Part shown: positions 1 to 64,000 of the stretch, piece by piece | Layout: every line of letters starts with the position of its first letter | Position numbering within the stretch: position 1 is the first letter of the stretch | NCBI RefSeq assembly: GCF_004208415.1 | Contig: NZ_CP035758.1 | Coordinates: 10,230,001 to 10,294,000 of the forward strand | Source of the DNA: Ktedonosporobacter rubrisoli | GTDB taxonomy: Bacteria > Chloroflexota > Ktedonobacteria > Ktedonobacterales > Ktedonobacteraceae | Direction of reading: 5' to 3' | Length of the DNA: 64,000 nucleotides | Notes under the pieces: generated by a model | What the model was told of the DNA's origin: nothing | Seen by the model: the letters and a program-made list of their open reading frames with translations, nothing else | The model's database searches: none | Made by a program: the position numbers and the translations under genes

Positions 1-531
1 CAGGAGGGCTCCATAGCGCTGCTGTAAGCGTGGGAGAGCAAAACCCCGCCAGCCAATCTCCTCAGGAAGGCCGCTCAGAAGAATCGCAGGTATGAGCAGA
101 GCCAGATAAGACAATAGGGCAGATCCAAGGGAGGTTACTTGAAAAGTCGGCAGAACTCCTGGTAACACCAGGGAGCCAAGAAATTTGATGAAGGGAATGC
201 CTATCAAGGCGAAGAGATACCATTGCCAGCCCACTTGCCAGTGTATGCAGCGGCGGAGCAAGCTGTGCAAACCAGGCCTTCCCTTGCACACTGCCGTCAT
301 GGCGATACCCGCCAGAGCCGGCCCAAGGTACACACCTGAGTAGATGGTCAGGGGCCAGGGGAGAGAGAATGGCAATAGTCCCAGGCCTCCTTTAGCAAAA
401 ACTGAGGGAAGCCATATTAGCCAGCTACCGCCGTAAGCTAGAAGAAAGTAGAATTGAAGCGGGTGGCGCTTGACGATTGCTCGACATCTCTGCAGCAAAG
501 GGGTGGGTGGGCATGAGGGCGTGATGTTCAT
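1..531 (-). CDS. CPBP-family intramembrane protease, C-terminus cut by window edge
   Basis: The reverse strand is open from the ATG at 531 to the window edge and encodes 177 residues of a CPBP (CAAX-like, Abi) intramembrane glutamic protease. The visible part begins MNITPSCPPT, has hydrophobic segments typical of the family (for example FYFLLAYGGSWLIWLP), and reaches motif 1, PEEIGWRGFALPRLQQRYG, which carries the catalytic EExxxR core. The second and third conserved motifs (FxxxH, HxxxN/D) would lie beyond position 1. An AAGAGG-like ribosome site precedes the ATG. These membrane proteases are linked to prenyl-protein processing or bacteriocin self-immunity; nothing local fixes the substrate. 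Confidence 0.85.
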   Translation of the reverse strand, partial: MNITPSCPPTPLLQRCRAIVKRHPLQFYFLLAYGGSWLIWLPSVFAKGGLGLLPFSLPWPLTIYSGVYLGPALAGIAMTAVCKGRPGLHSLLRRCIHWQVGWQWYLFALIGIPFIKFLGSLVLPGVLPTFQVTSLGSALLSYLALLIPAILLSGLPEEIGWRGFALPRLQQRYGALL

Positions 532-662
532 AAAAGGCCTCTTTCTTTTCTTGTCGTCTCTGTATCTCCATTGGAAGCATCGGGGGATATCAGAAAAGAG
601 GAGCTTTTGCTCTGACTTAGCTATCTTCTGTAAGAAGACGGAAGCTAAACTCCTCCCTCCTG

Positions 663-2027
663 TCAGATTCCCAGCGTGTGGGCTGCTGTGACCTGCTGAG
701 TATGCATAATCAGGTCAAAGGTCTGGCTCCAGGAGCTTGATCCATAGATCTGCTTTTCTATGGGTTGAGTGGGGTCAAGCGATGCAGGACCATCCAGGTA
801 GGGATGTGGGTTCTGCAACCAGGTATGAGCTGGCTCTGGCGCCTGACGGAGATCCAGAAGGTAGGTTGTGTATCCTGTTTTCCCGAGAAGGGCATTATAA
901 CTGCTGGGCCTGGCGGGAGGCACGGTAAACGTCCTCACTACAGGACGGGCACCTTGAGTCAGGACTGCTGCGTTCATCTCTCCTTGATTGAAGCTCTGGC
1001 CAATAGCAAGATATTGTTTGCCAAAGCGCTGCTGCAGATGTTCGCCCATCACATGGTCGTAGAATTGGGGAACATCGGTCTGTTTTCCTATATGGCTATT
1101 ATGGGCCCAAATTATCGTTTTCCCGTACATTTGATGCGCCCAGGTTGCATTATCTGCCATAGCGATATCGTGAGCATTAAAGTTATCTTTGCCCGCTTTG
1201 CTTTGAACCCTGGTATATTGGGCGATGACACGAGCATGTTGCAGTGCCAGGGCGAACTGTGTTGGCAATGAATGCAGCTCAAATTCGGTTTGATGCTCTT
1301 GGAGCAGATTGACGACGGACTGTGCCTGGCGATCGTATTGTTCCCTGACATTTTGTGGCAGTTGGGCATATTCGCTGATATTATTTCGTGCCGTCAGCGA
1401 ACGAAAATCGCTGTAGGCGTCTTCTACAGTTGGATATAGCTTGGGAAAACTATTTTGCACATACTGTGTCACTTGCGTATAAAGCCAGGATGAGGCCGCG
1501 AGATCCAGGCCAATACACCGTACTTTTTGCTGATGGCGTGGATCAGCATTATAAGCACGTAGCCATTCAAGTGTGTCAAGGACCTCCTGGGCTTTTAAGG
1601 GAAAGTACAGCATATCTTTAGGATTGCCTTTTCCATTATGTATATAATCGTTGAGCCAGAGGCCAGTTTCCCAGTCCATTTCCCAGGCCAATGTCGTAAA
1701 TCCCAAGCTGGTAACGAGAAATTCTATCAACCTTTGTTTGAGTGTAAAGAGCTCATGGCTGCCATGCGTTGCCTCTCCCAGACCGACGATGGAGGCAGGG
1801 CCAATCAAAGGGCGTAGCGCTGTGAGATCCTGAATAGGAGCCTGTGGATCAGTTGTTTTCACTGGGTGAGCCTGCTGCTTTATCCAGGAACTGATATGCT
1901 CCTCTGTTGTCATGGCTGATGAACTGCCGTTTCCGCAGGAGGCTACCCAACCATTTATACTTAGCAGCCCTGCCCCGATTGCCAGCCGTGCTAAGAGTTG
2001 GCGCCTTTTTATAGCGTGCTTGAACAT
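663..2027 (-). CDS. Erythromycin esterase family lipoprotein
   Basis: 454 aa. The N-terminus has a twin-arginine-like stretch (KRRQLLARL), a hydrophobic segment and a lipobox-like VASC near residue 30, so the protein is probably exported and lipid-anchored. The mature part matches the erythromycin esterase/succinoglycan-biosynthesis EreA family (PF05139): GLGEATHGSHE near residue 82 supplies the family's catalytic His/Glu region, and IIWAHNSHIG is a second conserved His motif. Characterised members hydrolyse the macrolide lactone ring, but many relatives have no known substrate, and surface anchoring is atypical of the resistance enzymes. A purine-rich GGGAGAGG precedes the ATG. The gene stands alone on the minus strand. 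The family call is firm; the substrate is unknown. Confidence 0.85.
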   Translation of the reverse strand: MFKHAIKRRQLLARLAIGAGLLSINGWVASCGNGSSSAMTTEEHISSWIKQQAHPVKTTDPQAPIQDLTALRPLIGPASIVGLGEATHGSHELFTLKQRLIEFLVTSLGFTTLAWEMDWETGLWLNDYIHNGKGNPKDMLYFPLKAQEVLDTLEWLRAYNADPRHQQKVRCIGLDLAASSWLYTQVTQYVQNSFPKLYPTVEDAYSDFRSLTARNNISEYAQLPQNVREQYDRQAQSVVNLLQEHQTEFELHSLPTQFALALQHARVIAQYTRVQSKAGKDNFNAHDIAMADNATWAHQMYGKTIIWAHNSHIGKQTDVPQFYDHVMGEHLQQRFGKQYLAIGQSFNQGEMNAAVLTQGARPVVRTFTVPPARPSSYNALLGKTGYTTYLLDLRQAPEPAHTWLQNPHPYLDGPASLDPTQPIEKQIYGSSSWSQTFDLIMHTQQVTAAHTLGI

Positions 2028-2352
2028 AGGATATGTTACCTCTCCCTATCCATGCTAATTAAAACTTTTCTTTGTAGAGAAAGGATAGACGAGAGTGGTT
2101 CCTACTTGCATGAGGCTGGCTTCCCAATGTGGCGGGAAAAATTCCTGGGAATGGTTATTTTGCTTGATCTTCTCTCGTCTTTTTGCTATAACGCTACTCT
2201 AGATACCTGTTGAAAGAGGAAGTATTTAAAGAAGGGTATACTAACAGTTCCCGAAAAAGTACAACTATCTCTAGTTTTCTGCTAGTTCCTGGAAAAGAAA
2301 ATCGCTTGCCATCACGAGGCTTTTCTGCTAGACTTCAGAAAAGCATGAACGG
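2028..2352. other. Intergenic region with probable left end of the tnpB element
   Basis: No gene is seen. The direct repeat TTTTCTGCTAG occurs at 2275-2285 and 2321-2331, just before tnpB, and may mark subterminal sequences of the element's left end. The exact boundary and the target motif cannot be fixed without an empty-site comparison. Confidence 0.35.
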
Positions 2353-4137
2353 ATGTTTGAGAGAGCCATGAGAAATGCAGCGATCACCCAAACGCTCAGC
2401 TATCCCTTACGTCTGCCGGACTTCATTCAGGCGGATGCTCTGCGACTGCTGGATGTCTCGCGCGAGGTGATCAATCTTACCATCACAGCCCTGTGGGATC
2501 GGCTCGACGCGTTTGCGACGCGCACCAACACGTATGCCTACAAGCAGGTTGAGGAGATGATGGCCCCGCCGCTGAAGCATGGTCATCGGCAATGGCGCGC
2601 GGAAGCGGAACAGGCCGGGCGCATCTTGAGAGGACAGGCAGAGCGGAAGAAGCTCTTTGGGGTGGTCCTTCCGCTCTTGGAGCAAGGGATGATTGTGCCC
2701 AAGACGGACAAGAGGCGTGCAGGCAAAAACCGGAAGACCATCAAACAGGCCATGGCAGATCTGTGCGAGGCCAACACGGATGGGGGATCAACCGTGGAAC
2801 TGCAAAGCCTGATAGAACAAGCGTGCAATTTTTACCTGGAAAACGGTTGCTTCCCTGCTACCTATGAAGAGATGCAGCGCGTCCCGGTGCTCAAGGCAGG
2901 CATAGTGCCCTATGCAAGCGATGATGGCCCGAAGATGGGGCAAACCTACCGCCTGTCCCTCGATCTCGATCACCAACGGCTCACTCTTGCCCTGCGGACC
3001 CCTGACGAGGTTGGGACCTGGGCACGTTCCTGGCGGGAGCGAACGTGCCAGATGAGCCTTCCTGACGTGCTGGCGGCCCGTCTTCAGGAAGGCGCGATGC
3101 AAGCCCCCATCTTGCGTGAAATCAAGGAAGCAGATGGCAGTCGGTACGCAGTCCTAGACTTCATGGTCCTGGTGCCTGTCTGCTCAGTGGAGGCCTGGGA
3201 AACGTGTCAGAACGTGCTTGGCTTCGATTGGGGGGTACGCAAGCTTCTGACTGCCAGCGTGGTCGATCTCAATGGCAACCAGGTCGGGCGTCCGTTCTTC
3301 CTGGATACCGGCCCGTTCGATGGCCGACAAGCGCGCCTGCGCCGCCAGATTGACCAACTCAAAGTGAAAGTGGGCCGACTGGAGCAACAACGAGACCGCT
3401 TTCCCCTCGGCGATCCCCGACGCAACCCCTCAGAGGGTGCGCTCTTTGTCTTGCGTCGGGAGATCAATCGGTGTTGGCGTCAGTACGAGGCCAGAAACAA
3501 CGACCTGGGGCATCTGGCAGCCAATATCCTGCTGGTGCTCGCCACCGCCTTTGATTGTCACCTTCTCGCTGGAGAGTCCCTCAAGACCTTGAAATCGGCG
3601 GGACGTGGGAGATCGGCCAAAGGGCGATGGAGAAATTGGCGCAATAACGCGCAGGTGCGTGGAGCATTGTGGCGCGTGCTGCGGTACAAGTGCTTTCTTT
3701 CGGGCATCCGTCTGGAATGGCAGCACCCCCGCTACACGTCGCACGTCTGCCCCCGCTGTGGGAGCTCGGCCAACACGTATCAATCTCCTGAACATCGTGC
3801 CAAGGTGAACGATTGGGGAGCCTGGCTCTGCTGCTCCAATCCCTCCTGCCTCTGGTCAGGCTCCCGCGATTACGCGGCCTCCCTCAATATCGCCCGTCTG
3901 GGCACAGCCCTCATTCGTCATGCTCAGACCACGGGCAAAGTGGTGCATCTATCCGTGCTGAATACCTCTGTTCAACCCGTTTCGTACATCGGAACGCGGA
4001 CGGCGCTACGGTTTCCGCCGTCGGTCCCTCGGGGCCGCCTGATTCATTCAGGCAGAGTCTCCTGCAATGGTTGGTGCTCTTCTGTTCGCCTTCGCTCGTC
4101 GTATGCCACCTCGATTCTGCTTCGGTTGTGTGGCTAG
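2353..4137 (+). CDS. tnpB: TnpB-family RNA-guided nuclease / IS1341-type transposase accessory
   Basis: 594 aa, longer than the usual roughly 400-aa TnpB. The RuvC-like nuclease is readable: GFDWGVRKL (first Asp, near residue 292), LLAGESLKTLK (Glu, near 405), a zinc ribbon with CPRCG and CCSNPSC near 475-510, and SRDYAASLNIA (last Asp, near 517). TnpB proteins cut DNA next to a transposon-specific motif, guided by an omega RNA made from the 3' end of the gene and the right end of the element. No tnpA (Y1 transposase) is adjacent, so this is an isolated or non-autonomous copy. The last 70 or so residues are Arg/Ser-rich and overlap strong hairpins, so that stretch probably serves RNA function as much as protein. 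The gene sits between an esterase and a sensor kinase. Confidence 0.88.
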   Translation: MFERAMRNAAITQTLSYPLRLPDFIQADALRLLDVSREVINLTITALWDRLDAFATRTNTYAYKQVEEMMAPPLKHGHRQWRAEAEQAGRILRGQAERKKLFGVVLPLLEQGMIVPKTDKRRAGKNRKTIKQAMADLCEANTDGGSTVELQSLIEQACNFYLENGCFPATYEEMQRVPVLKAGIVPYASDDGPKMGQTYRLSLDLDHQRLTLALRTPDEVGTWARSWRERTCQMSLPDVLAARLQEGAMQAPILREIKEADGSRYAVLDFMVLVPVCSVEAWETCQNVLGFDWGVRKLLTASVVDLNGNQVGRPFFLDTGPFDGRQARLRRQIDQLKVKVGRLEQQRDRFPLGDPRRNPSEGALFVLRREINRCWRQYEARNNDLGHLAANILLVLATAFDCHLLAGESLKTLKSAGRGRSAKGRWRNWRNNAQVRGALWRVLRYKCFLSGIRLEWQHPRYTSHVCPRCGSSANTYQSPEHRAKVNDWGAWLCCSNPSCLWSGSRDYAASLNIARLGTALIRHAQTTGKVVHLSVLNTSVQPVSYIGTRTALRFPPSVPRGRLIHSGRVSCNGWCSSVRLRSSYATSILLRLCG

Positions 4138-4160
4138 GGCAAGCGAAAGCTACAGATAGC
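3999..4160 (+). ncRNA. Candidate omega RNA scaffold / right end of tnpB element
   Basis: Consecutive stem-loops lie within and just after the 3' end of tnpB: GACGGCG/CGCCGTC (3999-4005 with 4016-4022), CGGTCC/GGGCCG (about 4022-4037, alternative pairing with one G-U), and GCCTGA-TTCAT-TCAGGC (4037-4053). A further short stem is GTGGCT/AGCTAC near 4128-4156. In characterised TnpB systems the omega RNA overlaps this position and its guide begins at the right end. That makes this a good candidate, but the 5' and 3' limits are estimates and no transcript evidence exists. Confidence 0.45.
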
Positions 4161-4201
4161 ATAGGATAGTAGTAGATTTTAGAAACGGTATAAGACAGGC
4201 T

Positions 4202-6316
4202 ATGATGGCACAAACATGGTTAGCGCAATGCTCTAGATGCCTGAGGCTTCGAGGGAACGCGCTTGCTCGTATAATTTGGATTGTGAGTGTACTCCTTGCT
4301 ATCGTGCATTTTGTGATGACGTTTCCAAGCGTCTTTACTCTTTCTCAGCATGTGTGTTCTCACTTCTGTGATCTCACGCCACAATATCTGCAAGAACTTC
4401 AGGCAATAGGCCTCTCATCAACATTCTATGCCATCTACATTCTGATTTTTACCGGAGCGTTTACGCTACTTTATGTAGCTATGGGCGCAGTGATTTTTAT
4501 CCGGACCTGGAAACAAGCTCCCGATGTGGTGAAACCAATGGCTCTTCTCTCATCGCTGGTGCTTGTCAGTGTTGGCCTTACCTTTCCCTTTGCCCGATTT
4601 TTACCGATATTACATGCTGAGATACCTCTGTGGTCTCCACTGACATTCTATGTTTTTTCCTTCAGCGAAGGGCTGTTCTTCCTCTTTTGCTATCTCTTTC
4701 CTGATGGAAGTTTTGCACCACGCTGGATGGTAGTTCCGCTGAGTCTTTTGGTTATCTTTTTTACAGGATATAATTTTGTCTTAACCTGGCCTGATATTTC
4801 TGTTTTAGGCCTAAATGTACAGATAGTTACCTTGCTCTTTAGAGCTGGTCTGAGCATTGTTGGTACATGTGCTCTGTTATGCGCGATTGGCTCACAGATC
4901 TACAAATATACTCACTTCTCCACTGCTAGTGAGCGGCAGCAGGTTCGCTGGGTTGTAGTAGGATTGATTACTATCTGCGTTTTGCTTGCTGCGGGTCAGA
5001 GCTTGAATTGGTTGATACCGAATGTCTGGACGTATCTTTTGTTGTTGACAACTCTATTGCTCTCGTTTCTCTGTGTACCGTTGGCCATCGGTATCGCTAT
5101 TCTGCGCTATCACCTCTGGGCCATAGAAGGGCTGGTGAACCGCGCTCTGGTTTATGGTATGCTTACCGCAGCGGTAATAGGTATCTATGTTCTGCTGGTT
5201 GGAGGGCTTGGTAATTTGCTCCACCTTCCAGGCAATCCTTTGCTTTCATTAGTGGCGACGGGCGTGGTTGCTCTTCTCGCTCACCCCTTACGCCTACAAA
5301 TACAAAAGTGGCTGAACAGGTTGTTGTATGGAGAACGGGATGATCCCTATTTGCTCCTCTCGCGTATGGGCCTGCACATCGAAGCGACGCTTGCCTCACA
5401 GCAGGTTCTGCCAACCATAGTGGCAACGGTTGCTCAATCGCTGAAGCTGCCATACGTAGCCATTCACACTGCAGGCGCGCCGGGAGGGCTCTTGGAGGCA
5501 GTTTATGGAACGCCCGGACCAAATTTGGTGCGCTTTCCCTTGATGTATCAGGGACAACGGATAGGAGATTTCGTTCTTGCTCCTCGTTCCTCCGAAGGAG
5601 CGCTCACTCCAGCGGACGAGCGCCTTCTGACCGATCTGATGCGTCAGATTGGCATTGGTGTACATGTGTTGCTTGTAAACCGAGAGTTGCAGCGTTCGCG
5701 CGAGAGATTAGTTATGGCCCGTGAGGAGGAGCGTCGCCGCTTACGTCGAGATCTCCATGACGACGTTGCGCCGACGCTTGCAAGTTTCTCTCAGCGCATC
5801 GATATTGTGAATCTCCTGGTAGAGCAGAAACCGCAGCAAGCGATTGCTCAACTGAAAGCCCTGCAAGATCAGGTCAAAGCGGTAATTTCAGAACTTCGAC
5901 GCGTCGTATATGCGCTGCGCCCACCGGTTCTGGATGAACTGGGTTTGGTTTCGGCAATCCGAGAGCACATTATTCCTGCGCACCAGGGGGCGAAGCTCGC
6001 CATCAGGTTAGAGGTTCCAGAGGGATTGCCTCAGCTTTCCGCTGCCATTGAAGTGGCAGCGTTTCACATTATCCAGGAAGCGTTGACGAATGTGGTCCGT
6101 CATGCATGCGCTCAACACTGCCTGATTCGATTGACGCTGCAAGAACAGATGCTCTATCTAGATATACTTGACGATGGGCAGGGTGTGCCCACAACGTATC
6201 GGAGAGGTGTAGGGTTGCATTCGATGTGTGAGCGCGCTGAGGAGTTGGGGGAGTGTGCACGATTGTGCCATTGCAGGCAAGGGGAACGAAGGTTTCTGCA
6301 TGTCTACCGTTATTGA
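4202..6316 (+). CDS. Sensor histidine kinase (HisKA_3/LiaS type), 3' end frameshifted
   Basis: 704 aa in the frame as read. About ten membrane segments fill residues 20-390, starting with an outward loop bearing two Cys (QHVCSHFCDLTPQYLQELQ). A GAF-like region, coiled coil and kinase core follow: H-box RRRLRRDLHDDVAP with the phospho-accepting His near 518, N-box EALTNVVRHA, and G1 DDGQGVP. The C-terminus goes wrong after RAEELG. A run of five G at 6247-6251 shifts the frame; a sixth G restores GVCTIVPLQARGTKVSA and a stop at 6322-6324, three bases before the regulator's ATG. The paralogue at 56933 has the intact ending. It pairs with the response regulator downstream. As written the extreme C-terminus is aberrant, so activity is uncertain. 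Confidence 0.9.
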   Translation: MMAQTWLAQCSRCLRLRGNALARIIWIVSVLLAIVHFVMTFPSVFTLSQHVCSHFCDLTPQYLQELQAIGLSSTFYAIYILIFTGAFTLLYVAMGAVIFIRTWKQAPDVVKPMALLSSLVLVSVGLTFPFARFLPILHAEIPLWSPLTFYVFSFSEGLFFLFCYLFPDGSFAPRWMVVPLSLLVIFFTGYNFVLTWPDISVLGLNVQIVTLLFRAGLSIVGTCALLCAIGSQIYKYTHFSTASERQQVRWVVVGLITICVLLAAGQSLNWLIPNVWTYLLLLTTLLLSFLCVPLAIGIAILRYHLWAIEGLVNRALVYGMLTAAVIGIYVLLVGGLGNLLHLPGNPLLSLVATGVVALLAHPLRLQIQKWLNRLLYGERDDPYLLLSRMGLHIEATLASQQVLPTIVATVAQSLKLPYVAIHTAGAPGGLLEAVYGTPGPNLVRFPLMYQGQRIGDFVLAPRSSEGALTPADERLLTDLMRQIGIGVHVLLVNRELQRSRERLVMAREEERRRLRRDLHDDVAPTLASFSQRIDIVNLLVEQKPQQAIAQLKALQDQVKAVISELRRVVYALRPPVLDELGLVSAIREHIIPAHQGAKLAIRLEVPEGLPQLSAAIEVAAFHIIQEALTNVVRHACAQHCLIRLTLQEQMLYLDILDDGQGVPTTYRRGVGLHSMCERAEELGECARLCHCRQGERRFLHVYRY

Positions 6317-6327
6317 AGGAGTAAAGG

Positions 6328-6984
6328 ATGGACCGCTTACGTTTGCTCATCGCTGATGATCATGCCTTCTACCGTGAGGGGGTGCAGGCCATGTTGCAGA
6401 CTGATGCAACGATGGAGGTGGTTGGAGAAGCTTGCAATGGAGAGCAAGCTATTACCTTGACACAACAATTGCAGCCAGATCTTGTACTCATGGATATAAA
6501 AATGCCAGGGATCAATGGCATTGATGCCACACGGCTCATTTTAAAAAGCCATCCGCAGATCCGCATTCTAGTTGTAACCATTTTCGATGATGATAGTTCA
6601 GTATTTGCCGCGCTGCGCGCTGGTGCGCGTGGCTATCTGCTTAAAGATGCCCATCGGGAAGAACTCATACGAGCCGTTAAAGCTGTCTCTAATGGAGAAG
6701 CTATCTTCAGCTCATCTATTGCTCAACGTATGATCCATTACTTTACAGCGCTCTCCGCTCCGTCAGTGGGGAGCGCTTTTCCTGAATTGAACAACCGTGA
6801 ACGCGAAATCCTGCATCTTATGGCTCAAGGATACGACAACCCGGCTATCGCCAGGCAACTTGCACTTAGCCTCAAAACGATCCAAAACTATGTCTCGAAT
6901 ATCCTGAACAAGCTCCAGGCAACTGACCGTTTTCAGGCCATTGTCCGTGCGCGCAAGGCCGGCTTCGGCCAGGAAGAGAGATGA
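6328..6984 (+). CDS. NarL/FixJ-family response regulator
   Basis: 218 aa. The receiver domain (1-120) has the acidic pair in LLIADDHAF, the phospho-accepting Asp in DLVLMDIKMPG (near residue 55), Thr in VVTIFDD, and Lys in YLLKDAH. A LuxR-type helix-turn-helix follows at about 150-215 (ELNNREREILHLMAQG, LALSLKTIQNYVSNILNKL). The gene begins right after the upstream kinase with an AGGAGTAAAGG ribosome site, so the two form a cognate two-component pair. A near copy of this pair lies at 56.9-59.6 kb. Targets cannot be read from the sequence. Confidence 0.95.
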   Translation: MDRLRLLIADDHAFYREGVQAMLQTDATMEVVGEACNGEQAITLTQQLQPDLVLMDIKMPGINGIDATRLILKSHPQIRILVVTIFDDDSSVFAALRAGARGYLLKDAHREELIRAVKAVSNGEAIFSSSIAQRMIHYFTALSAPSVGSAFPELNNREREILHLMAQGYDNPAIARQLALSLKTIQNYVSNILNKLQATDRFQAIVRARKAGFGQEER

Positions 6985-6997
6985 AATTATTTCATCT
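6979..6997. terminator. AT-rich hairpin between converging genes
   Basis: AGATGAAA-TTA-TTTCATCT is a perfect 8-bp stem with a 3-nt loop overlapping the regulator's stop codon, followed by CGTTTTC. It lies between the plus-strand regulator and the minus-strand murQ and could terminate in both directions. Confidence 0.55.
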
Positions 6998-7013
6998 CGT
7001 TTTCGGAACTGCT

Positions 7014-8185
<1,172 letters not shown>

Positions 8186-8189
8186 TTAT

Positions 8190-8636
8190 CTAGCTAGCAA
8201 TATTTTTTTCAAAGATGACATGCGTAGGTGTTACCTGCACCAGGAGCTCACCTTCAACACCGTTGCGTTTTCCATATTCCTCTGCTTTATCCTGGCCCAT
8301 ATATCTGCCGCCGATACGCGTAGCCCAGTGCAACAAGGCTTCCTGATCCTCGATAAAAGTTACAGTTCCTCTGATCTGGATGTAGGCAAACGGTGGTGTT
8401 TCGTCATCGATGCAGATACAGACGCGCGGGTCGCGTCGTAAATTCTTAGCTTTTATCGATGTGCCTCCGGTAGTAAAGATGATCTTACTGCCATCAAGCT
8501 CAAACCAGGCAGGAGTAACATGTGGGCTGCCATCTTTGCGCGTTGTGGCCACCTTGGCTGTTCTCGTTTTAGAAAGTAAAAAATCTCGCTGCTCGTCAGT
8601 AAACTTTTCCACGCCAATAACCTCTAGTGCTTTCAT
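8190..8636 (-). CDS. PPOX-class F420/FMN-dependent oxidoreductase
   Basis: 148 aa with the split-barrel pattern of the pyridoxamine-phosphate-oxidase-like superfamily: FLLSKTRTAKVATTRKDGSPHVTPAWF at the start, then IIFTTGGTSIKAKNLRRDPRVCICIDDE and a C-terminal GGRYMG region. The sequence resembles the F420-dependent TIGR03618-type subgroup more than true PdxH, so it probably binds deazaflavin F420 (or FMN) and reduces a small molecule; the substrate is unknown. It is a single gene between murQ and the hydrogenase locus on the same strand, with about 140 bases separating it from hypE, so it is probably not part of that operon. Confidence 0.85.
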   Translation of the reverse strand: MKALEVIGVEKFTDEQRDFLLSKTRTAKVATTRKDGSPHVTPAWFELDGSKIIFTTGGTSIKAKNLRRDPRVCICIDDETPPFAYIQIRGTVTFIEDQEALLHWATRIGGRYMGQDKAEEYGKRNGVEGELLVQVTPTHVIFEKNIAS

Positions 8637-8777
8637 TAAACTTAATTAGCGCTCCACACGGAATCTGTCCCATAAACAGCGTTCAGGGCTAACTACTTTA
8701 CATATATATCACATGAGCAGGTGTCAGAATGTGACAGCCTTCAAACCCACAAGTGCTGTATACTGATTGGTGCCGGC

Positions 8778-9890
8778 TTAGCAGATACGGGGCAAGGGAT
8801 CGCCGACCAGCATATCGAGAACGCGCATTCCACCTATCTCAGTACGCAGAAAGACCATGCCCTGCGGCTCGGCCTGAACGGTGCCGATAAGCGTAGCCTC
8901 GCGACCCAGCGGGTGGGAGCGCAGGGCGTTTAGCGCTGCTGCGGCCTGCTCTTGCCCCACAATCGCCAGCAGCTTGCCCTCGTTGGCAATAGTTAAAGGG
9001 TCGAGCCCCAAAATTTCACAGGCGCCACGTACTTCAGGGCGTACCGGAATAGCGCGCTCATCGAGGGCGATCGAGACCTCAGAGCTTAGAGCCATCTCGT
9101 TAAGCGCCGTTGCCACGCCGCCGCGCGTGGGGTCCTTCAGACAATGCACGTCCTGGCCGGCTGCCGCGAGAAGTGCGGAGACCAGCGAATGAAGTGGAGC
9201 TGTGTCGCTCTTGACATCGGTCTCGATATCCAGGGCTTCGCGCGCTAGCATAATAGCGATGCCATGATCACCAATCGGTCCGCTCAACAATACCCTGTCG
9301 CCGGGCTGTAACTGCGTTTGCCCTATTGATCTGCTTGTGTCGATAAGGCCAATGCCTGCAGTATTGATAAATAACCCATCAGCTTTACCACGCTGAACTA
9401 CTTTCGTATCGCCGGTGACAATAGCCACGCCAGCTTCATTGGCTGCCTGAGCCATCGAGGCCACAATACGGCGCAGATCTGCAATTGGCAAGCCCTCTTC
9501 TAGAATAAAGCCGGCCGAGAGGTAGAGCGGTTTAGCCCCGGCCATGGCCAGATCGTTAATTGTTCCATGAATGGCTAGCTTGCCAATATCGCCGCCAGGA
9601 AAGAAGAGTGGGCTTACGACATATGTATCTGTAGTAAATGCCAGGCGGGGGCCTGACTCGGTGGGACCAAATATCGCAGCATCATCCATTGTATCGAGCA
9701 AGGGATTGGAGAAGGCTGGTGCAAAAACTCCCTCGATCAAGTTATGGGTGGCCTTGCCACCACTGCCATGGCTTAGCGTGATCTTCTCATCGCGCAAGTA
9801 GAACTTATGGCGCCGGGCTTGCCGTGTGCGCTCGATTTTCTTGAGAACAGTCTCAATGTTCAAAGTATTGTTGGGAGTAGGCATATTCAT
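8778..9890 (-). CDS. hypE: Hydrogenase maturation protein HypE
   Basis: 370 aa, AIR-synthase-like. HypE dehydrates a carbamoyl group carried on its C-terminal Cys to a thiocyanate, the source of the cyanide ligands of the NiFe site. The protein has LSHGSGGKATHNLI near residue 40, the ATP-binding region DTMDDAAIF, DTYVVSPLFFPGGDIG, and the diagnostic C-terminus PRIC ending in the acceptor Cys. It has about 30 residues more at the N-terminus than E. coli HypE. It is the last gene of the long hydrogenase/hyp series on the minus strand, about 90 bases after hypD, so all maturation genes are likely expressed with the structural genes. Confidence 0.97.
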   Translation of the reverse strand: MNMPTPNNTLNIETVLKKIERTRQARRHKFYLRDEKITLSHGSGGKATHNLIEGVFAPAFSNPLLDTMDDAAIFGPTESGPRLAFTTDTYVVSPLFFPGGDIGKLAIHGTINDLAMAGAKPLYLSAGFILEEGLPIADLRRIVASMAQAANEAGVAIVTGDTKVVQRGKADGLFINTAGIGLIDTSRSIGQTQLQPGDRVLLSGPIGDHGIAIMLAREALDIETDVKSDTAPLHSLVSALLAAAGQDVHCLKDPTRGGVATALNEMALSSEVSIALDERAIPVRPEVRGACEILGLDPLTIANEGKLLAIVGQEQAAAALNALRSHPLGREATLIGTVQAEPQGMVFLRTEIGGMRVLDMLVGDPLPRIC

Positions 9891-9983
9891 CGCTCATCTC
9901 CTGATTGCATGGGCTACTAGAGCCATGAATTTCATAAATTGTTCATAGCTAATAAGCCTGGTTGCTCGCTTTAGTTGGTAGAA

Positions 9984-11129
9984 CTACGGCGTAAGCGGTA
10001 AAACGTTCAATTGCGTACGTTCGGCCGCCATCGAGAAACGGCCGTAGTTGAAGTAGGCCGCGCAGGCGCCTTCTGGTGAAACCATACACGTGCCGATCGG
10101 TGTCTCTGGCGTACAGGAGGTTCCGAATACCTTGCATTCCCACGGCTTAATAACACCTTTGAGAACCTCGCCACACTGGCAGGCCTTGGGATCGGCCACG
10201 CGTAACCCTGGAACCTCAAAGCGCAACTCGGCATCCCAATCCGCAAACTCGGGCCGGAGCTTGAGCGCGCTGTGCGTAATAAAGCCAAGGCCGCGCCATT
10301 CAAAGAATGGACGTAGCTCCATTGTGCGCGCCATAGCTTCCAGCGCCTTCACATTGCCCTCGGGCCTCACAACGCGTTTATATTGATTCTCTACTTCGGA
10401 ACGACCCTCACTGAGCTGCTTCACGATCATATAGACAGCCTGGATAATATCCAGCGGTTCAAAGCCTGAGATTACCACGGGCTTATGATGTCCGTGCGCG
10501 ATAAAGTGATAGGGTCGCATGCCGATAACCATGCTGACGTGTCCGGGTCCCACAAAGCCATCAAGGCGCAGATCCGGCGAATCGAGAATAGCTTTGATCG
10601 CCGGAACTATAGTTACGTGGTTGCAGAAGACCGAGAAGTTCTTGATTCCCTCGGCGCGGGCGCGCAAGAGCGTTACGGCCGTAGAGGGTGCGGTTGTCTC
10701 GAAACCAATGGCAAAGAATACCACCTGGCGCTCGGGATGCTGGCGCGCCAGCTTGAAAGCGTCGAGCGGCGAATAGACAAAGCGCACATCGGCTCCTTCG
10801 GCCTTGACATCAAGCAGGCTTCCGTGTGAGCCTGGCACGCGCATCATGTCACCAAAGGTAGTGAAGATGATATCATCCATACGCGCGATGGCAATGGCAT
10901 CATCGATGCGCCCCATCGGCAAAACGCAGACCGGGCAACCGGGACCATGAACCAGGTCGATATTGCGCGGGAGCACATCTTCGATGCCATGCTTATAGAT
11001 AGTGTGGGTGTGCCCGCCGCAGACCTCCATAAGCTTCAGTGCTTGCCCGCCGCTCAAGCGCGCTATTTCGCTGGCGATACGTTTGGCTATATCCGCATCG
11101 CGGAACTCATCGACATATTTCATACTCAT
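9984..11129 (-). CDS. hypD: Hydrogenase maturation protein HypD
   Basis: 381 aa from the ATG at 11129, chosen because AGGAGAG lies just upstream and the product then begins MSMKYVDEFRD like known HypD. A longer frame exists upstream but overlaps the SIS gene. HypD is the iron-sulfur scaffold that, with HypC, holds the Fe atom while CN and CO are added. Conserved Cys motifs are present: MEVCGGHTHTIYKHG, HGPGCPVCVLP, and the C-terminal 4Fe-4S set CQCGEVLKG, ECKVFGTSC, GTCMVSPEGAC. It lies between a SIS-domain gene and hypE on the same strand. Confidence 0.97.
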   Translation of the reverse strand: MSMKYVDEFRDADIAKRIASEIARLSGGQALKLMEVCGGHTHTIYKHGIEDVLPRNIDLVHGPGCPVCVLPMGRIDDAIAIARMDDIIFTTFGDMMRVPGSHGSLLDVKAEGADVRFVYSPLDAFKLARQHPERQVVFFAIGFETTAPSTAVTLLRARAEGIKNFSVFCNHVTIVPAIKAILDSPDLRLDGFVGPGHVSMVIGMRPYHFIAHGHHKPVVISGFEPLDIIQAVYMIVKQLSEGRSEVENQYKRVVRPEGNVKALEAMARTMELRPFFEWRGLGFITHSALKLRPEFADWDAELRFEVPGLRVADPKACQCGEVLKGVIKPWECKVFGTSCTPETPIGTCMVSPEGACAAYFNYGRFSMAAERTQLNVLPLTP

Positions 11130-11181
11130 GAAGGTCTCTCCTGCCTTTCTCCTAACATGGGCAACGTTGGTCTGGGCTGGC

Positions 11182-11868
11182 CTATACCGCGCGCTGCTTG
11201 ATTTTGAGTCTGGCCTGGATAACATCAAGCAATGTGTGGTAGACCGTGGCCTGGGCCTCCTGAATGCGTGGAATGTGGTCGCTTGGAGCATTGATGCAAA
11301 AGTCTATAGTTTTGGCGCGCATCATCTTTCCACCTTCATAACCCGTTAAGCCCACAGTGATCAGGCCTTGTTTCTTGGCCTGCTCCAGGCCGGCCAGGAT
11401 ATTGGCTGAATTGCCACTAGTTGAGATACCCACAGCAATATCGCCGCGTCGGCCAAAGGCGATAATCTGGCGGGCGAAAATGTTCTCAAAGCCCACATCA
11501 TTGCCGACAGCCGTCACTACAGCAATGTCATTGGTTAGGGACACGGCCGGCAGCGACTTCCAATGCTCAAAAGGCGGATGTAGCAGTTCGGTTACCAGAT
11601 CCTGAGCGTCTGTCGTGCTCCCTCCATTGCCGAAGGCAAAGAGGGTTGCCCCGCAGGCAAAGGCCTGAGCCATAGCCTGGCCGGCCGCTATGATCTCCTC
11701 GCCATATTTTTCTAAGGTGGCGCGGCGTAGGGCTATGACTTCGTGACTCTTCTCAAGGGTAGAATGGCGTACCTGGGCCAGCACATCATCTATACTGGAC
11801 TTACCACCCTCGAAAAGGAAAGGATAAAAGAGCCGATCGTATTCAGATCCTTCGGGATTGTTACTCAT
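11182..11868 (-). CDS. SIS-domain phosphosugar-binding protein (GmhA-like), hydrogenase-associated
   Basis: 228 aa from the ATG at 11868, preceded by GAGGA; an earlier ATG at 11880 is in frame. A helical N-terminus is followed by a SIS domain: LFAFGNGGSTTDAQDLVTEL, then GDIAVGISTSGNSANILAGL and TVGLTGYEGG, the pattern of sedoheptulose-7-phosphate isomerase GmhA. No other heptose genes are near. It overlaps the hypC-like gene by 8 bases and is followed by hypD, so it belongs to the hydrogenase operon, as in actinobacterial group 1h loci. Its role there is unknown. Binding of a phosphosugar or nucleotide-sugar is inferred from the fold alone. Confidence 0.85.
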   Translation of the reverse strand: MSNNPEGSEYDRLFYPFLFEGGKSSIDDVLAQVRHSTLEKSHEVIALRRATLEKYGEEIIAAGQAMAQAFACGATLFAFGNGGSTTDAQDLVTELLHPPFEHWKSLPAVSLTNDIAVVTAVGNDVGFENIFARQIIAFGRRGDIAVGISTSGNSANILAGLEQAKKQGLITVGLTGYEGGKMMRAKTIDFCINAPSDHIPRIQEAQATVYHTLLDVIQARLKIKQRAV

Positions 11869-12130
11869 GGTTGTCCTCATCTAGCTGCGCGATAGCAACT
11901 CCTCCATGCACTAAAACGAGCACACCGGGCCCTACCTCCTCTACTAGCGAGATATCTATCTCTTCCCTTGCCTCACCGATAGCCACCGTGGCCAGGCTCG
12001 TCTCCCGCTCTACATGCAATACTCGGGCCGGCCGCGCTTCGTCAGCGCAGGTGAGGCAGTGGCCCGTACCGTCAGGTGTGCAGGCCCATTGCGCCTCAGA
12101 TAGAGATGTGCTTTGTGGGTTGGTGTTCAT
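11861..12130 (-). CDS. HypC/HupF-like maturation chaperone, divergent copy
   Basis: 89 aa. The second half is HypC-like (ATVAIGEAREEIDISLVEEV then GPGVLVLVHGGVAIAQLDED). Unlike ordinary HypC it lacks the N-terminal Met-Cys; instead a 20-residue extension precedes HCLTCADEARPARVLHVE. This resembles the HupF/HypC-like proteins of actinobacterial group 1h hydrogenase clusters, in which an internal CxTC replaces the start Cys. It overlaps both neighbours, SIS genes on either side, by 4-8 bases, so translation is coupled. It may act on a different step or partner from the canonical HypC encoded at 12763. Confidence 0.8.
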   Translation of the reverse strand: MNTNPQSTSLSEAQWACTPDGTGHCLTCADEARPARVLHVERETSLATVAIGEAREEIDISLVEEVGPGVLVLVHGGVAIAQLDEDNHE

Positions 12131-12750
12131 TGCAGCAATCCCTCGTTTTCAAAGAAGATATGCACCAGCTCCCACAAGATGTGATAGAGCGTCTCGTGGT
12201 TTTCCTGAATGACAAGCGGATCATGCGACGGGACGACGAAGCAGAAATCAAGATCTTCCCGCTTTAGCACGCCACCGTCGTTGCCAGTGAGCCCTAACGT
12301 GAGCAGACCCATTTTTCTTGCTACCTGAAGCGCGATGGCAACATTCATACAATTGCCGCTCAGCGAGAAGCCCAGGGCTATGTCCCGCGGGCGCGCGAGG
12401 ATCTTAAGCTGACGGGCAAAAGATTTTCCCGTCTCCGGACCGGCCATCAAGCCGGTGAGGGTAGCGCTATCGTTGGTTAAGGCCAGGGCAGGTAGCGCAC
12501 GCTTGCCAACAATAACCGGATGTACGAACTCAACTGAGACATGCTGAGCATCTGTCGCGCAGGCTCCATTGCCAAAGGCTAACAGGCGTCCTCCCTGATG
12601 GAAGCGGCGGGCTATAGCCCAGCAGGCTTGCGCGATACGCTCTGCTTCCGCCTTAAAGAATTTCTCGGGCACAGTCGTGCTCTGCTTAAAACGTGCAGCA
12701 ACCAGAGCATGGAGATCTGGTTGGACGATCCTCTCCGTTTCTGCTGTCAT
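12127..12750 (-). CDS. Second SIS-domain protein of the hydrogenase locus
   Basis: 207 aa. A SIS domain is clear: LLAFGNGACATDAQHVSVEF, then RDIALGFSLSGNCMNVAIAL and TLGLTGNDGG. It is homologous to the SIS protein at 11182 but divergent: GNGG has become GNGA and STSGNS has become SLSGNC, changes within the expected phosphosugar-binding loops. The gene overlaps the divergent hypC by 4 bases and starts 12 bases after canonical hypC. The two SIS proteins could form a heteromeric complex; this is inference from pairing and order only. Confidence 0.82.
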   Translation of the reverse strand: MTAETERIVQPDLHALVAARFKQSTTVPEKFFKAEAERIAQACWAIARRFHQGGRLLAFGNGACATDAQHVSVEFVHPVIVGKRALPALALTNDSATLTGLMAGPETGKSFARQLKILARPRDIALGFSLSGNCMNVAIALQVARKMGLLTLGLTGNDGGVLKREDLDFCFVVPSHDPLVIQENHETLYHILWELVHIFFENEGLLQ

Positions 12751-12762
12751 CGGTGTACCTCG

Positions 12763-13035
12763 TCAGTCGATCTGACTCGTATGGAGCATCTTAAGCTCGT
12801 CAGTATAGACATCACCCATTGCGCGCAAGGCTTTCATTGTCTCGAAGGCTTCGCTTTCGTCGATCTTACTCATGGCAAAGCCAACGTGAATCAAGACCCA
12901 ATCGCCCGGCGCTATGCCCTCGGGGCGCACCAGGGCAACATTGACGTTCCGCTTTACGCCGGAGACATCAACTTTGGCAATAGAATTAGCATCGTCCTCG
13001 ATACTGAGGATCTGGCCTGGAATCCCAAGACACAT
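12763..13035 (-). CDS. hypC: Hydrogenase maturation chaperone HypC
   Basis: 90 aa beginning MCLGIPGQILSIEDD, the classic HypC start in which the Cys after the initiator Met binds iron and contacts HypD and the large subunit. The rest (VDVSGVKRNVNVALV, GDWVLIHVGFAMSKIDESEA) matches the OB-fold body. It lies 46 bases downstream of hypF and 12 bases before the second SIS gene. It shuttles the Fe(CN)2CO unit from HypD to the apo large subunit. Confidence 0.96.
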   Translation of the reverse strand: MCLGIPGQILSIEDDANSIAKVDVSGVKRNVNVALVRPEGIAPGDWVLIHVGFAMSKIDESEAFETMKALRAMGDVYTDELKMLHTSQID

Positions 13036-13081
13036 ATATGCCTCCTTATTTTACTGCTGGCTACATCTCACCGAAGAACGC

Positions 13082-15454
13082 TTACCATATTTGTGTATCC
13101 TGCCTGCTCAAGCGGGCCGCGGCAATTGCCGCCTGCCCGAAACTTAAGCCGCCATCGTTGGGCGGTACTTCTCGATTGATATAGACCTGAAAGCCCATTT
13201 GTTCCAGGCGTCTCATGAGCAGTTTGAGCAAAAGGGAGTTCTGAAAGACTCCACCGCTGAGCGCTACAAGATTCAAGCCGCTTTGCTCGCGCGCTGAGCA
13301 ACAAGCCCTGACCAATAACTCTGCGAGCGAATAGTGAAAAGAGAGGGCAATGTGCGAGACTTCCTTGCCGCGTTCCAGTTCACCGACGATGGCGCGGATC
13401 ATTGGGCTGACATCCAGCGTATTTGGCGCCTGTTCCCCAGGACTGATCAAAGCTGGATAGATGGTTGGCTGGGAGCCTTCGTCGGCAAGCATTTCCAGTT
13501 CGATGGCTGCCTGCCCCTCGTAGCATACTTCCTGCCGTTGATTAAGCAAGGCGGCGATGGCATCAAAGAGCCGGCCCAGGCTGGAAGTTTGGGGACAGTT
13601 CAGCTTATGGGCCATCATTTTCGAGAGCAGAGGCCATTTGACGCGATCCAGCTGGTGGACGAAAGGAATATCCAGCTCAAGAAAAGCGTCTCCATAGGCT
13701 GCGAAGAGATACGCAGCCGCCATACGCCAGGGCTGGTGTACAGCCTGCTCGCCCCCAGGAAGTGGCATGTAGCTAAGGTGGGCCTGGCGCTTAAAATGGA
13801 TAAGATCTGCGAGCATGATCTCGCATCCCCAGATAGCGCCATCCAAGCCATAGCCGGTTCCGTCAGCGGCAATGCCAATGGCTGGTCCGCTGAGACCATG
13901 CTCAGCCAGGACACTGGCAATATGAGCATGGTGGTGCTGGACGCTGATCCTCTCGGGAATCGCCGCGTCTAGGGCATATTTTGTCGCTAGATACTCCGGG
14001 TGCAGGTCGTAAGCAATAGCCATTGGCTGGATATCAAAGAGGCGCTTGAAATGCTCGATGCTCTGGCAGAACGAATTTAGCGTCTCTAGATTCTCCAGGT
14101 TACCGATATGCTGGCTGATAAAGATCTGCCGACCTTTACCCAGGCAGAAGGTATTCTTCAGATGGCCGCCACAAGCCAGAAGCGGAACGGGTAGCTCGAA
14201 GTTGAGCGTGAGAGGCTCGGGCACGTAGCCGCGCGAGCGTCGGAAAAATTGCTTTTCGCCGGCTGCTATTCGCAGAACTGAATCATCGCAGCGCATATGA
14301 ATTTCTCGATTGTGCGTGAGGGTGCCCTGGGCAATGTGGGAGAGGCGTTCATAAGCGTCGTGATCCTGATAGGTAATGGGTTCATCGCTCAAGTTCCCGC
14401 TCGTCATAACCAGGGCTGGGATTTGCCCAGTGGTCTGGATCGTGGCAAAAGTTTGTAAGAGCAGATGGTGCAGCGGCGTATAGGGTAACATGATGCCCAG
14501 TGTGTTGTAGGCGGGTGCCACCTCTGGGGCTATAGGGCAATCTTGTAGCTGTTTTAATAATACAATTGGGCGACGGCGTGAGGTGAGCAAGGTCTCCTCT
14601 TGTTCGCTGACGAAGCAGAGCTGGCGCGCTGTGGCGAGATCAGGCACCATCAGGGCAAAGGGCCGGGCCTCGCGATGCTTGCGCTGACGCAGCCTGGCTA
14701 CAGCCTGCTCATTGCTTGCGTCACAGGCCAGGTGGTAGCCTCCTAAGCCCTTGATCGCCAGGATAGCCCCGTTGGCCAGGTACCAGGCAGCACTAATGAG
14801 TGGATCTTGTTTGGCTGTCCGGTTGAGATTATGAGTGTCTTCCAGAGGGGGAGCGTCCCAGAGCACAAATTCTGCCTGTGGCCCACAGATAGCGCAGGCG
14901 TTGGGCTGGGCATGGAAGCGTCGATCTAGTGGATTGTTGTATTCGCCCTGGCAGTGGGAACACATGGGGAAGATGTGCATCGTCGTCTTATCCCGGTCAT
15001 AGGGAATATCCTTGACGATAGTAAAGCGCGGGCCGCAATTTGTACAATTAATGAAAGGATAGCGGTAACGCCTGTCCCCGGTATCGAAGAGCTCGCGCAA
15101 GCAATCATCACAGGTGGCCATATCTGGCGAAATAAGAGCATTGCGTTCGCTTCTGGACTGGCTCTGTGCAATCACAAAATCAGTTTCATGGCGCAAGGGA
15201 ACTTCACTGGCTCTGACGGAATCAATGCGCGCTAAGGGAGGAGGCGCGGTCTGCAGAGTATGCAGAAAGTCATTCAAGCAGTTGACAGGTCCCTCGATCT
15301 CGATAGTCACGCCATTGCTATCGTTTAGCACAAACCCATGCAGGCCAAGGTGGAGAGCCTGCCCGTAGATAAAAGGTCTGAAACCCACACCCTGCACAAT
15401 GCCCTTGACGATGAGTCGTCGTCGTTGGATTGTCGATGCATTTATGGATGTCAT
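13082..15454 (-). CDS. hypF: Carbamoyltransferase HypF
   Basis: 790 aa, typical length. Domains in order: acylphosphatase-like (1-95, GIVQGVGFRPFIYGQA), zinc-finger region with paired Cys (CDDCLREL, CTNCGPRF, CSHCQGEY, CAICGP), YrdC-like domain (AILAIKGLGGYHLACDA), and a Kae1-like domain with the metal motif HHHAHIASVLAEHG. HypF makes carbamoyl-adenylate from carbamoyl phosphate and ATP and transfers the carbamoyl to the C-terminal Cys of HypE. It lies between hypB and hypC on the same strand, and all expected motifs are intact. Confidence 0.97.
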   Translation of the reverse strand: MTSINASTIQRRRLIVKGIVQGVGFRPFIYGQALHLGLHGFVLNDSNGVTIEIEGPVNCLNDFLHTLQTAPPPLARIDSVRASEVPLRHETDFVIAQSQSRSERNALISPDMATCDDCLRELFDTGDRRYRYPFINCTNCGPRFTIVKDIPYDRDKTTMHIFPMCSHCQGEYNNPLDRRFHAQPNACAICGPQAEFVLWDAPPLEDTHNLNRTAKQDPLISAAWYLANGAILAIKGLGGYHLACDASNEQAVARLRQRKHREARPFALMVPDLATARQLCFVSEQEETLLTSRRRPIVLLKQLQDCPIAPEVAPAYNTLGIMLPYTPLHHLLLQTFATIQTTGQIPALVMTSGNLSDEPITYQDHDAYERLSHIAQGTLTHNREIHMRCDDSVLRIAAGEKQFFRRSRGYVPEPLTLNFELPVPLLACGGHLKNTFCLGKGRQIFISQHIGNLENLETLNSFCQSIEHFKRLFDIQPMAIAYDLHPEYLATKYALDAAIPERISVQHHHAHIASVLAEHGLSGPAIGIAADGTGYGLDGAIWGCEIMLADLIHFKRQAHLSYMPLPGGEQAVHQPWRMAAAYLFAAYGDAFLELDIPFVHQLDRVKWPLLSKMMAHKLNCPQTSSLGRLFDAIAALLNQRQEVCYEGQAAIELEMLADEGSQPTIYPALISPGEQAPNTLDVSPMIRAIVGELERGKEVSHIALSFHYSLAELLVRACCSAREQSGLNLVALSGGVFQNSLLLKLLMRRLEQMGFQVYINREVPPNDGGLSFGQAAIAAARLSRQDTQIW

Positions 15455-15508
15455 ATAGCCCTGCCTCTAGAGTACTGGATATAGCTCTCTGACCGCATGA
15501 AAGGCGTC

Positions 15509-16189
15509 TCAAGGCAATGCTGCCTGTGTGCTTTCTGAACTGGCTTGCGCGAAGGCTGTGAGCCATGTACACCAGGCCGCCAGCCCTTCTCCTGTCCGGC
15601 AGCTTAGCTCAAAGATCTGTAGCCGCGGATTAATTGCTAAGGCTTCTCGCCTGACTTTCTCCAGGTCATAGTCAACATAGGGAAGCAGATCGAGCTTGTT
15701 GACAACCATGACCTGTGACGTTGCGAACATATGCGGATACTTGGCCGGCTTGTCGTCGCCTTCGCTCGTGCTGACGAGAACCACGCGTAGATCTTCGCCA
15801 AGCTGCCAGGCCGCGGGACAGACCAGATTGCCAATGTTCTCAATGGCCAGCAGGCGAATAGCGCTAAGATCGAGCTGTTGAAGCGCATCGCGAATCATAT
15901 GCGCTTCCAGGTGACAGGCCCCTCTGGTATTAATCTGGACGGTCTGGGCCCCGGCTGCTTCGATGCGTTCCGCATCTGCTGTAGTCTCTATATCGCCCTC
16001 AATGACGCCTAGCGTCATCTGGCCGCGGAGCCGCCTGATGGTCTGCTCTAGCAAGCTTGTTTTCCCGGCCCCTGGCGAGCTCATAATATTGAACGTGCGA
16101 ATGTTGTGCGCGGTAAGGAGCTCGCGAAGCTCCTGGGCGATCGTATCGTTAGAGGCTAAAATATTCTGAGCAATGGTTATTCTAGGCAC
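15509..16189 (-). CDS. hypB: Nickel-insertion GTPase HypB
   Basis: 226 aa. The SIMIBI GTPase is complete: P-loop SSPGAGKTSLLEQT near residue 38, switch region EGDIETTADAERIEAAG, Zn/Ni motif NTRGACHLEAHMI, and VVNKLDLLPY with NKxD guanine specificity. It lacks the N-terminal His-rich nickel store and the CxxCGC of E. coli HypB, so it is the short form. It inserts Ni into the large subunit together with HypA, which is encoded immediately upstream on the same strand. Confidence 0.97.
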   Translation of the reverse strand: MPRITIAQNILASNDTIAQELRELLTAHNIRTFNIMSSPGAGKTSLLEQTIRRLRGQMTLGVIEGDIETTADAERIEAAGAQTVQINTRGACHLEAHMIRDALQQLDLSAIRLLAIENIGNLVCPAAWQLGEDLRVVLVSTSEGDDKPAKYPHMFATSQVMVVNKLDLLPYVDYDLEKVRREALAINPRLQIFELSCRTGEGLAAWCTWLTAFAQASSESTQAALP

Positions 16190-16252
16190 TGTCTATACTC
16201 CTGCGAGCACTCCTGAACTCCCTACAACCTGTGTAGCGCTGATGACTGCAAA

Positions 16253-16603
16253 CTATGTCGTCTCAATTTCCATCTCTACCAGTTGCAGCTCGGTACCTGA
16301 TAGAATCTGTTCAGACCATGTATGGCATTGTGGGCAGCTGGCGATAAAGTTCGTGACGGCAAACTCGTGATTGCACAGCTGGCACCAGGCGCGATGGGGC
16401 ACGCTCTCGATATGGAGGTGCGCCCCTGCCGTGAGAGGATCGAGACTGCTGAGCATCTCAAAGCAGAAACTTAGCGAGTCAAAAACGATTCCGCTAGCTT
16501 CACCAATGCGCAGCCGAACGCTCTTCACCTGCGCAGCCTGGCATGTGCTGGCGCGGTCCATAACTGCGTCAAAGATACTTTGCGCGATAGAGAGCTCATG
16601 CAT
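16253..16603 (-). CDS. hypA: Nickel metallochaperone HypA
   Basis: 116 aa from the ATG at 16603. This start gives the essential MHE N-terminus (MHELSIAQSIFDAV) whose His2 binds nickel; an upstream in-frame ATG would add 26 unrelated residues. The zinc site is formed by WCQLCNHEF and SCPQCHTW near residues 73-96. It hands Ni to the large subunit with HypB, which follows after about 60 bases. A small membrane-protein gene lies just upstream. Confidence 0.96.
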   Translation of the reverse strand: MHELSIAQSIFDAVMDRASTCQAAQVKSVRLRIGEASGIVFDSLSFCFEMLSSLDPLTAGAHLHIESVPHRAWCQLCNHEFAVTNFIASCPQCHTWSEQILSGTELQLVEMEIETT

Positions 16604-16628
16604 AACTGCCTCGATCCTTTCCCGAGCG

Positions 16629-16730
16629 TTACATAGACCTGATGCGCATATAGCGCTGAATATCGGGAAGCTGTTGCACAATTACCCAGCCCAGGCCAAG
16701 GGCTAGAAGCGTGAAAAGTAGTTTGAACAT
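16629..16730 (-). CDS. Small membrane protein, DUF6893-like, in hydrogenase locus
   Basis: 33 aa, easily missed for its size. The ATG at 16730 is preceded by a good GAAAGGAAC ribosome site. The product starts MFKLLFTLLALGLGWVIVQQ and ends in a charged tail DIQRYMRIRSM: one transmembrane helix followed by PDIxRYxxIRSM, which resembles DUF6893 small proteins known to me from actinobacterial and Chloroflexota genomes. It sits 13 bases after the hydrogenase protease and 25 before hypA, in the same direction. Function is unknown; helping to position the hydrogenase at the membrane is a guess from context. Confidence 0.75.
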   Translation of the reverse strand: MFKLLFTLLALGLGWVIVQQLPDIQRYMRIRSM

Positions 16731-16743
16731 GATCAGGTTCCTT

Positions 16744-17304
16744 TCAATGCGCTAGCGCATCTATTGACAAGCTTGCGCTCTCGGAAAGTAACTTTGCGAC
16801 AAGTTCATCAAGCAGCTTGACGGCTTCGGCGACGGTTTCACGCACAGGTGAGCTCAAGCCGGCCGCCAGCTTGTTCAGGTCTTGTTCCTCAAACTGAGAA
16901 GGCTCGCAGCCGACAAGCAAGGTTGGTATGGGTTTGGCGCCCAGCGTTCTGGCGTATGCCAGCACTTTTACCGGGTCCATGCTATGGGCATCCAGGGCAG
17001 CTTTGCCCGCTACCAGACCTTGTTCCGGGGTCGCTTCCGTGAGGTCGGGTTCCAGTAGGTAGAGCGTACCGGGTGGACCCCCGCGTGGCACTGCGTCGAC
17101 AAGAATCAACATGGCATAATCCTCAAGTAAGGTAAAAGCCAGATCCAAACCGCGAATGCCAAACTCGCGTACCTGCACATTCTCTGGATAGCGTCCCATG
17201 AGATGCCGCGCGACCTCTACGCCAAATCCATCGTCGCCAAGAAAGATGTTGCCGATGCAGGCAATCAGTATACGTTTGGAGGTAACTGCTGCAATAGATG
17301 ACAT
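16744..17304 (-). CDS. Hydrogenase maturation protease (HyaD/HupD family)
   Basis: 186 aa. It has the family signature ILIACIGNIFLGDDGFGVEV near residue 12 (with the nickel-sensing Glu replaced by Asp in the DDGFG loop), VREFGIRGLDLAFTLLEDYAMLILVDAVPRG with a conserved Asp, and DAHSMDPVKVL with the third metal-ligand His. After nickel insertion this endopeptidase removes the C-terminal tail of the large subunit after the DPCLPCGVH motif. It lies downstream of a 112-aa unknown with 2 bases between them. Confidence 0.93.
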   Translation of the reverse strand: MSSIAAVTSKRILIACIGNIFLGDDGFGVEVARHLMGRYPENVQVREFGIRGLDLAFTLLEDYAMLILVDAVPRGGPPGTLYLLEPDLTEATPEQGLVAGKAALDAHSMDPVKVLAYARTLGAKPIPTLLVGCEPSQFEEQDLNKLAAGLSSPVRETVAEAVKLLDELVAKLLSESASLSIDALAH

Positions 17305-17306
17305 AC

Positions 17307-17645
17307 TTACGATTCTTTCTGCACTGACGCTTCAAACACCTCAACTTCTTCCGGGAAAAAGAAGAAACGATGTCCGGGCATGAGACGCTCATCCCAGGGT
17401 TCCTGGCCTGGATCATCGTCTACAGTCACTACCAGGTAGATGCGATTCTCAAAGTCCTGCTGGATAGCCTCAACCCTTGCTATCTTGCTGTTGAGCGCTA
17501 TATCAAAAATGTCGGCGTGAGCCTTTGGCTTGAGAAGCACATGATCTCCTGCCTTTACCTCTCGACCGTCGACCAGGACGAACGAGGGCGGAAGATAACT
17601 TTCTTCCTGATAAGGCCTATCTGCGTTGCCCATGTCGCGCATCAT
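17307..17645 (-). CDS. Conserved protein of group 1h hydrogenase loci (112 aa), unknown
   Basis: 112 aa, soluble, acidic. I see no named domain. The middle (VDGREVKAGDHVLLKPKAHADIFDIALNSKIARVEAIQQDFENRIYLVVTVDDDPG) looks like a small beta-barrel, and the end (MPGHRFFFFPEEVEVF) is distinctive. Similar small proteins sit in the same place in actinobacterial group 1h clusters as I recall. AAGGAGG precedes the first of two adjacent ATGs. It overlaps the 336-aa gene by 4 bases and runs straight into the protease gene, so it is translationally coupled to maturation functions. Confidence 0.7.
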   Translation of the reverse strand: MMRDMGNADRPYQEESYLPPSFVLVDGREVKAGDHVLLKPKAHADIFDIALNSKIARVEAIQQDFENRIYLVVTVDDDPGQEPWDERLMPGHRFFFFPEEVEVFEASVQKES

Positions 17646-18652
17646 ATCTCGCCTCCTTTGCTGACTGGACGTAGACCTCGAATAGTACCGTGTAGCTTCA
17701 TAAATTGCTCAGGCGTGAGCGCTTCTGTGCGCTCTAGAATCTCACGTGTATGCGCGTCTGCTCGTCTCATCTCCTGCTTTTCTTCGTCGGTAAGCGTCAG
17801 GATGCGCAGGCTTAGCAATTCGTCTATCTCTGTGCCGTCGAAGAGAGGGCCAGGGCTTTCCGGCGCAATTTGGGGATAGTCGTAGAGGATAATAGGCGCC
17901 GAAAGCATGGTGCTAGCTTCTCCCTCATCTCCGAGCAGTACTGGCCAGGTGCGCAGATTCTTGCAGCTCTGGGCCAGGGATTTCAGCTCGTCGGGAGGAT
18001 CTATCTGCGAAATGAACCGGCCCTGCTGGATCTGCATGAGGGTATGGGTAGAGATAAAAGCCTGGAGAAGAGTAGCATTGAAGCGCTCGGCTGTGAGATT
18101 GGTATGCGGCGTCCAATTTTCTATTCTGACGCTGAGCTTGAAAATGTTGCTACAGGGTGCGCCAACTTTTTCGGCGCTGACGATGACTGCTCCCAGAATT
18201 GGGCGCCGCTCGCGTAACGATGTTGGCGCTGTGGGTGAGCTCGTGCAGCGCTCACCAGGGAAGCCAAGCTCAACGACTCTGGGGCTGGCAAGCAATTCCT
18301 GTACCGTGAGCTTGTCGAGATTGATTTCGCGCTCGATACCTTCTTCACAGCTCTCATGCGCCAAAGTTTTGGCGTCGGGCTGGATGTCATCGGACGGAAT
18401 GATGGTGCGAGACTGCAGATGAAGGAACCTGACCATGATGTCAAACGTAGTATCGGCCTGTCCTATAAACAGGCACTCGGTTTGCATAGCCCAGGGCTCA
18501 ATACCCCCGTTGAGCTCGCTATACTCACGCGGATAGACGACGCCAAAGGTCCAGCGTTCTCTGTTTTTGAGCGCCGAGTGCCGATAGGGATAGAGCAGAT
18601 AGCCCTCGTAGAGGATGGCGTTGGCGATTTCTTTGGCTTGCGCTAACCTCAT
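17642..18652 (-). CDS. Conserved hydrogenase-locus protein (336 aa), unknown
   Basis: 336 aa, no signal peptide or membrane segment. The start, MRLAQAKEIANAILYEGYLLYPYRHSALKNRERWTFG, is a strongly conserved-looking opening; the rest (about 100-250) has alternating hydrophobic strands and the end is charged and helical. It overlaps its neighbours on both sides by 4 bases. Proteins of this type accompany DUF5947/DUF6084 genes in group 1h hydrogenase clusters as I recall. No catalytic motif is recognised, so no function is assigned. Confidence 0.72.
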   Translation of the reverse strand: MRLAQAKEIANAILYEGYLLYPYRHSALKNRERWTFGVVYPREYSELNGGIEPWAMQTECLFIGQADTTFDIMVRFLHLQSRTIIPSDDIQPDAKTLAHESCEEGIEREINLDKLTVQELLASPRVVELGFPGERCTSSPTAPTSLRERRPILGAVIVSAEKVGAPCSNIFKLSVRIENWTPHTNLTAERFNATLLQAFISTHTLMQIQQGRFISQIDPPDELKSLAQSCKNLRTWPVLLGDEGEASTMLSAPIILYDYPQIAPESPGPLFDGTEIDELLSLRILTLTDEEKQEMRRADAHTREILERTEALTPEQFMKLHGTIRGLRPVSKGGEI

Positions 18653-19302
18653 GATCGCACCTCCTCATTGCTCGCCTGCAGCAGATGGCCCAGAGCTTCT
18701 TCCCAGCTTGGGAAGCCGTGTTTCGCCTTGTACTGCTGGAGCTGATCCAGAACATCCTTGCGTAAACGTAGCCAGGAGCTTTGGGGATAGTAACTGGCTA
18801 TCATTTCCTGCCAGAGCGTTACCAGCAAGCTAAAGCTGGCTTCTTGTGACCAGGGAATCTGCTGGATCTGAAGATTGCCTTCTTGATTCTCATAGAAGAT
18901 AGTTCCGCTAAAGAGGAAGGTAAGGGGGATATTCCCTTCTTCCAGGGCGTTAAAGTATTTCGTGCTGACGACATCGAGATCATAGGTGCAAAGTATTGGC
19001 AGATCGATAAGCGTTTGCTCGCTAAATTGGGGAACGACAAGACTGACTTGCGTCCAGAGCAATGGATGGAGCGTAGTCTGCCAGCGTTCAGGGGTGCCGA
19101 AAACTTCGAGCAATCTGGCCTGCGCGGATGGGCCATAGCGTCTGTGTGGGGCGGCGATCTGGATCTGGCAACGGAGCAAGATACTATAAATAGGCTCCTG
19201 CGAGAGGGCAATATTGGCAATGTGCAATTTAAAGATAAGCGTCGGCGTGGCCGTAAAAGGGGCTATCTCTGCTCCGCGAACTTCAAAGTTGAGCTCTGGC
19301 AT
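18649..19302 (-). CDS. DUF6084 family protein, hydrogenase-associated
   Basis: 217 aa from the ATG at 19302, chosen for the AAGGAGG eight bases upstream; a longer frame would start at 19344. The sequence begins MPELNFEVRGAEIAPF, has a beta-rich middle with a decameric HRRYGPSAQA, and ends with IPWSQEASFSLLVTLW and SWLRLRKDVLDQLQQYKAKH, which is the conserved end of DUF6084 as I remember it. It overlaps DUF5947 by 20 bases and the next gene by 4. It is found with group 1h [NiFe] hydrogenases; biochemical role unknown. Confidence 0.78.
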   Translation of the reverse strand: MPELNFEVRGAEIAPFTATPTLIFKLHIANIALSQEPIYSILLRCQIQIAAPHRRYGPSAQARLLEVFGTPERWQTTLHPLLWTQVSLVVPQFSEQTLIDLPILCTYDLDVVSTKYFNALEEGNIPLTFLFSGTIFYENQEGNLQIQQIPWSQEASFSLLVTLWQEMIASYYPQSSWLRLRKDVLDQLQQYKAKHGFPSWEEALGHLLQASNEEVRS

Positions 19303-20035
19303 CTGCTTTTCCTCCTTCTGTGTGGGCACGTGCGCGTAGGTCACGAAAAAAGTCAGTAATGGCTGTCCAGACAGCCTCTCCCCCGCTGAACCCGCGCCAG
19401 TAGGTTCTGATCAAGCCAACGAGGTGGTAGCAAGTATCGATAGGGACAAGATAGTATTCATGGGTACTGGCTATGCGATTAATTAATAGGGCTTCAACGT
19501 CGGGTTCCATCGTTTGCACGATAGGATTCTCTTCGGCTAACATTTTCCATTCATGCAGATCGAGCAAGGACTCTATGGCGCCTGCCGGGCCTGGATAGAA
19601 AGCCATCACCGTTCTGGCTTTCTCGATCTCTTCAGTGAGCGCTGTTTGTTCCCGGGCTTGCGTGCTGTAGAAAATATAGGCCATATTGACAGGGATGAGG
19701 AGAGCATTCCACTGTTCGTCAGTCATGGCAAAGCCGGAGAGCAGGAAATAGCGTTGCGGGACCAGGTGATACTTTCCTGCGCGCTCGTTACTGAATAGGA
19801 TTGCGCAAGCCGCGCAGGTACAGAGCAATGTGCGCTGGCTAAGCTCTAGCAGGTGGCGATGCTCGCGCGGAATGACTGCACTGCAGAGCTCACAGTGTTC
19901 CGTTGTGGCCGGAGCCGCTGGGCGTTCGCGTGTGAAGCGGCGCAAGGCCTGAAGAGGAGCTACAGCCGGTCTATCAGGCGTGGTTTCTGCCGCGAAAAGA
20001 CTGCTATGTATTTGTGAGTTTTGGGATGTTGCCAT
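19283..20035 (-). CDS. DUF5947 family protein, hydrogenase-associated
   Basis: 250 aa with AGGTGAG at good spacing before the ATG. A disordered N-terminus precedes a Cys-rich motif near 47-80 (EHCELCSAVIPREHRHL, then LLCTCAACAILF), likely a zinc or iron-sulfur site. The remainder is helical and ends in CYHLVGLIRTYWRGFSGGEAVW. The CxxC...CxCxxC arrangement with H/R-rich spacer matches DUF5947 of group 1h loci. Binding a metal cluster for electron transfer or subunit assembly is plausible but unproven. Confidence 0.8.
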   Translation of the reverse strand: MATSQNSQIHSSLFAAETTPDRPAVAPLQALRRFTRERPAAPATTEHCELCSAVIPREHRHLLELSQRTLLCTCAACAILFSNERAGKYHLVPQRYFLLSGFAMTDEQWNALLIPVNMAYIFYSTQAREQTALTEEIEKARTVMAFYPGPAGAIESLLDLHEWKMLAEENPIVQTMEPDVEALLINRIASTHEYYLVPIDTCYHLVGLIRTYWRGFSGGEAVWTAITDFFRDLRARAHTEGGKADARAQL

Positions 20036-20041
20036 CGATGC

Positions 20042-20653
20042 TCACCTCATCTGGATGTGATCTACTGAATCTTCTGCAGGCTTTTGCGTCGCCGAGAGGG
20101 AGCCGCGTCTGTGCTGTTTGGGCGGCACATAGGTAAGTGGCAGGGCCGCTGGCTTCTTTGGGCCAGCTGCCGGCTCTAGTTGCACATGCTCAAGATCCGG
20201 TACCGCCTGCAAGAGCGCCTCCTCAATACTTGTTCTGAGCTCACTTAGCGCTGAGGGGCAGCCCTGGTTGTGCGCTACCAGGCGTAGGCTGGCCCTTCCC
20301 TCTGCAAGGCTGAGCAGTTCAAGCGTACAAGCGTGGGCCTTAAGCGTTGGCTCTAGTTTGTGTATGGCTCTGACCATACGTGCCTCTATATCTAAGGGAT
20401 GCAGCCCATGGAGAAGCAGCAAGGAGCCCACAAGTTCATCCTCAGCCAAGGCCTCAACTAAAGCCGGGCCGGCTGTACGACTGCGCGCCATAAGATCGAG
20501 TATATGGGCCAGACCCTCGCCATACATTGCTAAAAGTTCTTGCACGAGCTCTTCTACTGTGGCCTGGAGCCGGGAATCGGGGAGACTAGCGATTTCCTGC
20601 AGCAGCGCTTCAATGCGCTCTGCTCTGGGCTGATCTTGCATATTCTGCTGCAT
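20042..20653 (-). CDS. NifU C-terminal-like protein, hydrogenase-associated
   Basis: 203 aa. The centre (DIEARMVRAIHKLEPTLKAHACTLELLSLAEGRASLRLV, then NQGCPSALSELRTSIEEALLQAVPDLEHVQ) aligns with the NifU/Nfu Fe-S carrier domain, which normally has CxxC at this turn. Here only one Cys remains (GCPSA), so cluster carriage by a homodimer would use one Cys per subunit or may be lost. Helical N-terminus; Pro/Lys-rich tail. It lies downstream of the large subunit with AAAGGAG before the ATG. It probably helps deliver Fe-S clusters to the small subunit. Confidence 0.78.
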   Translation of the reverse strand: MQQNMQDQPRAERIEALLQEIASLPDSRLQATVEELVQELLAMYGEGLAHILDLMARSRTAGPALVEALAEDELVGSLLLLHGLHPLDIEARMVRAIHKLEPTLKAHACTLELLSLAEGRASLRLVAHNQGCPSALSELRTSIEEALLQAVPDLEHVQLEPAAGPKKPAALPLTYVPPKQHRRGSLSATQKPAEDSVDHIQMR

Positions 20654-20780
20654 AGTGTAATCTCCTTTGCCTCTGGCCAGGACGCCGATTGATCTGCTCA
20701 GCCGTGGGGATAGTCAGGCCGCCTGTCAGAAGCAAATAGCTTTCAACCCGCTTCCTGACTTCCCGTGGCCAACAACTCAT
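20610..20780 (-). CDS. Possible small ORF after hhyL (56 aa)
   Basis: An open frame beginning MSCWPREVRKRVESYLLLTGG and ending in a basic tail fills the gap between the large-subunit stop and the nifU-like gene, overlapping the latter by 44 bases in another frame. The first half reads like a folded helix-turn segment, but there is no ribosome site and the ATG lies inside a palindrome. Conservation at this site in other group 1h clusters would decide. Confidence 0.3.
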   Translation of the reverse strand: MSCWPREVRKRVESYLLLTGGLTIPTAEQINRRPGQRQRRLHYAAEYARSAQSRAH

Positions 20781-20788
20781 ATGAGTTG
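20773..20788. promoter_or_regulatory. 16-bp perfect palindrome downstream of hhyL
   Basis: CAACTCATATGAGTTG is a perfect palindrome, 9 bases beyond the large-subunit stop. As RNA it could fold only with a tight loop. As DNA it could be an operator or processing site separating structural from accessory genes. Confidence 0.35.
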
Positions 20789-20796
20789 GTAAAACG

Positions 20797-22593
20797 CTAT
20801 AGAGCACCTCCAAAGGTTGGAGAGTGGACAACCTGCAATTCTTTATCTTTCCCCAGGTACATATGAACGCCGCAAGGCAAACACGGATCAAAGCTGCGTA
20901 CCGTACGCATGATATCTATGCCTTTAAAGTTGTCAGGCCCGTTTTCTTCGAAGATAGGCGTATTTTGCACAGCATCTTCATAGGGACCAGGCGTACCATA
21001 GATATCGCGCACGCTGGCGTTCCAGGGGGTAGGTGGATAAGGATGATAGTTGGCTATCTTCCCATTCTCGATGACCATATGATGGGAGAGCACGCCGCGC
21101 ACAGCTTCATGGAAACCACACCCGATAGCCTCCTTGGGGACCGTGAAATCGCTCCAGGTCTTAGTGCGGCCGGCGCGAATCTCACCCAACGCCTTCTCGA
21201 CGCAATATAAGGCCACAGCAGCCGAATAGGCCTGGAAGTATGAGCGAGCGCGATCCCGCTCAAGGGCATTGCTCCAGGGCGGAATCTTCCATTCGAACTC
21301 TACCTCGGGCTTGAGCGCGGTTTTGGGAAGCCTGATCTTGACGCTATTGCCGGTGGCCTTGATGTAGCCGCCCAGGTCCACAATGCCGGCCAGCGCTGTC
21401 GTCCAGAGGCGCGCTAAAGGACCACCTCCCGTGTCAAGGGCCAGATGCTTGCCAGAACGCTTGTCAAGCCAGCGCGGCGACATGACCCAGCTATAATTTG
21501 TCTGGAAGTCGCGCTTTTGCGGGCGAGGAATGGTCGTCTGGTTCCAGGGATGATGCTTATCAATCGGATTGCCCAGGGGATCGCGATCAACAAAGGTTCT
21601 TTCGTTCTCCCAGTCCTGGTAATAAGAGCTGCCCAGCAGGATGCGAATGCCAAGATTAATATCAACCAGGCTTGTCGTTACCAGCTCGTTATCTACGACG
21701 ATGCCCGGCGTCACAAACATGGCTCGGCCCCATTTATCCATCGTGCGATAGTCATAATCGCAGACGTCAGGGTCTTGGAATGAGCCCCAGCAGCCAAGTA
21801 AGACCTCGCGCTGACCAACCTTCTCATAGCCCGGTAGCGCCTGATAGAAGAAATCGAAAAGATCATCATGGAGTGGAATAACCTTCTTCATGAATTCTAC
21901 GTACTTCATCAGTCGCACCAGGTAATCGGTGAAGAGCTGGACCGTGGCAACGGTGCCCACGCCGCCCGGATAGAGCGTGGAGGGATGTACATGCCGTCCT
22001 TCCATCAGGCAGAACTTTTCGCGCGTTAAACGGCTCATTTGCAGAGCTTCGCGATAGAAATCGCCGGTGAATGGATTAAGCGAGCGCATGATATCGGCAA
22101 TCGTGCGATAGCCATGCGCATCTGCATGGGGTGCTGGCGTTTTTTCGGCCCTTTCAAGCACCGAGGGATTCGTCTCACGGACCATCTGTTCGCAAAAGTC
22201 GACGCCAACCAGGTTTTCCTGGAAGATATTATGGTCGAACATATATTCCGCCGCCTCACCCAGATTGAGAATCCATTCCCCCAGATTCGGCGGCTTCACC
22301 CCATAGGCCATATTCTGGGTATAGACCGAGCAGGTAGCATGGTTGTCGCCGCAGATGCCACAGATGCGGCTCGTGATAAAGTGGGAATCACGCGGGTCTT
22401 TGCCCTTCATAAAAATGCTGTAGCCTCGGAAGATGGAAGAGGTACTATAGCATTCCACAACTTTTCGCTGCTTGAAATCGATCTTGGTGTAGATGCCCAG
22501 ACTGCCGACGATGCGTGTAATCGGGTCCCACGACATTTCGACAACCTGAGGCGGTTGGATAGGGGAGCCTTCGCGTTTTACCTGTGTAGACAT
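20797..22593 (-). CDS. hhyL: [NiFe] hydrogenase large subunit, group 1h
   Basis: 598 aa from the ATG at 22593, with AAGGAG eight bases upstream. It holds the NiFe site through two Cys pairs: L1 SRICGICGDNHATCS near residue 68 and L2 FDPCLPCGVHMYLG near the end. The protease cleaves after the His of L2, removing a short tail ending PTFGGAL. The L1 form ICGICGDNH and L2 form DPCLPCGVH with a tyrosine-leucine tail are those of group 1h (actinobacterial-type) enzymes, which oxidise H2 at atmospheric levels in air. The gene follows hhyS by 53 bases. Electrons probably enter the aerobic respiratory chain and support survival when starved. Confidence 0.96.
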   Translation of the reverse strand: MSTQVKREGSPIQPPQVVEMSWDPITRIVGSLGIYTKIDFKQRKVVECYSTSSIFRGYSIFMKGKDPRDSHFITSRICGICGDNHATCSVYTQNMAYGVKPPNLGEWILNLGEAAEYMFDHNIFQENLVGVDFCEQMVRETNPSVLERAEKTPAPHADAHGYRTIADIMRSLNPFTGDFYREALQMSRLTREKFCLMEGRHVHPSTLYPGGVGTVATVQLFTDYLVRLMKYVEFMKKVIPLHDDLFDFFYQALPGYEKVGQREVLLGCWGSFQDPDVCDYDYRTMDKWGRAMFVTPGIVVDNELVTTSLVDINLGIRILLGSSYYQDWENERTFVDRDPLGNPIDKHHPWNQTTIPRPQKRDFQTNYSWVMSPRWLDKRSGKHLALDTGGGPLARLWTTALAGIVDLGGYIKATGNSVKIRLPKTALKPEVEFEWKIPPWSNALERDRARSYFQAYSAAVALYCVEKALGEIRAGRTKTWSDFTVPKEAIGCGFHEAVRGVLSHHMVIENGKIANYHPYPPTPWNASVRDIYGTPGPYEDAVQNTPIFEENGPDNFKGIDIMRTVRSFDPCLPCGVHMYLGKDKELQVVHSPTFGGAL

Positions 22594-22646
22594 AAAGCTC
22601 TCTCCTTTGCTCAAGCTTTTGCCTTGACATTAACTCATCAGGACTG

Positions 22647-23672
22647 TCAGTTAGCATGATAGCCAGTCGTAAGCTTTTCTCCCTTATGTCGCCAGGAAGG
22701 TTCCTTATTGAGCGTGTCATTGGTAATCTGGCGCAAGCGCCGAATGACAGAGCCATAGACGCTAATAACGCTAGAAGAGACCTTACCGCCTGGCGGCTCA
22801 TCCATAAAGGGCATGAACTTATCCGGGAAGCCTGGCATGGTGCAACCGATACAGATGCCTCCAACATTGGGGCAACCGCCAAGACCGGCCATCCAGCCTC
22901 GCTTAGGAACATTGCATTGCACTACAGGTCCCCAACATCCCAGCTTTACCAGGCACTTTGGGGAACCATATTCGTTGGCGAAGTCGCCTTGTTCATAATA
23001 GCTACCCCGGTCGCAGCCCTCGTGAACGGTTTTTCCAAAGAGCCAGACCGGTCGCAGGGCCTTATCTAAGGGAATCATGGGGGCTAGCCCTGCAGCCTGG
23101 TAGAGGAGATAGGTCAGCGTCTCCATAAAGTTGTCTGGCTGAACCGGGCAGCCAGGCACATTTACGATGGGTATGCCGGCGCCAGACTTCCAATCCCAGC
23201 CAAGGTAGTCAGCTAGCCCCATTGCGCCAGTGGCGTTCCCTTGCATGGCGTGAATTCCCCCATAGGTCGCGCAAGTGCCTGCGGCTACAACTGCGAGAGC
23301 TTTAGGGGCAAGGCGATCGATCCACTCTGTCGTGGTGATAGGCTGGCCCGTAGTAGGATCGGAGCCCATAGCCGCCCAGTAACCCTCACTCTTGATCTTC
23401 TCATTAGGGATTGAGCCCTCCACAACAAGGACGAAAGGATCGATCTCTCCTCGTTCCGCTTTATACCACCAGTTCATAAAGTTGTCGCCTACCTCATAGG
23501 CAAGTACGGGGTTGTGAAGATGTACTTTGGGGAGTCCGGGTATTGCGCCCATGACCACTTCTTCAATGCTGGGCTGACTGGCGGCCGTAACTGAGATCGA
23601 GTCTCCATCACAGCTGAGTCCAGCTGTGATCCAGATGATGTGGAGCTCCTCTACGCGTGCTCTTGTTGCCAT
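22647..23672 (-). CDS. hhyS: [NiFe] hydrogenase small subunit, group 1h
   Basis: 341 aa from the ATG at 23672, six bases after AGGAGG. The protein carries three Fe-S clusters to relay electrons. The usual first CxxC is CDGD here (GLSCDGDSISV), giving an Asp as the fourth ligand of the cluster next to the active site, as described for oxygen-insensitive group 1h enzymes. Other ligands are visible in AAGTCATYGG, NVPGCPVQPDNF, HEGCDRGSYYEQG, KLGCWGPVVQCNV and GGICIGCTMPGFPD. There is no Tat signal or membrane anchor, so the enzyme is made without Tat export. It is the first gene of the 15-kb hydrogenase locus. Confidence 0.96.
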   Translation of the reverse strand: MATRARVEELHIIWITAGLSCDGDSISVTAASQPSIEEVVMGAIPGLPKVHLHNPVLAYEVGDNFMNWWYKAERGEIDPFVLVVEGSIPNEKIKSEGYWAAMGSDPTTGQPITTTEWIDRLAPKALAVVAAGTCATYGGIHAMQGNATGAMGLADYLGWDWKSGAGIPIVNVPGCPVQPDNFMETLTYLLYQAAGLAPMIPLDKALRPVWLFGKTVHEGCDRGSYYEQGDFANEYGSPKCLVKLGCWGPVVQCNVPKRGWMAGLGGCPNVGGICIGCTMPGFPDKFMPFMDEPPGGKVSSSVISVYGSVIRRLRQITNDTLNKEPSWRHKGEKLTTGYHAN

Positions 23673-24347
23673 ATTGTACCTCCTGAAGTAATTACCTGGC
23701 GGTTTGCTAAACTTCGCATCCACAGTAGCCGTGACTACCAGTAGTGGAGGGTACGCTTGCCTGATCTAAATGTATCAGTAACTATATGTGCAAAAGCTAC
23801 AAAATTCCTTTACAGAACGCTTAGCAATTATGGTAGAGGATGCATTTTATCTTCAAGGTCTTTTTCTTTTTTTGCGCGCGGGTTGGCGTGGTTTCTGTCT
23901 GGGGGAGTACAACAACTTCCTTGCGTGCCCATCCACAGCTTTTGCCAATCCGCTGCATGCTGCCCTGTATCTTTTAGACGAGATACGCACAACTTCCTGT
24001 GCCAGGCTCAGTGTGACAAGATGGCCAGAGAAATAGATACACATAAAAGTTCAGTATATATAAAATTACGGCCAGAAAATTAATTTGTGTAAACTGCACA
24101 ATAGAAAGAAATTTCTCAACTAACTGGCCTCATCTATAGTTGCAAGGAATACTACTGGCCGTTCAAGTGTAACATACACATATGGATTTAGCAAGCTGGC
24201 AGATTAACCTTGACCTTTACCCCTCTTTGATAATGAGCTTAGGTCTGGCCGGCAAGTAGCGGCGTTGAGGCTGACAGCTCTTATAAGATAGGCGACAATG
24301 GTCGATGAATAATAGCAGGATGTTTGTGATAAGGGAGAGATTGGATA
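23673..24347. other. Divergent intergenic region between hhyS and pqqCD
   Basis: 675 bases, AT-richer than the genes, with no convincing coding frame. It must hold the hydrogenase promoter (minus) and the pqqCD promoter (plus). The clearest signal is the inverted repeat at 24085-24101. Reading minus, TTTACA overlaps that repeat and is followed by an AT-rich TTATATATAC stretch, a possible promoter, but spacing is not convincing. Confidence 0.6.
24085..24101. promoter_or_regulatory. Inverted repeat TTGTGT-N5-GCACAA, candidate regulator site
   Basis: TTGTGT AAACT GCACAA matches in spacing and arms the two sites upstream of nirB (35833-35849 and 35929-35945). It lies 412 bases before hhyS and 246 before pqqCD. 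The arms resemble half-sites of Rex (TTGTG...CACAA) or of CRP/FNR proteins, but the 5-base centre fits neither consensus exactly as I recall them. Confidence 0.5.
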
Positions 24348-25358
24348 ATGCAAGCTGCGTCCGAAAATTCAGCCTGGGCTTCAGATGAGTTCGTGGCTGC
24401 GCTCTATGCACAATCCAACTATTATTGCCATAGACATCCATTTCTCATCTTAATGAATGAAGGTCATCTGAAGCCCTTCCAGGTCCAGCGTTGGGCTGCC
24501 AACTGCTTTTATTATCAGGCCTGCCTGCCCTTAAAGGATGCTGCCCTGCTTTCCCAGTGCCCTGAGCTTACCGTGCGCCGCATCTGGCTGCAACGTCTTG
24601 TCGCACAGGATGGCCTGGCCGAAGGCCAGGGGGCGATAGAGGAATGGTTAAGCCTGGCCGAAGCGGTTGGCCTGAGCCGTGAAGAAGTGCTTGACGAACG
24701 GCACGTGCTTCCAGGTGTCCGTTTTGCCACTGAGGCCTATGTGACATTTGCCCGAACGCGTTCCTGGACCGAGACTGCCGCAACATCGCTCAGCGAGCTT
24801 TTTGCCTCCGATCTGCTGCGCGAAAGCCTTGCCGCCTTTGAATATTATTATTCCTGGATTGATCCGGCTGGCCTTACCTATTTTAAGACACGCTTGCGGC
24901 AAGAGCAGGCGGAGGCCAGGCAGGCTATAGATATTGTTGTACGCCACTGCCGGACGCGCGAGCAACAGGAACGGGCCGTGGCAGCCCTGAAGTATAAATG
25001 TGATGTCCTGTGGAGCATATTAGACGCCATCGCTTATGCAGTTCTCGATACGAAGGAAGACACAGCCCCAACAGATGAAGTTACCATGTCCTCGCAACCT
25101 CATTTGCGCGCGCAGGTACGTTTGCAGTGGGATCAGACGCGGGGCAAGCCTGTGCTTTTGTTAGCCGATAGCATCTTGATCTTGAATGCTACGGCCGCTA
25201 CCATCCTCTCTTTATGCGATGGACAACATTCTATCTCTGCCATTGTGGCTGAACTATCCAGGCGTTACAACCGCAATGTTGAGCAGGATGTGCTAGCTTT
25301 TCTCGCCCGCTTATTCCAGAAGGGCGTGATTGAATATACAGGGTTTGCAGAAGCCTGA
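24348..25358 (+). CDS. pqqCD: PqqC-PqqD fusion, pyrroloquinoline-quinone synthase
   Basis: 336 aa. Residues 1-235 are PqqC, the cofactor-free oxidase that closes the last ring of PQQ: HPFLILMNEGHLKPFQVQRW, FYYQACLPLKDAALLSQCPE, VRRIWLQRLVAQDG, EEVLDERHVLPGVRFATEAY, SLSELFASDLL and LKYKCDVLWSILDA all match the family closely. Residues 255-336 are PqqD, the peptide chaperone (VRLQWDQTRGKPVLLLADSILILNATAATIL, LCDGQHSISAIVAEL). C-D fusions are known in methylotrophs. No pqqA, pqqB or pqqE is seen nearby, so either they lie elsewhere or this is an orphan. It is divergent from the hydrogenase genes. Confidence 0.93.
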   Translation: MQAASENSAWASDEFVAALYAQSNYYCHRHPFLILMNEGHLKPFQVQRWAANCFYYQACLPLKDAALLSQCPELTVRRIWLQRLVAQDGLAEGQGAIEEWLSLAEAVGLSREEVLDERHVLPGVRFATEAYVTFARTRSWTETAATSLSELFASDLLRESLAAFEYYYSWIDPAGLTYFKTRLRQEQAEARQAIDIVVRHCRTREQQERAVAALKYKCDVLWSILDAIAYAVLDTKEDTAPTDEVTMSSQPHLRAQVRLQWDQTRGKPVLLLADSILILNATAATILSLCDGQHSISAIVAELSRRYNRNVEQDVLAFLARLFQKGVIEYTGFAEA

Positions 25359-25402
25359 TGCCCTACCTGAGCCATCCCCTAAGTGACCTCCTGTGCAACC
25401 AG

Positions 25403-25449
25403 GCTGGAGTGAATGAAGAGGACGGGAACAATGCCCCGTCCTCCCAGCC
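25403..25449. terminator. Compound hairpin after pqqCD
   Basis: GAGGACGGG (25418-25426) pairs with CCCGTCCTC (25435-25443) across an 8-nt loop, nested within GGCTGG (25403-25408) and CCAGCC (25444-25449). It lies between the converging pqqCD and HAMP genes and probably terminates transcription, although no T-run follows. Confidence 0.55.
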
Positions 25450-25487
25450 AGGAGGCTCCGCCTTTGCAACATCCGCTCAAAATTCTA

Positions 25488-27410
25488 TTAATGGGCTGTT
25501 GAAAAGGGAACCCTCCGTATCCCGGCTAGATTTTCGGGTCCTGCTTTACTATGAACCTCATCAGGCGTGTCAAGCTGGAAGGAGACGATGCCTGTACGCA
25601 TGTCCTGGGCCAGCGTTGCCAGCTCCTTGCCCATCGTGGCGATCTCGCTAGCAAAGGTGACGCTTAAGCGCAAAAGATCTGGCGTTGGCTCTTTGCTGGC
25701 AGAGGAAGTTGAGATAGTGTTGAGCACTCTTGATTTGAGGGCACGCGTGTTGTGGGTAAGGCTTCCCAGCTCCTTATCTAATTCAAGCAAACTCCTGCTC
25801 GCCGTATCTTGCATGTTGCCAAGCCCTCTGGAGAGATGCTGGTGAAGGTTATCCAGCGTGCGCAGCTCTTGAATATGCAGTTGTAAGGTTTCGTTGGCAA
25901 TGTTGCCGGTATAGCGCATGGGATCGGAAGTAATAATCTTTTTGAGCCGCTCGACGGCAAGAGATATTTGCTCGGTAACGTCCATTAAAGCCCGTGTGCG
26001 CTGATAGATGTTCTCATCGGAAACCTGCTGTAAGCGCTCGCGAATGTGCCGTACCTGGGCGATCAGCTCAGCCTCTTCGCGGTACAAGGCAGCCTGGGCA
26101 TCTTTATTTTCGCCAGTGAAGGTGTGCCCTTTATCACCGGTCTGGGTGACAGCAGATTGAGCCCGCAAGGCCTGAGAGAAGCCTTCAGCGCGTTCGATTT
26201 CCTGACGGGCCACCACGTCGAGCTGTTCAACGGCTGTCTGAGTGCGTAGGATAAAGCGGCGGAAGCGATTGACGGTAAAATTAAAGGCATTAGCGAGATG
26301 CCCTATCGGATCATCGCTTACCGGGGCATTGACGCGTAGATCGCCTGAGCTCACAACTCGCATATCGGAGAATAGATGCTCGGCTGCATTGGTAAGCACA
26401 TCCTTCTGATTACGAGTTTCTTCAATCAGAGCCATGATCGCGTCAAGCATGGCATTTACCGAGGCGGAAACGTCGGCGATTTCATCGCGTCCAATGACGG
26501 TTACACGCGTATCCAGGCGTCCTTGCTCGACGGCTTGCGTTACCTTCCGTAGCTGTTTGAGGCGGCGCACCAGCGTGGAAGAAATAAAGCTGCCAACCAG
26601 AATGATGGCGATAAAGGCCAGGATGGAGGCGACTATTGTCGTAAGAAGCTGGTTCCATTCCTCTACGCTTGCCGCGTCATTGACGGAAGAAGCAAGGCGC
26701 TGATTAAGCTGGATCAAAGCGCGCAGGGCGCTAAGGGCATCGGCATTGGTTGGCTCAACCTGCACTTGCATAAAGTGTTGCGCATCAGCAATATTGTTGG
26801 CGGCGATTCCGTGCAGAGCCGTGTCCTGCGCGCTGCGGTAGAGCTTCCAGGTACGTAAGGCGCTGGAGGTCAAGGTAAGCTGCTGTTCTACCTGCCCACT
26901 GCGTCCAGCCTCGTCTAACAAGGCTATCTGCTCTGGATGATCTTTGAGAAGATCCTGTGCAATGTAGGTATTCAGGGTCGTGTCGTAGAGTTTAGCAAGG
27001 TCCTGGATGGCTTTCTGCTGCTGATGTAGTGTTTCCTTTGATGGCTCAGGGGCGCTAGCTGTAGTGAGAAGTATATGGCTCTCAGTATTCATGAGCTGGA
27101 GGAAATTGGCTCCTGTTGTCAGTGAAGTATTAATTTTCAAGAGGCTCTGATAAAATTCTGCTTGCTGACCAAGCATCTGTGTTCGTTGAATGCCGATAAG
27201 GCCTGTGACCAGAGCGGCTATAAGGGCTGCGGCTAGAAACCCCAGGGTTAAACGTTGTCCAATGGGCATTTCGAGGAGAAGATTGGACCCGCGCCCGAGT
27301 TTAGGGCGAATCCGCAACGTTGTTGGTGGAAGCGGTGTTGTATCTCTCGGTGTCTGCCTTACTGGCGTAGTAAGCAGAGGGCTGATCTGCTGTCTACTAG
27401 AGAGACTCAT
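25488..27410 (-). CDS. Double-HAMP membrane sensor protein without a recognised output domain
   Basis: 640 aa. A Pro/Thr-rich cytoplasmic N-terminus leads into TM1 (about 52-72), a helical extracytoplasmic sensor of the four-helix-bundle MCP kind (about 75-250), TM2 (about 255-280), a HAMP domain (SSTLVRRLKQLRKVTQAVEQGRLDTRV), a second HAMP-like unit (DMRVVSSGDLRVNAPVSDDPIGHLANAFNF), and a long coiled coil to the end. The signalling tip typical of chemoreceptors is absent, as are kinase, cyclase and phosphatase motifs. The start overlaps the PstS-like gene by 14 bases, so ligand detection by that lipoprotein is a reasonable inference. Confidence 0.82.
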   Translation of the reverse strand: MSLSSRQQISPLLTTPVRQTPRDTTPLPPTTLRIRPKLGRGSNLLLEMPIGQRLTLGFLAAALIAALVTGLIGIQRTQMLGQQAEFYQSLLKINTSLTTGANFLQLMNTESHILLTTASAPEPSKETLHQQQKAIQDLAKLYDTTLNTYIAQDLLKDHPEQIALLDEAGRSGQVEQQLTLTSSALRTWKLYRSAQDTALHGIAANNIADAQHFMQVQVEPTNADALSALRALIQLNQRLASSVNDAASVEEWNQLLTTIVASILAFIAIILVGSFISSTLVRRLKQLRKVTQAVEQGRLDTRVTVIGRDEIADVSASVNAMLDAIMALIEETRNQKDVLTNAAEHLFSDMRVVSSGDLRVNAPVSDDPIGHLANAFNFTVNRFRRFILRTQTAVEQLDVVARQEIERAEGFSQALRAQSAVTQTGDKGHTFTGENKDAQAALYREEAELIAQVRHIRERLQQVSDENIYQRTRALMDVTEQISLAVERLKKIITSDPMRYTGNIANETLQLHIQELRTLDNLHQHLSRGLGNMQDTASRSLLELDKELGSLTHNTRALKSRVLNTISTSSASKEPTPDLLRLSVTFASEIATMGKELATLAQDMRTGIVSFQLDTPDEVHSKAGPENLAGIRRVPFSTAH

Positions 27411-28323
27411 GGTGGATTACCTCGTTTTCATATGCGATAGGAAGTGTAGAAGCTGTTGTATAGGTCCTGGATAGGGCCGCTAAACGCATCCTGGCAATAG
27501 GAATGTAGCCCATTTGCTGGGCCTGTTGTTGCACTTCAGGTGTGAGCATGAAGTCAAGAAAGGCGCTGATGGTAGCATTGTTGTCGTCTAGCGAGTACAT
27601 GTGCTCATAACCCCAGAATAAGTAGCGGCCAGTTGTAATATTGTCTAAAGTTGGCATGACGCCTGAAATGGCCAGGGCATGTACTTTGGGGGTAAGAACC
27701 GAGAGGGCCAGGTAGCCGATGGCTCCTGGTGTGCGTGCGACGACATCGAGCACTGTAGCTGAGGAATCGGTTTTCAGTAATGTTCCCTTTTCATCTCGCC
27801 CGCCAAGAATATACTTGCGAAAAGTATCGCGCGTCCCCGAAGTGGGAGGGCGCACGACAGGGACGATGGGAAGATCAGGACCTCCTATCTGCTGCCAGTT
27901 ATGGATTTTGCCCGTGGAGAAGATGTCGATAATCTGTTGCTGCGTAAGGGAGGTTATCGAGATGCCAGGCCCAACGACCATCGCAAAGGGAATGACGCAG
28001 ACAATATGGTCGGTGAGATTCGGATCTGGATAAATTGCTGGATCTGCATAAACATCAGAATTGCCAATATTGGCCTTGTGAGCGGTGACAGCTTGCAGAC
28101 CAGCCAGGCTACCACCCCCTTGCACCTCAATACTGGTTTGGGGATGTTGCTTCTGGAAAAGGGTAGCGGCGGCGTTGGCTAGAGGCTGCAGAGCCGTCGA
28201 GCCAACAATCTGGATGTGTCCACTAAGATCTGTAGTGGAATGAGGCGCCTCGACACATCCTGTAAGGCCGGTTACCATCATGATGCCTACAAGCAAGAGA
28301 AGCGATCTTATGGATCGGATCAT
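27397..28323 (-). CDS. PstS-like phosphate-binding lipoprotein
   Basis: 308 aa from the ATG at 28323; an alternative GTG at 28371 would add 16 residues before the signal peptide, and AGAGGAGG lies only one base from the ATG, so the start is uncertain. The signal peptide ends in a lipobox, LTGC, at residues 20-23. The mature protein is a type-2 periplasmic binding protein of the PstS family: IVGSTALQPLANAAA, QGGGSLAGLQAV, NIGNSDVYAD, and PTSGTRDTFRKYILGG with the anion-binding SGT. No pstCAB transporter genes are near. Overlap with the HAMP gene suggests a sensing rather than a transport role. Confidence 0.85.
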   Translation of the reverse strand: MIRSIRSLLLLVGIMMVTGLTGCVEAPHSTTDLSGHIQIVGSTALQPLANAAATLFQKQHPQTSIEVQGGGSLAGLQAVTAHKANIGNSDVYADPAIYPDPNLTDHIVCVIPFAMVVGPGISITSLTQQQIIDIFSTGKIHNWQQIGGPDLPIVPVVRPPTSGTRDTFRKYILGGRDEKGTLLKTDSSATVLDVVARTPGAIGYLALSVLTPKVHALAISGVMPTLDNITTGRYLFWGYEHMYSLDDNNATISAFLDFMLTPEVQQQAQQMGYIPIARMRLAALSRTYTTASTLPIAYENEVIHHESL

Positions 28324-28925
28324 GCCTCCTCTTGCCTGTTTGGGCAAGGCTAGAGCATAGTGTGTTACCACGATCTTATCCTTTTGTTGGTTCCCAGAAC
28401 TTAGCTACATTAATATGTGAATGATTCATATCATTATTTTCAATCAGTAGAATTATGGATTGACTTTTTTAAGACAGTGTTAAGCTAGTACATTATGGCT
28501 AATTATTTGTAAGATATTGATTTATGTTTGAATAATCCTTATAATCAAAAATAGCTTGTTTGATGAAAGGTTGTGCGTAGATACCCCACTATTCTAATTG
28601 GATAAGTGTCAAGATTTAATTGACTTCCTCTATATGCTCGCTGGAGATGTTGGCAGGCGGTTGAGCTTCGTGCAGGAAAATAGGTAACATGTAGACGTGA
28701 GGAAGGTACTGCTGGTATGGAGTGGAGGCTATTTCCCCTTTTTTGGCCGGCTCAGTGAGATTCAGATTTCTTTATAATAGAAGCTCTAGTCTGCCTACTC
28801 TTCTAAAGATGCTGGAGCAGCGACTATGCCCCTATTCTGCTGCCCAGAAACAGCTAGCATTTGCTGAATGGAGCATAGTGCAATTTCAGTGTCGGAGGCA
28901 GCTCCCACCGGTGGGAGAGGAGCTG
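28324..28925. other. AT-rich intergenic region upstream of the PstS-like gene
   Basis: About 600 bases with no believable gene; very AT-rich between 28380 and 28620. It contains the probable promoter of the PstS-like/HAMP pair and, at its right end, the hairpin that follows the LacI gene. Confidence 0.6.
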
Positions 28926-28926
28926 C
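28898..28926 (-). terminator. Strong hairpin at 3' end of lacI-type gene
   Basis: GCAGCTCC (28898-28905) pairs with GGAGCTGC (28919-28926), and the centre holds the 16-bp perfect palindrome CTCCCACCGGTGGGAG. It adjoins the stop codon of the regulator. No T-run follows on the minus strand. Confidence 0.5.
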
Positions 28927-30041
28927 TAGTGTAGATTGGATGGAGGTAGCTCACCAGAGCCACGAACAATCAATTCTGTTGGCAAAATCAGGCGCTGGGG
29001 CGGCCTGCTATCACCGTTGAGACGGGCAAAAAGCAGCTCCGCGGCTATCTTGCCAAACTCTACTGGATTATGGGCGACGACAGTAACAGGTAGAGGAAGC
29101 AGATCAGCAAAGTCGAAATCGTCGAAGCCAATAAAGGCTAATTGTTTTCTCTGCTGGTAAAGAAAGCGCAGAACGGCAACGCTGATACGATTGCTCGTTG
29201 TGAAGATTGCGGTCGGCGGCTCTGGTAGGGCGAGCAGCGCTTGTATGGCGGCCTGGGCCTGGGGGGCAGCATCACACCCAAAATACATAAGCGTTTCGTC
29301 GATCGGTACCCCATAGCCAGCGAGAGCTTCACGATAGCCGGCGGTACGTCCTGAGCCAGTATGGACGAGTGGGTCGCCACAGATGAGACCAATCCGGCGA
29401 TGACCGCGCTCTAATAGATGGTTGATAGCTTTACGGGCACCTCCTTGATTCTCCAGCAAGATGACATCGGCGGGAAGATTGATTGGTGGACGATCAAGAA
29501 AAATAATCGGCGTACCCAGCTGCAATTCGGGGAGAAGATAGGAATGATCTCGCCCGGCCGGGACGATCAGCAGTCCTTCGACACGTCGGCGTAGCAGTGC
29601 GTTTGCCAACTCGCGCTCCCGTAAGGGATGCTCTTCTGAATTGCTCATGATCACCATATAATTGTATTGTTGCGCCACCTGCTCCACACCCAGGGCAATG
29701 GAGGAGTAAAAAGGGTTGGCAATATCTTCAATGATAAGTCCTATGGTAGAAGAAGCCTGACCCCGGCGCAGGCTGCGGGCAATGTCATTGCGCCGAAAGC
29801 CTAGAGCGCTGATGGCCTGTTTGACGCGCTCTTTGGTCTCCTCACTCACCCTCGGTTCATTATTGACCACACGCGATACAGTCTTCAGACTGACGCCGGC
29901 AGCTTCCGCAACATCTTGCATTGTCGGACGGCCTTTGAGGAGCATCGCGCTATTGGTGTCGGCTATAGCTGCTGACTTGCCTATATTAGATATCTGCCTT
30001 GTAAGCTCCTGAGCTGTAAAATAAGAATTTTCCTCTGTCAC
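28926..30041 (-). CDS. LacI-family transcriptional regulator
   Basis: 371 aa. A 40-residue extension precedes the LacI helix-turn-helix (TMQDVAEAAGVSLKTVSRVVNNEPRVSEETKERV, about 40-75), with the hinge helix ending RSLRRGQ. The periplasmic-binding-protein-like effector domain follows (TIGLIIEDIANPFYSSIALGVEQVA, then FLDRPP, GHRRIGLICGD, AIFTTSNRISVAVLRFL, FIGFDDFDFADLL). It is divergent from the GH125 mannosidase gene, and a LacI-style operator sits over that gene's likely promoter, so it probably represses alpha-mannoside use until a sugar is bound. An internal ATG near residue 33 could be the true start. Confidence 0.92.
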   Translation of the reverse strand: MTEENSYFTAQELTRQISNIGKSAAIADTNSAMLLKGRPTMQDVAEAAGVSLKTVSRVVNNEPRVSEETKERVKQAISALGFRRNDIARSLRRGQASSTIGLIIEDIANPFYSSIALGVEQVAQQYNYMVIMSNSEEHPLRERELANALLRRRVEGLLIVPAGRDHSYLLPELQLGTPIIFLDRPPINLPADVILLENQGGARKAINHLLERGHRRIGLICGDPLVHTGSGRTAGYREALAGYGVPIDETLMYFGCDAAPQAQAAIQALLALPEPPTAIFTTSNRISVAVLRFLYQQRKQLAFIGFDDFDFADLLPLPVTVVAHNPVEFGKIAAELLFARLNGDSRPPQRLILPTELIVRGSGELPPSNLH

Positions 30042-30480
30042 TGCTTATCTCCCTAGCGTATCGCCTACTTCTTCCTCAGCTTCCGCATAGACAATTGTAG
30101 CGTTATAGTATAACATATTTTCCCTTGCACTTATCCAGTTTGATAATCACAATCTCGAATTTGCTGCAAGTTGCCTTGTCCCAGGTGACAAGAAATGTGT
30201 TACGCACTGCCTATTTTTTGGCGAAGAACTACTCCCTTTGGCTCGAAAAGCCAGCGCGGAGACCATTGCCCTGCCTTCCTATTGCTCTCAAGCTTGTTTA
30301 CTAAAGTGTTGACAACGCTGTCATGCTAATAGTATTGTAAAACATTATTGCCCATGCTGAATAGGTGCCTGTTTTAGATGGGAAGATACCATAGTGGCGG
30401 GTGCTCGGGCTGGAAGTGTTGCCAGCCGAAGAGGAGTTGGCCTTTTATGGAAAAATCTTTTAGAGGGAGATAAAGGAACA
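30042..30480. other. Divergent control region, lacI-type gene and GH125
   Basis: About 440 bases without a supported gene of their own. It holds promoters for both directions, the operator at 30310-30323, and a second inverted repeat CTTGTC-N6-GACAAG at 30175-30192 that could be another regulator site. An in-frame extension of the mannosidase reaches back to a GTG at 30394. Confidence 0.55.
30309..30338 (+). promoter_or_regulatory. LacI-type operator over a sigma-70-like promoter
   Basis: TGACAACGCTGTCA (30310-30323) is a palindrome with the central CG typical of LacI-family operators. TTGACA (30309-30314) and TATTGT (30333-30338), 18 bases apart, form a possible promoter for the mannosidase, so a bound repressor would cover the -35 box. 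Confidence 0.5.
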
Positions 30481-31758
30481 GTGCAGCGATATAAAGCTAT
30501 TTATTCCTATATTCAGGAGATACAAAAAAAGCTTAAAGATGAACAGCAGCTTGCCTCGATGTTTGCCAGCTGTTTCCCAAACACGCTGGAAACTACTGTC
30601 AAGCTGCTCGATGACGGAACCACTTTTGTCTTTACCGGTGATATTCCTGCTATGTGGCTACGCGATTCTTCGGCACAGGTTAATCCTTATATCAAGCTAG
30701 CTCAGGATGACCCTGATCTGCAGCGCCTCTTGCGCGGCCTGATTCACCGCCAGGCTGGTTACATTGTGCTTGATCCTTACGCGAATGCCTTTAATAATGG
30801 GTCAGAGGGCCAGGGCCACAAGGGAGATCGACCTCTAGCCGATCCCTGGGTATGGGAAAGGAAGTTCGAGCTTGATTCGCTCTGCTACCCCGTCAAGCTC
30901 TGCTATAGCTATTGGAAAGCCACGCAAGAAGAAACCATCTTTAATGGGGTTGTGCATCAGATGCTACAGAAAATTGTCGCAACTATGCAAGTAGAGCAGT
31001 GTCATGATCAGGCTTCTTCCTATACCTTTGAGCGCCCGTACCCAGCTCCCCAATCTGATACGCTGCCCTTTCATGGAAAAGGAACACGCACAAACTATAC
31101 AGGGATGCTCTGGTCTGGCTTCCGGCCAAGCGATGATGCCTGCAAATTTGGTTTTCTTATTCCTGCCAATATGTTTGCCGTGGTCGTGCTTGGCTATATC
31201 GAGGAGATTGCGCGCAGTATTTATGCAGATGAACGGCTGGCCAGGCAGGCGCAAACCTTACGTAAAGAAGTTGATTTTGGCATCAAGACCTATGGTATTG
31301 TAGAGCATCCTCGCTATGGGCGGATCTATGCTTACGAGACTGACGGCTATGGCAACTATAATTTAATGGATGATGCCAACGTTCCTAGCCTGCTCTCTAT
31401 GCCTTATCTTGGCTATTGCGCTATCGATGATACCTTATATCAAAATACTCGTCGCTTTGTGCTCAGTCGCGATAACCCTTATTATTTCGCTGGAACCTAC
31501 GCCCATGGGGTGGGAAGCCCACATACTCCCACAGGCTATATCTGGCCGATTGCTTTGAGCATATGCGGGCTTACGACGCAAGACAAGGACGAGCAGGAAG
31601 AGCTTTTACATATGTTAGTGACGACGACGGCAGATAGCGGCTATATGCACGAAGGTTTTCATCAAGATGATCCCAGACAGTTTACGCGCCCCTGGTTTGC
31701 CTGGGCCAATAGTCTGTTTGCCGAATTTGTGCTACACGTTGTCGGTTCGCGCACATAA
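30481..31758 (+). CDS. GH125 exo-alpha-1,6-mannosidase
   Basis: 425 aa from a GTG at 30481, chosen because family members begin close to this point (VQRYKAIYSYIQEIQKKL) and GAGGGAG lies 11 bases upstream; the frame extends back to a GTG at 30394. Family features: CFPNTLETTVKLLDDGTTFV, GDIPAMWLRDSSAQVNPY with a conserved Asp, WERKFELDSLCYPVKLCY, and FRPSDDACKFGFLIPANMF. GH125 enzymes are metal-independent, inverting alpha-mannosidases acting on alpha-1,6-mannose. There is no signal peptide, so it acts in the cytoplasm on imported oligosaccharide. It is probably controlled by the divergent LacI regulator. Confidence 0.9.
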   Translation: MQRYKAIYSYIQEIQKKLKDEQQLASMFASCFPNTLETTVKLLDDGTTFVFTGDIPAMWLRDSSAQVNPYIKLAQDDPDLQRLLRGLIHRQAGYIVLDPYANAFNNGSEGQGHKGDRPLADPWVWERKFELDSLCYPVKLCYSYWKATQEETIFNGVVHQMLQKIVATMQVEQCHDQASSYTFERPYPAPQSDTLPFHGKGTRTNYTGMLWSGFRPSDDACKFGFLIPANMFAVVVLGYIEEIARSIYADERLARQAQTLRKEVDFGIKTYGIVEHPRYGRIYAYETDGYGNYNLMDDANVPSLLSMPYLGYCAIDDTLYQNTRRFVLSRDNPYYFAGTYAHGVGSPHTPTGYIWPIALSICGLTTQDKDEQEELLHMLVTTTADSGYMHEGFHQDDPRQFTRPWFAWANSLFAEFVLHVVGSRT

Positions 31759-31767
31759 GCGCCAGTG

Positions 31768-31794
31768 GGAAGGTGGAAATAGCTTCCACCTTCC
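31768..31794. terminator. Hairpin between GH125 and hemD
   Basis: GGAAGGTGGAA-ATAGC-TTCCACCTTCC is a perfect 11-bp stem with a 5-nt loop, nine bases after the mannosidase stop. It lies between converging genes, so it may act on both strands. Confidence 0.7.
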
Positions 31795-31857
31795 AGCTAC
31801 CTCTACAAGCTTCATTGCCCAGCTGTCTATATAGCTGGTCTGGTAACTATGCCGGAG

Positions 31858-32688
31858 CTATTGAGCCTGTGTGGTTTCTGCGATATAGTCGACGAGTGCT
31901 TTGACCAGGTGGCCCATCTTGGGATATTCAGGGATGACATGGGCCCTGATGCCATGTGCTTGCAAAGCGGCCGTGCAAGTAGGTCCAATAGAGGCCACAA
32001 TGGTTTTTGTATTCAGCGCGCTAACGAGCTGCTCCTCTTTCTGCACATCGCTGGCTACTTGTAAGAGGTGGCGTACCTGTACCTGGCTGGTGAAGACGAT
32101 GGCATTGACACGCTGCTCAATAATCTCATCGATAAGCGTGCGCAGCGGGCCCAGATCTTCTGGTAGCTGCCATTCGTAGAGGCAGAGCTCGTCGAGGAAG
32201 CCAATGCCTTTTTGCTGTAAGGCCTGCGTGAGAGTTGCGTTACGTTCTCCATAGTGGACGATCGCCACACCTTTGCCCTGCAAATCAAGCTTTGAGAGCC
32301 TATTTAGTAGCTCCTCTGTGGTTTGAGCTGCATGCGCACTTGTCGTAATGGGGACTGCATAGCGCTTGAGGACGGCAGCTGGTTTGGGGCCACGACAGAT
32401 GATAGTAACATTATGCAAAGCTGCAAGGAGCTGAGGGAGAGAATTCTGGGCTTCTGCCTCCTTGAAAAATGCTGTGACGCCTGCTCCTGTAAGGAAGATC
32501 ACTACCTGAATCTTGCCCTGCGTGAGATGCTCAATGCATGCTGATACCGCATCCTGGCTCTCTAGCGCTGCCTCACGTACTGCCGGTACGCTATAGGGTG
32601 TGCCGCCATGCCGGCGCAGCAAGTTTGTCATTTCATCGCTCATGCGCGTCTCTAAAGAGGCTACTCTCATGCCTGCCAGACTGCTCAT
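31858..32688 (-). CDS. hemD: Uroporphyrinogen-III synthase
   Basis: 276 aa from the ATG at 32688 (MSSLAGMRVASLETRMSDEM); the frame continues upstream without support. The two-lobed HemD pattern is visible: VPAVREAALESQDA in lobe one, IFLTGAGVTAFF, then IVFTSQVQVRHLLQVA, ASIGPTCTAALQAHGI and PEYPKMGHLVKAL. It closes hydroxymethylbilane to uroporphyrinogen III, the branch point to sirohaem. Placed after nirB-nirD it probably raises tetrapyrrole supply for the sirohaem of nitrite reductase. No SUMT or sirohaem synthase gene is adjacent. Confidence 0.85.
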   Translation of the reverse strand: MSSLAGMRVASLETRMSDEMTNLLRRHGGTPYSVPAVREAALESQDAVSACIEHLTQGKIQVVIFLTGAGVTAFFKEAEAQNSLPQLLAALHNVTIICRGPKPAAVLKRYAVPITTSAHAAQTTEELLNRLSKLDLQGKGVAIVHYGERNATLTQALQQKGIGFLDELCLYEWQLPEDLGPLRTLIDEIIEQRVNAIVFTSQVQVRHLLQVASDVQKEEQLVSALNTKTIVASIGPTCTAALQAHGIRAHVIPEYPKMGHLVKALVDYIAETTQAQ

Positions 32689-32772
32689 GCTTCCATTTCC
32701 TGCTCTTCCTACAAAAATTATGCTCAAAAACCTGCCCCTATTATAAAGCGAAAACCGGCGCAAGTACATGCT

Positions 32773-33108
32773 TTATTCCAGGTTGAGTAGGATTTCCCCG
32801 TTGTCGCTGCGCGTGACGGCATAAGTCATGAGTCCTGAGCAGGCATTATTGAGAGCAGTACCTGTTGATAAATCGAACGTGTAGGCGTGGAGTGGACAGA
32901 TAACCTTACCAGATCCAACCAGCCCATCGCTGAGTGGCCCACCTTTGTGGGGACAGCTTGCCTGGGTGGCGTATAACTTGCCGTCGCGAGCGTGGAAGAT
33001 GGCGATGGCTGTATTCTCCACCAGGAATGTGCGTCCTTCGCCTGCTGGGATGCGATCGATTGAACCCAGGTTATAAATAACTTTCTCGTCTGGTAGCATA
33101 ATGACCAT
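32773..33108 (-). CDS. nirD: Nitrite reductase small subunit, Rieske type
   Basis: 111 aa. A NirD/Rieske fold with both cluster-binding pairs: CPHKGGPLSDG (Cys-Pro-His) near residue 52 and CPLHAYTFDLSTG near 71, which would hold a 2Fe-2S cluster with two Cys and two His. Many NirD proteins have lost these residues, so this one probably keeps its cluster. It is encoded 60 bases after nirB in the same direction and serves as its partner in NAD(P)H-dependent nitrite reduction to ammonium. Confidence 0.93.
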   Translation of the reverse strand: MVIMLPDEKVIYNLGSIDRIPAGEGRTFLVENTAIAIFHARDGKLYATQASCPHKGGPLSDGLVGSGKVICPLHAYTFDLSTGTALNNACSGLMTYAVTRSDNGEILLNLE

Positions 33109-33168
33109 TGTGCTATTTCCTTTCTGGCTGAGAGCCGGACTAATCTTGCTGGTGTCCTCTGTTTACGG

Positions 33169-35622
33169 CTACAGGAGCGGGATTTTCTCTACAACTTCCA
33201 GGCTATGGGCGAACTGAGTAGGTGTAGCAGGCGCGAGCGCTTCTTCCCAGGGATCAACATAGGTGTCAACGGCAGCCTGTAGGTCTTCATCAAGTTGCTG
33301 ACATATACCCTCGGCGTCTGCGATAAGGAGTTGACGGAGATAATCGAGGCCTAGACGTTCTACAAAGTCGTATGTGCGCTCCTGGTATTTGGCCTGCTCG
33401 CGGTAATATTGCATAAAGCGACCGGCGTAGACTAGGACCTCTTCAGGCGTAGCGACTGTGCAAAGGAGGTCCCCTTTGCGCACGCGTGAGCCAGCGGCGC
33501 CGCCTACATAGATTTCCCACTTATTGCCTTCGATGGCGACGATCCCGATATCTTTTGTCGTTGATTCGGCACAATTGCGTGGACAACCGGAGACCGCTAA
33601 TTTAGCCTTATGTGGCGTTTCCAGGCCCTGGAAGCGCTTTTCCAGTCTTATGCCCAGCGTTGTGCTATCGCCCAGGCCATAGCGGCAGAATTCGCTTCCT
33701 ACGCAGGTTTTGCAAGTGCGGAAGGCTTTGGTGTAAGCGTGCCCGGAAGGCATGCCCAGTTCTCGCCAAATTGCTGGAAGCTGTTGCTTGGGAATACCAA
33801 GCAGGTCTATGCGCTGTCCGCCGGTAATCTTTACCATCGGGACTTTGTATTTTTCCGCTACATCGGCAATGCGCCGCAGCTGGGCAGGAGAGGTCACGCC
33901 GCCATAGATACGCGGCACTATGCTGAAGGTTCCATCGTTCTGGATGTTGGCGTGGACGCGATCATTGATGAAGCGCGCATCGCGCTCGTCTTCGTAAGCT
34001 TTGCCCCAGATAGTCTTTAGAAGCGAGGCAAGCCCTGCCTTGCTTGAGGGATCTTCTTTGCCGCCAGCCAGGGCCTTAAATACGGCAGAGACACTATGTA
34101 AACGCTGCTCTCTGATGGCTGCGATAAGTTGAGGCTTGGTGAGCGGAACACCGGGTACATAGTAGTGGATAGAGGGATCATCAATCGTCTGTCCATCTGT
34201 CATAAGTTCTAGCAAGGCCTGAACTTGAGATTTGCAGGAGCCGCAGCCAGTTCCTGCACGCGTAGACTCACAGAGCGTTTTAAGGCTGCGCTTGCCGTGT
34301 TTAATCGTTGCAATGAGCTGGCCTTTCGAGACGCCATTACAGTTGCAGATCTGAGCCTCATCAGATAAAGCGGCGATGGTTCGTGATATTGGTTCATCTG
34401 CCTGAGGAAAGAGGAGCTCGGCGCTATTTCCCGGCACGGCGGTTCCGCGTGCAAAGAGCTGGAGTAATTGTGGTGCGCTCTGGCTCTCGCCGAGCAGAAT
34501 GGCCCCTATCAGGCGTTTGTCGCGCAAGATGAGCTTTTTGTAAATACCCCGGGCTGTTTCCATATACGTGACAACTTCGTCATGTTCCTGACTGCGCTCT
34601 TTCTGCCCCATGACAGTTAGCTCTACTCCCATGACCTTAAGCTTAGTGGATTCGGCTGAGCCCTGATAAAGTGGAAGCGCTCTACCAGTTAAGCGCTCGG
34701 CCAGGCAACGAGCTTGTTCCCAGAGTGGGGCAAGCAGGCCGTAGGTGCGGCCGCGATGTTGGGCGCATTCGCCAAGAGCATAAATATCCTGAAGGCTGCA
34801 TGACAGGTCGTCATTTACTACAATCCCCTTTTCAACCTGCAGACCAGCCTCTTGCGCCAGATCCACGTTGGGGCGGATGCCGGCCGAAATGAGGCACATA
34901 TCGCATTCCAGCAACGTACCGTCAGCAAAAACCAATCCTCTGAGCGTCCCTTGGCCCAGAACCTCTACAGTATTTTTGGCAAGAGAGAAGCAAATGCCCA
35001 GCCTTTCGAGATTTTCTTGCAGAATTGCGCTGGCTGATCCGTCTAGCTGAATGTTCATCAAATGCGGCGAAATATGGATGACATGTACGGCAAGGCCACG
35101 ATTGAGAAGCCCGCGCGCAGCTTCAAGACCCAGTAATCCGCCGCCAATAATAGCTGCTCTACGCGCCTGCTTTGCGTAGTCGATGATATTCGCACAATCG
35201 TCAAGCGAACGGTAGGCAAAGATGCCGTCCTGAAAGTTGCCTTCAGATGTATAGAGGTTCTTGATTGGTGGGATGAAGGGCGTGCTTCCTGTGGCGATAA
35301 TTAGTGTATCATATGGCTCTGCAACCCCATCTGTGGCATATACCATATGGGCCTGCGGCTCAATTTTAGTAACGCGCCTGCCGGCATGGAGCTGGATATG
35401 TTGTTCTTTATACCAGTCGAGCGGATTGAGGAAAATGTCGGCGGCTTGCTGCGTTCCGGCCAGAACATGAGAGAGTAAGATGCGATTATAATTACCATAG
35501 GGCTCGGCGCCAAACATGGTAATTTCGAAGAGGTCATGGCCATCACGTGCGATTATTTCTTCAACCAGGCGTGTACCAACCATTCCATTACCGATAATTA
35601 CCAAGCGTTGTTTTTTTGCCAT
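33169..35622 (-). CDS. nirB: Assimilatory NAD(P)H nitrite reductase large subunit
   Basis: 817 aa, normal length. Order of domains: FAD/NAD(P) reductase (1-400, VIIGNGMVGTRLVEEI; AAIIGGGLLGLEAARGL), a BFD-like 2Fe-2S domain (about 430-490, ICNCNGVSKGQLIATI, GTGCGSCKSQV), the ferredoxin-like half-domain, and the sirohaem/4Fe-4S core (TCVGSEFCRYG, VSGCPRNCAES). It reduces nitrite to ammonium with six electrons in the cytoplasm. The ATG follows TGAGGAGC. Operon nirB-nirD-hemD. Upstream are a leader with hairpins and two copies of the TTGTGC-N5-GCACAA repeat, so expression is probably regulated by redox or nitrogen state. Confidence 0.95.
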   Translation of the reverse strand: MAKKQRLVIIGNGMVGTRLVEEIIARDGHDLFEITMFGAEPYGNYNRILLSHVLAGTQQAADIFLNPLDWYKEQHIQLHAGRRVTKIEPQAHMVYATDGVAEPYDTLIIATGSTPFIPPIKNLYTSEGNFQDGIFAYRSLDDCANIIDYAKQARRAAIIGGGLLGLEAARGLLNRGLAVHVIHISPHLMNIQLDGSASAILQENLERLGICFSLAKNTVEVLGQGTLRGLVFADGTLLECDMCLISAGIRPNVDLAQEAGLQVEKGIVVNDDLSCSLQDIYALGECAQHRGRTYGLLAPLWEQARCLAERLTGRALPLYQGSAESTKLKVMGVELTVMGQKERSQEHDEVVTYMETARGIYKKLILRDKRLIGAILLGESQSAPQLLQLFARGTAVPGNSAELLFPQADEPISRTIAALSDEAQICNCNGVSKGQLIATIKHGKRSLKTLCESTRAGTGCGSCKSQVQALLELMTDGQTIDDPSIHYYVPGVPLTKPQLIAAIREQRLHSVSAVFKALAGGKEDPSSKAGLASLLKTIWGKAYEDERDARFINDRVHANIQNDGTFSIVPRIYGGVTSPAQLRRIADVAEKYKVPMVKITGGQRIDLLGIPKQQLPAIWRELGMPSGHAYTKAFRTCKTCVGSEFCRYGLGDSTTLGIRLEKRFQGLETPHKAKLAVSGCPRNCAESTTKDIGIVAIEGNKWEIYVGGAAGSRVRKGDLLCTVATPEEVLVYAGRFMQYYREQAKYQERTYDFVERLGLDYLRQLLIADAEGICQQLDEDLQAAVDTYVDPWEEALAPATPTQFAHSLEVVEKIPLL

Positions 35623-35717
35623 CAGATGTGCTCCTCAATATAGATACCCGAAACGATCCTGACTGCGTACGGTTTATACACAGCTCTGCCGCTGCCAGGA
35701 TCATGTTCCTGACGATC

Positions 35718-35765
35718 AGGCGATTGCATGGTTATCGCCTATTTTGTAGCGCGAGCACTGCGCTA
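35718..35765 (-). promoter_or_regulatory. Structured nirB leader (two hairpins)
   Basis: On the minus strand, TAGCGC/GCGCTA (35747-35752 with 35760-35765) and AGGCGAT/ATCGCCT (35718-35724 with 35734-35740) form neighbouring stem-loops about 100-140 bases before the nirB ATG. Two-hairpin leaders of nitrate/nitrite genes can be antitermination targets of ANTAR proteins such as NasR. That function here is only suggested by position. Confidence 0.35.
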
Positions 35766-35830
35766 TCATGACCACCTCTTTGTGAAACTGCCACTGCCAA
35801 TCTGCTTGTAAAACAGTTCTTACCGCATGA

Positions 35831-35851
35831 AATTGTGCTAATTGCACAATT
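35831..35851. promoter_or_regulatory. Inverted repeat AATTGTGC-N5-GCACAATT upstream of nirB
   Basis: Perfect 8-bp arms around TAATT. It shares TTGTGC-N5-GCACAA with 35929-35945 and nearly with 24085-24101. It is 210 bases before nirB. Confidence 0.6.
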
Positions 35852-35926
35852 AGCTATTGTTTTTCTATGATAGCACGGATTTTTGGCATCGTTAACTGGC
35901 AAAAAACCTGAAGATAGCTTAACAAT

Positions 35927-35947
35927 ATTTGTGCATGCTGCACAAAT
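35927..35947. promoter_or_regulatory. Inverted repeat ATTTGTGCA-N3-TGCACAAAT upstream of nirB
   Basis: Perfect 9-bp arms around TGC, containing the same TTGTGC-N5-GCACAA core. Its centre is 96 bases (about nine helical turns) from the neighbouring copy, so both would face the same side of the DNA. Confidence 0.6.
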
Positions 35948-36101
35948 TATAGGTGGCGTAATCTCTTTATGGAGCTGGAAAAGGATGTGCTATGTTAGCA
36001 AAGTAAAGGCTGATGCTGGCGCTGGTGGAGGATATAGCTGCGGTACGGTTTGCTCCAAGCCATACTCCTTTAATCGCTAGTCAAACTAGTTTAGAATGGC
36101 T

Positions 36102-38708
36102 CTATGATGAAGCGCATGCGCTCTGCTGATCATTCTGCTGATGCATATCTATCGAGATCAAGCCTGGCGTTGCATTACTTTGCGCGCTCTGGGTCAAGAG
36201 ATAGAGACTTGTGCCACGTGGATCGGCAACAGCACTCTTCATAACAGCCAGAAGATTTGCCGAAGTATATTGCCGCACCAGCGTCATACTTAACTGCGTC
36301 CCGCTGCCTGTGCTCACTGTCCCTCCACCTGTACCGCCATTCCCATTCCCTGTAGACGAGGTAGGCGAGGCCGAAGGCGTTACAGTAGCCGTCATAGCAG
36401 CCTCCTGTGCCACCTTAAGATCAATTACGCGGAAATGGTCCTTATCAAGAATAAAGAGATGAGGAGCATTATCACTATCTATCAAACCGGTCGCCAACAT
36501 GCTGGCTCCGGGAACCGACAGGAAAGACTTCGCCTGCACTCCTTGCGTCCCCGGTGTGGGAACAGCCGACGTAGGAGAGAAATCGGCAGCCGTGGCAGAA
36601 AGCGGGACTGGAATAGTACTTTGTATCACGACGCCTATGGGCGTCAGATTCCCGCCGTTAGCAAATGGAAGTGTTTGCACAATCCCATTGCTATAGAGCA
36701 AGAAAAGCCGCCCATCGGGAAAAGCCGCCACACTCACGAGCGTATTCGAAATAGAGAGCGTCGCATTGACAGGTGTAGCTTTTTCCCACTGATTATCGCC
36801 ACTAATCTTGTAGTGAATCATATCAGCCGTATTTGGTGCCGTCTTAGAAGTCAAGATCACATAGACATCTTGGCCCCAGGCCGCCACAAATTGTGGCACC
36901 AGGTCGTTTTGCATATATTTCTGATCAACAGTGGCAGTTCCTGCGTCCTTGAGCGTCCCATCATCGTTGGGCAAGAGCAAATGCAAGGCATACGAATTAT
37001 CTTCTGGCCGAGATGCTAAGGCCACTAAACGCTGCCCATCGCTCACCACTGCCTGGACAAGGACATCTTGTACAGCAGAAATCTTATTGACTAAGCTTCG
37101 CTGATCATTCAAGCGATAGAGCTTTTGATCGGTCCCAACGGCATAGAAGAACTGCTTGTACTTTTCGTTCTGAATAACTGCCAGGATATTGGCCTGTGTC
37201 TCTGTCGTGCCACTATCCAGAGGTGAATTTGTGACATTCACACAAGGGCCTGCTGCCGCTAATGGCACAATTGCTCCTTGCTGATTATAACTTGTAATAG
37301 CCGTCTTCGTTATGGAAACGAACTTGGATTGCAGATCAGAAAACTGTCGGAGCTGTTCGCTGTTTAAAGATATCCCTTGCAGATGCTTTAAATCAAGCTG
37401 CGCCTGGGAAAGTTGTCTGAGAGCAGTGCTGGGGTCATTTGGCAAAGCTTTTCTAGCTTGATCAATGTGTAGGGTAGCATCTTTCTCTATGTTTGTGATA
37501 TTTAGTGGTAATTGTTGATTACTGTGTAGAAGATAGAAGAAGGTGGCTCCAAGTAAACTAACAATAAGGATTACAAGCAGTAGAAAATACTTGAGATGTA
37601 TATTGAATTTTCGCTGACTTAGTAACTGAGCCGATTTGCTAAAGGCAAGCAATAAAGGAATTTGATTAACCCTAGAAATAGGATTATTGACGATTGACGG
37701 AGTAGGCTCCTCTATTGCTGGAGCGCCTATGTTGAAATTTGCCGTAGAAGGTTGTGGAATGTTGGATATAGAGGTTTGGAGTGGCCTGGCTGAAATTGGC
37801 AAAGTTGAAGCTACATTTTGCTCTAGAGATATAGAAGGGATCGATAGTGGAGGGCGCATTTTGTTAAGAGGGAAGGAGGAAGTTAATTCTGGTTGATGGA
37901 ATTGTGAGTTGTAAGCTTGTTCTAAAGCTATAGCAAATGATTGTACATCAGGAAAGCGGGACTGAGGATCTTTAGCAAGCGCGCTTAACACAACCTGTTC
38001 AATGTCAGAAGAAATACTCGGTATCTTAATGTGCAGAGGGGAAGGTGCAGTGAGTACATGCTGTGTAGCTACTTCTATAGCTGTGCCATTAAAGGGACGC
38101 TCTCCACAGAGCCATTCGTAGGCTATAATGCCGAGTGCATACTGATCGCTGGCAATTTGAGGCCTTCCTTGTAGCTGTTCTGGCGCCATATACGCTATTG
38201 TTCCTGCCATTTCCAACAGGCTTTGCGAACGAGCGCTGCGAGCAATCATAGCAATGCCAAAATCACTTACCAGGACTTCATCATTGGGTCCTAACAAGAG
38301 ATTCTCCGGTTTTACATCCCGATGGATTACATGTTCAGAGTGGGCATACTGAAGTGCACTAGCGATTTGTTTTATGTATAAGACAACGGTTTCTAGTGGG
38401 ACTTGCGTTCCCTTCGGATGGCGTTGACGCAGCGTGCCATTGGGCGCGTAGTCCATGACGATAAAAGCTATACGATGATCTACGCCGAAATCTAAAACCT
38501 GTACAATATGAGGATGCTTCAGCCTGATAGTGCGTGCCTCATTGAGAAAGCCAGGAAGCTCACTATCTGTTAACTGCTGTAGTACTTTAATGGCAACAAT
38601 ATTTTTATGATAGATGTGCTCTGCAAGGTAGACCTCTCCGAAACTGCCAAAACCCAGCAGACGAATCAGCCTATAATTGTCTAGCCGTTGTCCTGTACGG
38701 TCAGACAT
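36102..38708 (-). CDS. Transmembrane Ser/Thr protein kinase (PknB-like) with extracytoplasmic sensor
   Basis: 868 aa from the ATG at 38708, chosen for AAGGGGGAAGT upstream. The kinase domain (about 12-270) is complete: GFGSFGEVYLA, VAIKVLQQ, HRDVKPENLLL, SDFGIAMIA, GTIAYMAPEQL. A flexible linker and one membrane helix (about 370-395, YFLLLVILIVSLLGATFFYL) lead to a roughly 470-residue outer domain with repeated strands suggestive of a beta-propeller, interrupted by a Gly/Ser/Thr-rich stretch (SPTSSTGNGNGGTGGGT). No PASTA repeats are seen. It lies just downstream of the three-gene defence-like operon on the same strand but behind a hairpin, so it may be independent of it. Confidence 0.9.
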   Translation of the reverse strand: MSDRTGQRLDNYRLIRLLGFGSFGEVYLAEHIYHKNIVAIKVLQQLTDSELPGFLNEARTIRLKHPHIVQVLDFGVDHRIAFIVMDYAPNGTLRQRHPKGTQVPLETVVLYIKQIASALQYAHSEHVIHRDVKPENLLLGPNDEVLVSDFGIAMIARSARSQSLLEMAGTIAYMAPEQLQGRPQIASDQYALGIIAYEWLCGERPFNGTAIEVATQHVLTAPSPLHIKIPSISSDIEQVVLSALAKDPQSRFPDVQSFAIALEQAYNSQFHQPELTSSFPLNKMRPPLSIPSISLEQNVASTLPISARPLQTSISNIPQPSTANFNIGAPAIEEPTPSIVNNPISRVNQIPLLLAFSKSAQLLSQRKFNIHLKYFLLLVILIVSLLGATFFYLLHSNQQLPLNITNIEKDATLHIDQARKALPNDPSTALRQLSQAQLDLKHLQGISLNSEQLRQFSDLQSKFVSITKTAITSYNQQGAIVPLAAAGPCVNVTNSPLDSGTTETQANILAVIQNEKYKQFFYAVGTDQKLYRLNDQRSLVNKISAVQDVLVQAVVSDGQRLVALASRPEDNSYALHLLLPNDDGTLKDAGTATVDQKYMQNDLVPQFVAAWGQDVYVILTSKTAPNTADMIHYKISGDNQWEKATPVNATLSISNTLVSVAAFPDGRLFLLYSNGIVQTLPFANGGNLTPIGVVIQSTIPVPLSATAADFSPTSAVPTPGTQGVQAKSFLSVPGASMLATGLIDSDNAPHLFILDKDHFRVIDLKVAQEAAMTATVTPSASPTSSTGNGNGGTGGGTVSTGSGTQLSMTLVRQYTSANLLAVMKSAVADPRGTSLYLLTQSAQSNATPGLISIDMHQQNDQQSACASS

Positions 38709-39047
38709 TACTTCCCCCTTATAGTAGGGTAATTGTTTGTCCAAATTGTATGGTAATATATGCATGTTATTGCATTCCGGAATGTATGTCAAGCAAAGAG
38801 AGCGATACAACTGAGATTTGTTATTCTAGGTTGAAACAGGATTACTTAGTTAAGGAAATAAGTTAGAGAAATTAATTGCGAATACATATTAACTTTAATG
38901 AGGGAGAACATCTTCTTTAGAGGGATAAGAACCATAAATACTTCATAAAAGGCCAGTAAACTATATGAGGCTTCTTAATTTGTTTGATTGGGCTAAGCCC
39001 ATAGGCAGACTTCCGTACTGAGAGCCTGCCTATTCTCTGATTGGGCT
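38709..39047. other. AT-rich gap between defence-like operon and kinase
   Basis: About 340 AT-rich bases with no gene. It contains the operon's probable terminator at its right end and the kinase promoter. TGATTGGGCT occurs twice (38985-38994 and 39038-39047), flanking the hairpin. Confidence 0.55.
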
Positions 39048-39048
39048 T
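38995..39048 (-). terminator. Hairpin at the 3' end of the three-gene operon
   Basis: ATAGGCAG (39001-39008) pairs with CTGCCTAT (39026-39033); outer arms AAGCCC (38995-39000) and GGGCTT (39043-39048) can extend it. It adjoins the stop codon of the 1,704-aa gene. No T-run, so terminator function is inferred from position. Confidence 0.45.
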
Positions 39049-42000
39049 TAGCGCAGAGGATGCATTTGTACCCTCGACGCCTGAGGCATATCCGGCGTCT
39101 GGACGTAGGCTGTGCCCACCTGCATCTGTGCGATCTGCCGCCCGAGATCCACACCCAATGGAGCCTGGAGGAGGCCAGCAACCTTGCGCGAGTCGGGGTG
39201 ATTGACTCGGAAAATGACCTTAGTGCCAATATTGCCGATGATGCCCTGATGGAAGTCGGTTAATTCCTGGCTGGCCACGATGACAACTACCCCAAATTTG
39301 CGTCCCTCCTTCATGATCTTGGGAAGGGTAACGTCGCGAGCCAGGCGATGAGCTTCGTCCAGAACGATAGCCAGGCGCAGTTGCTCGGTTGGACCCCAGC
39401 GGAACATGTCTTTATAGACCTTACGTAGGATAAAGGCTCCTGCCGCTAACTGTAAACGTTCAAGTACGCGATGCAAATCCAGGACCAGGCCGTTGCGAAT
39501 ATGGGTCAGGAGATTGACTTCACTCTGTTCTGGACGGAAGAGATTCATTTCAAGCAAGCTACGGCAGCGCGCGAGAATAATGTCTGCGTTCCGATTGCTA
39601 CCCTGGCGCTTAATCTGCTCAAGTACATTCTCCAGGGTAGGATAGGCTAATTGCTGCGAGCCGTTTGCTTTGCCGAAACCCTGTTCCTGATAGGCGCTGA
39701 GAAGAGCCTGGTAGAGCGTGTCTTGCTGGATAGGGCCGAGGCCGGTCACGTGGGCAAAAATCTCGGCGACCTCCAGGCTATTAGCGATGATATCCGCATC
39801 TTCGCCATGAGAAGAGCATTCAAAGGGCGAAAAAGGTAGTCCGCGCGCGACATCTAGAACATGCGGCCTTACCTGTTGGGTGAAGGGCTCAGCGGGATCG
39901 GAGAATTGGCCGTGGAAATCGAGAACGAGCGAAGGAACATGCTGCTTGCTCAACTCGATAAGCAGGCGCGTAATTGTCCAGGATTTTCCCTGGCCGGGAA
40001 TACCGATAATAAAAAGATGTGGACTGCCCTTAACGCTTGGCTGCCAGTGGCATTCCCCACCTTGAAGCGCCTTACCCAGGCCGATGGCAACTTCCTGACC
40101 AACAGCATGCGGCTCTCCATCTTGAACTGCATACTGGAAAGGCTGGCTCAGGTCGCTATCCCGGGCAACCGTCATTGGTTCGGCAACGGCATCCAGGGGC
40201 TCTAATACCGCAGTGCGCCGCCGCATCACCTCGTTTCTTAATAGATCATCGTCGCTCTCGTCAGCAATTCCCATGTCCGTGCCATTTTCTTCATCAAGAG
40301 CCATATCAGTCTCAGGGAGGGTGCTCTCTTGAAATAGAGAGGATGAGGCTATGATGGGGAAGCGCTGAGTATCAAAATCGGCAGCGGTTAGTACGCGAAT
40401 CTTGGCCCCATTGATAGTAGTAGCTGTAGCTCGTTCATCCAGGCTCACAATATAGCCTTCGTACCTGTAGCGAAAATCCAAACCAGCTTTTTCGAGCTCG
40501 CTCAGGCGTTCAAGAAACGTATGCTCTTGTTCAGGATCAAAGAGTCCGTAGCGGCGGGAGCGCTCAAAATAGAAGCGCAGGACATTGGCTAGATGTGAGC
40601 GCTGTAGAGCTCCATCGATGCGTTCTGCATTAAAGAAGTGATCCTCCAAAGCACGACGAGAAGCCTGCATTTGTAATTGCATTTCTTCGCCTAAACGATC
40701 GATGGAAACGCGTCCGCGTCGCCACTTGACCTCAATAAAAGTTACATCGACAATATTGCGTTTCAAAGTAAATAAAGCCAGGTCGCAGCGGCGATCGCCC
40801 GCCTGCGTCGATTGTTTCCCTTCGCGCGCAAAGAGGCGAGGATGCAGGTCAACAGGCACAAGCACACTCTGGCGCAGGCGATTTTTCCCTTGCAGCCAGG
40901 CAGTAACTATTCCCAGGCCAACCGCTCCTGAGGCACTTGTGCGCGACTCAAGGGCTTGCAGGGCCAGGCTGCCAGAAACGAGCTTAAGGTGATGGAGTAG
41001 ATGGCTCACACTGCTCTCTATTGCAGAGATGCCACGTTCTTCCATGGCCTGGCGTAAGAGGCTGCCGATCTCTTCATGCCAGGATGTTGTAATCATCAGG
41101 CGATGCCCCAGCCCTTCAGAAAACTCGGGCGAGTAATCGAGGACATATTTGCGTGCCACCTCGTTAAGACTTTCGATATGCGGCGAATCGTAATAGTCGA
41201 GCGCGAAGAAGCGATCGAGCGTAATAACCCAGTTCGCACTTTGATGTAAGCGTTCGAGTAGGCGCCGGCGAGGCTCGTCGAGATGGACTTGAAGGGCGGG
41301 CTGGCTGCCAGGCTCCCCACCTAGCAGGCGCGCGCCTGCCTCAAGTAGCGTGGTGTGCAGCTGGATCAGGATATCGCTATACTGAGTTTTAACCGGGTGG
41401 GTCTCTGCTGGCTTCAGGCGCTCAGTAAGGATCTGATAGCGCCAGATAAGACCGGAAGCATCTCTTTTCAATTGGGGCACAAAGCGACAAAGGAGACCAT
41501 AGAGGGCAAAGCTTCTCGCCTCTATTTCTCCTTCTGTTGCCCCGTAGGCTGTAAGCGTTGGCCGCGTAATATCTGAGACGACGGCGACATGCGCGTCGGC
41601 CAGATCATCATGTTCGAGTTGTTCAATCGTACGCAAGGTAGCAGAGAGCCCGGGCAAAAAGTAGCTCCCACCACTATTGCCGAAGCGCTCAAGCGTCTGG
41701 CGCACGCGATTGAGGGCCTGTACCGAGCTTTTGCGTTCGTCTTCTACATATGAGGTCACCTGGAAAGCCGAGATGCGACTTTCTTCGCTTCCCTCTTCCT
41801 CCTCATTCTTGGGCAAGGCGAGCTGTTTCAGGGCCTCGGCAAAGAAATCGCCGCGGTCAGGATTGATGAGGGTGGTAACCAGCGTCTGGATGTAGGGATG
41901 GAGCTCAATGAACTTGGCCAGATGATTCGCTAATTGCTCAGGCTGGATGGTTCCGATCGTTATTTGGTCCTGATCTGCGCCCAGAATGGTAGCGAGCTCG

Positions 42001-44162
42001 CTATAGCGACGATGGGGATCGGGTACGCCAACAGGAAGCAAGACGCCATGATAAAAGCGCAGATTTTGGAAGAAGACAAATTGCTCAGGCGAATCGCTGT
42101 GGAAGGCGAAGGCAGGCGTATTGATTGGCGAAAGCATGCGCAATGCCTCTAAATCCAGCGCTCCTTTGCGCGTGGCTGGCTTGGTACGCTCCAAGAGTTG
42201 TTCTTCCCAGTTGCTAAGCAATTGTGTATAACCCACCAACCAGGCGATGCGCAATGGATGGGTAGGAAGTATGACCAGGGCCTCCTCAATCTTTTGCGCG
42301 CCATCGCGTACGCGGATGAGTAACGTATCGAGCGACATGGCTTCGCGCATCTCAGCCCACCTTTCTGCCTGTCTTTCTCCATCTCTGCTCACCTTCTGCA
42401 GCAAGGCCTGCAGTAGAGCCTGATAGCTTTGTACATAGCGTACCGCCGCGCTCGTTATTTCAGGTTTCCACTGCACAACTTCGATAAAGTGCCGTGGGTC
42501 GGATTGCCGTATGCTCCTGAATAGGGCTTCACGGGCGTTCCAGAATGATCTCCAGCTATCGTCATCGCCATAAAGCATATAGCGGTCCTTACAGGCATCG
42601 GCAGAGACGCGTTTGACCTCATCAACCAGGAGCTGGAACATTCCTCCACCACGCGAGCCGCGTAGGGTCCTGTCTTCGAGCTCTTTCAGCACTGAGCTCA
42701 GGCCCAGCGTAATAGCGCGTTTATTATCCAGGCGCAGGCTGAAATACTCAAGCTCACCGCTGCTCCATTGAGCGCCGGATTCTTCCAGGGATGTGGCGCG
42801 TGTTTGTAAGGCCTGCTCCAGCCGGCCCAGGGCAATAGTGCTGACCTCGCTGCGCGTCTCACGTGGAAGTTCTTTCCCTTTGTCTTCCTCATCGAATTCG
42901 CTTTCGGGCATCAGGAAAAACTCATCGCTATCAGCATAGATGATTTTCTCTGAGCCTCCCTGGTCTTCTTGATAACTGACTGGCTGTCCAGAAACCTCAA
43001 TGGGGGTGACGCGCACAAATACGCCTAACTGGCGCTCTAGCTCAAAATCAAGCTTGATGGTCAGATTGCGGCGGCTGGCAGGAATCTCGCGCGAGGGAAG
43101 ATCGATGCCACTATCCTGATCCGTGTCTCCTTCCAGGACGCTCAAGGGCAGGAGCTCAACGCGCCAGTATTTGAGATTGCGTGGGTTGGGCGGCTCTACC
43201 TTCCAGCGTACAACCACGCTTGATTTAGGACCACAAGGGATGAGTAGATCTGTCCCAGGCCCATTGGGCTGCAGGAGATGTGTGTAGCGCTCGACCTTGT
43301 TTGCGCTGTCCAGGAAATGCTGTATTTGTACCTCTTTAATATCGCTGTGGTCCTCTTCAGGAAAGCGCCAGCGCTCAAAGGTTAGCCCGGCCTGAATAAG
43401 CGCCTGCGACCAGCTACGTGGATCGTTAAGATTGCGTCCGCGGAAGAAGGCTATTAGCTGTTGACCAGTCTGCTCATCTACAAGTAAAGCTTGAATGCGT
43501 TCAGGGAGCGAGGCTTGTAGGCGGCCTGGATACACCAGCGCTCTGACACAACGTTTGTTATTGTCGAGCGCTTCCATAAACGCAGCTTCATTCTCGCCGA
43601 GAACAGATTGGCCATCGGCAATGAGGCCCACGCGCCATAACTCAAGGCCTGCCTGCTCCAATTGGTGCTGCTCATCACGCTCCAAAAGCGCGCTGACAAA
43701 GCTGATCTGCTGCTCCTTACTGACCTTAAGGATACCGCGTAACTGGTTGAAGACGCCCTGCACGATTCGCTGAGCTTGATTTGAGAGCCGAGCGCGCAAC
43801 TGCTTGAGCAGGCTATCATACAGCGTGCGCCCATCGATGAGGGCAAACGAGTTTCCCAGAGAACTGGCTGTTGCATCAACGATATCCATTGGGACGAAAA
43901 GGCAGATGCTCTCTTCTTTGCGGTTGCGTAGCTCTATGGCATGATCGGCGGCAATGCTAAGCTCATCGTCTGCGTTTGTCTGGCCACCTTGTAGGAGAAA
44001 AGCTTTGATACCATTGCCTGCCTGGACTTGATGAAATTGCTGGCAGATTGCGCGGGCTTCCTCGCGAGGCAAAAAGTCAACGCGGGCACAGTGTCCCACA
44101 GAAGTATTCTTGAAGTGTTTGCTGATCTCTTTGGTCAGGATTTCGGTTCTTTGTGCATTCAT
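39048..44162 (-). CDS. MAD8/DptH-like protein: PD-(D/E)XK-like motif plus HerA-type ATPase
   Basis: 1,704 aa. The C-terminal third is a HerA/DUF87-type motor: P-loop IIGIPGQGKSWTITRLL near residue 1390, DFHGQFSDP, Walker B LRLAIVLDEAHRLARD near 1600, and SQELTDFHQGIIGN. Before it, near 1125-1150, RRCDLALFTL and VTFIEVKWRRGRV have the D...ExK spacing of a PD-(D/E)XK nuclease. The first 1,100 residues are large, helical and unrecognised. Length, layout and order match MAD8 of the methylation-associated defence system and, more loosely, DndH/DptH. It probably moves on or cuts invading DNA. GGAGG precedes the ATG, 2 bases after the 570-aa gene. Confidence 0.72.
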   Translation of the reverse strand: MNAQRTEILTKEISKHFKNTSVGHCARVDFLPREEARAICQQFHQVQAGNGIKAFLLQGGQTNADDELSIAADHAIELRNRKEESICLFVPMDIVDATASSLGNSFALIDGRTLYDSLLKQLRARLSNQAQRIVQGVFNQLRGILKVSKEQQISFVSALLERDEQHQLEQAGLELWRVGLIADGQSVLGENEAAFMEALDNNKRCVRALVYPGRLQASLPERIQALLVDEQTGQQLIAFFRGRNLNDPRSWSQALIQAGLTFERWRFPEEDHSDIKEVQIQHFLDSANKVERYTHLLQPNGPGTDLLIPCGPKSSVVVRWKVEPPNPRNLKYWRVELLPLSVLEGDTDQDSGIDLPSREIPASRRNLTIKLDFELERQLGVFVRVTPIEVSGQPVSYQEDQGGSEKIIYADSDEFFLMPESEFDEEDKGKELPRETRSEVSTIALGRLEQALQTRATSLEESGAQWSSGELEYFSLRLDNKRAITLGLSSVLKELEDRTLRGSRGGGMFQLLVDEVKRVSADACKDRYMLYGDDDSWRSFWNAREALFRSIRQSDPRHFIEVVQWKPEITSAAVRYVQSYQALLQALLQKVSRDGERQAERWAEMREAMSLDTLLIRVRDGAQKIEEALVILPTHPLRIAWLVGYTQLLSNWEEQLLERTKPATRKGALDLEALRMLSPINTPAFAFHSDSPEQFVFFQNLRFYHGVLLPVGVPDPHRRYSELATILGADQDQITIGTIQPEQLANHLAKFIELHPYIQTLVTTLINPDRGDFFAEALKQLALPKNEEEEGSEESRISAFQVTSYVEDERKSSVQALNRVRQTLERFGNSGGSYFLPGLSATLRTIEQLEHDDLADAHVAVVSDITRPTLTAYGATEGEIEARSFALYGLLCRFVPQLKRDASGLIWRYQILTERLKPAETHPVKTQYSDILIQLHTTLLEAGARLLGGEPGSQPALQVHLDEPRRRLLERLHQSANWVITLDRFFALDYYDSPHIESLNEVARKYVLDYSPEFSEGLGHRLMITTSWHEEIGSLLRQAMEERGISAIESSVSHLLHHLKLVSGSLALQALESRTSASGAVGLGIVTAWLQGKNRLRQSVLVPVDLHPRLFAREGKQSTQAGDRRCDLALFTLKRNIVDVTFIEVKWRRGRVSIDRLGEEMQLQMQASRRALEDHFFNAERIDGALQRSHLANVLRFYFERSRRYGLFDPEQEHTFLERLSELEKAGLDFRYRYEGYIVSLDERATATTINGAKIRVLTAADFDTQRFPIIASSSLFQESTLPETDMALDEENGTDMGIADESDDDLLRNEVMRRRTAVLEPLDAVAEPMTVARDSDLSQPFQYAVQDGEPHAVGQEVAIGLGKALQGGECHWQPSVKGSPHLFIIGIPGQGKSWTITRLLIELSKQHVPSLVLDFHGQFSDPAEPFTQQVRPHVLDVARGLPFSPFECSSHGEDADIIANSLEVAEIFAHVTGLGPIQQDTLYQALLSAYQEQGFGKANGSQQLAYPTLENVLEQIKRQGSNRNADIILARCRSLLEMNLFRPEQSEVNLLTHIRNGLVLDLHRVLERLQLAAGAFILRKVYKDMFRWGPTEQLRLAIVLDEAHRLARDVTLPKIMKEGRKFGVVVIVASQELTDFHQGIIGNIGTKVIFRVNHPDSRKVAGLLQAPLGVDLGRQIAQMQVGTAYVQTPDMPQASRVQMHPLR

Positions 44163-44164
44163 AA

Positions 44165-45877
44165 TTATTGAGCCTCCACCAGTTCCAGGTACTCACCTGC
44201 ATAAGGAGGGCGCAGACGCTGAGCCGTGAAATCGTCGGATAGGTCGCGGAAGATATCCATCTGCCGCAGGCGGCGCAGCATCGCGCGCAAATTTTCGCGG
44301 GCCGCCGCTACATATTCTGCGCCCTCAAACTGGGCTGGTGGGCGGTCAACCAGAATACCAAAGCGTTGCTCCAGGAACGTGAGGAAATCTTGTAGACGGA
44401 TTGTGTAAATGCCCTTGTCATTCTTTTGTTGACCTTCTCCGGGTCCGATGCGCGCTGCTGCTAGCTGAACCAGCACCGAAAGCAGCTCATTTGTTGGCGC
44501 GTATTTCCACGACGGCCGATAGCCGCGTCGCCCATCGATCAGGCTAAAGGGATGATCATTTCCGCCTACATTCCAAATCCATTTTAAATAATTGCTGATA
44601 CCCTCCCCTTTCTGAGCTTCAGCAAGAAGTGCAACTACGCGTTCCACATCTGTTTCTCCAGTATCTGCGATAGCATCAACCCAGCTGATTATACCGTCTT
44701 GCTTCTCGCTATTATCTTCGGATTCGCTGGATTGATTAGCTTGGCGTATTAGCTCTTCATCCCTTATCGCTGCTGCAGTAATATAGGGGCTTAATTTGGG
44801 ATGCTCTTGAAGAAGCAAGAGACCCTTGAGATAGGACGGGCCGCACTCGCATCCTTCTACGGCCTCCTCTATCAGACTCCTCCATCTCTGACCTCTCAAC
44901 TCTTTGATGTACCTGTCAAGTTGTCGTAGAAGAAGATTTGACGTGAAAAATTGTCTATATGTGTCTATATCACGTTTCACGTTATTTTTCGATATGTAAT
45001 CGCAAGACTCCACAAGTTTGCCTGTAAAATCTAAAAATATTTGGGGATTTGAAGATTGAAAGTTGTCTTGCATCGCTTTAGGTAGGTATTCTGGTTGCGC
45101 TACAAGTTCGTTAATTGCCCGAGCCGTTTTTAATGTGTAGATGAACAGCTCAAACCTTATTAAACCTTGCAAATATTGCATAAAAGCCTGGGTTGGCATG
45201 AGATCGTGATACGCTGTGATGTAGCATATCATATCTTCTGCAAAAGCCTGTATCAGGGAAGGGCATGAACCCTTTCCCAGATCTTTATCACGATTGAACT
45301 GCGATGCTGAACTTTGGAAGCCGTCCAGGAACATAATAGAGAGGAGGGTTAAAGTGTCTAATGGAGTTTGACTATCATACTTACCTCCTACATTCGGCCT
45401 GGGCGTAATAATGATGCCTTTACCAAAAATTTGCTTCAGTAACTGTTTGAGATCTTCATTTTTTGAGATGACACTTTTTAGCGCCTGATAGACAAAAATA
45501 TCGACCTTACGTAGCCCTTGATTTTCTGCAGTTTTTAATGCAAGCAATGAATAGGATTTAATAGCTGCAACTTTTTCGTTGCTACGGTTATGGCCAGTTC
45601 TCGAAGTAGTTATAAGCGTAGTACGTATCAGCCGATCAAGGAGCTTTTTCCCTTCTTCTCCCTCAAAACCTTCTAGCTCGGGATGCGAGAATAATAGGCC
45701 GAGATATTTGTCAACTGTATCATGTTCTTTGGACCTTCGTACTGTTCCATGCCCATCAGCTATAACTATGAAAAATAGTGCTGGCAATAATCGCTCAATA
45801 TCAAAGTTGTTTAGCTCAATACTGAGCACTTTGGAAAATTTGGTGCCGCGTAGCTCTTTGGGAAGCGATATCTTCAT
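44165..45877 (-). CDS. MAD7/DptG-like unknown protein of the defence-like operon
   Basis: 570 aa, soluble, mostly helical, without a catalytic motif that I recognise. The opening is MKISLPKELRGTKFSKVLSI. The last 90 residues (IRLQDFLTFLEQRFGILVDRPP, AARENLRAMLRRLRQMDIFRDLSDDF) look like a winged helix ending in a conserved tail. Its place between a kinase/ATPase and a HerA-type ATPase matches MAD7, or DptG in DNA-phosphorothioation restriction. The first two thirds are clearly more AT-rich than the flanking genes, suggesting separate ancestry or strong drift. It is probably a bridging subunit between the two motor proteins (inference). Confidence 0.65.
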   Translation of the reverse strand: MKISLPKELRGTKFSKVLSIELNNFDIERLLPALFFIVIADGHGTVRRSKEHDTVDKYLGLLFSHPELEGFEGEEGKKLLDRLIRTTLITTSRTGHNRSNEKVAAIKSYSLLALKTAENQGLRKVDIFVYQALKSVISKNEDLKQLLKQIFGKGIIITPRPNVGGKYDSQTPLDTLTLLSIMFLDGFQSSASQFNRDKDLGKGSCPSLIQAFAEDMICYITAYHDLMPTQAFMQYLQGLIRFELFIYTLKTARAINELVAQPEYLPKAMQDNFQSSNPQIFLDFTGKLVESCDYISKNNVKRDIDTYRQFFTSNLLLRQLDRYIKELRGQRWRSLIEEAVEGCECGPSYLKGLLLLQEHPKLSPYITAAAIRDEELIRQANQSSESEDNSEKQDGIISWVDAIADTGETDVERVVALLAEAQKGEGISNYLKWIWNVGGNDHPFSLIDGRRGYRPSWKYAPTNELLSVLVQLAAARIGPGEGQQKNDKGIYTIRLQDFLTFLEQRFGILVDRPPAQFEGAEYVAAARENLRAMLRRLRQMDIFRDLSDDFTAQRLRPPYAGEYLELVEAQ

Positions 45878-45894
45878 ATCTTCACTTTGCTTTT

Positions 45895-48800
45895 CTAGCG
45901 CAAGGGAACGTTACTGCGCACAATTTTGCCATTCTGCTGAGTAATATAATGAACTTTTTGCTTGTTCTCAATCAGGACCAGATCACGAGTTTCCTGCAGG
46001 AGCAGCGTACTCTTGAATATTTTGAGGTCCTCCAGGAGCGGTACATATTCCTGAGCGCCTGGTTGGAGTCCTGTTGCCAACCTCATCAGGAGTTCAAAGA
46101 GATCCAGCGTGATCTCCATGCGTGGCGTTCTGCTCTCATGCTCAAGGATGAGGATCTCTGGAATTGCTTCGATCACCTCGCTGTGTTGTGGATGGTCAAC
46201 GCTAAGCCGAAAATCGGCAAGGGGAAATTGCTTGAGCACTATGAGTTGATGTTCTTCCGAGGCCTCAACGGTTATGCTCAGTTGTCCTTGTGTGGCAATA
46301 CCCGCGACGCCCGAACTGGAGCGCAAGAGCCCGAAAGCCAGTTGCGCTTTGAGCGCTTCCAGGTCTGCCTGACCTTTGAGCGCAGCAAAAAATGTCCCTG
46401 CGTGCTTATAGGGAAGAAGCTGTTCCCAGCGAAGGTGGGGTAATCCAAGGCTGTGTGCAATCTCATTTGGTGCTTCGAAGTAGAGGCGCCGTTTGAAGGC
46501 CGCGATCCACTCTTGTTCATTAGAGAAGCGCCGGCGCGCCAGATCTGTCTTGTCACGGAAAAGTTGCGCTCGCCTGGCCTTGTGTTCTTCTTCCTGGTGA
46601 AAATGGAGAAAACGGTCAAGACGAGGATTGGAGAATTGGCCAGGATCAAGGGTAAGGAAGTCGTTAAATATCGCATCGAGCCGCTTGCTTTCCTGGGGCG
46701 CAAAGACAAGTTGCCAGTAGTCGTAGCGGGTCAGATTTGAAAGATTGCTTCCACCCTGATATATTTGATGGACATCGCTGCAGCCAAGGTCGCCGGTCGC
46801 GATGTAGGCGATTGCCGAGCGCAAATCGCGCATAGTAATGTGCTGCTGCCGTCGTAGGTGGGTGAGCAGAAAGAGCTGCTCCAAGCGATGGGTAGTGTTA
46901 GCCTTATTAAGCTTCTGGATGTTTTTCCGAATGGGACAGATAGCTTTCGCGCTGCATCCCTGGCAGATTTGCCAATTGTCGATATCAAGTAGCGACAGCA
47001 GGATCTCCTGGAAGATGGAAAGGCCGTCGCTCTCAGGTAATGCGACAAAGGCACGCTTCTTGAGGTCAATAAGCCAGGCCGGACGATCTTTTAGCTCCGG
47101 GCCCTTTACACTGAGCTGACGCGATAACCAGCCGAAACGTTGGCGGTAGCGCGAGAAGAAGTCGAGTAGGCGGCCATCATTAATAGCTACCAGAACGGTC
47201 AAAGGGATCGTGGCTTGCTCTTCTCCTTCTAAACCTGCCAGCTTTTGGCTGAGTTGTTCGTCTGCACTCTGCCCCCGATTGGCTTCAGAGGCGTCGTAAC
47301 AGCTACGATAGACATGGCCCTGGTAGTGCCATTCCCAGCCGCTTTTATCGGATTTTACTTCTTTGCCACCTGACTGGCTTATGTGTTGTCGAACACGTTC
47401 AAGAAAGGCTGTCTTGCCATCGCCTGGATTGCCAGAGAGAAAGATAACTCTGGGTTTGACTTTGAAGAGCAGCGGTAAGAGCTCGCTATCTAGTCCGGTA
47501 TCGACATAGGTGTCGCGTACGAAGTCGTTGTCTAAGCCGCGATTATTTTCGTTGCCGAGCAGACTATTGCGGTAGAGGCTGCGTAACTTATTGACCCAGG
47601 GATTAACGAGCAGGGAAGAGGCCTGTGTTTGTTCGGGCGGCACAGTCACAATCTCAGGGGCTAACAGAATAGTTTGCAGGTGCTCGCGGAGCTCTTTCGT
47701 GCTAGTGAAGCGCTCCTCAGGGTTATTGGCAAGGGCTTTGAGCAGCGTTTCGGCCAGCCTGAGCCTTATAGGATTGGTGACGTCGGTGGGAATGCCCAGG
47801 CTGCGCTCATAGCCGTGGCTTGTTTCCTTAAACGGGAGCTGTCCGGTAAGTGTTTTGAATAGAACAACCGCTGTCGCATAGCGGTCACTACTAGCTGGCG
47901 GCCTGGAGGAGGTAAAGGCTTCCGGGGGAAGATAGTGCAGGGTACCAGCCAGGGATTTTTCTACATTGGTAGGGATAGCGAAGCCGAAATCAATCAAGAC
48001 CGGGCGCTGATCATCCTCGTGCAGAATAATGTTGGAAGGCTTAATATCGCGATGGAGAATATTGTGTTTCTCAAGCTCTTCGACGGCGCTCATTAAGCCC
48101 AGGGCAAAGTTCCACCACTTATCGATACTCCAGGGCAGCTCTTGCTCAACTTCCTGCAAAGTTGGCCCGGGAATACGGCTCATTTTGATGTGCACATCAT
48201 TAGTCAAGGGAGAAATTTCATATATGCGTGGCAGGTTGGGATGCTGTAATTTGCAGAGGGCTTTAAACTCGTTCTTGGCCTGCTCAGCTGCGGCCGACGA
48301 GGGATTAAGAAATTGCTTGAGTGCGAACCATTCATCACTGATCTCATCGAATGCCAGGTAGGTGCGCGCCGTGCTGCCCTGGCCAAGGATGCTGTGCACA
48401 ATATAGCGATTGTCGAGGCGTTTCTTTTCCTGAATGCTGGCCTCGATCTTGAGGCGTTTGCTAAGATCTCTGAGCGTCTGGGCTACCTCCGAAGCTCGTG
48501 GCCGTTCCTCGTATTGCTCGGTACCACAAATCGCTTGCAAACACTCAGTCAATTCCTGAATAATCTCGGGAGGAAGCGTTGACCAGTGCGCTTGGAGATC
48601 TTGGATCTGGGCGGGCTTATCGGGCTCTGTTCGTAGCTCTTCCATGGAAACCTGTGACCAGCGTTCCAGGAAGATAAGTCCCAGGCTAAAGACATCCGAG
48701 GTTGGCTGGGCGAACTCGTAGCCATAGGCAATTTCTGGCGCTGCGTAGGGATCATCGATGGTCAATGCATCGAGTGAGGAAGCAATGGAATGGCCATGGG

Positions 48801-49839
48801 TATTGATTCTGGCGGCATAAAAGTTGGTGAAGGCTACACGAGTTTTGTTGTGTTCGGTGACAAGGTGGAGTGCTTCGGGTGAGATGGCGCGATGGATGAT
48901 ATCATGCTGATGAATAGTCGCCAGGCCCTTAAAGGCCTCAGTAGCTATTTGCAGGTCTTTAATCAACTCATCGCGCGTGCGCGGCATCACAAAGGCGCTA
49001 ATGGCCTTCCCTGGTAACGGTTTGATGGGTAGGATCAAGAAATCTTCCGACCAGAGAAAATGATCGTTCATATCGGGGACCAGACCAGTGGAGTGAAGCG
49101 CGTTCAAGGCTTTGTACTCACGTAGGTAAAATTGACGCAGTTCTTCGCGATGTAAAGAATTCTGGCCCAGGTCATAAACTAGCAGATGACGCGGCTCCTG
49201 CGTCTCTATAAAGGTTGCGCGCCACAAGCGAACTCCCGGGCGCAGTTGAATGGCTTCCTCGATCTGGTAAGACTCATTTACTTGCTGAGGAATGTCTGGC
49301 CGATTGGATAAGTCGTACAGATTCTTCTGAATCAGGTGGCGGTTTTGTCTGACAAGCGCGCTGCCGCCCTGCTGATCCAACTTTTGCAAGCTCTCGCAAA
49401 GCTGGGGAAGGAGAAAGATGTTTTCTCTGGCCAGGCGATCCTTGATAGGTGGCATCTGCGTCAGCGCAGAGAAGACCACTCCCCCACGCACGTAGTGCTC
49501 TTCTACCTTGCTCAGATCAATGATATGCGAGCGCAGATGTCCGGCCATGATCTTCGCCACAATATCTACTTTACGTAAAGGGCTGCGTTCAGCCGAACCA
49601 TCATGACGCACCCATTGCATTTCATCTCCCCGGATGCGGCCGCGCCAGGATTTTTCGTCGAGTAGAAAGATCCAATGATTTCCTATTACAATGAAGTCGA
49701 TCTCGAATGTACGACCGTTATTAGTAGCCAGAGTTTTATTGCAAATAACAACCCACTGGTTGGGAAGTTTTTCCAACTCTTGAGCTACCTGCTTCTCTCC
49801 AGATGTAGCGAAATCACCCGCTGAAAAAATTTTAGCCAT
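45895..49839 (-). CDS. MAD6-like NERD-pseudokinase-kinase-P-loop fusion protein
   Basis: 1,314 aa from the ATG at 49839 (AAGGAG five bases upstream; a GTG two codons earlier is less likely). Parts: a NERD nuclease-related domain (about 10-150, TFEIDFIVIGNHWIFLLDEKSW); a kinase-like domain (about 190-460) with HRD changed to HRA and DFG to TNF, so a pseudokinase; a complete Ser/Thr kinase (about 470-740; LGQGSTARTYLAF, FALKQF, HRDIKPSNIIL, IDFGFA, GTLHYLPPEAF); and a P-loop ATPase (LSGNPGDGKTAFLERV near 803) with a CxxC...C cluster (ICQGCSAKAICPIRKN near 960), like DptF. The first gene of a three-gene operon. The architecture matches MAD6 and recalls PglW of BREX type 2. Confidence 0.75.
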   Translation of the reverse strand: MAKIFSAGDFATSGEKQVAQELEKLPNQWVVICNKTLATNNGRTFEIDFIVIGNHWIFLLDEKSWRGRIRGDEMQWVRHDGSAERSPLRKVDIVAKIMAGHLRSHIIDLSKVEEHYVRGGVVFSALTQMPPIKDRLARENIFLLPQLCESLQKLDQQGGSALVRQNRHLIQKNLYDLSNRPDIPQQVNESYQIEEAIQLRPGVRLWRATFIETQEPRHLLVYDLGQNSLHREELRQFYLREYKALNALHSTGLVPDMNDHFLWSEDFLILPIKPLPGKAISAFVMPRTRDELIKDLQIATEAFKGLATIHQHDIIHRAISPEALHLVTEHNKTRVAFTNFYAARINTHGHSIASSLDALTIDDPYAAPEIAYGYEFAQPTSDVFSLGLIFLERWSQVSMEELRTEPDKPAQIQDLQAHWSTLPPEIIQELTECLQAICGTEQYEERPRASEVAQTLRDLSKRLKIEASIQEKKRLDNRYIVHSILGQGSTARTYLAFDEISDEWFALKQFLNPSSAAAEQAKNEFKALCKLQHPNLPRIYEISPLTNDVHIKMSRIPGPTLQEVEQELPWSIDKWWNFALGLMSAVEELEKHNILHRDIKPSNIILHEDDQRPVLIDFGFAIPTNVEKSLAGTLHYLPPEAFTSSRPPASSDRYATAVVLFKTLTGQLPFKETSHGYERSLGIPTDVTNPIRLRLAETLLKALANNPEERFTSTKELREHLQTILLAPEIVTVPPEQTQASSLLVNPWVNKLRSLYRNSLLGNENNRGLDNDFVRDTYVDTGLDSELLPLLFKVKPRVIFLSGNPGDGKTAFLERVRQHISQSGGKEVKSDKSGWEWHYQGHVYRSCYDASEANRGQSADEQLSQKLAGLEGEEQATIPLTVLVAINDGRLLDFFSRYRQRFGWLSRQLSVKGPELKDRPAWLIDLKKRAFVALPESDGLSIFQEILLSLLDIDNWQICQGCSAKAICPIRKNIQKLNKANTTHRLEQLFLLTHLRRQQHITMRDLRSAIAYIATGDLGCSDVHQIYQGGSNLSNLTRYDYWQLVFAPQESKRLDAIFNDFLTLDPGQFSNPRLDRFLHFHQEEEHKARRAQLFRDKTDLARRRFSNEQEWIAAFKRRLYFEAPNEIAHSLGLPHLRWEQLLPYKHAGTFFAALKGQADLEALKAQLAFGLLRSSSGVAGIATQGQLSITVEASEEHQLIVLKQFPLADFRLSVDHPQHSEVIEAIPEILILEHESRTPRMEITLDLFELLMRLATGLQPGAQEYVPLLEDLKIFKSTLLLQETRDLVLIENKQKVHYITQQNGKIVRSNVPLR

Positions 49840-50731
49840 GAACACTCCTTACCAAATCAAATAACATGGCCTATAGTGATGTTTGTTGTGGCCTGGCAAG
49901 CGGATTGTACGAGAATTTGCTTTCGCTTGCTGAGACCTGGCAACCCTGGAAAGATGACCAAAGAGTTCACTGCCGGAGTAGAATGTTAAGGGATGGGTGT
50001 ATATTGCCTGTCCTTTAGAAGTTCCGTATATGCTTGTCTAAACACTACCACTCTTTGATCGTCCCAGATGTATTGCATTAAATTTTTGCGCCTAGCAAAA
50101 TAAGATCAGTATTAAGCGCATGATTGCTGCTATATTTGTTTGGAAAATAAGTCTTTGGAATTATTCCTTTCAAATACTATTGACACTGCTGCATTATTAT
50201 AACGTAGACAGAGACGAAGTAACAAGTACTATCGGCAATATAGTTGGAATATGTGGAATGGGCATCGCTGGTAACTTTGCCTAGAAAGGCTATAGAACTG
50301 TAGGTAAGAATACCATATGCAATAGAATTGCTGGAATCCTGCCGTCATCCCGCTTTATACTCGAATTGTCCATATTTCAGCGATATGATATGTTTGCATG
50401 ATAAGTAGGTAAAGCTTAGTAAAGATACCTGTGAAGCTGCAGGGAGTCGATATAATAGAGAGATTGTCTGGAATAAAAAGCTACGTTCAGAGAATGTGCC
50501 TTTATAGAATACAGAGCAAGCCTTTGCTGCCTGTACAAGATGTATCGATGGATTAAAATATATCAAGCGCATGGTTAATCCGAGCATGATTTGTGTATAA
50601 TCTCTCACAAGAAAAAAGTTTAGCGCTAGATGATAGTAGCTCTTTAACTTGCTTAATGAGAAGATTGCTTGCCGCTAAGGCAGCATGTTGTAAAACATGC
50701 TTTCAATTTTTGAAAAGTGAGGTTTTCCCTT
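49840..50731. other. AT-rich region upstream of the defence-like operon and hydrolase
   Basis: About 890 bases, markedly AT-rich, no supported gene. It contains the promoters of the minus-strand operon and of the plus-strand hydrolase, with the hairpins at 50667-50700 in the hydrolase leader. Confidence 0.6.
50667..50711 (+). promoter_or_regulatory. Attenuator-like leader before the alpha/beta hydrolase
   Basis: GCATGTT-GTAA-AACATGC (50683-50700) followed by TTTCAATTTTT has the form of an intrinsic terminator, yet lies only 31 bases before the hydrolase ATG. A second hairpin, GCTTGCC/GGCAGC (50667-50684), shares two bases with it, so the two could compete. Confidence 0.4.
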
Positions 50732-51643
50732 ATGCAGCTTGATAAGACGCGAATTGGACCAGAATTGCACCTGGATAATGGCTACAGTGTGCGTGAGACA
50801 TTGTTGCGTATTGAGCCTCGGGTCGATCTCTATATTCGGGAGAAGTGGATTCCAGGGAAGGAGCAGAAACTTCCGGTGGTACTTCTCCATGGTGCCGCGA
50901 TGGACAGTGCGGGTTTCGATGTGCCCTTGCAGGATGTTTCGCTTGTAGATGCCCTCGCCAGGAATGGATCTCGCACATTTGCCTTCGATTTTCGGGGTCA
51001 TGGTCGCTCCAGTCGTGTAGAGAATGGGCAGGCAGTCACCGTCGAAACATCGGTAGTTGATACGCTTGAAGTGCTTGATTATGTGCGTGAGGTTACTGGA
51101 GCTAACTGCGTTGTTCTTGTTGGTGAAAGCTTTGGTACGATGGTTGCTCCTGCCGTTGCCGAACAGCAACCAGAACGCGTTGCCGGATTGGTCCTGTTAG
51201 GCCTGATACATTCTTCTACGGCTATCCCACTTGATGAGCTGCTGGAAGAGGCGCGCCAGGCTCCCAGTGGCTACGCTTTTACGACCGAGGAAGAGTGGCC
51301 GGAGCTATTTATTCCTTCAGCTTCTCCCGAAGTAACAGCCTGGCATCAGGCTCATTTTGGGACAGCCTATGCCTATCCTGTTGGGCCCTATTTAGCGGCA
51401 GATAAGCTACCACACACTAAGGCCCCGGAGCGTATCAACTGTCCGATTCTTGTCGTGACTGGTGACCTTGATCCATTTGCGAGCGAGGCCGATACTGCAG
51501 GCTTTCTGGCCTCCGTTGGCACAACACAGACCCGACATATACGACAAACAGGAGTGGGACATCTGCCCTACGTCGAAAAGCTGGCAACAGACGTCCAGAA
51601 CGCTGTTTGCGAGCTGGTCAACGCATGTAGCGCCGAAAAATAG
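50732..51643 (+). CDS. Alpha/beta hydrolase
   Basis: 303 aa from the ATG at 50732 with GTGAGG nine bases upstream; a GTG at 50717 is also in frame. The fold's signs are clear: oxyanion motif VVLLHGAAMDS, FDFRGHGRSSR, nucleophile elbow VGESFGTMVAP (Ser near residue 134), Asp in VTGDLDPFAS, and His in GVGHLPYVEK. No signal peptide, so cytoplasmic. Substrate unknown. It is the only plus-strand gene in the defence-like region and may be unrelated to it. Confidence 0.88.
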   Translation: MQLDKTRIGPELHLDNGYSVRETLLRIEPRVDLYIREKWIPGKEQKLPVVLLHGAAMDSAGFDVPLQDVSLVDALARNGSRTFAFDFRGHGRSSRVENGQAVTVETSVVDTLEVLDYVREVTGANCVVLVGESFGTMVAPAVAEQQPERVAGLVLLGLIHSSTAIPLDELLEEARQAPSGYAFTTEEEWPELFIPSASPEVTAWHQAHFGTAYAYPVGPYLAADKLPHTKAPERINCPILVVTGDLDPFASEADTAGFLASVGTTQTRHIRQTGVGHLPYVEKLATDVQNAVCELVNACSAEK

Positions 51644-51645
51644 TT

Positions 51646-51750
51646 AGCCCAGATCAGTATAAAATGGAGAGGCCTTCCAGCTTTGAACACATGACTTGAA
51701 AATTTGCTGCCCAAAGGCGAAGACCTCTCCAAGTTAGAATATCTCCTGTT
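51646..51750. repeat. Hairpin-forming dispersed repeat, copy 1
   Basis: Starts AGCCCAGATCAGTATAAA and shares roughly 80% of positions by eye over about 105 bases with 59626-59732. GGAGAGG (51666-51672) pairs with CCTCTCC (51724-51730), CTTC with GAAG, and CTTTG with CAAAG, giving a long imperfect hairpin. It lies directly after the hydrolase stop, between converging genes. Confidence 0.7.
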
Positions 51751-51752
51751 AT

Positions 51753-53432
51753 CTAGCCCTCTTCGCGATCGGGTTGAGGATCTTGCCAGGATTCAGGCAT
51801 CTGAATTTTTGCATCAAGGCTTGCATATTCTTTGAGCAAATAGAGTAGGTTGCTGCCGCTGAGTAGTTCTAATGGCTTGCCTTCAGCGAATTCAAAAGAG
51901 GCCTTGCCGTATCCACTAGTTGTCACAAGAATGCCTTTTGAAGCTCCCTCATTTTGTACGGTTCCATAGAGATCACGTACGGCACTTACGCCAACTGTAT
52001 GCTTATAGCGTTTAGCCTGGATGACAACCTTTCCGCCGAAAATAGGACGAGGATCGAATGCCACGCAATCCACTCCTCCATCGCGTGATGCTTGTGTTTG
52101 TCGTGCTTCCAGGCCCATCTTCTGAAACAAATTGGTGATCAGCGATTCAAATTCTGAAGGAGTAAGCTCCATTAAGTTGGGGCGCTGATCCAAGCCTGAG
52201 AGCACATCAATCTCCTCAATAAAGCGGGGATCAACCATATTAAAATCCATAACTGGTCTGACTGGAATGAGCTCAGCCGGACTTTTAGAAATAGATGCAT
52301 TGAGGGTAGCAAGGCATACCTGAGGGTCCACCTGACTCAAATTCAAGCCGGTAAAGACATCCCGGCTGGTACGAACAGTGATAAGACATGTGCGGATTGC
52401 GTGTCCAGTTCCCTTGTTTACGCTACTGGTATAGCCATTAAACGCCACTGTATCCAGCTGTTTCAGACGATCTGCTTTGAATAGCTCGTAAAGAGTGCGA
52501 AGCGTAATCTGAGCAATGGCAGAAACGTATAAGGCTTTTCGCTGTGCAAGCGGACGAGCTGTTGTTGTCACACTATCTTTTGATTTTACATATTTGTAGG
52601 AGGCTATTTCAGGAATGAGCTCAAACGGGGGGAGATCATATTCAACTACCAGCTGCCTTGATTCTGGAACATAAGCAAGCTTTGGGTGCTGCGGAAAGTT
52701 GTCGGGGTAGGAGCTTGAAGCAAGAACCATGCTGAAATAATCGACGATGCTCTCTGGAGAACCAGAGAGCAAGCTTTTCTGAAACTCATCTATCTCGGCG
52801 TGTTGTTGGGCAACTCTTCGTCGTTCCTCGATAATTTGTTGTTCATATTTTGCTTTCATCTGTACGAGGGCTTGCTGTCGCGCATTTTCACGTGCCATAT
52901 AGGCTGCCATTTGCGCCCTATACATATCCTGCGCCTGCACAACTTCCTGCGCATATTTTTCTTTTGCCCCTGGTAAAAATTTCTGAAGACTATTCTGCTC
53001 GGGCGGCCTATAGGGTTGTGGAGGAGCTACCGCGATAGCAAGAGGACCTGGATTAAAGGGTGGAAGGTTAGGAGCTTGTTTAAGCGTCTGTAAGTCTATA
53101 TAAGGATCGGTTGACAAGGCGCTCTTTAGAAGGTGTTCAAATAAGCTGACCTGCTGATCTAGTTGAGCATTCTGCCACTGGACTTGCGCTATTCTTGATT
53201 GGGCGTAAAGCTTTTCCTGTTCTTTCTGATTGGCAATTCGTGCTCGCTCATAGTCTTTTTGTGCTTTCTCAGCATCTTTTTTTGACTTCTCTTGCTTTTT
53301 TTCGAGGGAACGCAATTGAGTTATTTGTCTTCTTTGAACTTGTTCCAGGGAACGCAGTTGGGCTGCTTGTCTTCTTTGGGCTTCTCGTTGTGCTTGTACT
53401 AATGCCTGCAAGAGACCACTTCTTCGCGTCAT
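51753..53432 (-). CDS. Coiled-coil Mrr-type restriction endonuclease
   Basis: 559 aa from the ATG at 53432 (GAGAAGGAG upstream). Residues 1-100 are a Gln/Lys-rich coiled coil with an imperfect internal repeat (QAAQLRSLEQVQRRQ, QITQLRSLEKKQ); a Pro-rich linker and a second coiled coil (170-220) follow. The C-terminal 110 residues are the Mrr/restriction-endonuclease-like domain: FESLITNLFQKMGLEARQTQASRDGGVDCVAFD then KVVIQAKRYKHTVGV, giving the D...QxK active site. Mrr enzymes cleave modified (methylated) DNA as type IV restriction. Here the coiled-coil head probably oligomerises or recognises a partner. Confidence 0.85.
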   Translation of the reverse strand: MTRRSGLLQALVQAQREAQRRQAAQLRSLEQVQRRQITQLRSLEKKQEKSKKDAEKAQKDYERARIANQKEQEKLYAQSRIAQVQWQNAQLDQQVSLFEHLLKSALSTDPYIDLQTLKQAPNLPPFNPGPLAIAVAPPQPYRPPEQNSLQKFLPGAKEKYAQEVVQAQDMYRAQMAAYMARENARQQALVQMKAKYEQQIIEERRRVAQQHAEIDEFQKSLLSGSPESIVDYFSMVLASSSYPDNFPQHPKLAYVPESRQLVVEYDLPPFELIPEIASYKYVKSKDSVTTTARPLAQRKALYVSAIAQITLRTLYELFKADRLKQLDTVAFNGYTSSVNKGTGHAIRTCLITVRTSRDVFTGLNLSQVDPQVCLATLNASISKSPAELIPVRPVMDFNMVDPRFIEEIDVLSGLDQRPNLMELTPSEFESLITNLFQKMGLEARQTQASRDGGVDCVAFDPRPIFGGKVVIQAKRYKHTVGVSAVRDLYGTVQNEGASKGILVTTSGYGKASFEFAEGKPLELLSGSNLLYLLKEYASLDAKIQMPESWQDPQPDREEG

Positions 53433-53832
53433 TGCATCTTTCTCCTTCTCCACTACACAATGCTTGTTATTGTGTGATCCTCACTAATAGATTGGTAGAG
53501 CTTAATAGTAGCAGAGAATGAAGAGCGCTGCAAGATAGAAAGATTTCTAGTATTATTTGCTGTTTGGCTTGTATCTTCTCTTTACAATCTAGGATATGGG
53601 ATAGAACATGCACCTATCCTTATCTGTTTTCTTGCAGGCCATTCTTTTATATGTTCCTTACCCATGAATGGAACAGAGTTCAGTTTCTCCCTTCCCTTTT
53701 GATCGCTTCCTTAATACCATTTCCCGGCTCAATCGGGAACCCATCCTCATGACAGCGGGAAACAGCATTGGGTATGCTTGGGCATGGATGGAGAGGGAGG
53801 CGGCATTTCACAACGAAAGGAAACTGAAAAGA
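53433..53832. other. Gap between Mrr-like gene and cytochrome P450
   Basis: About 400 bases holding the divergent promoters of the Mrr-type gene and the P450. The P450 frame is open back to an ATG at 53668, but the 55 residues so added do not look like P450. Confidence 0.5.
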
Positions 53833-55047
53833 ATGGTGCATATCACTACTCATGATCTCGTTTCTCAGGAAACGAAGCGCAATCCCTGCGCGTTTTATGC
53901 TCAATTGCGCGAACAAGGACAGCTCTACCACTTTACCGATACGGATGGGGCATCGGCCTGGCTTGTGATAAACTATGACGATGCCATCGCCCTTCTGACT
54001 GACCCATGTGTGCAAAACCAACATGAGGTGTCTACGCACGATCAACAGGCATCCTCTCAGAAGGACGTATCCGGGAATATACAGAACGAGCCTACCCATG
54101 ATACCCCCAATTTTACCCGCCTGCGTCCGCTGGTTGCCAAAGCGTTCACGCCACGCATGATCGAGCAGTTGCGCCCACGTATTCAGCAGATCACTGATGA
54201 ACTACTGGATGCGGTGTTGGATCAGGGACACATGGATCTCATTGCGGATTTTGCCTATCCGTTGCCCATCACTGTCATTTCTGAATTGCTGGGCATTCCC
54301 GTCACGGATCGCACGTCTTTTCGCGCCTGGTCACAGGCCATTGTCAATACCCCCGAAGATGCACACCAACAGGCCGTCCAGGCTTCCGCACGCCGGGAGT
54401 TGACGCGCTATATAACGACGCTGCTTTCCGAAAAGCGTGCCCATCCAGGTAGTGACTTGATGAGCCGTCTCATCCAGGTCGAGGAAGGTGGAGTGCGCCT
54501 TGGAGAGCACGAGATCATTTTTATCGCCTTCGTCCTGCTGGTTGCCGGGCATGAAACGACTGTTAATTTGATCGGCAACGGAGTTCTGGCATTGTTCACG
54601 CATCCTGACCAGCTTCACCTTTTGCAGCGCGACCCCTCCTTGATTGCCTCCACCGTCGAGGAACTGTTGCGCTATTCGCCTCCGGTGAGCCTGGCTTTCC
54701 CTCGTGTCGCTGGAGAGGACATCTTTCTGCATGGCAATGTCATACGCAAAGGCGAGAAAGTGTATATCTCTTTGAGTGCGGCCAATCTCGATCCGCACCA
54801 GTTCCCTAGGCCAGATGTCCTGGATATTACGCGCCAGAAGAATCCGCACCTGGCCTTTGGCAAGGGCATCCATTTCTGTCTGGGTGCGCCGCTAGCCCGT
54901 CTGGAAGGACAGATTGCGCTTGAAACAGTGCTGCGGCGCCTGCCTCAGCTAAGCTTGGTCGATGATCCCGAGCGGCTGACCTGGAACCATAACCTCTTCT
55001 TGCGGGGAGTTACCAGCTTGCCGGTCACCTTTGCCAATAAACAGTGA
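53833..55047 (+). CDS. Cytochrome P450
   Basis: 404 aa from the ATG at 53833, the normal length for soluble bacterial P450s. Landmarks: I-helix LLVAGHETTVNLIGNG near residue 240 with the oxygen-activating Thr, ExxR in VEELLRYSPPVS near 276, and the haem-thiolate loop AFGKGIHFCLGAPLARLEG near 340. The sequence is closest in feel to CYP107/CYP105-type hydroxylases. The downstream MFS exporter starts within a few bases, so the pair may oxidise and export a small molecule. No ferredoxin or reductase gene is adjacent; electrons must come from elsewhere. Confidence 0.95.
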   Translation: MVHITTHDLVSQETKRNPCAFYAQLREQGQLYHFTDTDGASAWLVINYDDAIALLTDPCVQNQHEVSTHDQQASSQKDVSGNIQNEPTHDTPNFTRLRPLVAKAFTPRMIEQLRPRIQQITDELLDAVLDQGHMDLIADFAYPLPITVISELLGIPVTDRTSFRAWSQAIVNTPEDAHQQAVQASARRELTRYITTLLSEKRAHPGSDLMSRLIQVEEGGVRLGEHEIIFIAFVLLVAGHETTVNLIGNGVLALFTHPDQLHLLQRDPSLIASTVEELLRYSPPVSLAFPRVAGEDIFLHGNVIRKGEKVYISLSAANLDPHQFPRPDVLDITRQKNPHLAFGKGIHFCLGAPLARLEGQIALETVLRRLPQLSLVDDPERLTWNHNLFLRGVTSLPVTFANKQ

Positions 55048-55058
55048 AAGAGAGAGAC

Positions 55059-56786
55059 ATGCAAAAAACTAGCAATGCCCTTTGCCCTTCTACGATCACA
55101 AGCGACGAGTCATCCGCGCCTGCCCTTCTCTTCACTATCCGGGGCAAGCCGGCCAATCCCTGGCTGGCATTGGCCGCGCTCTGCCTGATCTCTATAACCT
55201 CTCTTTTCGATGCCAGGGCCTTGCAAGTTGCCCTACCCTCGCTGCAAGCAGCTCTGGGAACGGATCTGACTACCATCTCCTGGGTGGTCAACATTACCAG
55301 CCTGGTGACGGCCATTCTATTCATTCCTGTTGGCCGTTTTGCCGATCAGTATGGGCGCAGGCGCTTGCTGCTGCAAGGAATGCTCATTTTTGGTATAGGT
55401 AGTGTCCTGTGCGCACTCTCGCCAACTGTGGCTGCCCTGACAGGCATACCTGCTGTTAACTGACTGACCGGCTTTCGCATCGTTCAGGCGATTGGCTTAG
55501 CGCTGCATGTCGTGGTTCTAGCAACGATTACGGCTCTCTTTCCTGCAGGAAAGCGCGGCAGAGCTATTGGCATCTATATGGCCTGCTCTGGCCTGATGCA
55601 GGTAGGCAGCCCGCTGCTAGGAAGCGTCCTGATCGCCCATCTGAATTGGATCTGGCTGTTCCTCGTTGGTCTGCCTTGTAGTCTGATCGCCCTGGTGCTC
55701 GTGGCCTGGTTCGTCCCCGAAACTAGCGATGTTCGCCTTGGCGGGCACACCGACTGGCCCGGGATTGTCAGCTTGTCAGTCGCCCTACTCTGCCTGGTTC
55801 TGGCCATACAGGGAAATGCGTGGGGCTGGATGGCGGCATCTTCCTTGCTGTTGGGTGGGATCGCCCTCGTCGCTCTGCTACTCTTTGTGCTGATCGAGCG
55901 AAGGCAAAATGATCCTATGATCGATTTCAAGGTCTTCAAGATTCCCAGCTTCAGCATCTCCAATCTTATCGCCTGCCTGGATGGGCTGGCCGTGCCGGGC
56001 ACACTGCTACTGCTGTCTTACTATCTCATTACTCTGCTGGGATACACGCAGATTCATGCCGCCCTGATTTTGCTCGCCATTACTGCAATGACCCTGGTGG
56101 CCGCCGCGCTTGCAGGCATCCTCAGCAGCCGGATCGATGTGCGGCTGATTGGCATTGTTAGTCTGAGCTTGTTGGCCCTGGGTCTCTTCCTGCTTAGCAT
56201 CACCTCTCTCAAGACCAGCGAGAGTGCCATCGTCGGCTGCTGCGTGGTGATCGGAGCGGGCATGGGCTTGATGGCGCAGAGCCTGCCAGCCATCGTCTTG
56301 TCTGAAGTGCCCCGCGCCAGGCTTGGCGCGGGCAGCGGCGTCTTTACGACCTGTGGGCAACTCTGTGCAGCACTTGGCGTGCCTCTGCTGTTGAGCATCT
56401 TTCTGGGTCAGGCACAAATAAATATGCTCTCGGCACGAGCGCAAGCTGTGGCTCTTGTGCAAGTAGATACCGCGCTTCCTACGTTCCTACGCGCTCACAT
56501 TGTAGCGCACCTGAACAGTATAACGGTGAGCGGCGAAGGCAGCGTGACCGTGAATCTGCCAGCCTTTGTCGAGCATCTACCAGGCAGTACGTCGGTACAG
56601 ATCAGGGAAGAGGTCAGCCCCAATCTCACGGCCCTGAGTGCATGTATCAACAGCCTCTTCAAGATCCAGGCTGTCAAGGCCTATCACACAGCCTGGTTGG
56701 TCGCCGCGCTCATGATTCTTGCTGGAATGGTGATAACTGGCTTCGCATTTGTCAGGCGCCGACCTCTCACTGCCCGCAGGCCGTAG
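55059..56786 (+). pseudogene. MFS drug/H+ exporter (DHA2-like) with in-frame stop
   Basis: A 14-helix-type major facilitator permease that would be about 575 aa. TM1 and motif A-like GRFADQYGRRRLLLQG are intact, but TGA at 55461-55463 interrupts the third helix region (ALSPTVAALTGIPAVN, stop, LTGFRIVQAIGLAL). The frame is the same on both sides. The text on either side repeats CTGAC-GGC, and about nine extra codons (27 bases) including the stop are present compared with the expected helix, so a small duplication/insertion is likely. Downstream ATG at 55512 could only start a truncated protein. It follows the P450 gene by 11 bases. Confidence 0.8.
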
Positions 56787-56827
56787 CCGGATAAAGCGAG
56801 GAGGATGCTATAGAGTAAATAGTTTAT

Positions 56828-56867
56828 CGGGAACAGGATGCATACTCTCTCGCTTGCCTTGTTCCCG
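56828..56867 (+). terminator. Inverted repeat after the MFS gene
   Basis: CGGGAACA (56828-56835) and TGTTCCCG (56860-56867) are perfect arms, extended inward by GG and CC. It lies between the MFS gene and the second sensor-kinase gene. Terminator or operator function is possible; no T-run follows. Confidence 0.4.
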
Positions 56868-56932
56868 AACTGGAATGGAGAATATGCTATCATGACCAAC
56901 ACAAGAGAGATGGGCAATAGGCAGGAGGAATG

Positions 56933-58909
56933 ATGCAAAGAAAGTTCTCATGGTGCTTGAGAAAGTATCGTATAAACTATTTCCGGCAGCGCCTGTCAGC
57001 GTTGCTGCAGATTCTGGAGGCTGGAACGAACAGGCGGCAGCCCTTCTTGCTGTGGACTGCCCGCGTTCTCTGGTGCTTCGGCATATTCTCCTTGCTCGTG
57101 GAGGCCTTCGTGCGTTTTCCCTGGCTCTTTACCCAGTATCAGCACGTCTGCGCCGAGGCTTCTTGCGGGCTGGCTCCGCTCCAGGCGCAGGAATTACAAA
57201 CTCTTCAGATCCCGGCTACATGGTACATCACATACCAGATTGTGCTTGTCTTTTTGCTTTCCTGCGTGTGGTTTGCTCTGGGCATCGCTCTTTTCTGGCA
57301 AACAAGAAAGAGGACCGATGTTGGTGTGCTGATTGCCTGGGTCGTCTCGCTGGTCCTGGTGGCCTATGCAGTAAACACGGCCCTGCCATCCTTTCCGCGT
57401 CTCTCCATTGGACTGGTCAGCTGGGTACGTGTCTTTGGAGAGACATTGCTCTTCCTCTTTTTCTACTGGTACTGGCGCATTGCGCATCGACAGCAGCGGA
57501 CGCAGACCAGAGCCATCGTCAAGGCAATGCTCTTTGCCAATACTGTCGCTCTCCTCACAGGTATTCTCCTGATCAAGTTTCCTCACCATATCCTGTTCGT
57601 CGTTGTGCTAGACACCCTCTTCACGCTTGCGATGCTGCTCGTGCCATTCGCACTTGGGCGTGCTATTGTACAGTATCACTTCTGGGAAGTACATACCCTC
57701 CTGAATCGCACCCTCACGTATGGCGCATTAACAATGTGTATCCTTGGCGCTTACGTGATGATTGTGGGCGGATTGGGCTGGCTTCTCCAGCGCCCGAACA
57801 ATCCGCTGCTTTCCTTCCTGGCGCTGGGAACTATTGCAGCGCTGTTCCAACCTCTGCGCACATACCTGCAAAGCTTGGTGAATCGATTGCTCTACGGCGA
57901 GCGGGACAATCCATTGGCAGTGCTGAGGCGCTTAGGCCAGCAGCTTGAGGCCACGTTGGCGCCAGAGTCTGTGCTGCCAGTAATCGTCTCAACGATTGCT
58001 CAGACGCTCAAACTCCCTGGCGCAGCCCTTGTGCTCAAAGAGGGCGAGACATGGACCGAGGTAGCCCGTTATGGCGCTGAAAACTGGCAGTATACGCTGA
58101 GGTTGCCCCTTACCTATCAAGGCGAAGCTCTGGGAAAGTTGTGCCTTGCCCCACGCACCCCTGGCGAGAGTTTTTCCTCTACAGAGGTGAAAATGCTAGG
58201 TGAAGTGGCAAGCCAGGCCAGTATGGCAGTGCATGCAGGACGGGCGACACGAGATCTTCAGCAGGCACGTCTGCGCCTTGTAAACACACGCGAGGAAGAG
58301 CGCCGTCGTCTTCAGCGTGAGCTTCATGATAGTCTTGGTCCGACTCTTGCCAGCTTTTCGCAGCGCCTCGATGCTGCCTGTCAGCTTGTACATACCGATC
58401 CGCAGGAGTCCATCGCCCAACTTCAGGCCTTGAAAAAACAGACCAGAGCCGGGCTGGCTGAGATGAGGCGCATGGTCTACGCGCTCCGTCCTCCAATCCT
58501 GGAGGAGCTGGGACTGCTGGCGGCTATCAGGGAGCAGATCATCCCAGGGGCTCGGCATGCACAGATACAGGTTATCCTTGATCTTCCCGAAGCACTTCCA
58601 CCCCTATCGGCAGCCGTAGAGGTAGCTGCGTATCGTATTCTTCAAGAAGCTCTTACCAATGTCGTTCGCCATGCCCAGGCCCGGACCTGCCACCTGCGTC
58701 TTTTCGCTACATCCTCAGGATGGCTTATCATTGAGATCAGCGACGATGGCATTGGCGTGCCCTCTCCTATAGTGCCAGGTGTTGGCATCGGCTCGATGAG
58801 AGAGCGAGCCGCAGAACTAGGAGGAAGCTGCTCGATTGCCGCCAACGTGACGGGAGGCACACAGGTTTCGATTCGCCTCCCATTTCCTATAGAAAGAGGA
58901 ATCCTGTGA
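56933..58909 (+). CDS. Sensor histidine kinase (HisKA_3/LiaS type), paralogue of kinase 1
   Basis: 658 aa from the second of two adjacent ATGs, four bases after AGGAGG. Seven or more membrane helices (about 45-320) open with an outward loop bearing Cys residues (QHVCAEASCGLAPLQAQELQ), as in the kinase at 4202. NRLLYGERDNP, a GAF-like segment, and the kinase core follow: RRRLQRELHDSLGPTLASF (phospho-accepting His near 466), EALTNVVRHA, SDDGIGVP, and an intact end GIGSMRERAAELGGSCSI. The regulator gene starts within its stop codon. The signal is unknown. Confidence 0.94.
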   Translation: MQRKFSWCLRKYRINYFRQRLSALLQILEAGTNRRQPFLLWTARVLWCFGIFSLLVEAFVRFPWLFTQYQHVCAEASCGLAPLQAQELQTLQIPATWYITYQIVLVFLLSCVWFALGIALFWQTRKRTDVGVLIAWVVSLVLVAYAVNTALPSFPRLSIGLVSWVRVFGETLLFLFFYWYWRIAHRQQRTQTRAIVKAMLFANTVALLTGILLIKFPHHILFVVVLDTLFTLAMLLVPFALGRAIVQYHFWEVHTLLNRTLTYGALTMCILGAYVMIVGGLGWLLQRPNNPLLSFLALGTIAALFQPLRTYLQSLVNRLLYGERDNPLAVLRRLGQQLEATLAPESVLPVIVSTIAQTLKLPGAALVLKEGETWTEVARYGAENWQYTLRLPLTYQGEALGKLCLAPRTPGESFSSTEVKMLGEVASQASMAVHAGRATRDLQQARLRLVNTREEERRRLQRELHDSLGPTLASFSQRLDAACQLVHTDPQESIAQLQALKKQTRAGLAEMRRMVYALRPPILEELGLLAAIREQIIPGARHAQIQVILDLPEALPPLSAAVEVAAYRILQEALTNVVRHAQARTCHLRLFATSSGWLIIEISDDGIGVPSPIVPGVGIGSMRERAAELGGSCSIAANVTGGTQVSIRLPFPIERGIL

Positions 58910-59583
58910 TAGATGCAATTCGTCTCGTGATTGCCGATGATCATCACTTTTACCGGGAAGGAGTGCGTACGATGCTGCGCGCGATCCCAGTGATGAGCGT
59001 GATTGGTGAAGCTGCCAGTGGCGAGGAAGTGATCTCCCTGGCCATCCAACAGCAGCCGGATGTCATCTTGATGGATATGAAGATGCCGGGGATTAATGGC
59101 ATCGAAGCGACGCGCCGCATTCTCCAGCAGTTTCCCCGGATAAGTATACTCGTCGTCACCATGTTCGATGATGACGATACCGTTTTTGCCGCGATGCGAG
59201 CCGGAGCGCGTGGTTATCTGCTCAAAGATGCTGATCAGGATGAACTTGTAAGAGCGATCACCGCAGTTTATCGAGGGGAGGCTATCTTTAGTCCGCTGAT
59301 TGCCCAACGGATGATCCACTACTTTCACGCCCTGCCTTCAACAGCAGCTGCACTGGCCTTTCCTGACCTTACAGAGCGTGAACGTGAGATCCTCCAACTC
59401 GTGGTCCAGGGGCAGAGCAATGCCGCGATTGCGAAACAGTTGACTCTCTCACTCAAGACGGTACAAAACCATGTCTCCGCCATTCTCAATAAGCTGCAAG
59501 TAGCAGACCGGACACAGGCCATGATGCGAGCAAGAGAGGCAGGACTAGATCGGGAATACCGTAGAAACAAGCAAACCTTCTGA
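58906..59583 (+). CDS. NarL/FixJ-family response regulator, paralogue of regulator 1
   Basis: 225 aa from a GTG overlapping the kinase stop (GTGA), with AGAGGA upstream. Receiver: LVIADDHHF, phospho-Asp in DVILMDMKMPG, VVTMFDDDD, YLLKDADQ. LuxR-type helix-turn-helix near 160-215 (DLTEREREILQLVVQG, LTLSLKTVQNHVSAILNKL). It is strikingly similar throughout to the regulator at 6328, so the two pairs arose by duplication. Translational coupling makes it the kinase's partner. Confidence 0.95.
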   Translation: MIDAIRLVIADDHHFYREGVRTMLRAIPVMSVIGEAASGEEVISLAIQQQPDVILMDMKMPGINGIEATRRILQQFPRISILVVTMFDDDDTVFAAMRAGARGYLLKDADQDELVRAITAVYRGEAIFSPLIAQRMIHYFHALPSTAAALAFPDLTEREREILQLVVQGQSNAAIAKQLTLSLKTVQNHVSAILNKLQVADRTQAMMRAREAGLDREYRRNKQTF

Positions 59584-59625
59584 CTCGCCATTAGGAACAG
59601 GGAGCGAGAATTCTTTGTGCTAATG

Positions 59626-59732
59626 AGCCCAGATCAGTATAAACGGGAAAGGCCTTCCTGCTTTGGACATATGCCCTGAAATTTGCTTACTATCCAAAAG
59701 TGAAAGCCTCTCCATATTAGAAGGATACCTGC
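59626..59732. repeat. Hairpin-forming dispersed repeat, copy 2
   Basis: Same element as 51646-51750: identical first 18 bases AGCCCAGATCAGTATAAA, then GGCCTTCC.GCTTTG and CCTCTCCA. Arms GG-A-AGG/CCT-T-CC and GCTTTGGA/TCCAAAAG pair. It is again between converging genes, 43 bases after the regulator stop. Confidence 0.7.
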
Positions 59733-59754
59733 TTTGACGCAGCTTTAGCACAAG

Positions 59755-61341
59755 TTAAGGAGTAACAGGTCCTCCGTTTGAGTAAGTATTGCCGCTAAAT
59801 GTATTGCCGTCCCCGTCAGGATTCCAGTATGCGACTGGGCCGTAGACGCCAACGGAAGGAAATATCTCGGTTGAGAAGACGTTATTTGTGATCTTGATAT
59901 TTGTCGATCCGTTTCCGCCACAGTAGAGCGCATAGGCGCCACCAGCAATCCAGTTGTTGTCGACTATCGAGTTCTTCACGCTCCCTGTATCAGCGAACAG
60001 ACCCACGCTAGCTGAGGCGCCGGTAGAGGCTGTGGTCTCGTTGATCAGGGTATTATGACGAATGATCAACGGCTCAGTAGTGCCACCATCAGAGATGATA
60101 TCATCAGTGTGCTGATATTCTCCACCGAGATTGACGAAGGCTTGTATGTCATGAACATAGTTGTCATGGATGTTGCCTGTGCCCATCGAGATCTGATCGC
60201 CGAACTGTGAGATATTATTGTAAGCAACCTCAATACTTCCATCTCCCATATTGGAGACTGCATAGTCCTCACCCCCATTGTCAGGCCCTTTGCCGGGGAC
60301 ACCTGTGATCGTGCAGTGAAGGACCTTCAGGCCACTATATCCTTGACGTTGGTTAATTCCCCACCAGTTAGTGGATGTGATACGGCTGTTCTTGATAGTC
60401 ACATTATTGGCATAGACGTCAAACGAGCCAGTCAGGTCAACTCCGTCGATCACCGTATTATCATCATTGATTGTGATATTTCCGCTCTCACTCTTAGGTT
60501 GGAGACTAGAAGGAGCACCAGTATTACTAGCATCTGGGAAATTGCATGAACTAAATGTACTACACTTTGTGGGCGATGTTGGCGTAGGATCTGTGGTTGT
60601 TGGGGTTGGCGCAGGTGAGCTGCTAGTGGGGGTTGGTTGGGCAGGAGGGGTAGACGGTTGTGGCGTTGGAGTTATGGGCGATGAAGATGATTGTGGCGAG
60701 AAGAGTACATCAACCCAATAATTGCTCGCCTGATAGCTTGTCCTGGGAAATCCTCCACCATATGTATAGACACCGCCATTTTTCAAGGCCGTCAATACTC
60801 CTGTGGCTGTGTTGTGCTTCAAGGCGTTATAAGCATAGGCATAGTGTCCGCGAGGAGCAAAGTAAGAAGCTACGTAAGTGGTGCCGGCTGTAATTGCCAC
60901 TTGACTGCTAAAATTCACTTCTTGCCAGCCTGTCTGGCTTTCCTGGCTAAAGGTGGCTTTGGCGAGCAGGTGCCCGTTCGCGCTCCAGAGGCTACCAGTA
61001 TGCGTTCCACTGTTGCCGACTCCCTTATAAAAGCGAACACCATACACTTCTCCGTTTACATTGGTCGTGAAGCGTAGGCCGAGCTCGATAGCTTTATCAT
61101 CGTTTGCACTGGTATTGGTTGGCGTCGTGTTATTCCACAAACTCACAAGCGTGGGATGAGCAGCAAATACATTGTACACTGAAGCTATGGAAATAGCCGT
61201 AAGTAGCCCCACAAGCACAAGCGACGTAGGCACTACCAGCCTGGAGTGGCGCTTCCACAGGCTGGTGTGCTTGCCTGGATATCCTGGGTCAGGTGAAGCA
61301 TTTGCAGATTGGTAAGGATCTTGATCCGTTGTTTTCTTCAT
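59755..61341 (-). CDS. Secreted DUF4082 plus right-handed beta-helix protein
   Basis: 528 aa from the ATG at 61341 (GGAG six bases upstream; the frame extends to 61413). A basic N-terminus and one hydrophobic helix (about 37-62) form a signal anchor. DUF4082 follows (about 65-220; FTTNVNGEVYGVRFYKGVGNSGTHTGSLW, GWQEVNFSSQVAI), then a Pro/Thr/Ser linker (about 225-265), then a right-handed parallel beta-helix (about 285-528; NNVTIKNSRITS, NNISQFGDQISMG, IIRHNTLINE, NITNNVFS-like turns). The make-up suggests a wall- or surface-associated polysaccharide-binding or lyase-like protein; no catalytic residues can be assigned. Confidence 0.85.
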   Translation of the reverse strand: MKKTTDQDPYQSANASPDPGYPGKHTSLWKRHSRLVVPTSLVLVGLLTAISIASVYNVFAAHPTLVSLWNNTTPTNTSANDDKAIELGLRFTTNVNGEVYGVRFYKGVGNSGTHTGSLWSANGHLLAKATFSQESQTGWQEVNFSSQVAITAGTTYVASYFAPRGHYAYAYNALKHNTATGVLTALKNGGVYTYGGGFPRTSYQASNYWVDVLFSPQSSSSPITPTPQPSTPPAQPTPTSSSPAPTPTTTDPTPTSPTKCSTFSSCNFPDASNTGAPSSLQPKSESGNITINDDNTVIDGVDLTGSFDVYANNVTIKNSRITSTNWWGINQRQGYSGLKVLHCTITGVPGKGPDNGGEDYAVSNMGDGSIEVAYNNISQFGDQISMGTGNIHDNYVHDIQAFVNLGGEYQHTDDIISDGGTTEPLIIRHNTLINETTASTGASASVGLFADTGSVKNSIVDNNWIAGGAYALYCGGNGSTNIKITNNVFSTEIFPSVGVYGPVAYWNPDGDGNTFSGNTYSNGGPVTP

Positions 61342-61866
61342 CAAAAACTCCATATAGATAAATTTAACTTTCATCGCGAGGAAGCTTGTATAGATTTTTA
61401 AAGTATGAGGCAAAAGAAGACAATGATGTTGGTACCACTACCTTAGTTTTTTTCCCTCCTTTCTACCTTTTAGAGGTATACAGGCTTCCTTTTCTCGGAG
61501 ATAGAATGGTTGTCAGGCTTTCTGAAATACAGCCAGATTTGCATAGCAAGGGAGGCTGGCGCTCTACGATAGCGAGACCCAGATCTTAGCAGGCAGGGCT
61601 GCAAAGTTCAGGTTTGGGCAAAGATAGCAGTAGCGACCGGCGATCTGTCATATATATGTCACCTGAATATCATTGATATGTGCTTCTCAGATGGATTATT
61701 CCCGGGTACACTCTTCACAGATTCCATCCTGCTTGGGATGGCGTGGGGAGAAAATAGCGCCTGGTTATCTATTTGATGATGCTTACTAAGTCATAGTTGC
61801 AGATTGTTTGAGGCCGTTATATGGACCTTGAGCAGTTTGCCTGGGAGAAAGGAGTAACATGTCTAT
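61342..61866. other. Intergenic region between divergent genes
   Basis: About 525 bases without a convincing gene. It holds the divergent promoters for the beta-helix gene and the winged-helix gene. AAAGGAG at about 61849 precedes an ATG at 61859 that opens only a 16-codon frame overlapping the start of the winged-helix gene, so the true start there is unclear. Confidence 0.5.
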
Positions 61867-62226
61867 ATGGCAGCTTATTGTCAGCAGCGAGCTCAAGATA
61901 CTACGCTGAAACAGGTGGTAGGTATCAGCGATGTCCGATGGGATATCGGCCATCAGCGCATACATATTGGTAATAAGGTCTTTACCTTCACACGTACCCA
62001 ATATCGTCTTCTTTTCCCTTTGCGCCATGGGCTACCAGTGATGTATGCGGAGCTAGCTTGTAAGGTCTACCAGTGCGCTGCTGATGACAAAGTACGTATA
62101 GCAATGGATAAGCATATTGATAAGATTCGCAGCAAGCTTCGGGGTTCGGGGCTCTATGTTTACTGCATTCTTGGTTATGGCTATATTTTGCTAAGCGAAG
62201 CCTCTGATGGCTTTAACTGCAGTTAG
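61867..62226 (+). CDS. Stand-alone winged-helix (OmpR/PhoB-type) DNA-binding protein
   Basis: 119 aa. The C-terminal 90 residues have the OmpR-type winged-helix pattern: WDIGHQRIHIGNKVFTFTRTQYRLLFPL, the recognition-helix region DKVRIAMDKHIDKIRSKLRGSGLYV and the hairpin ILGYGYIL. There is no receiver domain. The first 20 residues are poorly supported since the best ribosome site serves an overlapping out-of-frame ATG at 61859. The gene ends overlapping the convergent XRE gene by four bases. Target unknown. Confidence 0.7.
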   Translation: MAAYCQQRAQDTTLKQVVGISDVRWDIGHQRIHIGNKVFTFTRTQYRLLFPLRHGLPVMYAELACKVYQCAADDKVRIAMDKHIDKIRSKLRGSGLYVYCILGYGYILLSEASDGFNCS

Positions 62227-63290
62227 CGCCAGCTTACGTTATCGATATAAACTGAGACCACGCCGCTTGGCGACTTACAGTACAAATCAAGCCCGATGGT
62301 AGAGATGGGCGGGGCGGCTAGAGGAACGGCATATGTCAGTCGATGCCAGGAGCCTGTAGGGAGTGCGGTTATGGCTCCATCGTACCAGATTCCTCCGTTA
62401 TGGTTCTGGTGCGTGCTCTGCAGGGAAATGTCTGCAGAAACAGGGGCGGAGCCTGCCACATAGACATCAGCGCTAATGGTTTGACCAGCCTGGATGGTAG
62501 CAAGTTGGGGAATGCCGCTAACGAAGGCGTAGGGATTATCGGGCCCGGTAGGGGTGCTGAAACTTGCCTGGAAAGAATGGGAACCGTCCTTGGCATAGGC
62601 GCTCGAAATGCTTCCCTTTCCGTTGAGCATACGCCAGCTCTGGCTATCTGTTTCAAACGAGAAGACGCTGGCCGCAGATGCCGGCTCAGTGCGCTGTGTA
62701 GTCTGAGAAGTACTGGTAGTCGATGGTAGTGGACTAACAGCTACAGGCGTTTGTTTCTGTCGTGTGGTCATGGTTGATAGACCTGTTGTTGGCCTGGCCT
62801 CTGTTGGTGGAGAAACTTTTGTTTGCGGGATGGCCGTATGGGAGGTGAGAAGGGCGTAGAGGCCTATTCCCGTGCCACTTATCAGGATGATGAGGCATAT
62901 GGTAATGATCAGCGGCGGCCTATACCAGAGTATCAGTTTATAGCCTGGAGAACTGACCTCAGGTTGTATATGTCTGGATTGTTGCAGCCTGGCCGGCTCC
63001 GGAACTTCGGAGGATTGAGCAAGCTGCTCAGAGGTGGGTGGGGAATAAAGGCTGAGGTTCTGCGCGTGCCCCTCCGGAGCTGGCGCTGTCAGAAAACCAA
63101 GTTCCTGAGCATTCTTCTCAAAGAGCGCACATAGTTTTTGTTGATGGTAGGGCTGGGGAAGCCTCTCCTCACGTTCCCAGCGTCCTACAGTTGCAATGTC
63201 CACTTCGAGCTCTTCCGCGACATAGCTGCGTGACCAGCCGCGCGATTCTCGTTCCCAACGTAATGGGGATGACGATACCTGCTTTTTCAT
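62223..63290 (-). CDS. Membrane-anchored XRE-type regulator with external domain
   Basis: 355 aa. Residues 8-60 are an XRE-type helix-turn-helix (LRWERESRGWSRSYVAEELEVDIATVGRWEREERLP). A linker leads to one membrane helix (about 130-152, LIITICLIILISGTGIGLYA), a Thr/Ser/Pro-rich spacer (155-205), and an outer beta-rich domain (205-355: FSFETDSQSWRMLNGKGSIS, GQTISADVYVAGSA, WHRLTYAVPLA, VYIDNVSWR) of the galactose-binding/CBM4_9 fold type. DNA binding inside and carbohydrate-like binding outside in one chain suggests direct signal transmission across the membrane. Confidence 0.82.
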   Translation of the reverse strand: MKKQVSSSPLRWERESRGWSRSYVAEELEVDIATVGRWEREERLPQPYHQQKLCALFEKNAQELGFLTAPAPEGHAQNLSLYSPPTSEQLAQSSEVPEPARLQQSRHIQPEVSSPGYKLILWYRPPLIITICLIILISGTGIGLYALLTSHTAIPQTKVSPPTEARPTTGLSTMTTRQKQTPVAVSPLPSTTSTSQTTQRTEPASAASVFSFETDSQSWRMLNGKGSISSAYAKDGSHSFQASFSTPTGPDNPYAFVSGIPQLATIQAGQTISADVYVAGSAPVSADISLQSTHQNHNGGIWYDGAITALPTGSWHRLTYAVPLAAPPISTIGLDLYCKSPSGVVSVYIDNVSWR

Positions 63291-63683
63291 AGCTTTGCCT
63301 TTGCAAAGTCCAGCTTTATTGTCGGCTAAAAATGATCATTGGTAGCTTGAACAAAGCATAGCAGATAGCGCATGCCCTGTCACGTAGCTATGACTAATAT
63401 GTCATTGGTAAGCTACGCCTGAAGCTAGTTAACGAGAGCTCAAAAGGATCTGTGAGATCGCTCTAGCTGCTTCGATTTTTTTATCAGATAAGCGCCTATC
63501 GAGCTTTATAGCTCAATGTCAGCTTCAATGCAAGCGCTGACAAAATGCTGCTCTGGCTTTATATAAATTTGAGGCTATAAAAATCATTATTGCATACGAG
63601 TTGCTAACTTCTCCTGCTCATTGTCGTGACCTTTGTGCCAGCCGAGGCCAGCGTATAGATGTACTTGCTATCGACTGACACCA

Positions 63684-63723
63684 TCTGTGGGTCTGTGAGA
63701 TTTCTCCCACGTCAACCCACAGA
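63684..63723. other. Stem-loop with 9-bp arms
   Basis: TCTGTGGGT (63684-63692) pairs with ACCCACAGA (63715-63723); GAGA-TT-TCTC lies in the loop. Close behind the neighbouring terminator on the minus strand. Role unknown. Confidence 0.45.
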
Positions 63724-63737
63724 CTTGGTAAAAATAT

Positions 63738-63775
63738 AGGGCCTCCCGCTCATGTTTGAGCAGTTATTTGGCCCT
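63738..63775 (-). terminator. Rho-independent terminator of the PLP-enzyme gene
   Basis: On the minus strand AGGGCC...GGCCCT (outer, 63770-63775 with 63738-63743) encloses GCTCA-AACA-TGAGC (63748-63761) and is followed by ATATTTTTACC, a good U-tract. Confidence 0.7.
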
Positions 63776-63822
63776 CCTGTACTAAGCTGGAAATGTACAA
63801 GGTCGAGCTTAGCTATACATCG

Positions 63823-64000
63823 TTAATCTGCCAACTCTTTATTATGCTGCACACGCTGGGATGGCAAGTATTCTATGTTAGTTGAGGGAAAGTTGGCTAG
63901 ATGTTCCTGCATGCATAAGGCCCCAACTGTGCGAACCTCGTCAATCAGAGCGTCAAGATCTGCCTGACTGGTAGCATAATGCATGATGCAGGCACGAAGG
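63823..64000 (-). CDS. C-terminus of a PLP-dependent decarboxylase/aminotransferase, 5' end beyond window
   Basis: 59 codons before a TAA at 63823-63825. The visible end (LRACIMHYATSQADLDALIDEVRTVG) matches the C-terminal LRxCxxxxxTTxxDxDxLVxEV pattern of group II pyridoxal-phosphate decarboxylases and related fold-type I enzymes; the tail continues to QHNKELAD. Substrate cannot be told from this piece. A terminator hairpin lies 48 bases after the stop. Confidence 0.6.
   Translation of the reverse strand, partial: LRACIMHYATSQADLDALIDEVRTVGALCMQEHLANFPSTNIEYLPSQRVQHNKELAD

What the first reader, a model, noticed from the sequence alone, without database searches (positions are those of the whole stretch)
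39048..49839. Orphan mad6-mad7-mad8-like (DndFGH-like) defence operon without a modification module
Seen: three tightly spaced minus-strand genes encode a NERD-pseudokinase-kinase-P-loop protein (1,314 aa), a 570-aa unknown and a 1,704-aa HerA-type ATPase with a PD-(D/E)XK-like motif. Known: this order and these sizes match MAD6-MAD7-MAD8 of the methylation-associated defence system as I recall it, and the last two plus the ATPase part recall DndF/G/H. Inference: the usual methyltransferase, specificity subunit and other MADS genes are absent from at least 9 kb on each side, as are dndBCDE. So this is either a split locus or a self-standing kinase-regulated restriction system, distinct from the described versions.
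Basis: partly seen in the sequence, partly recalled or inferred. Interest (0 to 1): 0.78.

Follow-up and report, generated by a model that had tools for sequence, protein, structure and literature searches.

The report
MADS-like phage-defence trio without methyltransferase
Three adjacent genes in a soil bacterium (Ktedonobacteria) encode the DNA-cutting and sensing half of a known phage-defence machine without the DNA-marking half; close relatives in other bacteria mostly look the same, so this is a recurring stand-alone form of a known kind of system rather than a broken fragment or a new kind.

Summary
Three minus-strand genes, 17 and 2 bp apart, encode F (NERD nuclease, pseudokinase, kinase, P-loop core; 1314 aa), G (570 aa) and H (nuclease plus HerA ATPase; 1704 aa). 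F and G pass NCBI's curated cut-offs for MAD6 and MAD7; H is MAD8/DndH-like but below the MAD8 cut-off. No methyltransferase, specificity subunit or dnd gene lies within 39 kb downstream or 33 kb upstream, and the genome has no MAD2 or MAD5 over cut-off and no DndC. A split locus is not supported: the trio forms a clade separate from true MADS (100% support), and 13 of 16 relatives with upstream context have no adjacent modifier (two adjoin an Eco57I-type methyltransferase, one a BREX operon). In Thermogemmatispora the trio is under purifying selection (dN/dS about 0.12) and diverged alleles were exchanged between species at one site. "Distinct from described versions" is mostly not supported: Rakesh, Aravind and Krishnan (2024) described stand-alone DndFGH and this DndF architecture. 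Best reading: a stand-alone, probably kinase-gated, DndFGH/MAD6-8-type restriction complex. A methyltransferase acting in trans is not excluded; the genome encodes several. Anti-phage activity is not shown.

The parts
45895..49839 (-). F gene (MAD6/DndF-like), 1314 aa: NERD nuclease, pseudokinase, Ser/Thr kinase, P-loop core and C-terminal domain
   Evidence: NF047741 559 bits over cut-off 460; Pfam NERD and Pkinase; SspF 123 bits
49468..49803 (-). NERD (PD-(D/E)XK) domain, residues 13-124, motif EIDF...DEKSW intact
   Evidence: PF08378 4e-18; motif alignment
48445..49272 (-). pseudokinase, about residues 190-465 (HRA in place of HRD, no DFG); limits approximate
   Evidence: motif alignment across relatives
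47653..48426 (-). active-looking Ser/Thr kinase, residues 472-729 (ALK lysine, HRD, DFG)
   Evidence: PF00069; motif alignment
46066..47505 (-). DndF/SspF-like P-loop core, residues 779-1258: Walker A GNPGDGKT, ND motif AINDGR, CxxC...C zinc-type insert
   Evidence: SspF model 123 bits; hhalign to SspF 99.2%; motifs
44165..45877 (-). G gene (MAD7/DndG-like), 570 aa
   Evidence: NF047733 454 bits over cut-off 410; hhalign to MADS MAD7 100%, to SspG 89.6%
39048..44162 (-). H gene (MAD8/DndH-like), 1704 aa
   Evidence: DndH model 128 bits; solved DptH 7es4, E 4e-9; MAD8 model below cut-off
40803..42845 (-). H middle region, residues 440-1120; possibly a degenerate methyltransferase-type fold, no [NDS]PP[YFW] motif
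   Evidence: AF2 pLDDT 79, weak methyltransferase-fold matches including M.BseCI prob 0.94, E 0.11; motif absent
40719..40796 (-). H PD-(D/E)XK motif CDLALF...FIEVKW, residues 1123-1148
   Evidence: motif alignment
39180..40025 (-). H C-terminal HerA/FtsK ATPase, residues 1380-1661 (Walker A, Walker B, sensor Q, Arg)
   Evidence: PF01935 and TrwB_AAD_bind; motif alignment
50196..50225 (-). possible promoter TTGTTA-18-TATAAT in the 0.8-kb region upstream of F
   Evidence: consensus scan only; overall counts only slightly above shuffles

Best explanation
The trio is a complete restriction module of the DndFGH/SspFGH/MAD6-8 kind that works without a co-encoded modification module. Shown by sequence: homology of all three proteins to the MADS core, homology of F and G to SspF/SspG and of the H ATPase to DndH, and intact motifs for two nucleases, one kinase, one nucleotide-binding P-loop and one DNA-pumping ATPase. 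Inferred: G and H bind DNA, with H translocating along it and cutting or nicking it; F senses infection through its P-loop core and C-terminal domain; the pseudokinase-kinase pair acts as a phosphorylation switch that holds the complex off or releases it; NERD is a second nuclease. Self-DNA is spared because activity is gated by an infection signal, not by a mark written by a dedicated partner gene. Confidence that it is a DndFGH/MAD6-8-type defence complex is about 0.85; that it needs no specific methyltransferase in trans, about 0.5.
For: Curated profile matches; profile-profile matches of F/G/H to MADS (all 100%) and of F/G to SspF/SspG (99.2%, 89.6%); DptH structure match; intact catalytic motifs. 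No linked modifier within 39/33 kb; no MAD2 or MAD5 over cut-off and no DndC in the genome. 13 of 16 window-clade loci with at least 2.5 kb upstream lack an adjacent modifier, against 3 of 17 in the MADS clade plus L177 (Fisher p=4e-4, not corrected for kinship). Present in all six Thermogemmatispora genomes; dN/dS 0.11-0.20; allelic exchange of the cassette between species at one site, AU p=5e-6. Stand-alone DndFGH proposed in PMC10853773.
Against: No activity is shown. The genome encodes other methyltransferases: type I RM, a methyltransferase-specificity fusion, BREX PglX, IIG-like genes and PF01555 members. Three relatives do sit beside a methyltransferase or BREX. Similarity of H to SspH is weak (best hhalign 50%). 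H is interrupted in T. tikiterensis and its nuclease motif is lost in two relatives, so it is dispensable or altered in places.
Confidence: 0.6

Rival explanations
1. The trio restricts DNA that lacks a mark written by a methyltransferase encoded elsewhere in the genome (modification in trans). The module is unlinked, not modification-free.
For: Several candidate methyltransferases in the genome. Eco57I-type methyltransferases adjoin the trio in L089 and L092, and a homologue of the L092 enzyme (31% identity) is present in the five Thermogemmatispora genomes compared. Its allele grouping resembles that of the trio in that genus. BREX adjoins the trio in Ktedonobacter sp. SOSP1-85 and a separate BREX exists in this genome.
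Against: No single methyltransferase family was shown to follow the trio. Other methyltransferase loci in Thermogemmatispora also show discordant grouping, so co-grouping is not specific. The neighbours differ between loci. The trio has been swapped as a cassette without a linked modifier.
Confidence: 0.35
2. A remnant of a full MADS operon that lost mad1-5 recently.
For: F and G pass the MAD6/MAD7 cut-offs, and the order F-G-H is that of MAD6-7-8 (for a MAD2-5-6-7-8 locus).
Against: The clade as a whole mostly lacks MAD2/MAD5 and is separated from the MADS clade by a long, fully supported branch. Purifying selection in relatives, intact motifs, and no mad2/mad5 fragments near the locus.
Confidence: 0.06
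3. An accessory module of a BREX system in the same genome, as the Ktedonobacter sp. SOSP1-85 arrangement suggests.
For: brxC-pglX-pglZ-brxL lie directly upstream on the same strand in SOSP1-85. This genome carries BREX about 320 kb away.
Against: Thermogemmatispora, G022, G012, G006 and K. racemifer show no PF08665 PglZ. That profile also missed the SOSP1-85 PglZ next to the trio, so the absence is weak evidence.
Confidence: 0.06

Closest known systems
DndFGH as a stand-alone counter-invader system (Rakesh, Aravind and Krishnan 2024, PMC10853773), including DndF with NERD and inactive plus active kinase
   Same: Three-gene operon F-G-H; F carries NERD, pseudokinase, kinase, P-loop core with ND motif and zinc insert; H ends in nuclease plus HerA/FtsK with sensor Q; often without a modification module
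   Different: This lineage scores as MAD6/MAD7 rather than as Dnd/Ssp in curated profiles. The inactive methyltransferase, TRD and beta-sandwich domains of H were not demonstrated here. The paper's main text names no Chloroflexi; its supplements could not be read.
MADS, methylation-associated defence system (Maestri et al. 2024, Cell Host Microbe, doi 10.1016/j.chom.2024.07.005; known here through citing papers and NCBIfam/PADLOC profiles, the paper itself was not readable)
   Same: F and G pass MAD6/MAD7 cut-offs; same order MAD6-7-8; profile-profile probability 100% for all three
   Different: No MAD2 methyltransferase or MAD5 specificity subunit; H below the MAD8 cut-off; different HerA motif set; separate clade
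SspBCD-SspFGH (PMC8092258), present in other Ktedonobacteria (G024, G027, G033)
   Same: Homologous F core and G; large H with HerA ATPase
   Different: No NERD or kinase on SspF; linked to PT-modification genes; only distant similarity
PglW of BREX type 2
   Same: NERD, pseudokinase, kinase N-terminal half (177 bits; parallel drawn in PMC12839542)
   Different: Different C-terminal half; no pgl partners; far below the PglW cut-off (168 against 990 bits)

Membership tests
MADS | MAD6 kinase protein over curated cut-off | tested here: met
   559.5 against 460 bits
MADS | MAD7 over curated cut-off | tested here: met
   454 against 410 bits
MADS | MAD8 over curated cut-off | tested here: not met
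   66.5 against 175 bits; note that a true MAD2-5-6-7-8 locus (L110) also misses it at 148 bits
MADS | MAD2 methyltransferase and MAD5 specificity subunit, the methylation part that names the system | tested here: not met
   none near the locus; none over cut-off in the genome
MADS | MAD1, MAD3, MAD4 | not tested
   their profile accessions were not found here; no such gene was recognised near the locus
DndFGH (sense of PMC10853773) | Operon of three genes F-G-H | tested here: met
DndFGH (sense of PMC10853773) | DndF core: P-loop with ND motif and optional zinc insert in the lid; optional NERD and kinase fusions | tested here: met
   motifs; SspF profile
DndFGH (sense of PMC10853773) | DndG triple winged-HTH protein | tested here: inconclusive
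   hhalign to SspG 89.6%; confident model but no match in the PDB
DndFGH (sense of PMC10853773) | DndH nuclease followed by HerA/FtsK ATPase with sensor Q | tested here: met
   motifs; DndH profiles; 7es4
DndFGH (sense of PMC10853773) | DndH N-terminal SWI2/SNF2-type domain, beta-sandwiches, TRDs and inactive methyltransferase | tested here: inconclusive
   middle region modelled (pLDDT 79) with only weak methyltransferase-fold matches; N-terminus not modelled
Dnd/Ssp phosphorothioation system | PT-modification genes (DndC or SspD type) in the genome | tested here: not met
   no DndC match in G000; SspBCD not sought genome-wide, none near the locus
BREX type 2 (Pgl) | PglW over cut-off with pgl genes linked | tested here: not met
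   168 against 990 bits; no PglX- or PglZ-type gene near the locus

The most novel reading that the evidence does not exclude
A lineage of the MADS restriction core that gives immunity with no DNA modification at all, using its built-in kinase/pseudokinase switch instead of a self-mark, and that can be coupled secondarily to unrelated modifiers (MAD2/MAD5, Eco57I-type enzymes, BREX) as interchangeable partners.
Probability: 0.35. Interest if true: 0.65.

Novelty: new member of a known kind. Interest (0 to 1): 0.43.

Why it matters
How a DndFGH-type nuclease complex can be safe without a self-mark is an open question, raised on computational grounds in 2024. This locus and its relatives give a clean test set: natural trios with no linked modifier, close relatives with different kinds of modifier, and two alleles swapped between thermophilic species. 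They also suggest that the MADS restriction core is a movable part that is not tied to methylation.

Tried and rejected
Split or degenerate MADS: rejected by the tree, neighbourhoods and dN/dS. PT-linked Dnd/Ssp: no DndC in the genome. Hidden active methyltransferase inside H: no [NDS]PP[YFW] motif in any window-clade H. Specificity divergence concentrated in one part of H between alleles: divergence is spread out, with lowest identity at residues about 1250-1350, between nuclease and ATPase. A trans methyltransferase following the trio: suggestive for one IIG-like family in Thermogemmatispora, but other methyltransferase loci show similar discordance, so not claimed. Plasmid and phage collections: one weak plasmid match, no phage match. 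Foldseek with the G model gave nothing. Kinase matches alone are uninformative: the genome has 157 MAD6-profile matches, of which one is over cut-off. Rfam: nothing in the window.
Full report
WHAT IS THERE. The window lies in a single-contig 11.34-Mb genome at 10,230,001-10,294,000, class Ktedonobacteria by its relatives. Three minus-strand ORFs, F (45895-49839), G (44165-45877) and H (39048-44162), are separated by 17 and 2 bp. F passes the NCBI curated cut-off for MAD6 (559 against 460 bits) and G that for MAD7 (454 against 410). H matches the MAD8 N-terminal profile only below cut-off (66 against 175). PADLOC gives DndH 128 bits and mad8 71 bits for H, mad7 60 bits for G, and SspF 123 bits for the C-terminal half of F. 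Pfam finds NERD, two kinase stretches and the HerA/FtsK-type ATPase. Among PDB sequences the best match to H is DptH (7es4, E=4e-9).

ANATOMY. Aligned with relatives, F keeps the NERD catalytic motif, a first kinase domain without HRD Asp and DFG (pseudokinase), a second kinase domain with Lys, HRD and DFG, a Walker A (GNPGDGKT), an ND motif (AINDGR) and a CxxC...C insert. The last three are features that PMC10853773 gives for DndF. H keeps a PD-(D/E)XK motif (CDLALF...FIEVKW) and the HerA Walker A, Walker B, sensor Q and Arg residues, as that paper gives for DndH. The HerA motifs of this clade (GIPGQGKS, LDEAHRLA) differ from those of the MADS clade (GVQGFGKSYT, FDEAHKYI). AlphaFold models: G pLDDT 81, with no PDB match; H residues 440-1200 pLDDT 79, with only weak methyltransferase-fold matches, the most relevant being the DNA adenine methyltransferase M.BseCI (probability 0.94, E 0.11). 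No window-clade H has an [NDS]PP[YFW] motif, so any methyltransferase fold there is likely inactive. That part is inconclusive.

NO LINKED MODIFIER. HMMs built here for MAD2-type, HsdM, PglX, IIG and type II methyltransferases, MAD5/HsdS-type subunits, BrxL, PglZ and SspBCD find nothing in the 64-kb window or the next 19 kb upstream, i.e. 39 kb downstream and 33 kb upstream of the trio. Genome-wide, MAD2 and MAD5 have no match over cut-off, DndC none, and MAD6 and MAD7 one copy each over cut-off. The genome is not free of methyltransferases. It has a type I RM at 0.86 Mb, a methyltransferase-specificity fusion at 8.48 Mb and a type II methyltransferase at 6.02 Mb, a BREX locus at about 10.60 Mb, IIG-like genes at 11.18 Mb and PF01555 members.

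RELATIVES. MAD7-profile matches occur in 15 of 47 Ktedonobacteria genomes, 11 over cut-off, and in 34 of 400 Chloroflexota, 18 over cut-off; the weak matches checked in G024, G027 and G033 are SspFGH loci. A scan of 84,980 species also gave Frankia, Armatimonadetes, myxobacteria and others. A tree of F+G+H separates the window clade (Ktedonobacteria, Chloroploca, Herpetosiphon, Frankia, an Armatimonadetes MAG) from the MADS clade by a long branch with 100% support. MADS-clade loci mostly carry MAD2 and MAD5 directly upstream. Of 16 window-clade loci with at least 2.5 kb upstream of F, 13 have no adjacent modifier (window, K. racemifer, G022, five Thermogemmatispora, two Chloroploca, Herpetosiphon, two Frankia). 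Two adjoin an Eco57I-type methyltransferase (L089, 35 bp upstream; L092, divergent). One, Ktedonobacter sp. SOSP1-85, sits directly after brxC-pglX-pglZ-brxL. A Fisher test against the other loci gives p=4e-4. This is descriptive only: the loci are related, and five of the nine Ktedonobacterial ones come from one genus.

MAINTENANCE AND EXCHANGE. In Thermogemmatispora the trio occupies one conserved site in the genomes compared and has dN/dS of 0.11-0.20. Nucleotide identity shows a mosaic: T. aurantia (G037) and T. tikiterensis (G042) are 90-98% identical in the flanks but 74-84% across the trio, whereas T. aurantia and T. carboxidivorans (G038) are mostly 76-90% in the flanks and 91-96% across the trio. 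Tree tests on F+G and on the flanking genes reject each other's topology (AU p=5e-6 and 4e-10). A cassette of the trio plus a 299-aa upstream gene has therefore been exchanged between species by homologous recombination, as is common for defence loci, without a linked methyltransferase. In T. tikiterensis H is interrupted at about codon 272 by an insert with a 408-aa ORF that looks like a TnpB-type transposon protein (identified by eye, not searched). The nuclease motif of H is lost in G012 and L090.

HOW IT MOST LIKELY WORKS. By homology to DndFGH, whose complex has nickase and translocase activities (abstract of PMC11662687), G and H would bind and scan DNA and H would cut it. F would sense infection and, through the pseudokinase-kinase pair, control the complex, with NERD as a second nuclease. 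The published model for stand-alone DndFGH proposes sensing of several signals in place of a self-mark. The sequence shows the parts; the order of events and the trigger are inference. The main rival is modification in trans by one of the other methyltransferases, which the data do not exclude: in Thermogemmatispora a IIG-like enzyme related to the L092 neighbour groups by species in a way similar to the trio, but other methyltransferase loci are discordant too.

NOVELTY. PMC10853773 found DndFGH components in 1798 taxa, with all eight dnd genes together in only 316, argued that DndFGH is stand-alone, and described NERD with inactive and active kinases fused to DndF. PMC12839542 compares this with PglW. 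What is added here is the sister relation of a lineage without MAD2/MAD5 to MADS, its varied neighbours, and the cassette exchange. I therefore class it as a new member of a known kind. It is not filed as MADS, because two defining MADS genes were tested and are absent. It works like the MADS/DndFGH restriction core as far as sequence can tell.

Noticed in passing
window 51753-53453 (-): A 566-aa Mrr-type (type IV, methyl-directed) restriction enzyme, PADLOC mREase_IV 334 bits, lies 1.9 kb upstream of F on the same strand; not conserved beside the trio in relatives.
   Followed up: partly
window 36102-38810 (-): A 902-aa Ser/Thr kinase follows H on the same strand; it looks like one of the many ordinary kinases of this genome.
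   Followed up: partly
L107:354-5093 (Ktedonobacter robiniae, G034): A MADS-clade trio whose MAD2/MAD5 place is taken by a 1287-aa and a 284-aa gene with no match in Pfam or PADLOC (the 1287-aa protein also none in NCBIfam); could be an unknown modifier or sensor.
   Followed up: partly
L024:5060-5959 (-), Thermogemmatispora carboxidivorans: A 299-aa gene just upstream of F, with a CxxxC motif (ACGQYCYA) and a weak radical-SAM match, shares the recombination history of the trio.
   Followed up: partly
L086 (G012) and L090, H gene: The PD-(D/E)XK motif of H is lost (FIAVAW, LVSVAV) while the ATPase motifs remain, so the nuclease of H may not always be the effector.
   Followed up: no
G000:C1:10623424-10625394, about 12 kb from the BREX genes: A second MAD6-profile match (157 bits) covering nearly the whole profile, with two in-frame stops, near the BREX locus of this genome.
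   Followed up: no
L064-L069 (G024, G027, G033): SspBCD-SspFGH loci near a BrxL gene in other Ktedonobacteria; K. racemifer has both this and the kinase-type trio.
   Followed up: partly
L074:703-18078 (K. racemifer), about 11 kb downstream of its trio: A DISARM-like cluster with DrmMI (1803 bits) close to the trio.
   Followed up: no
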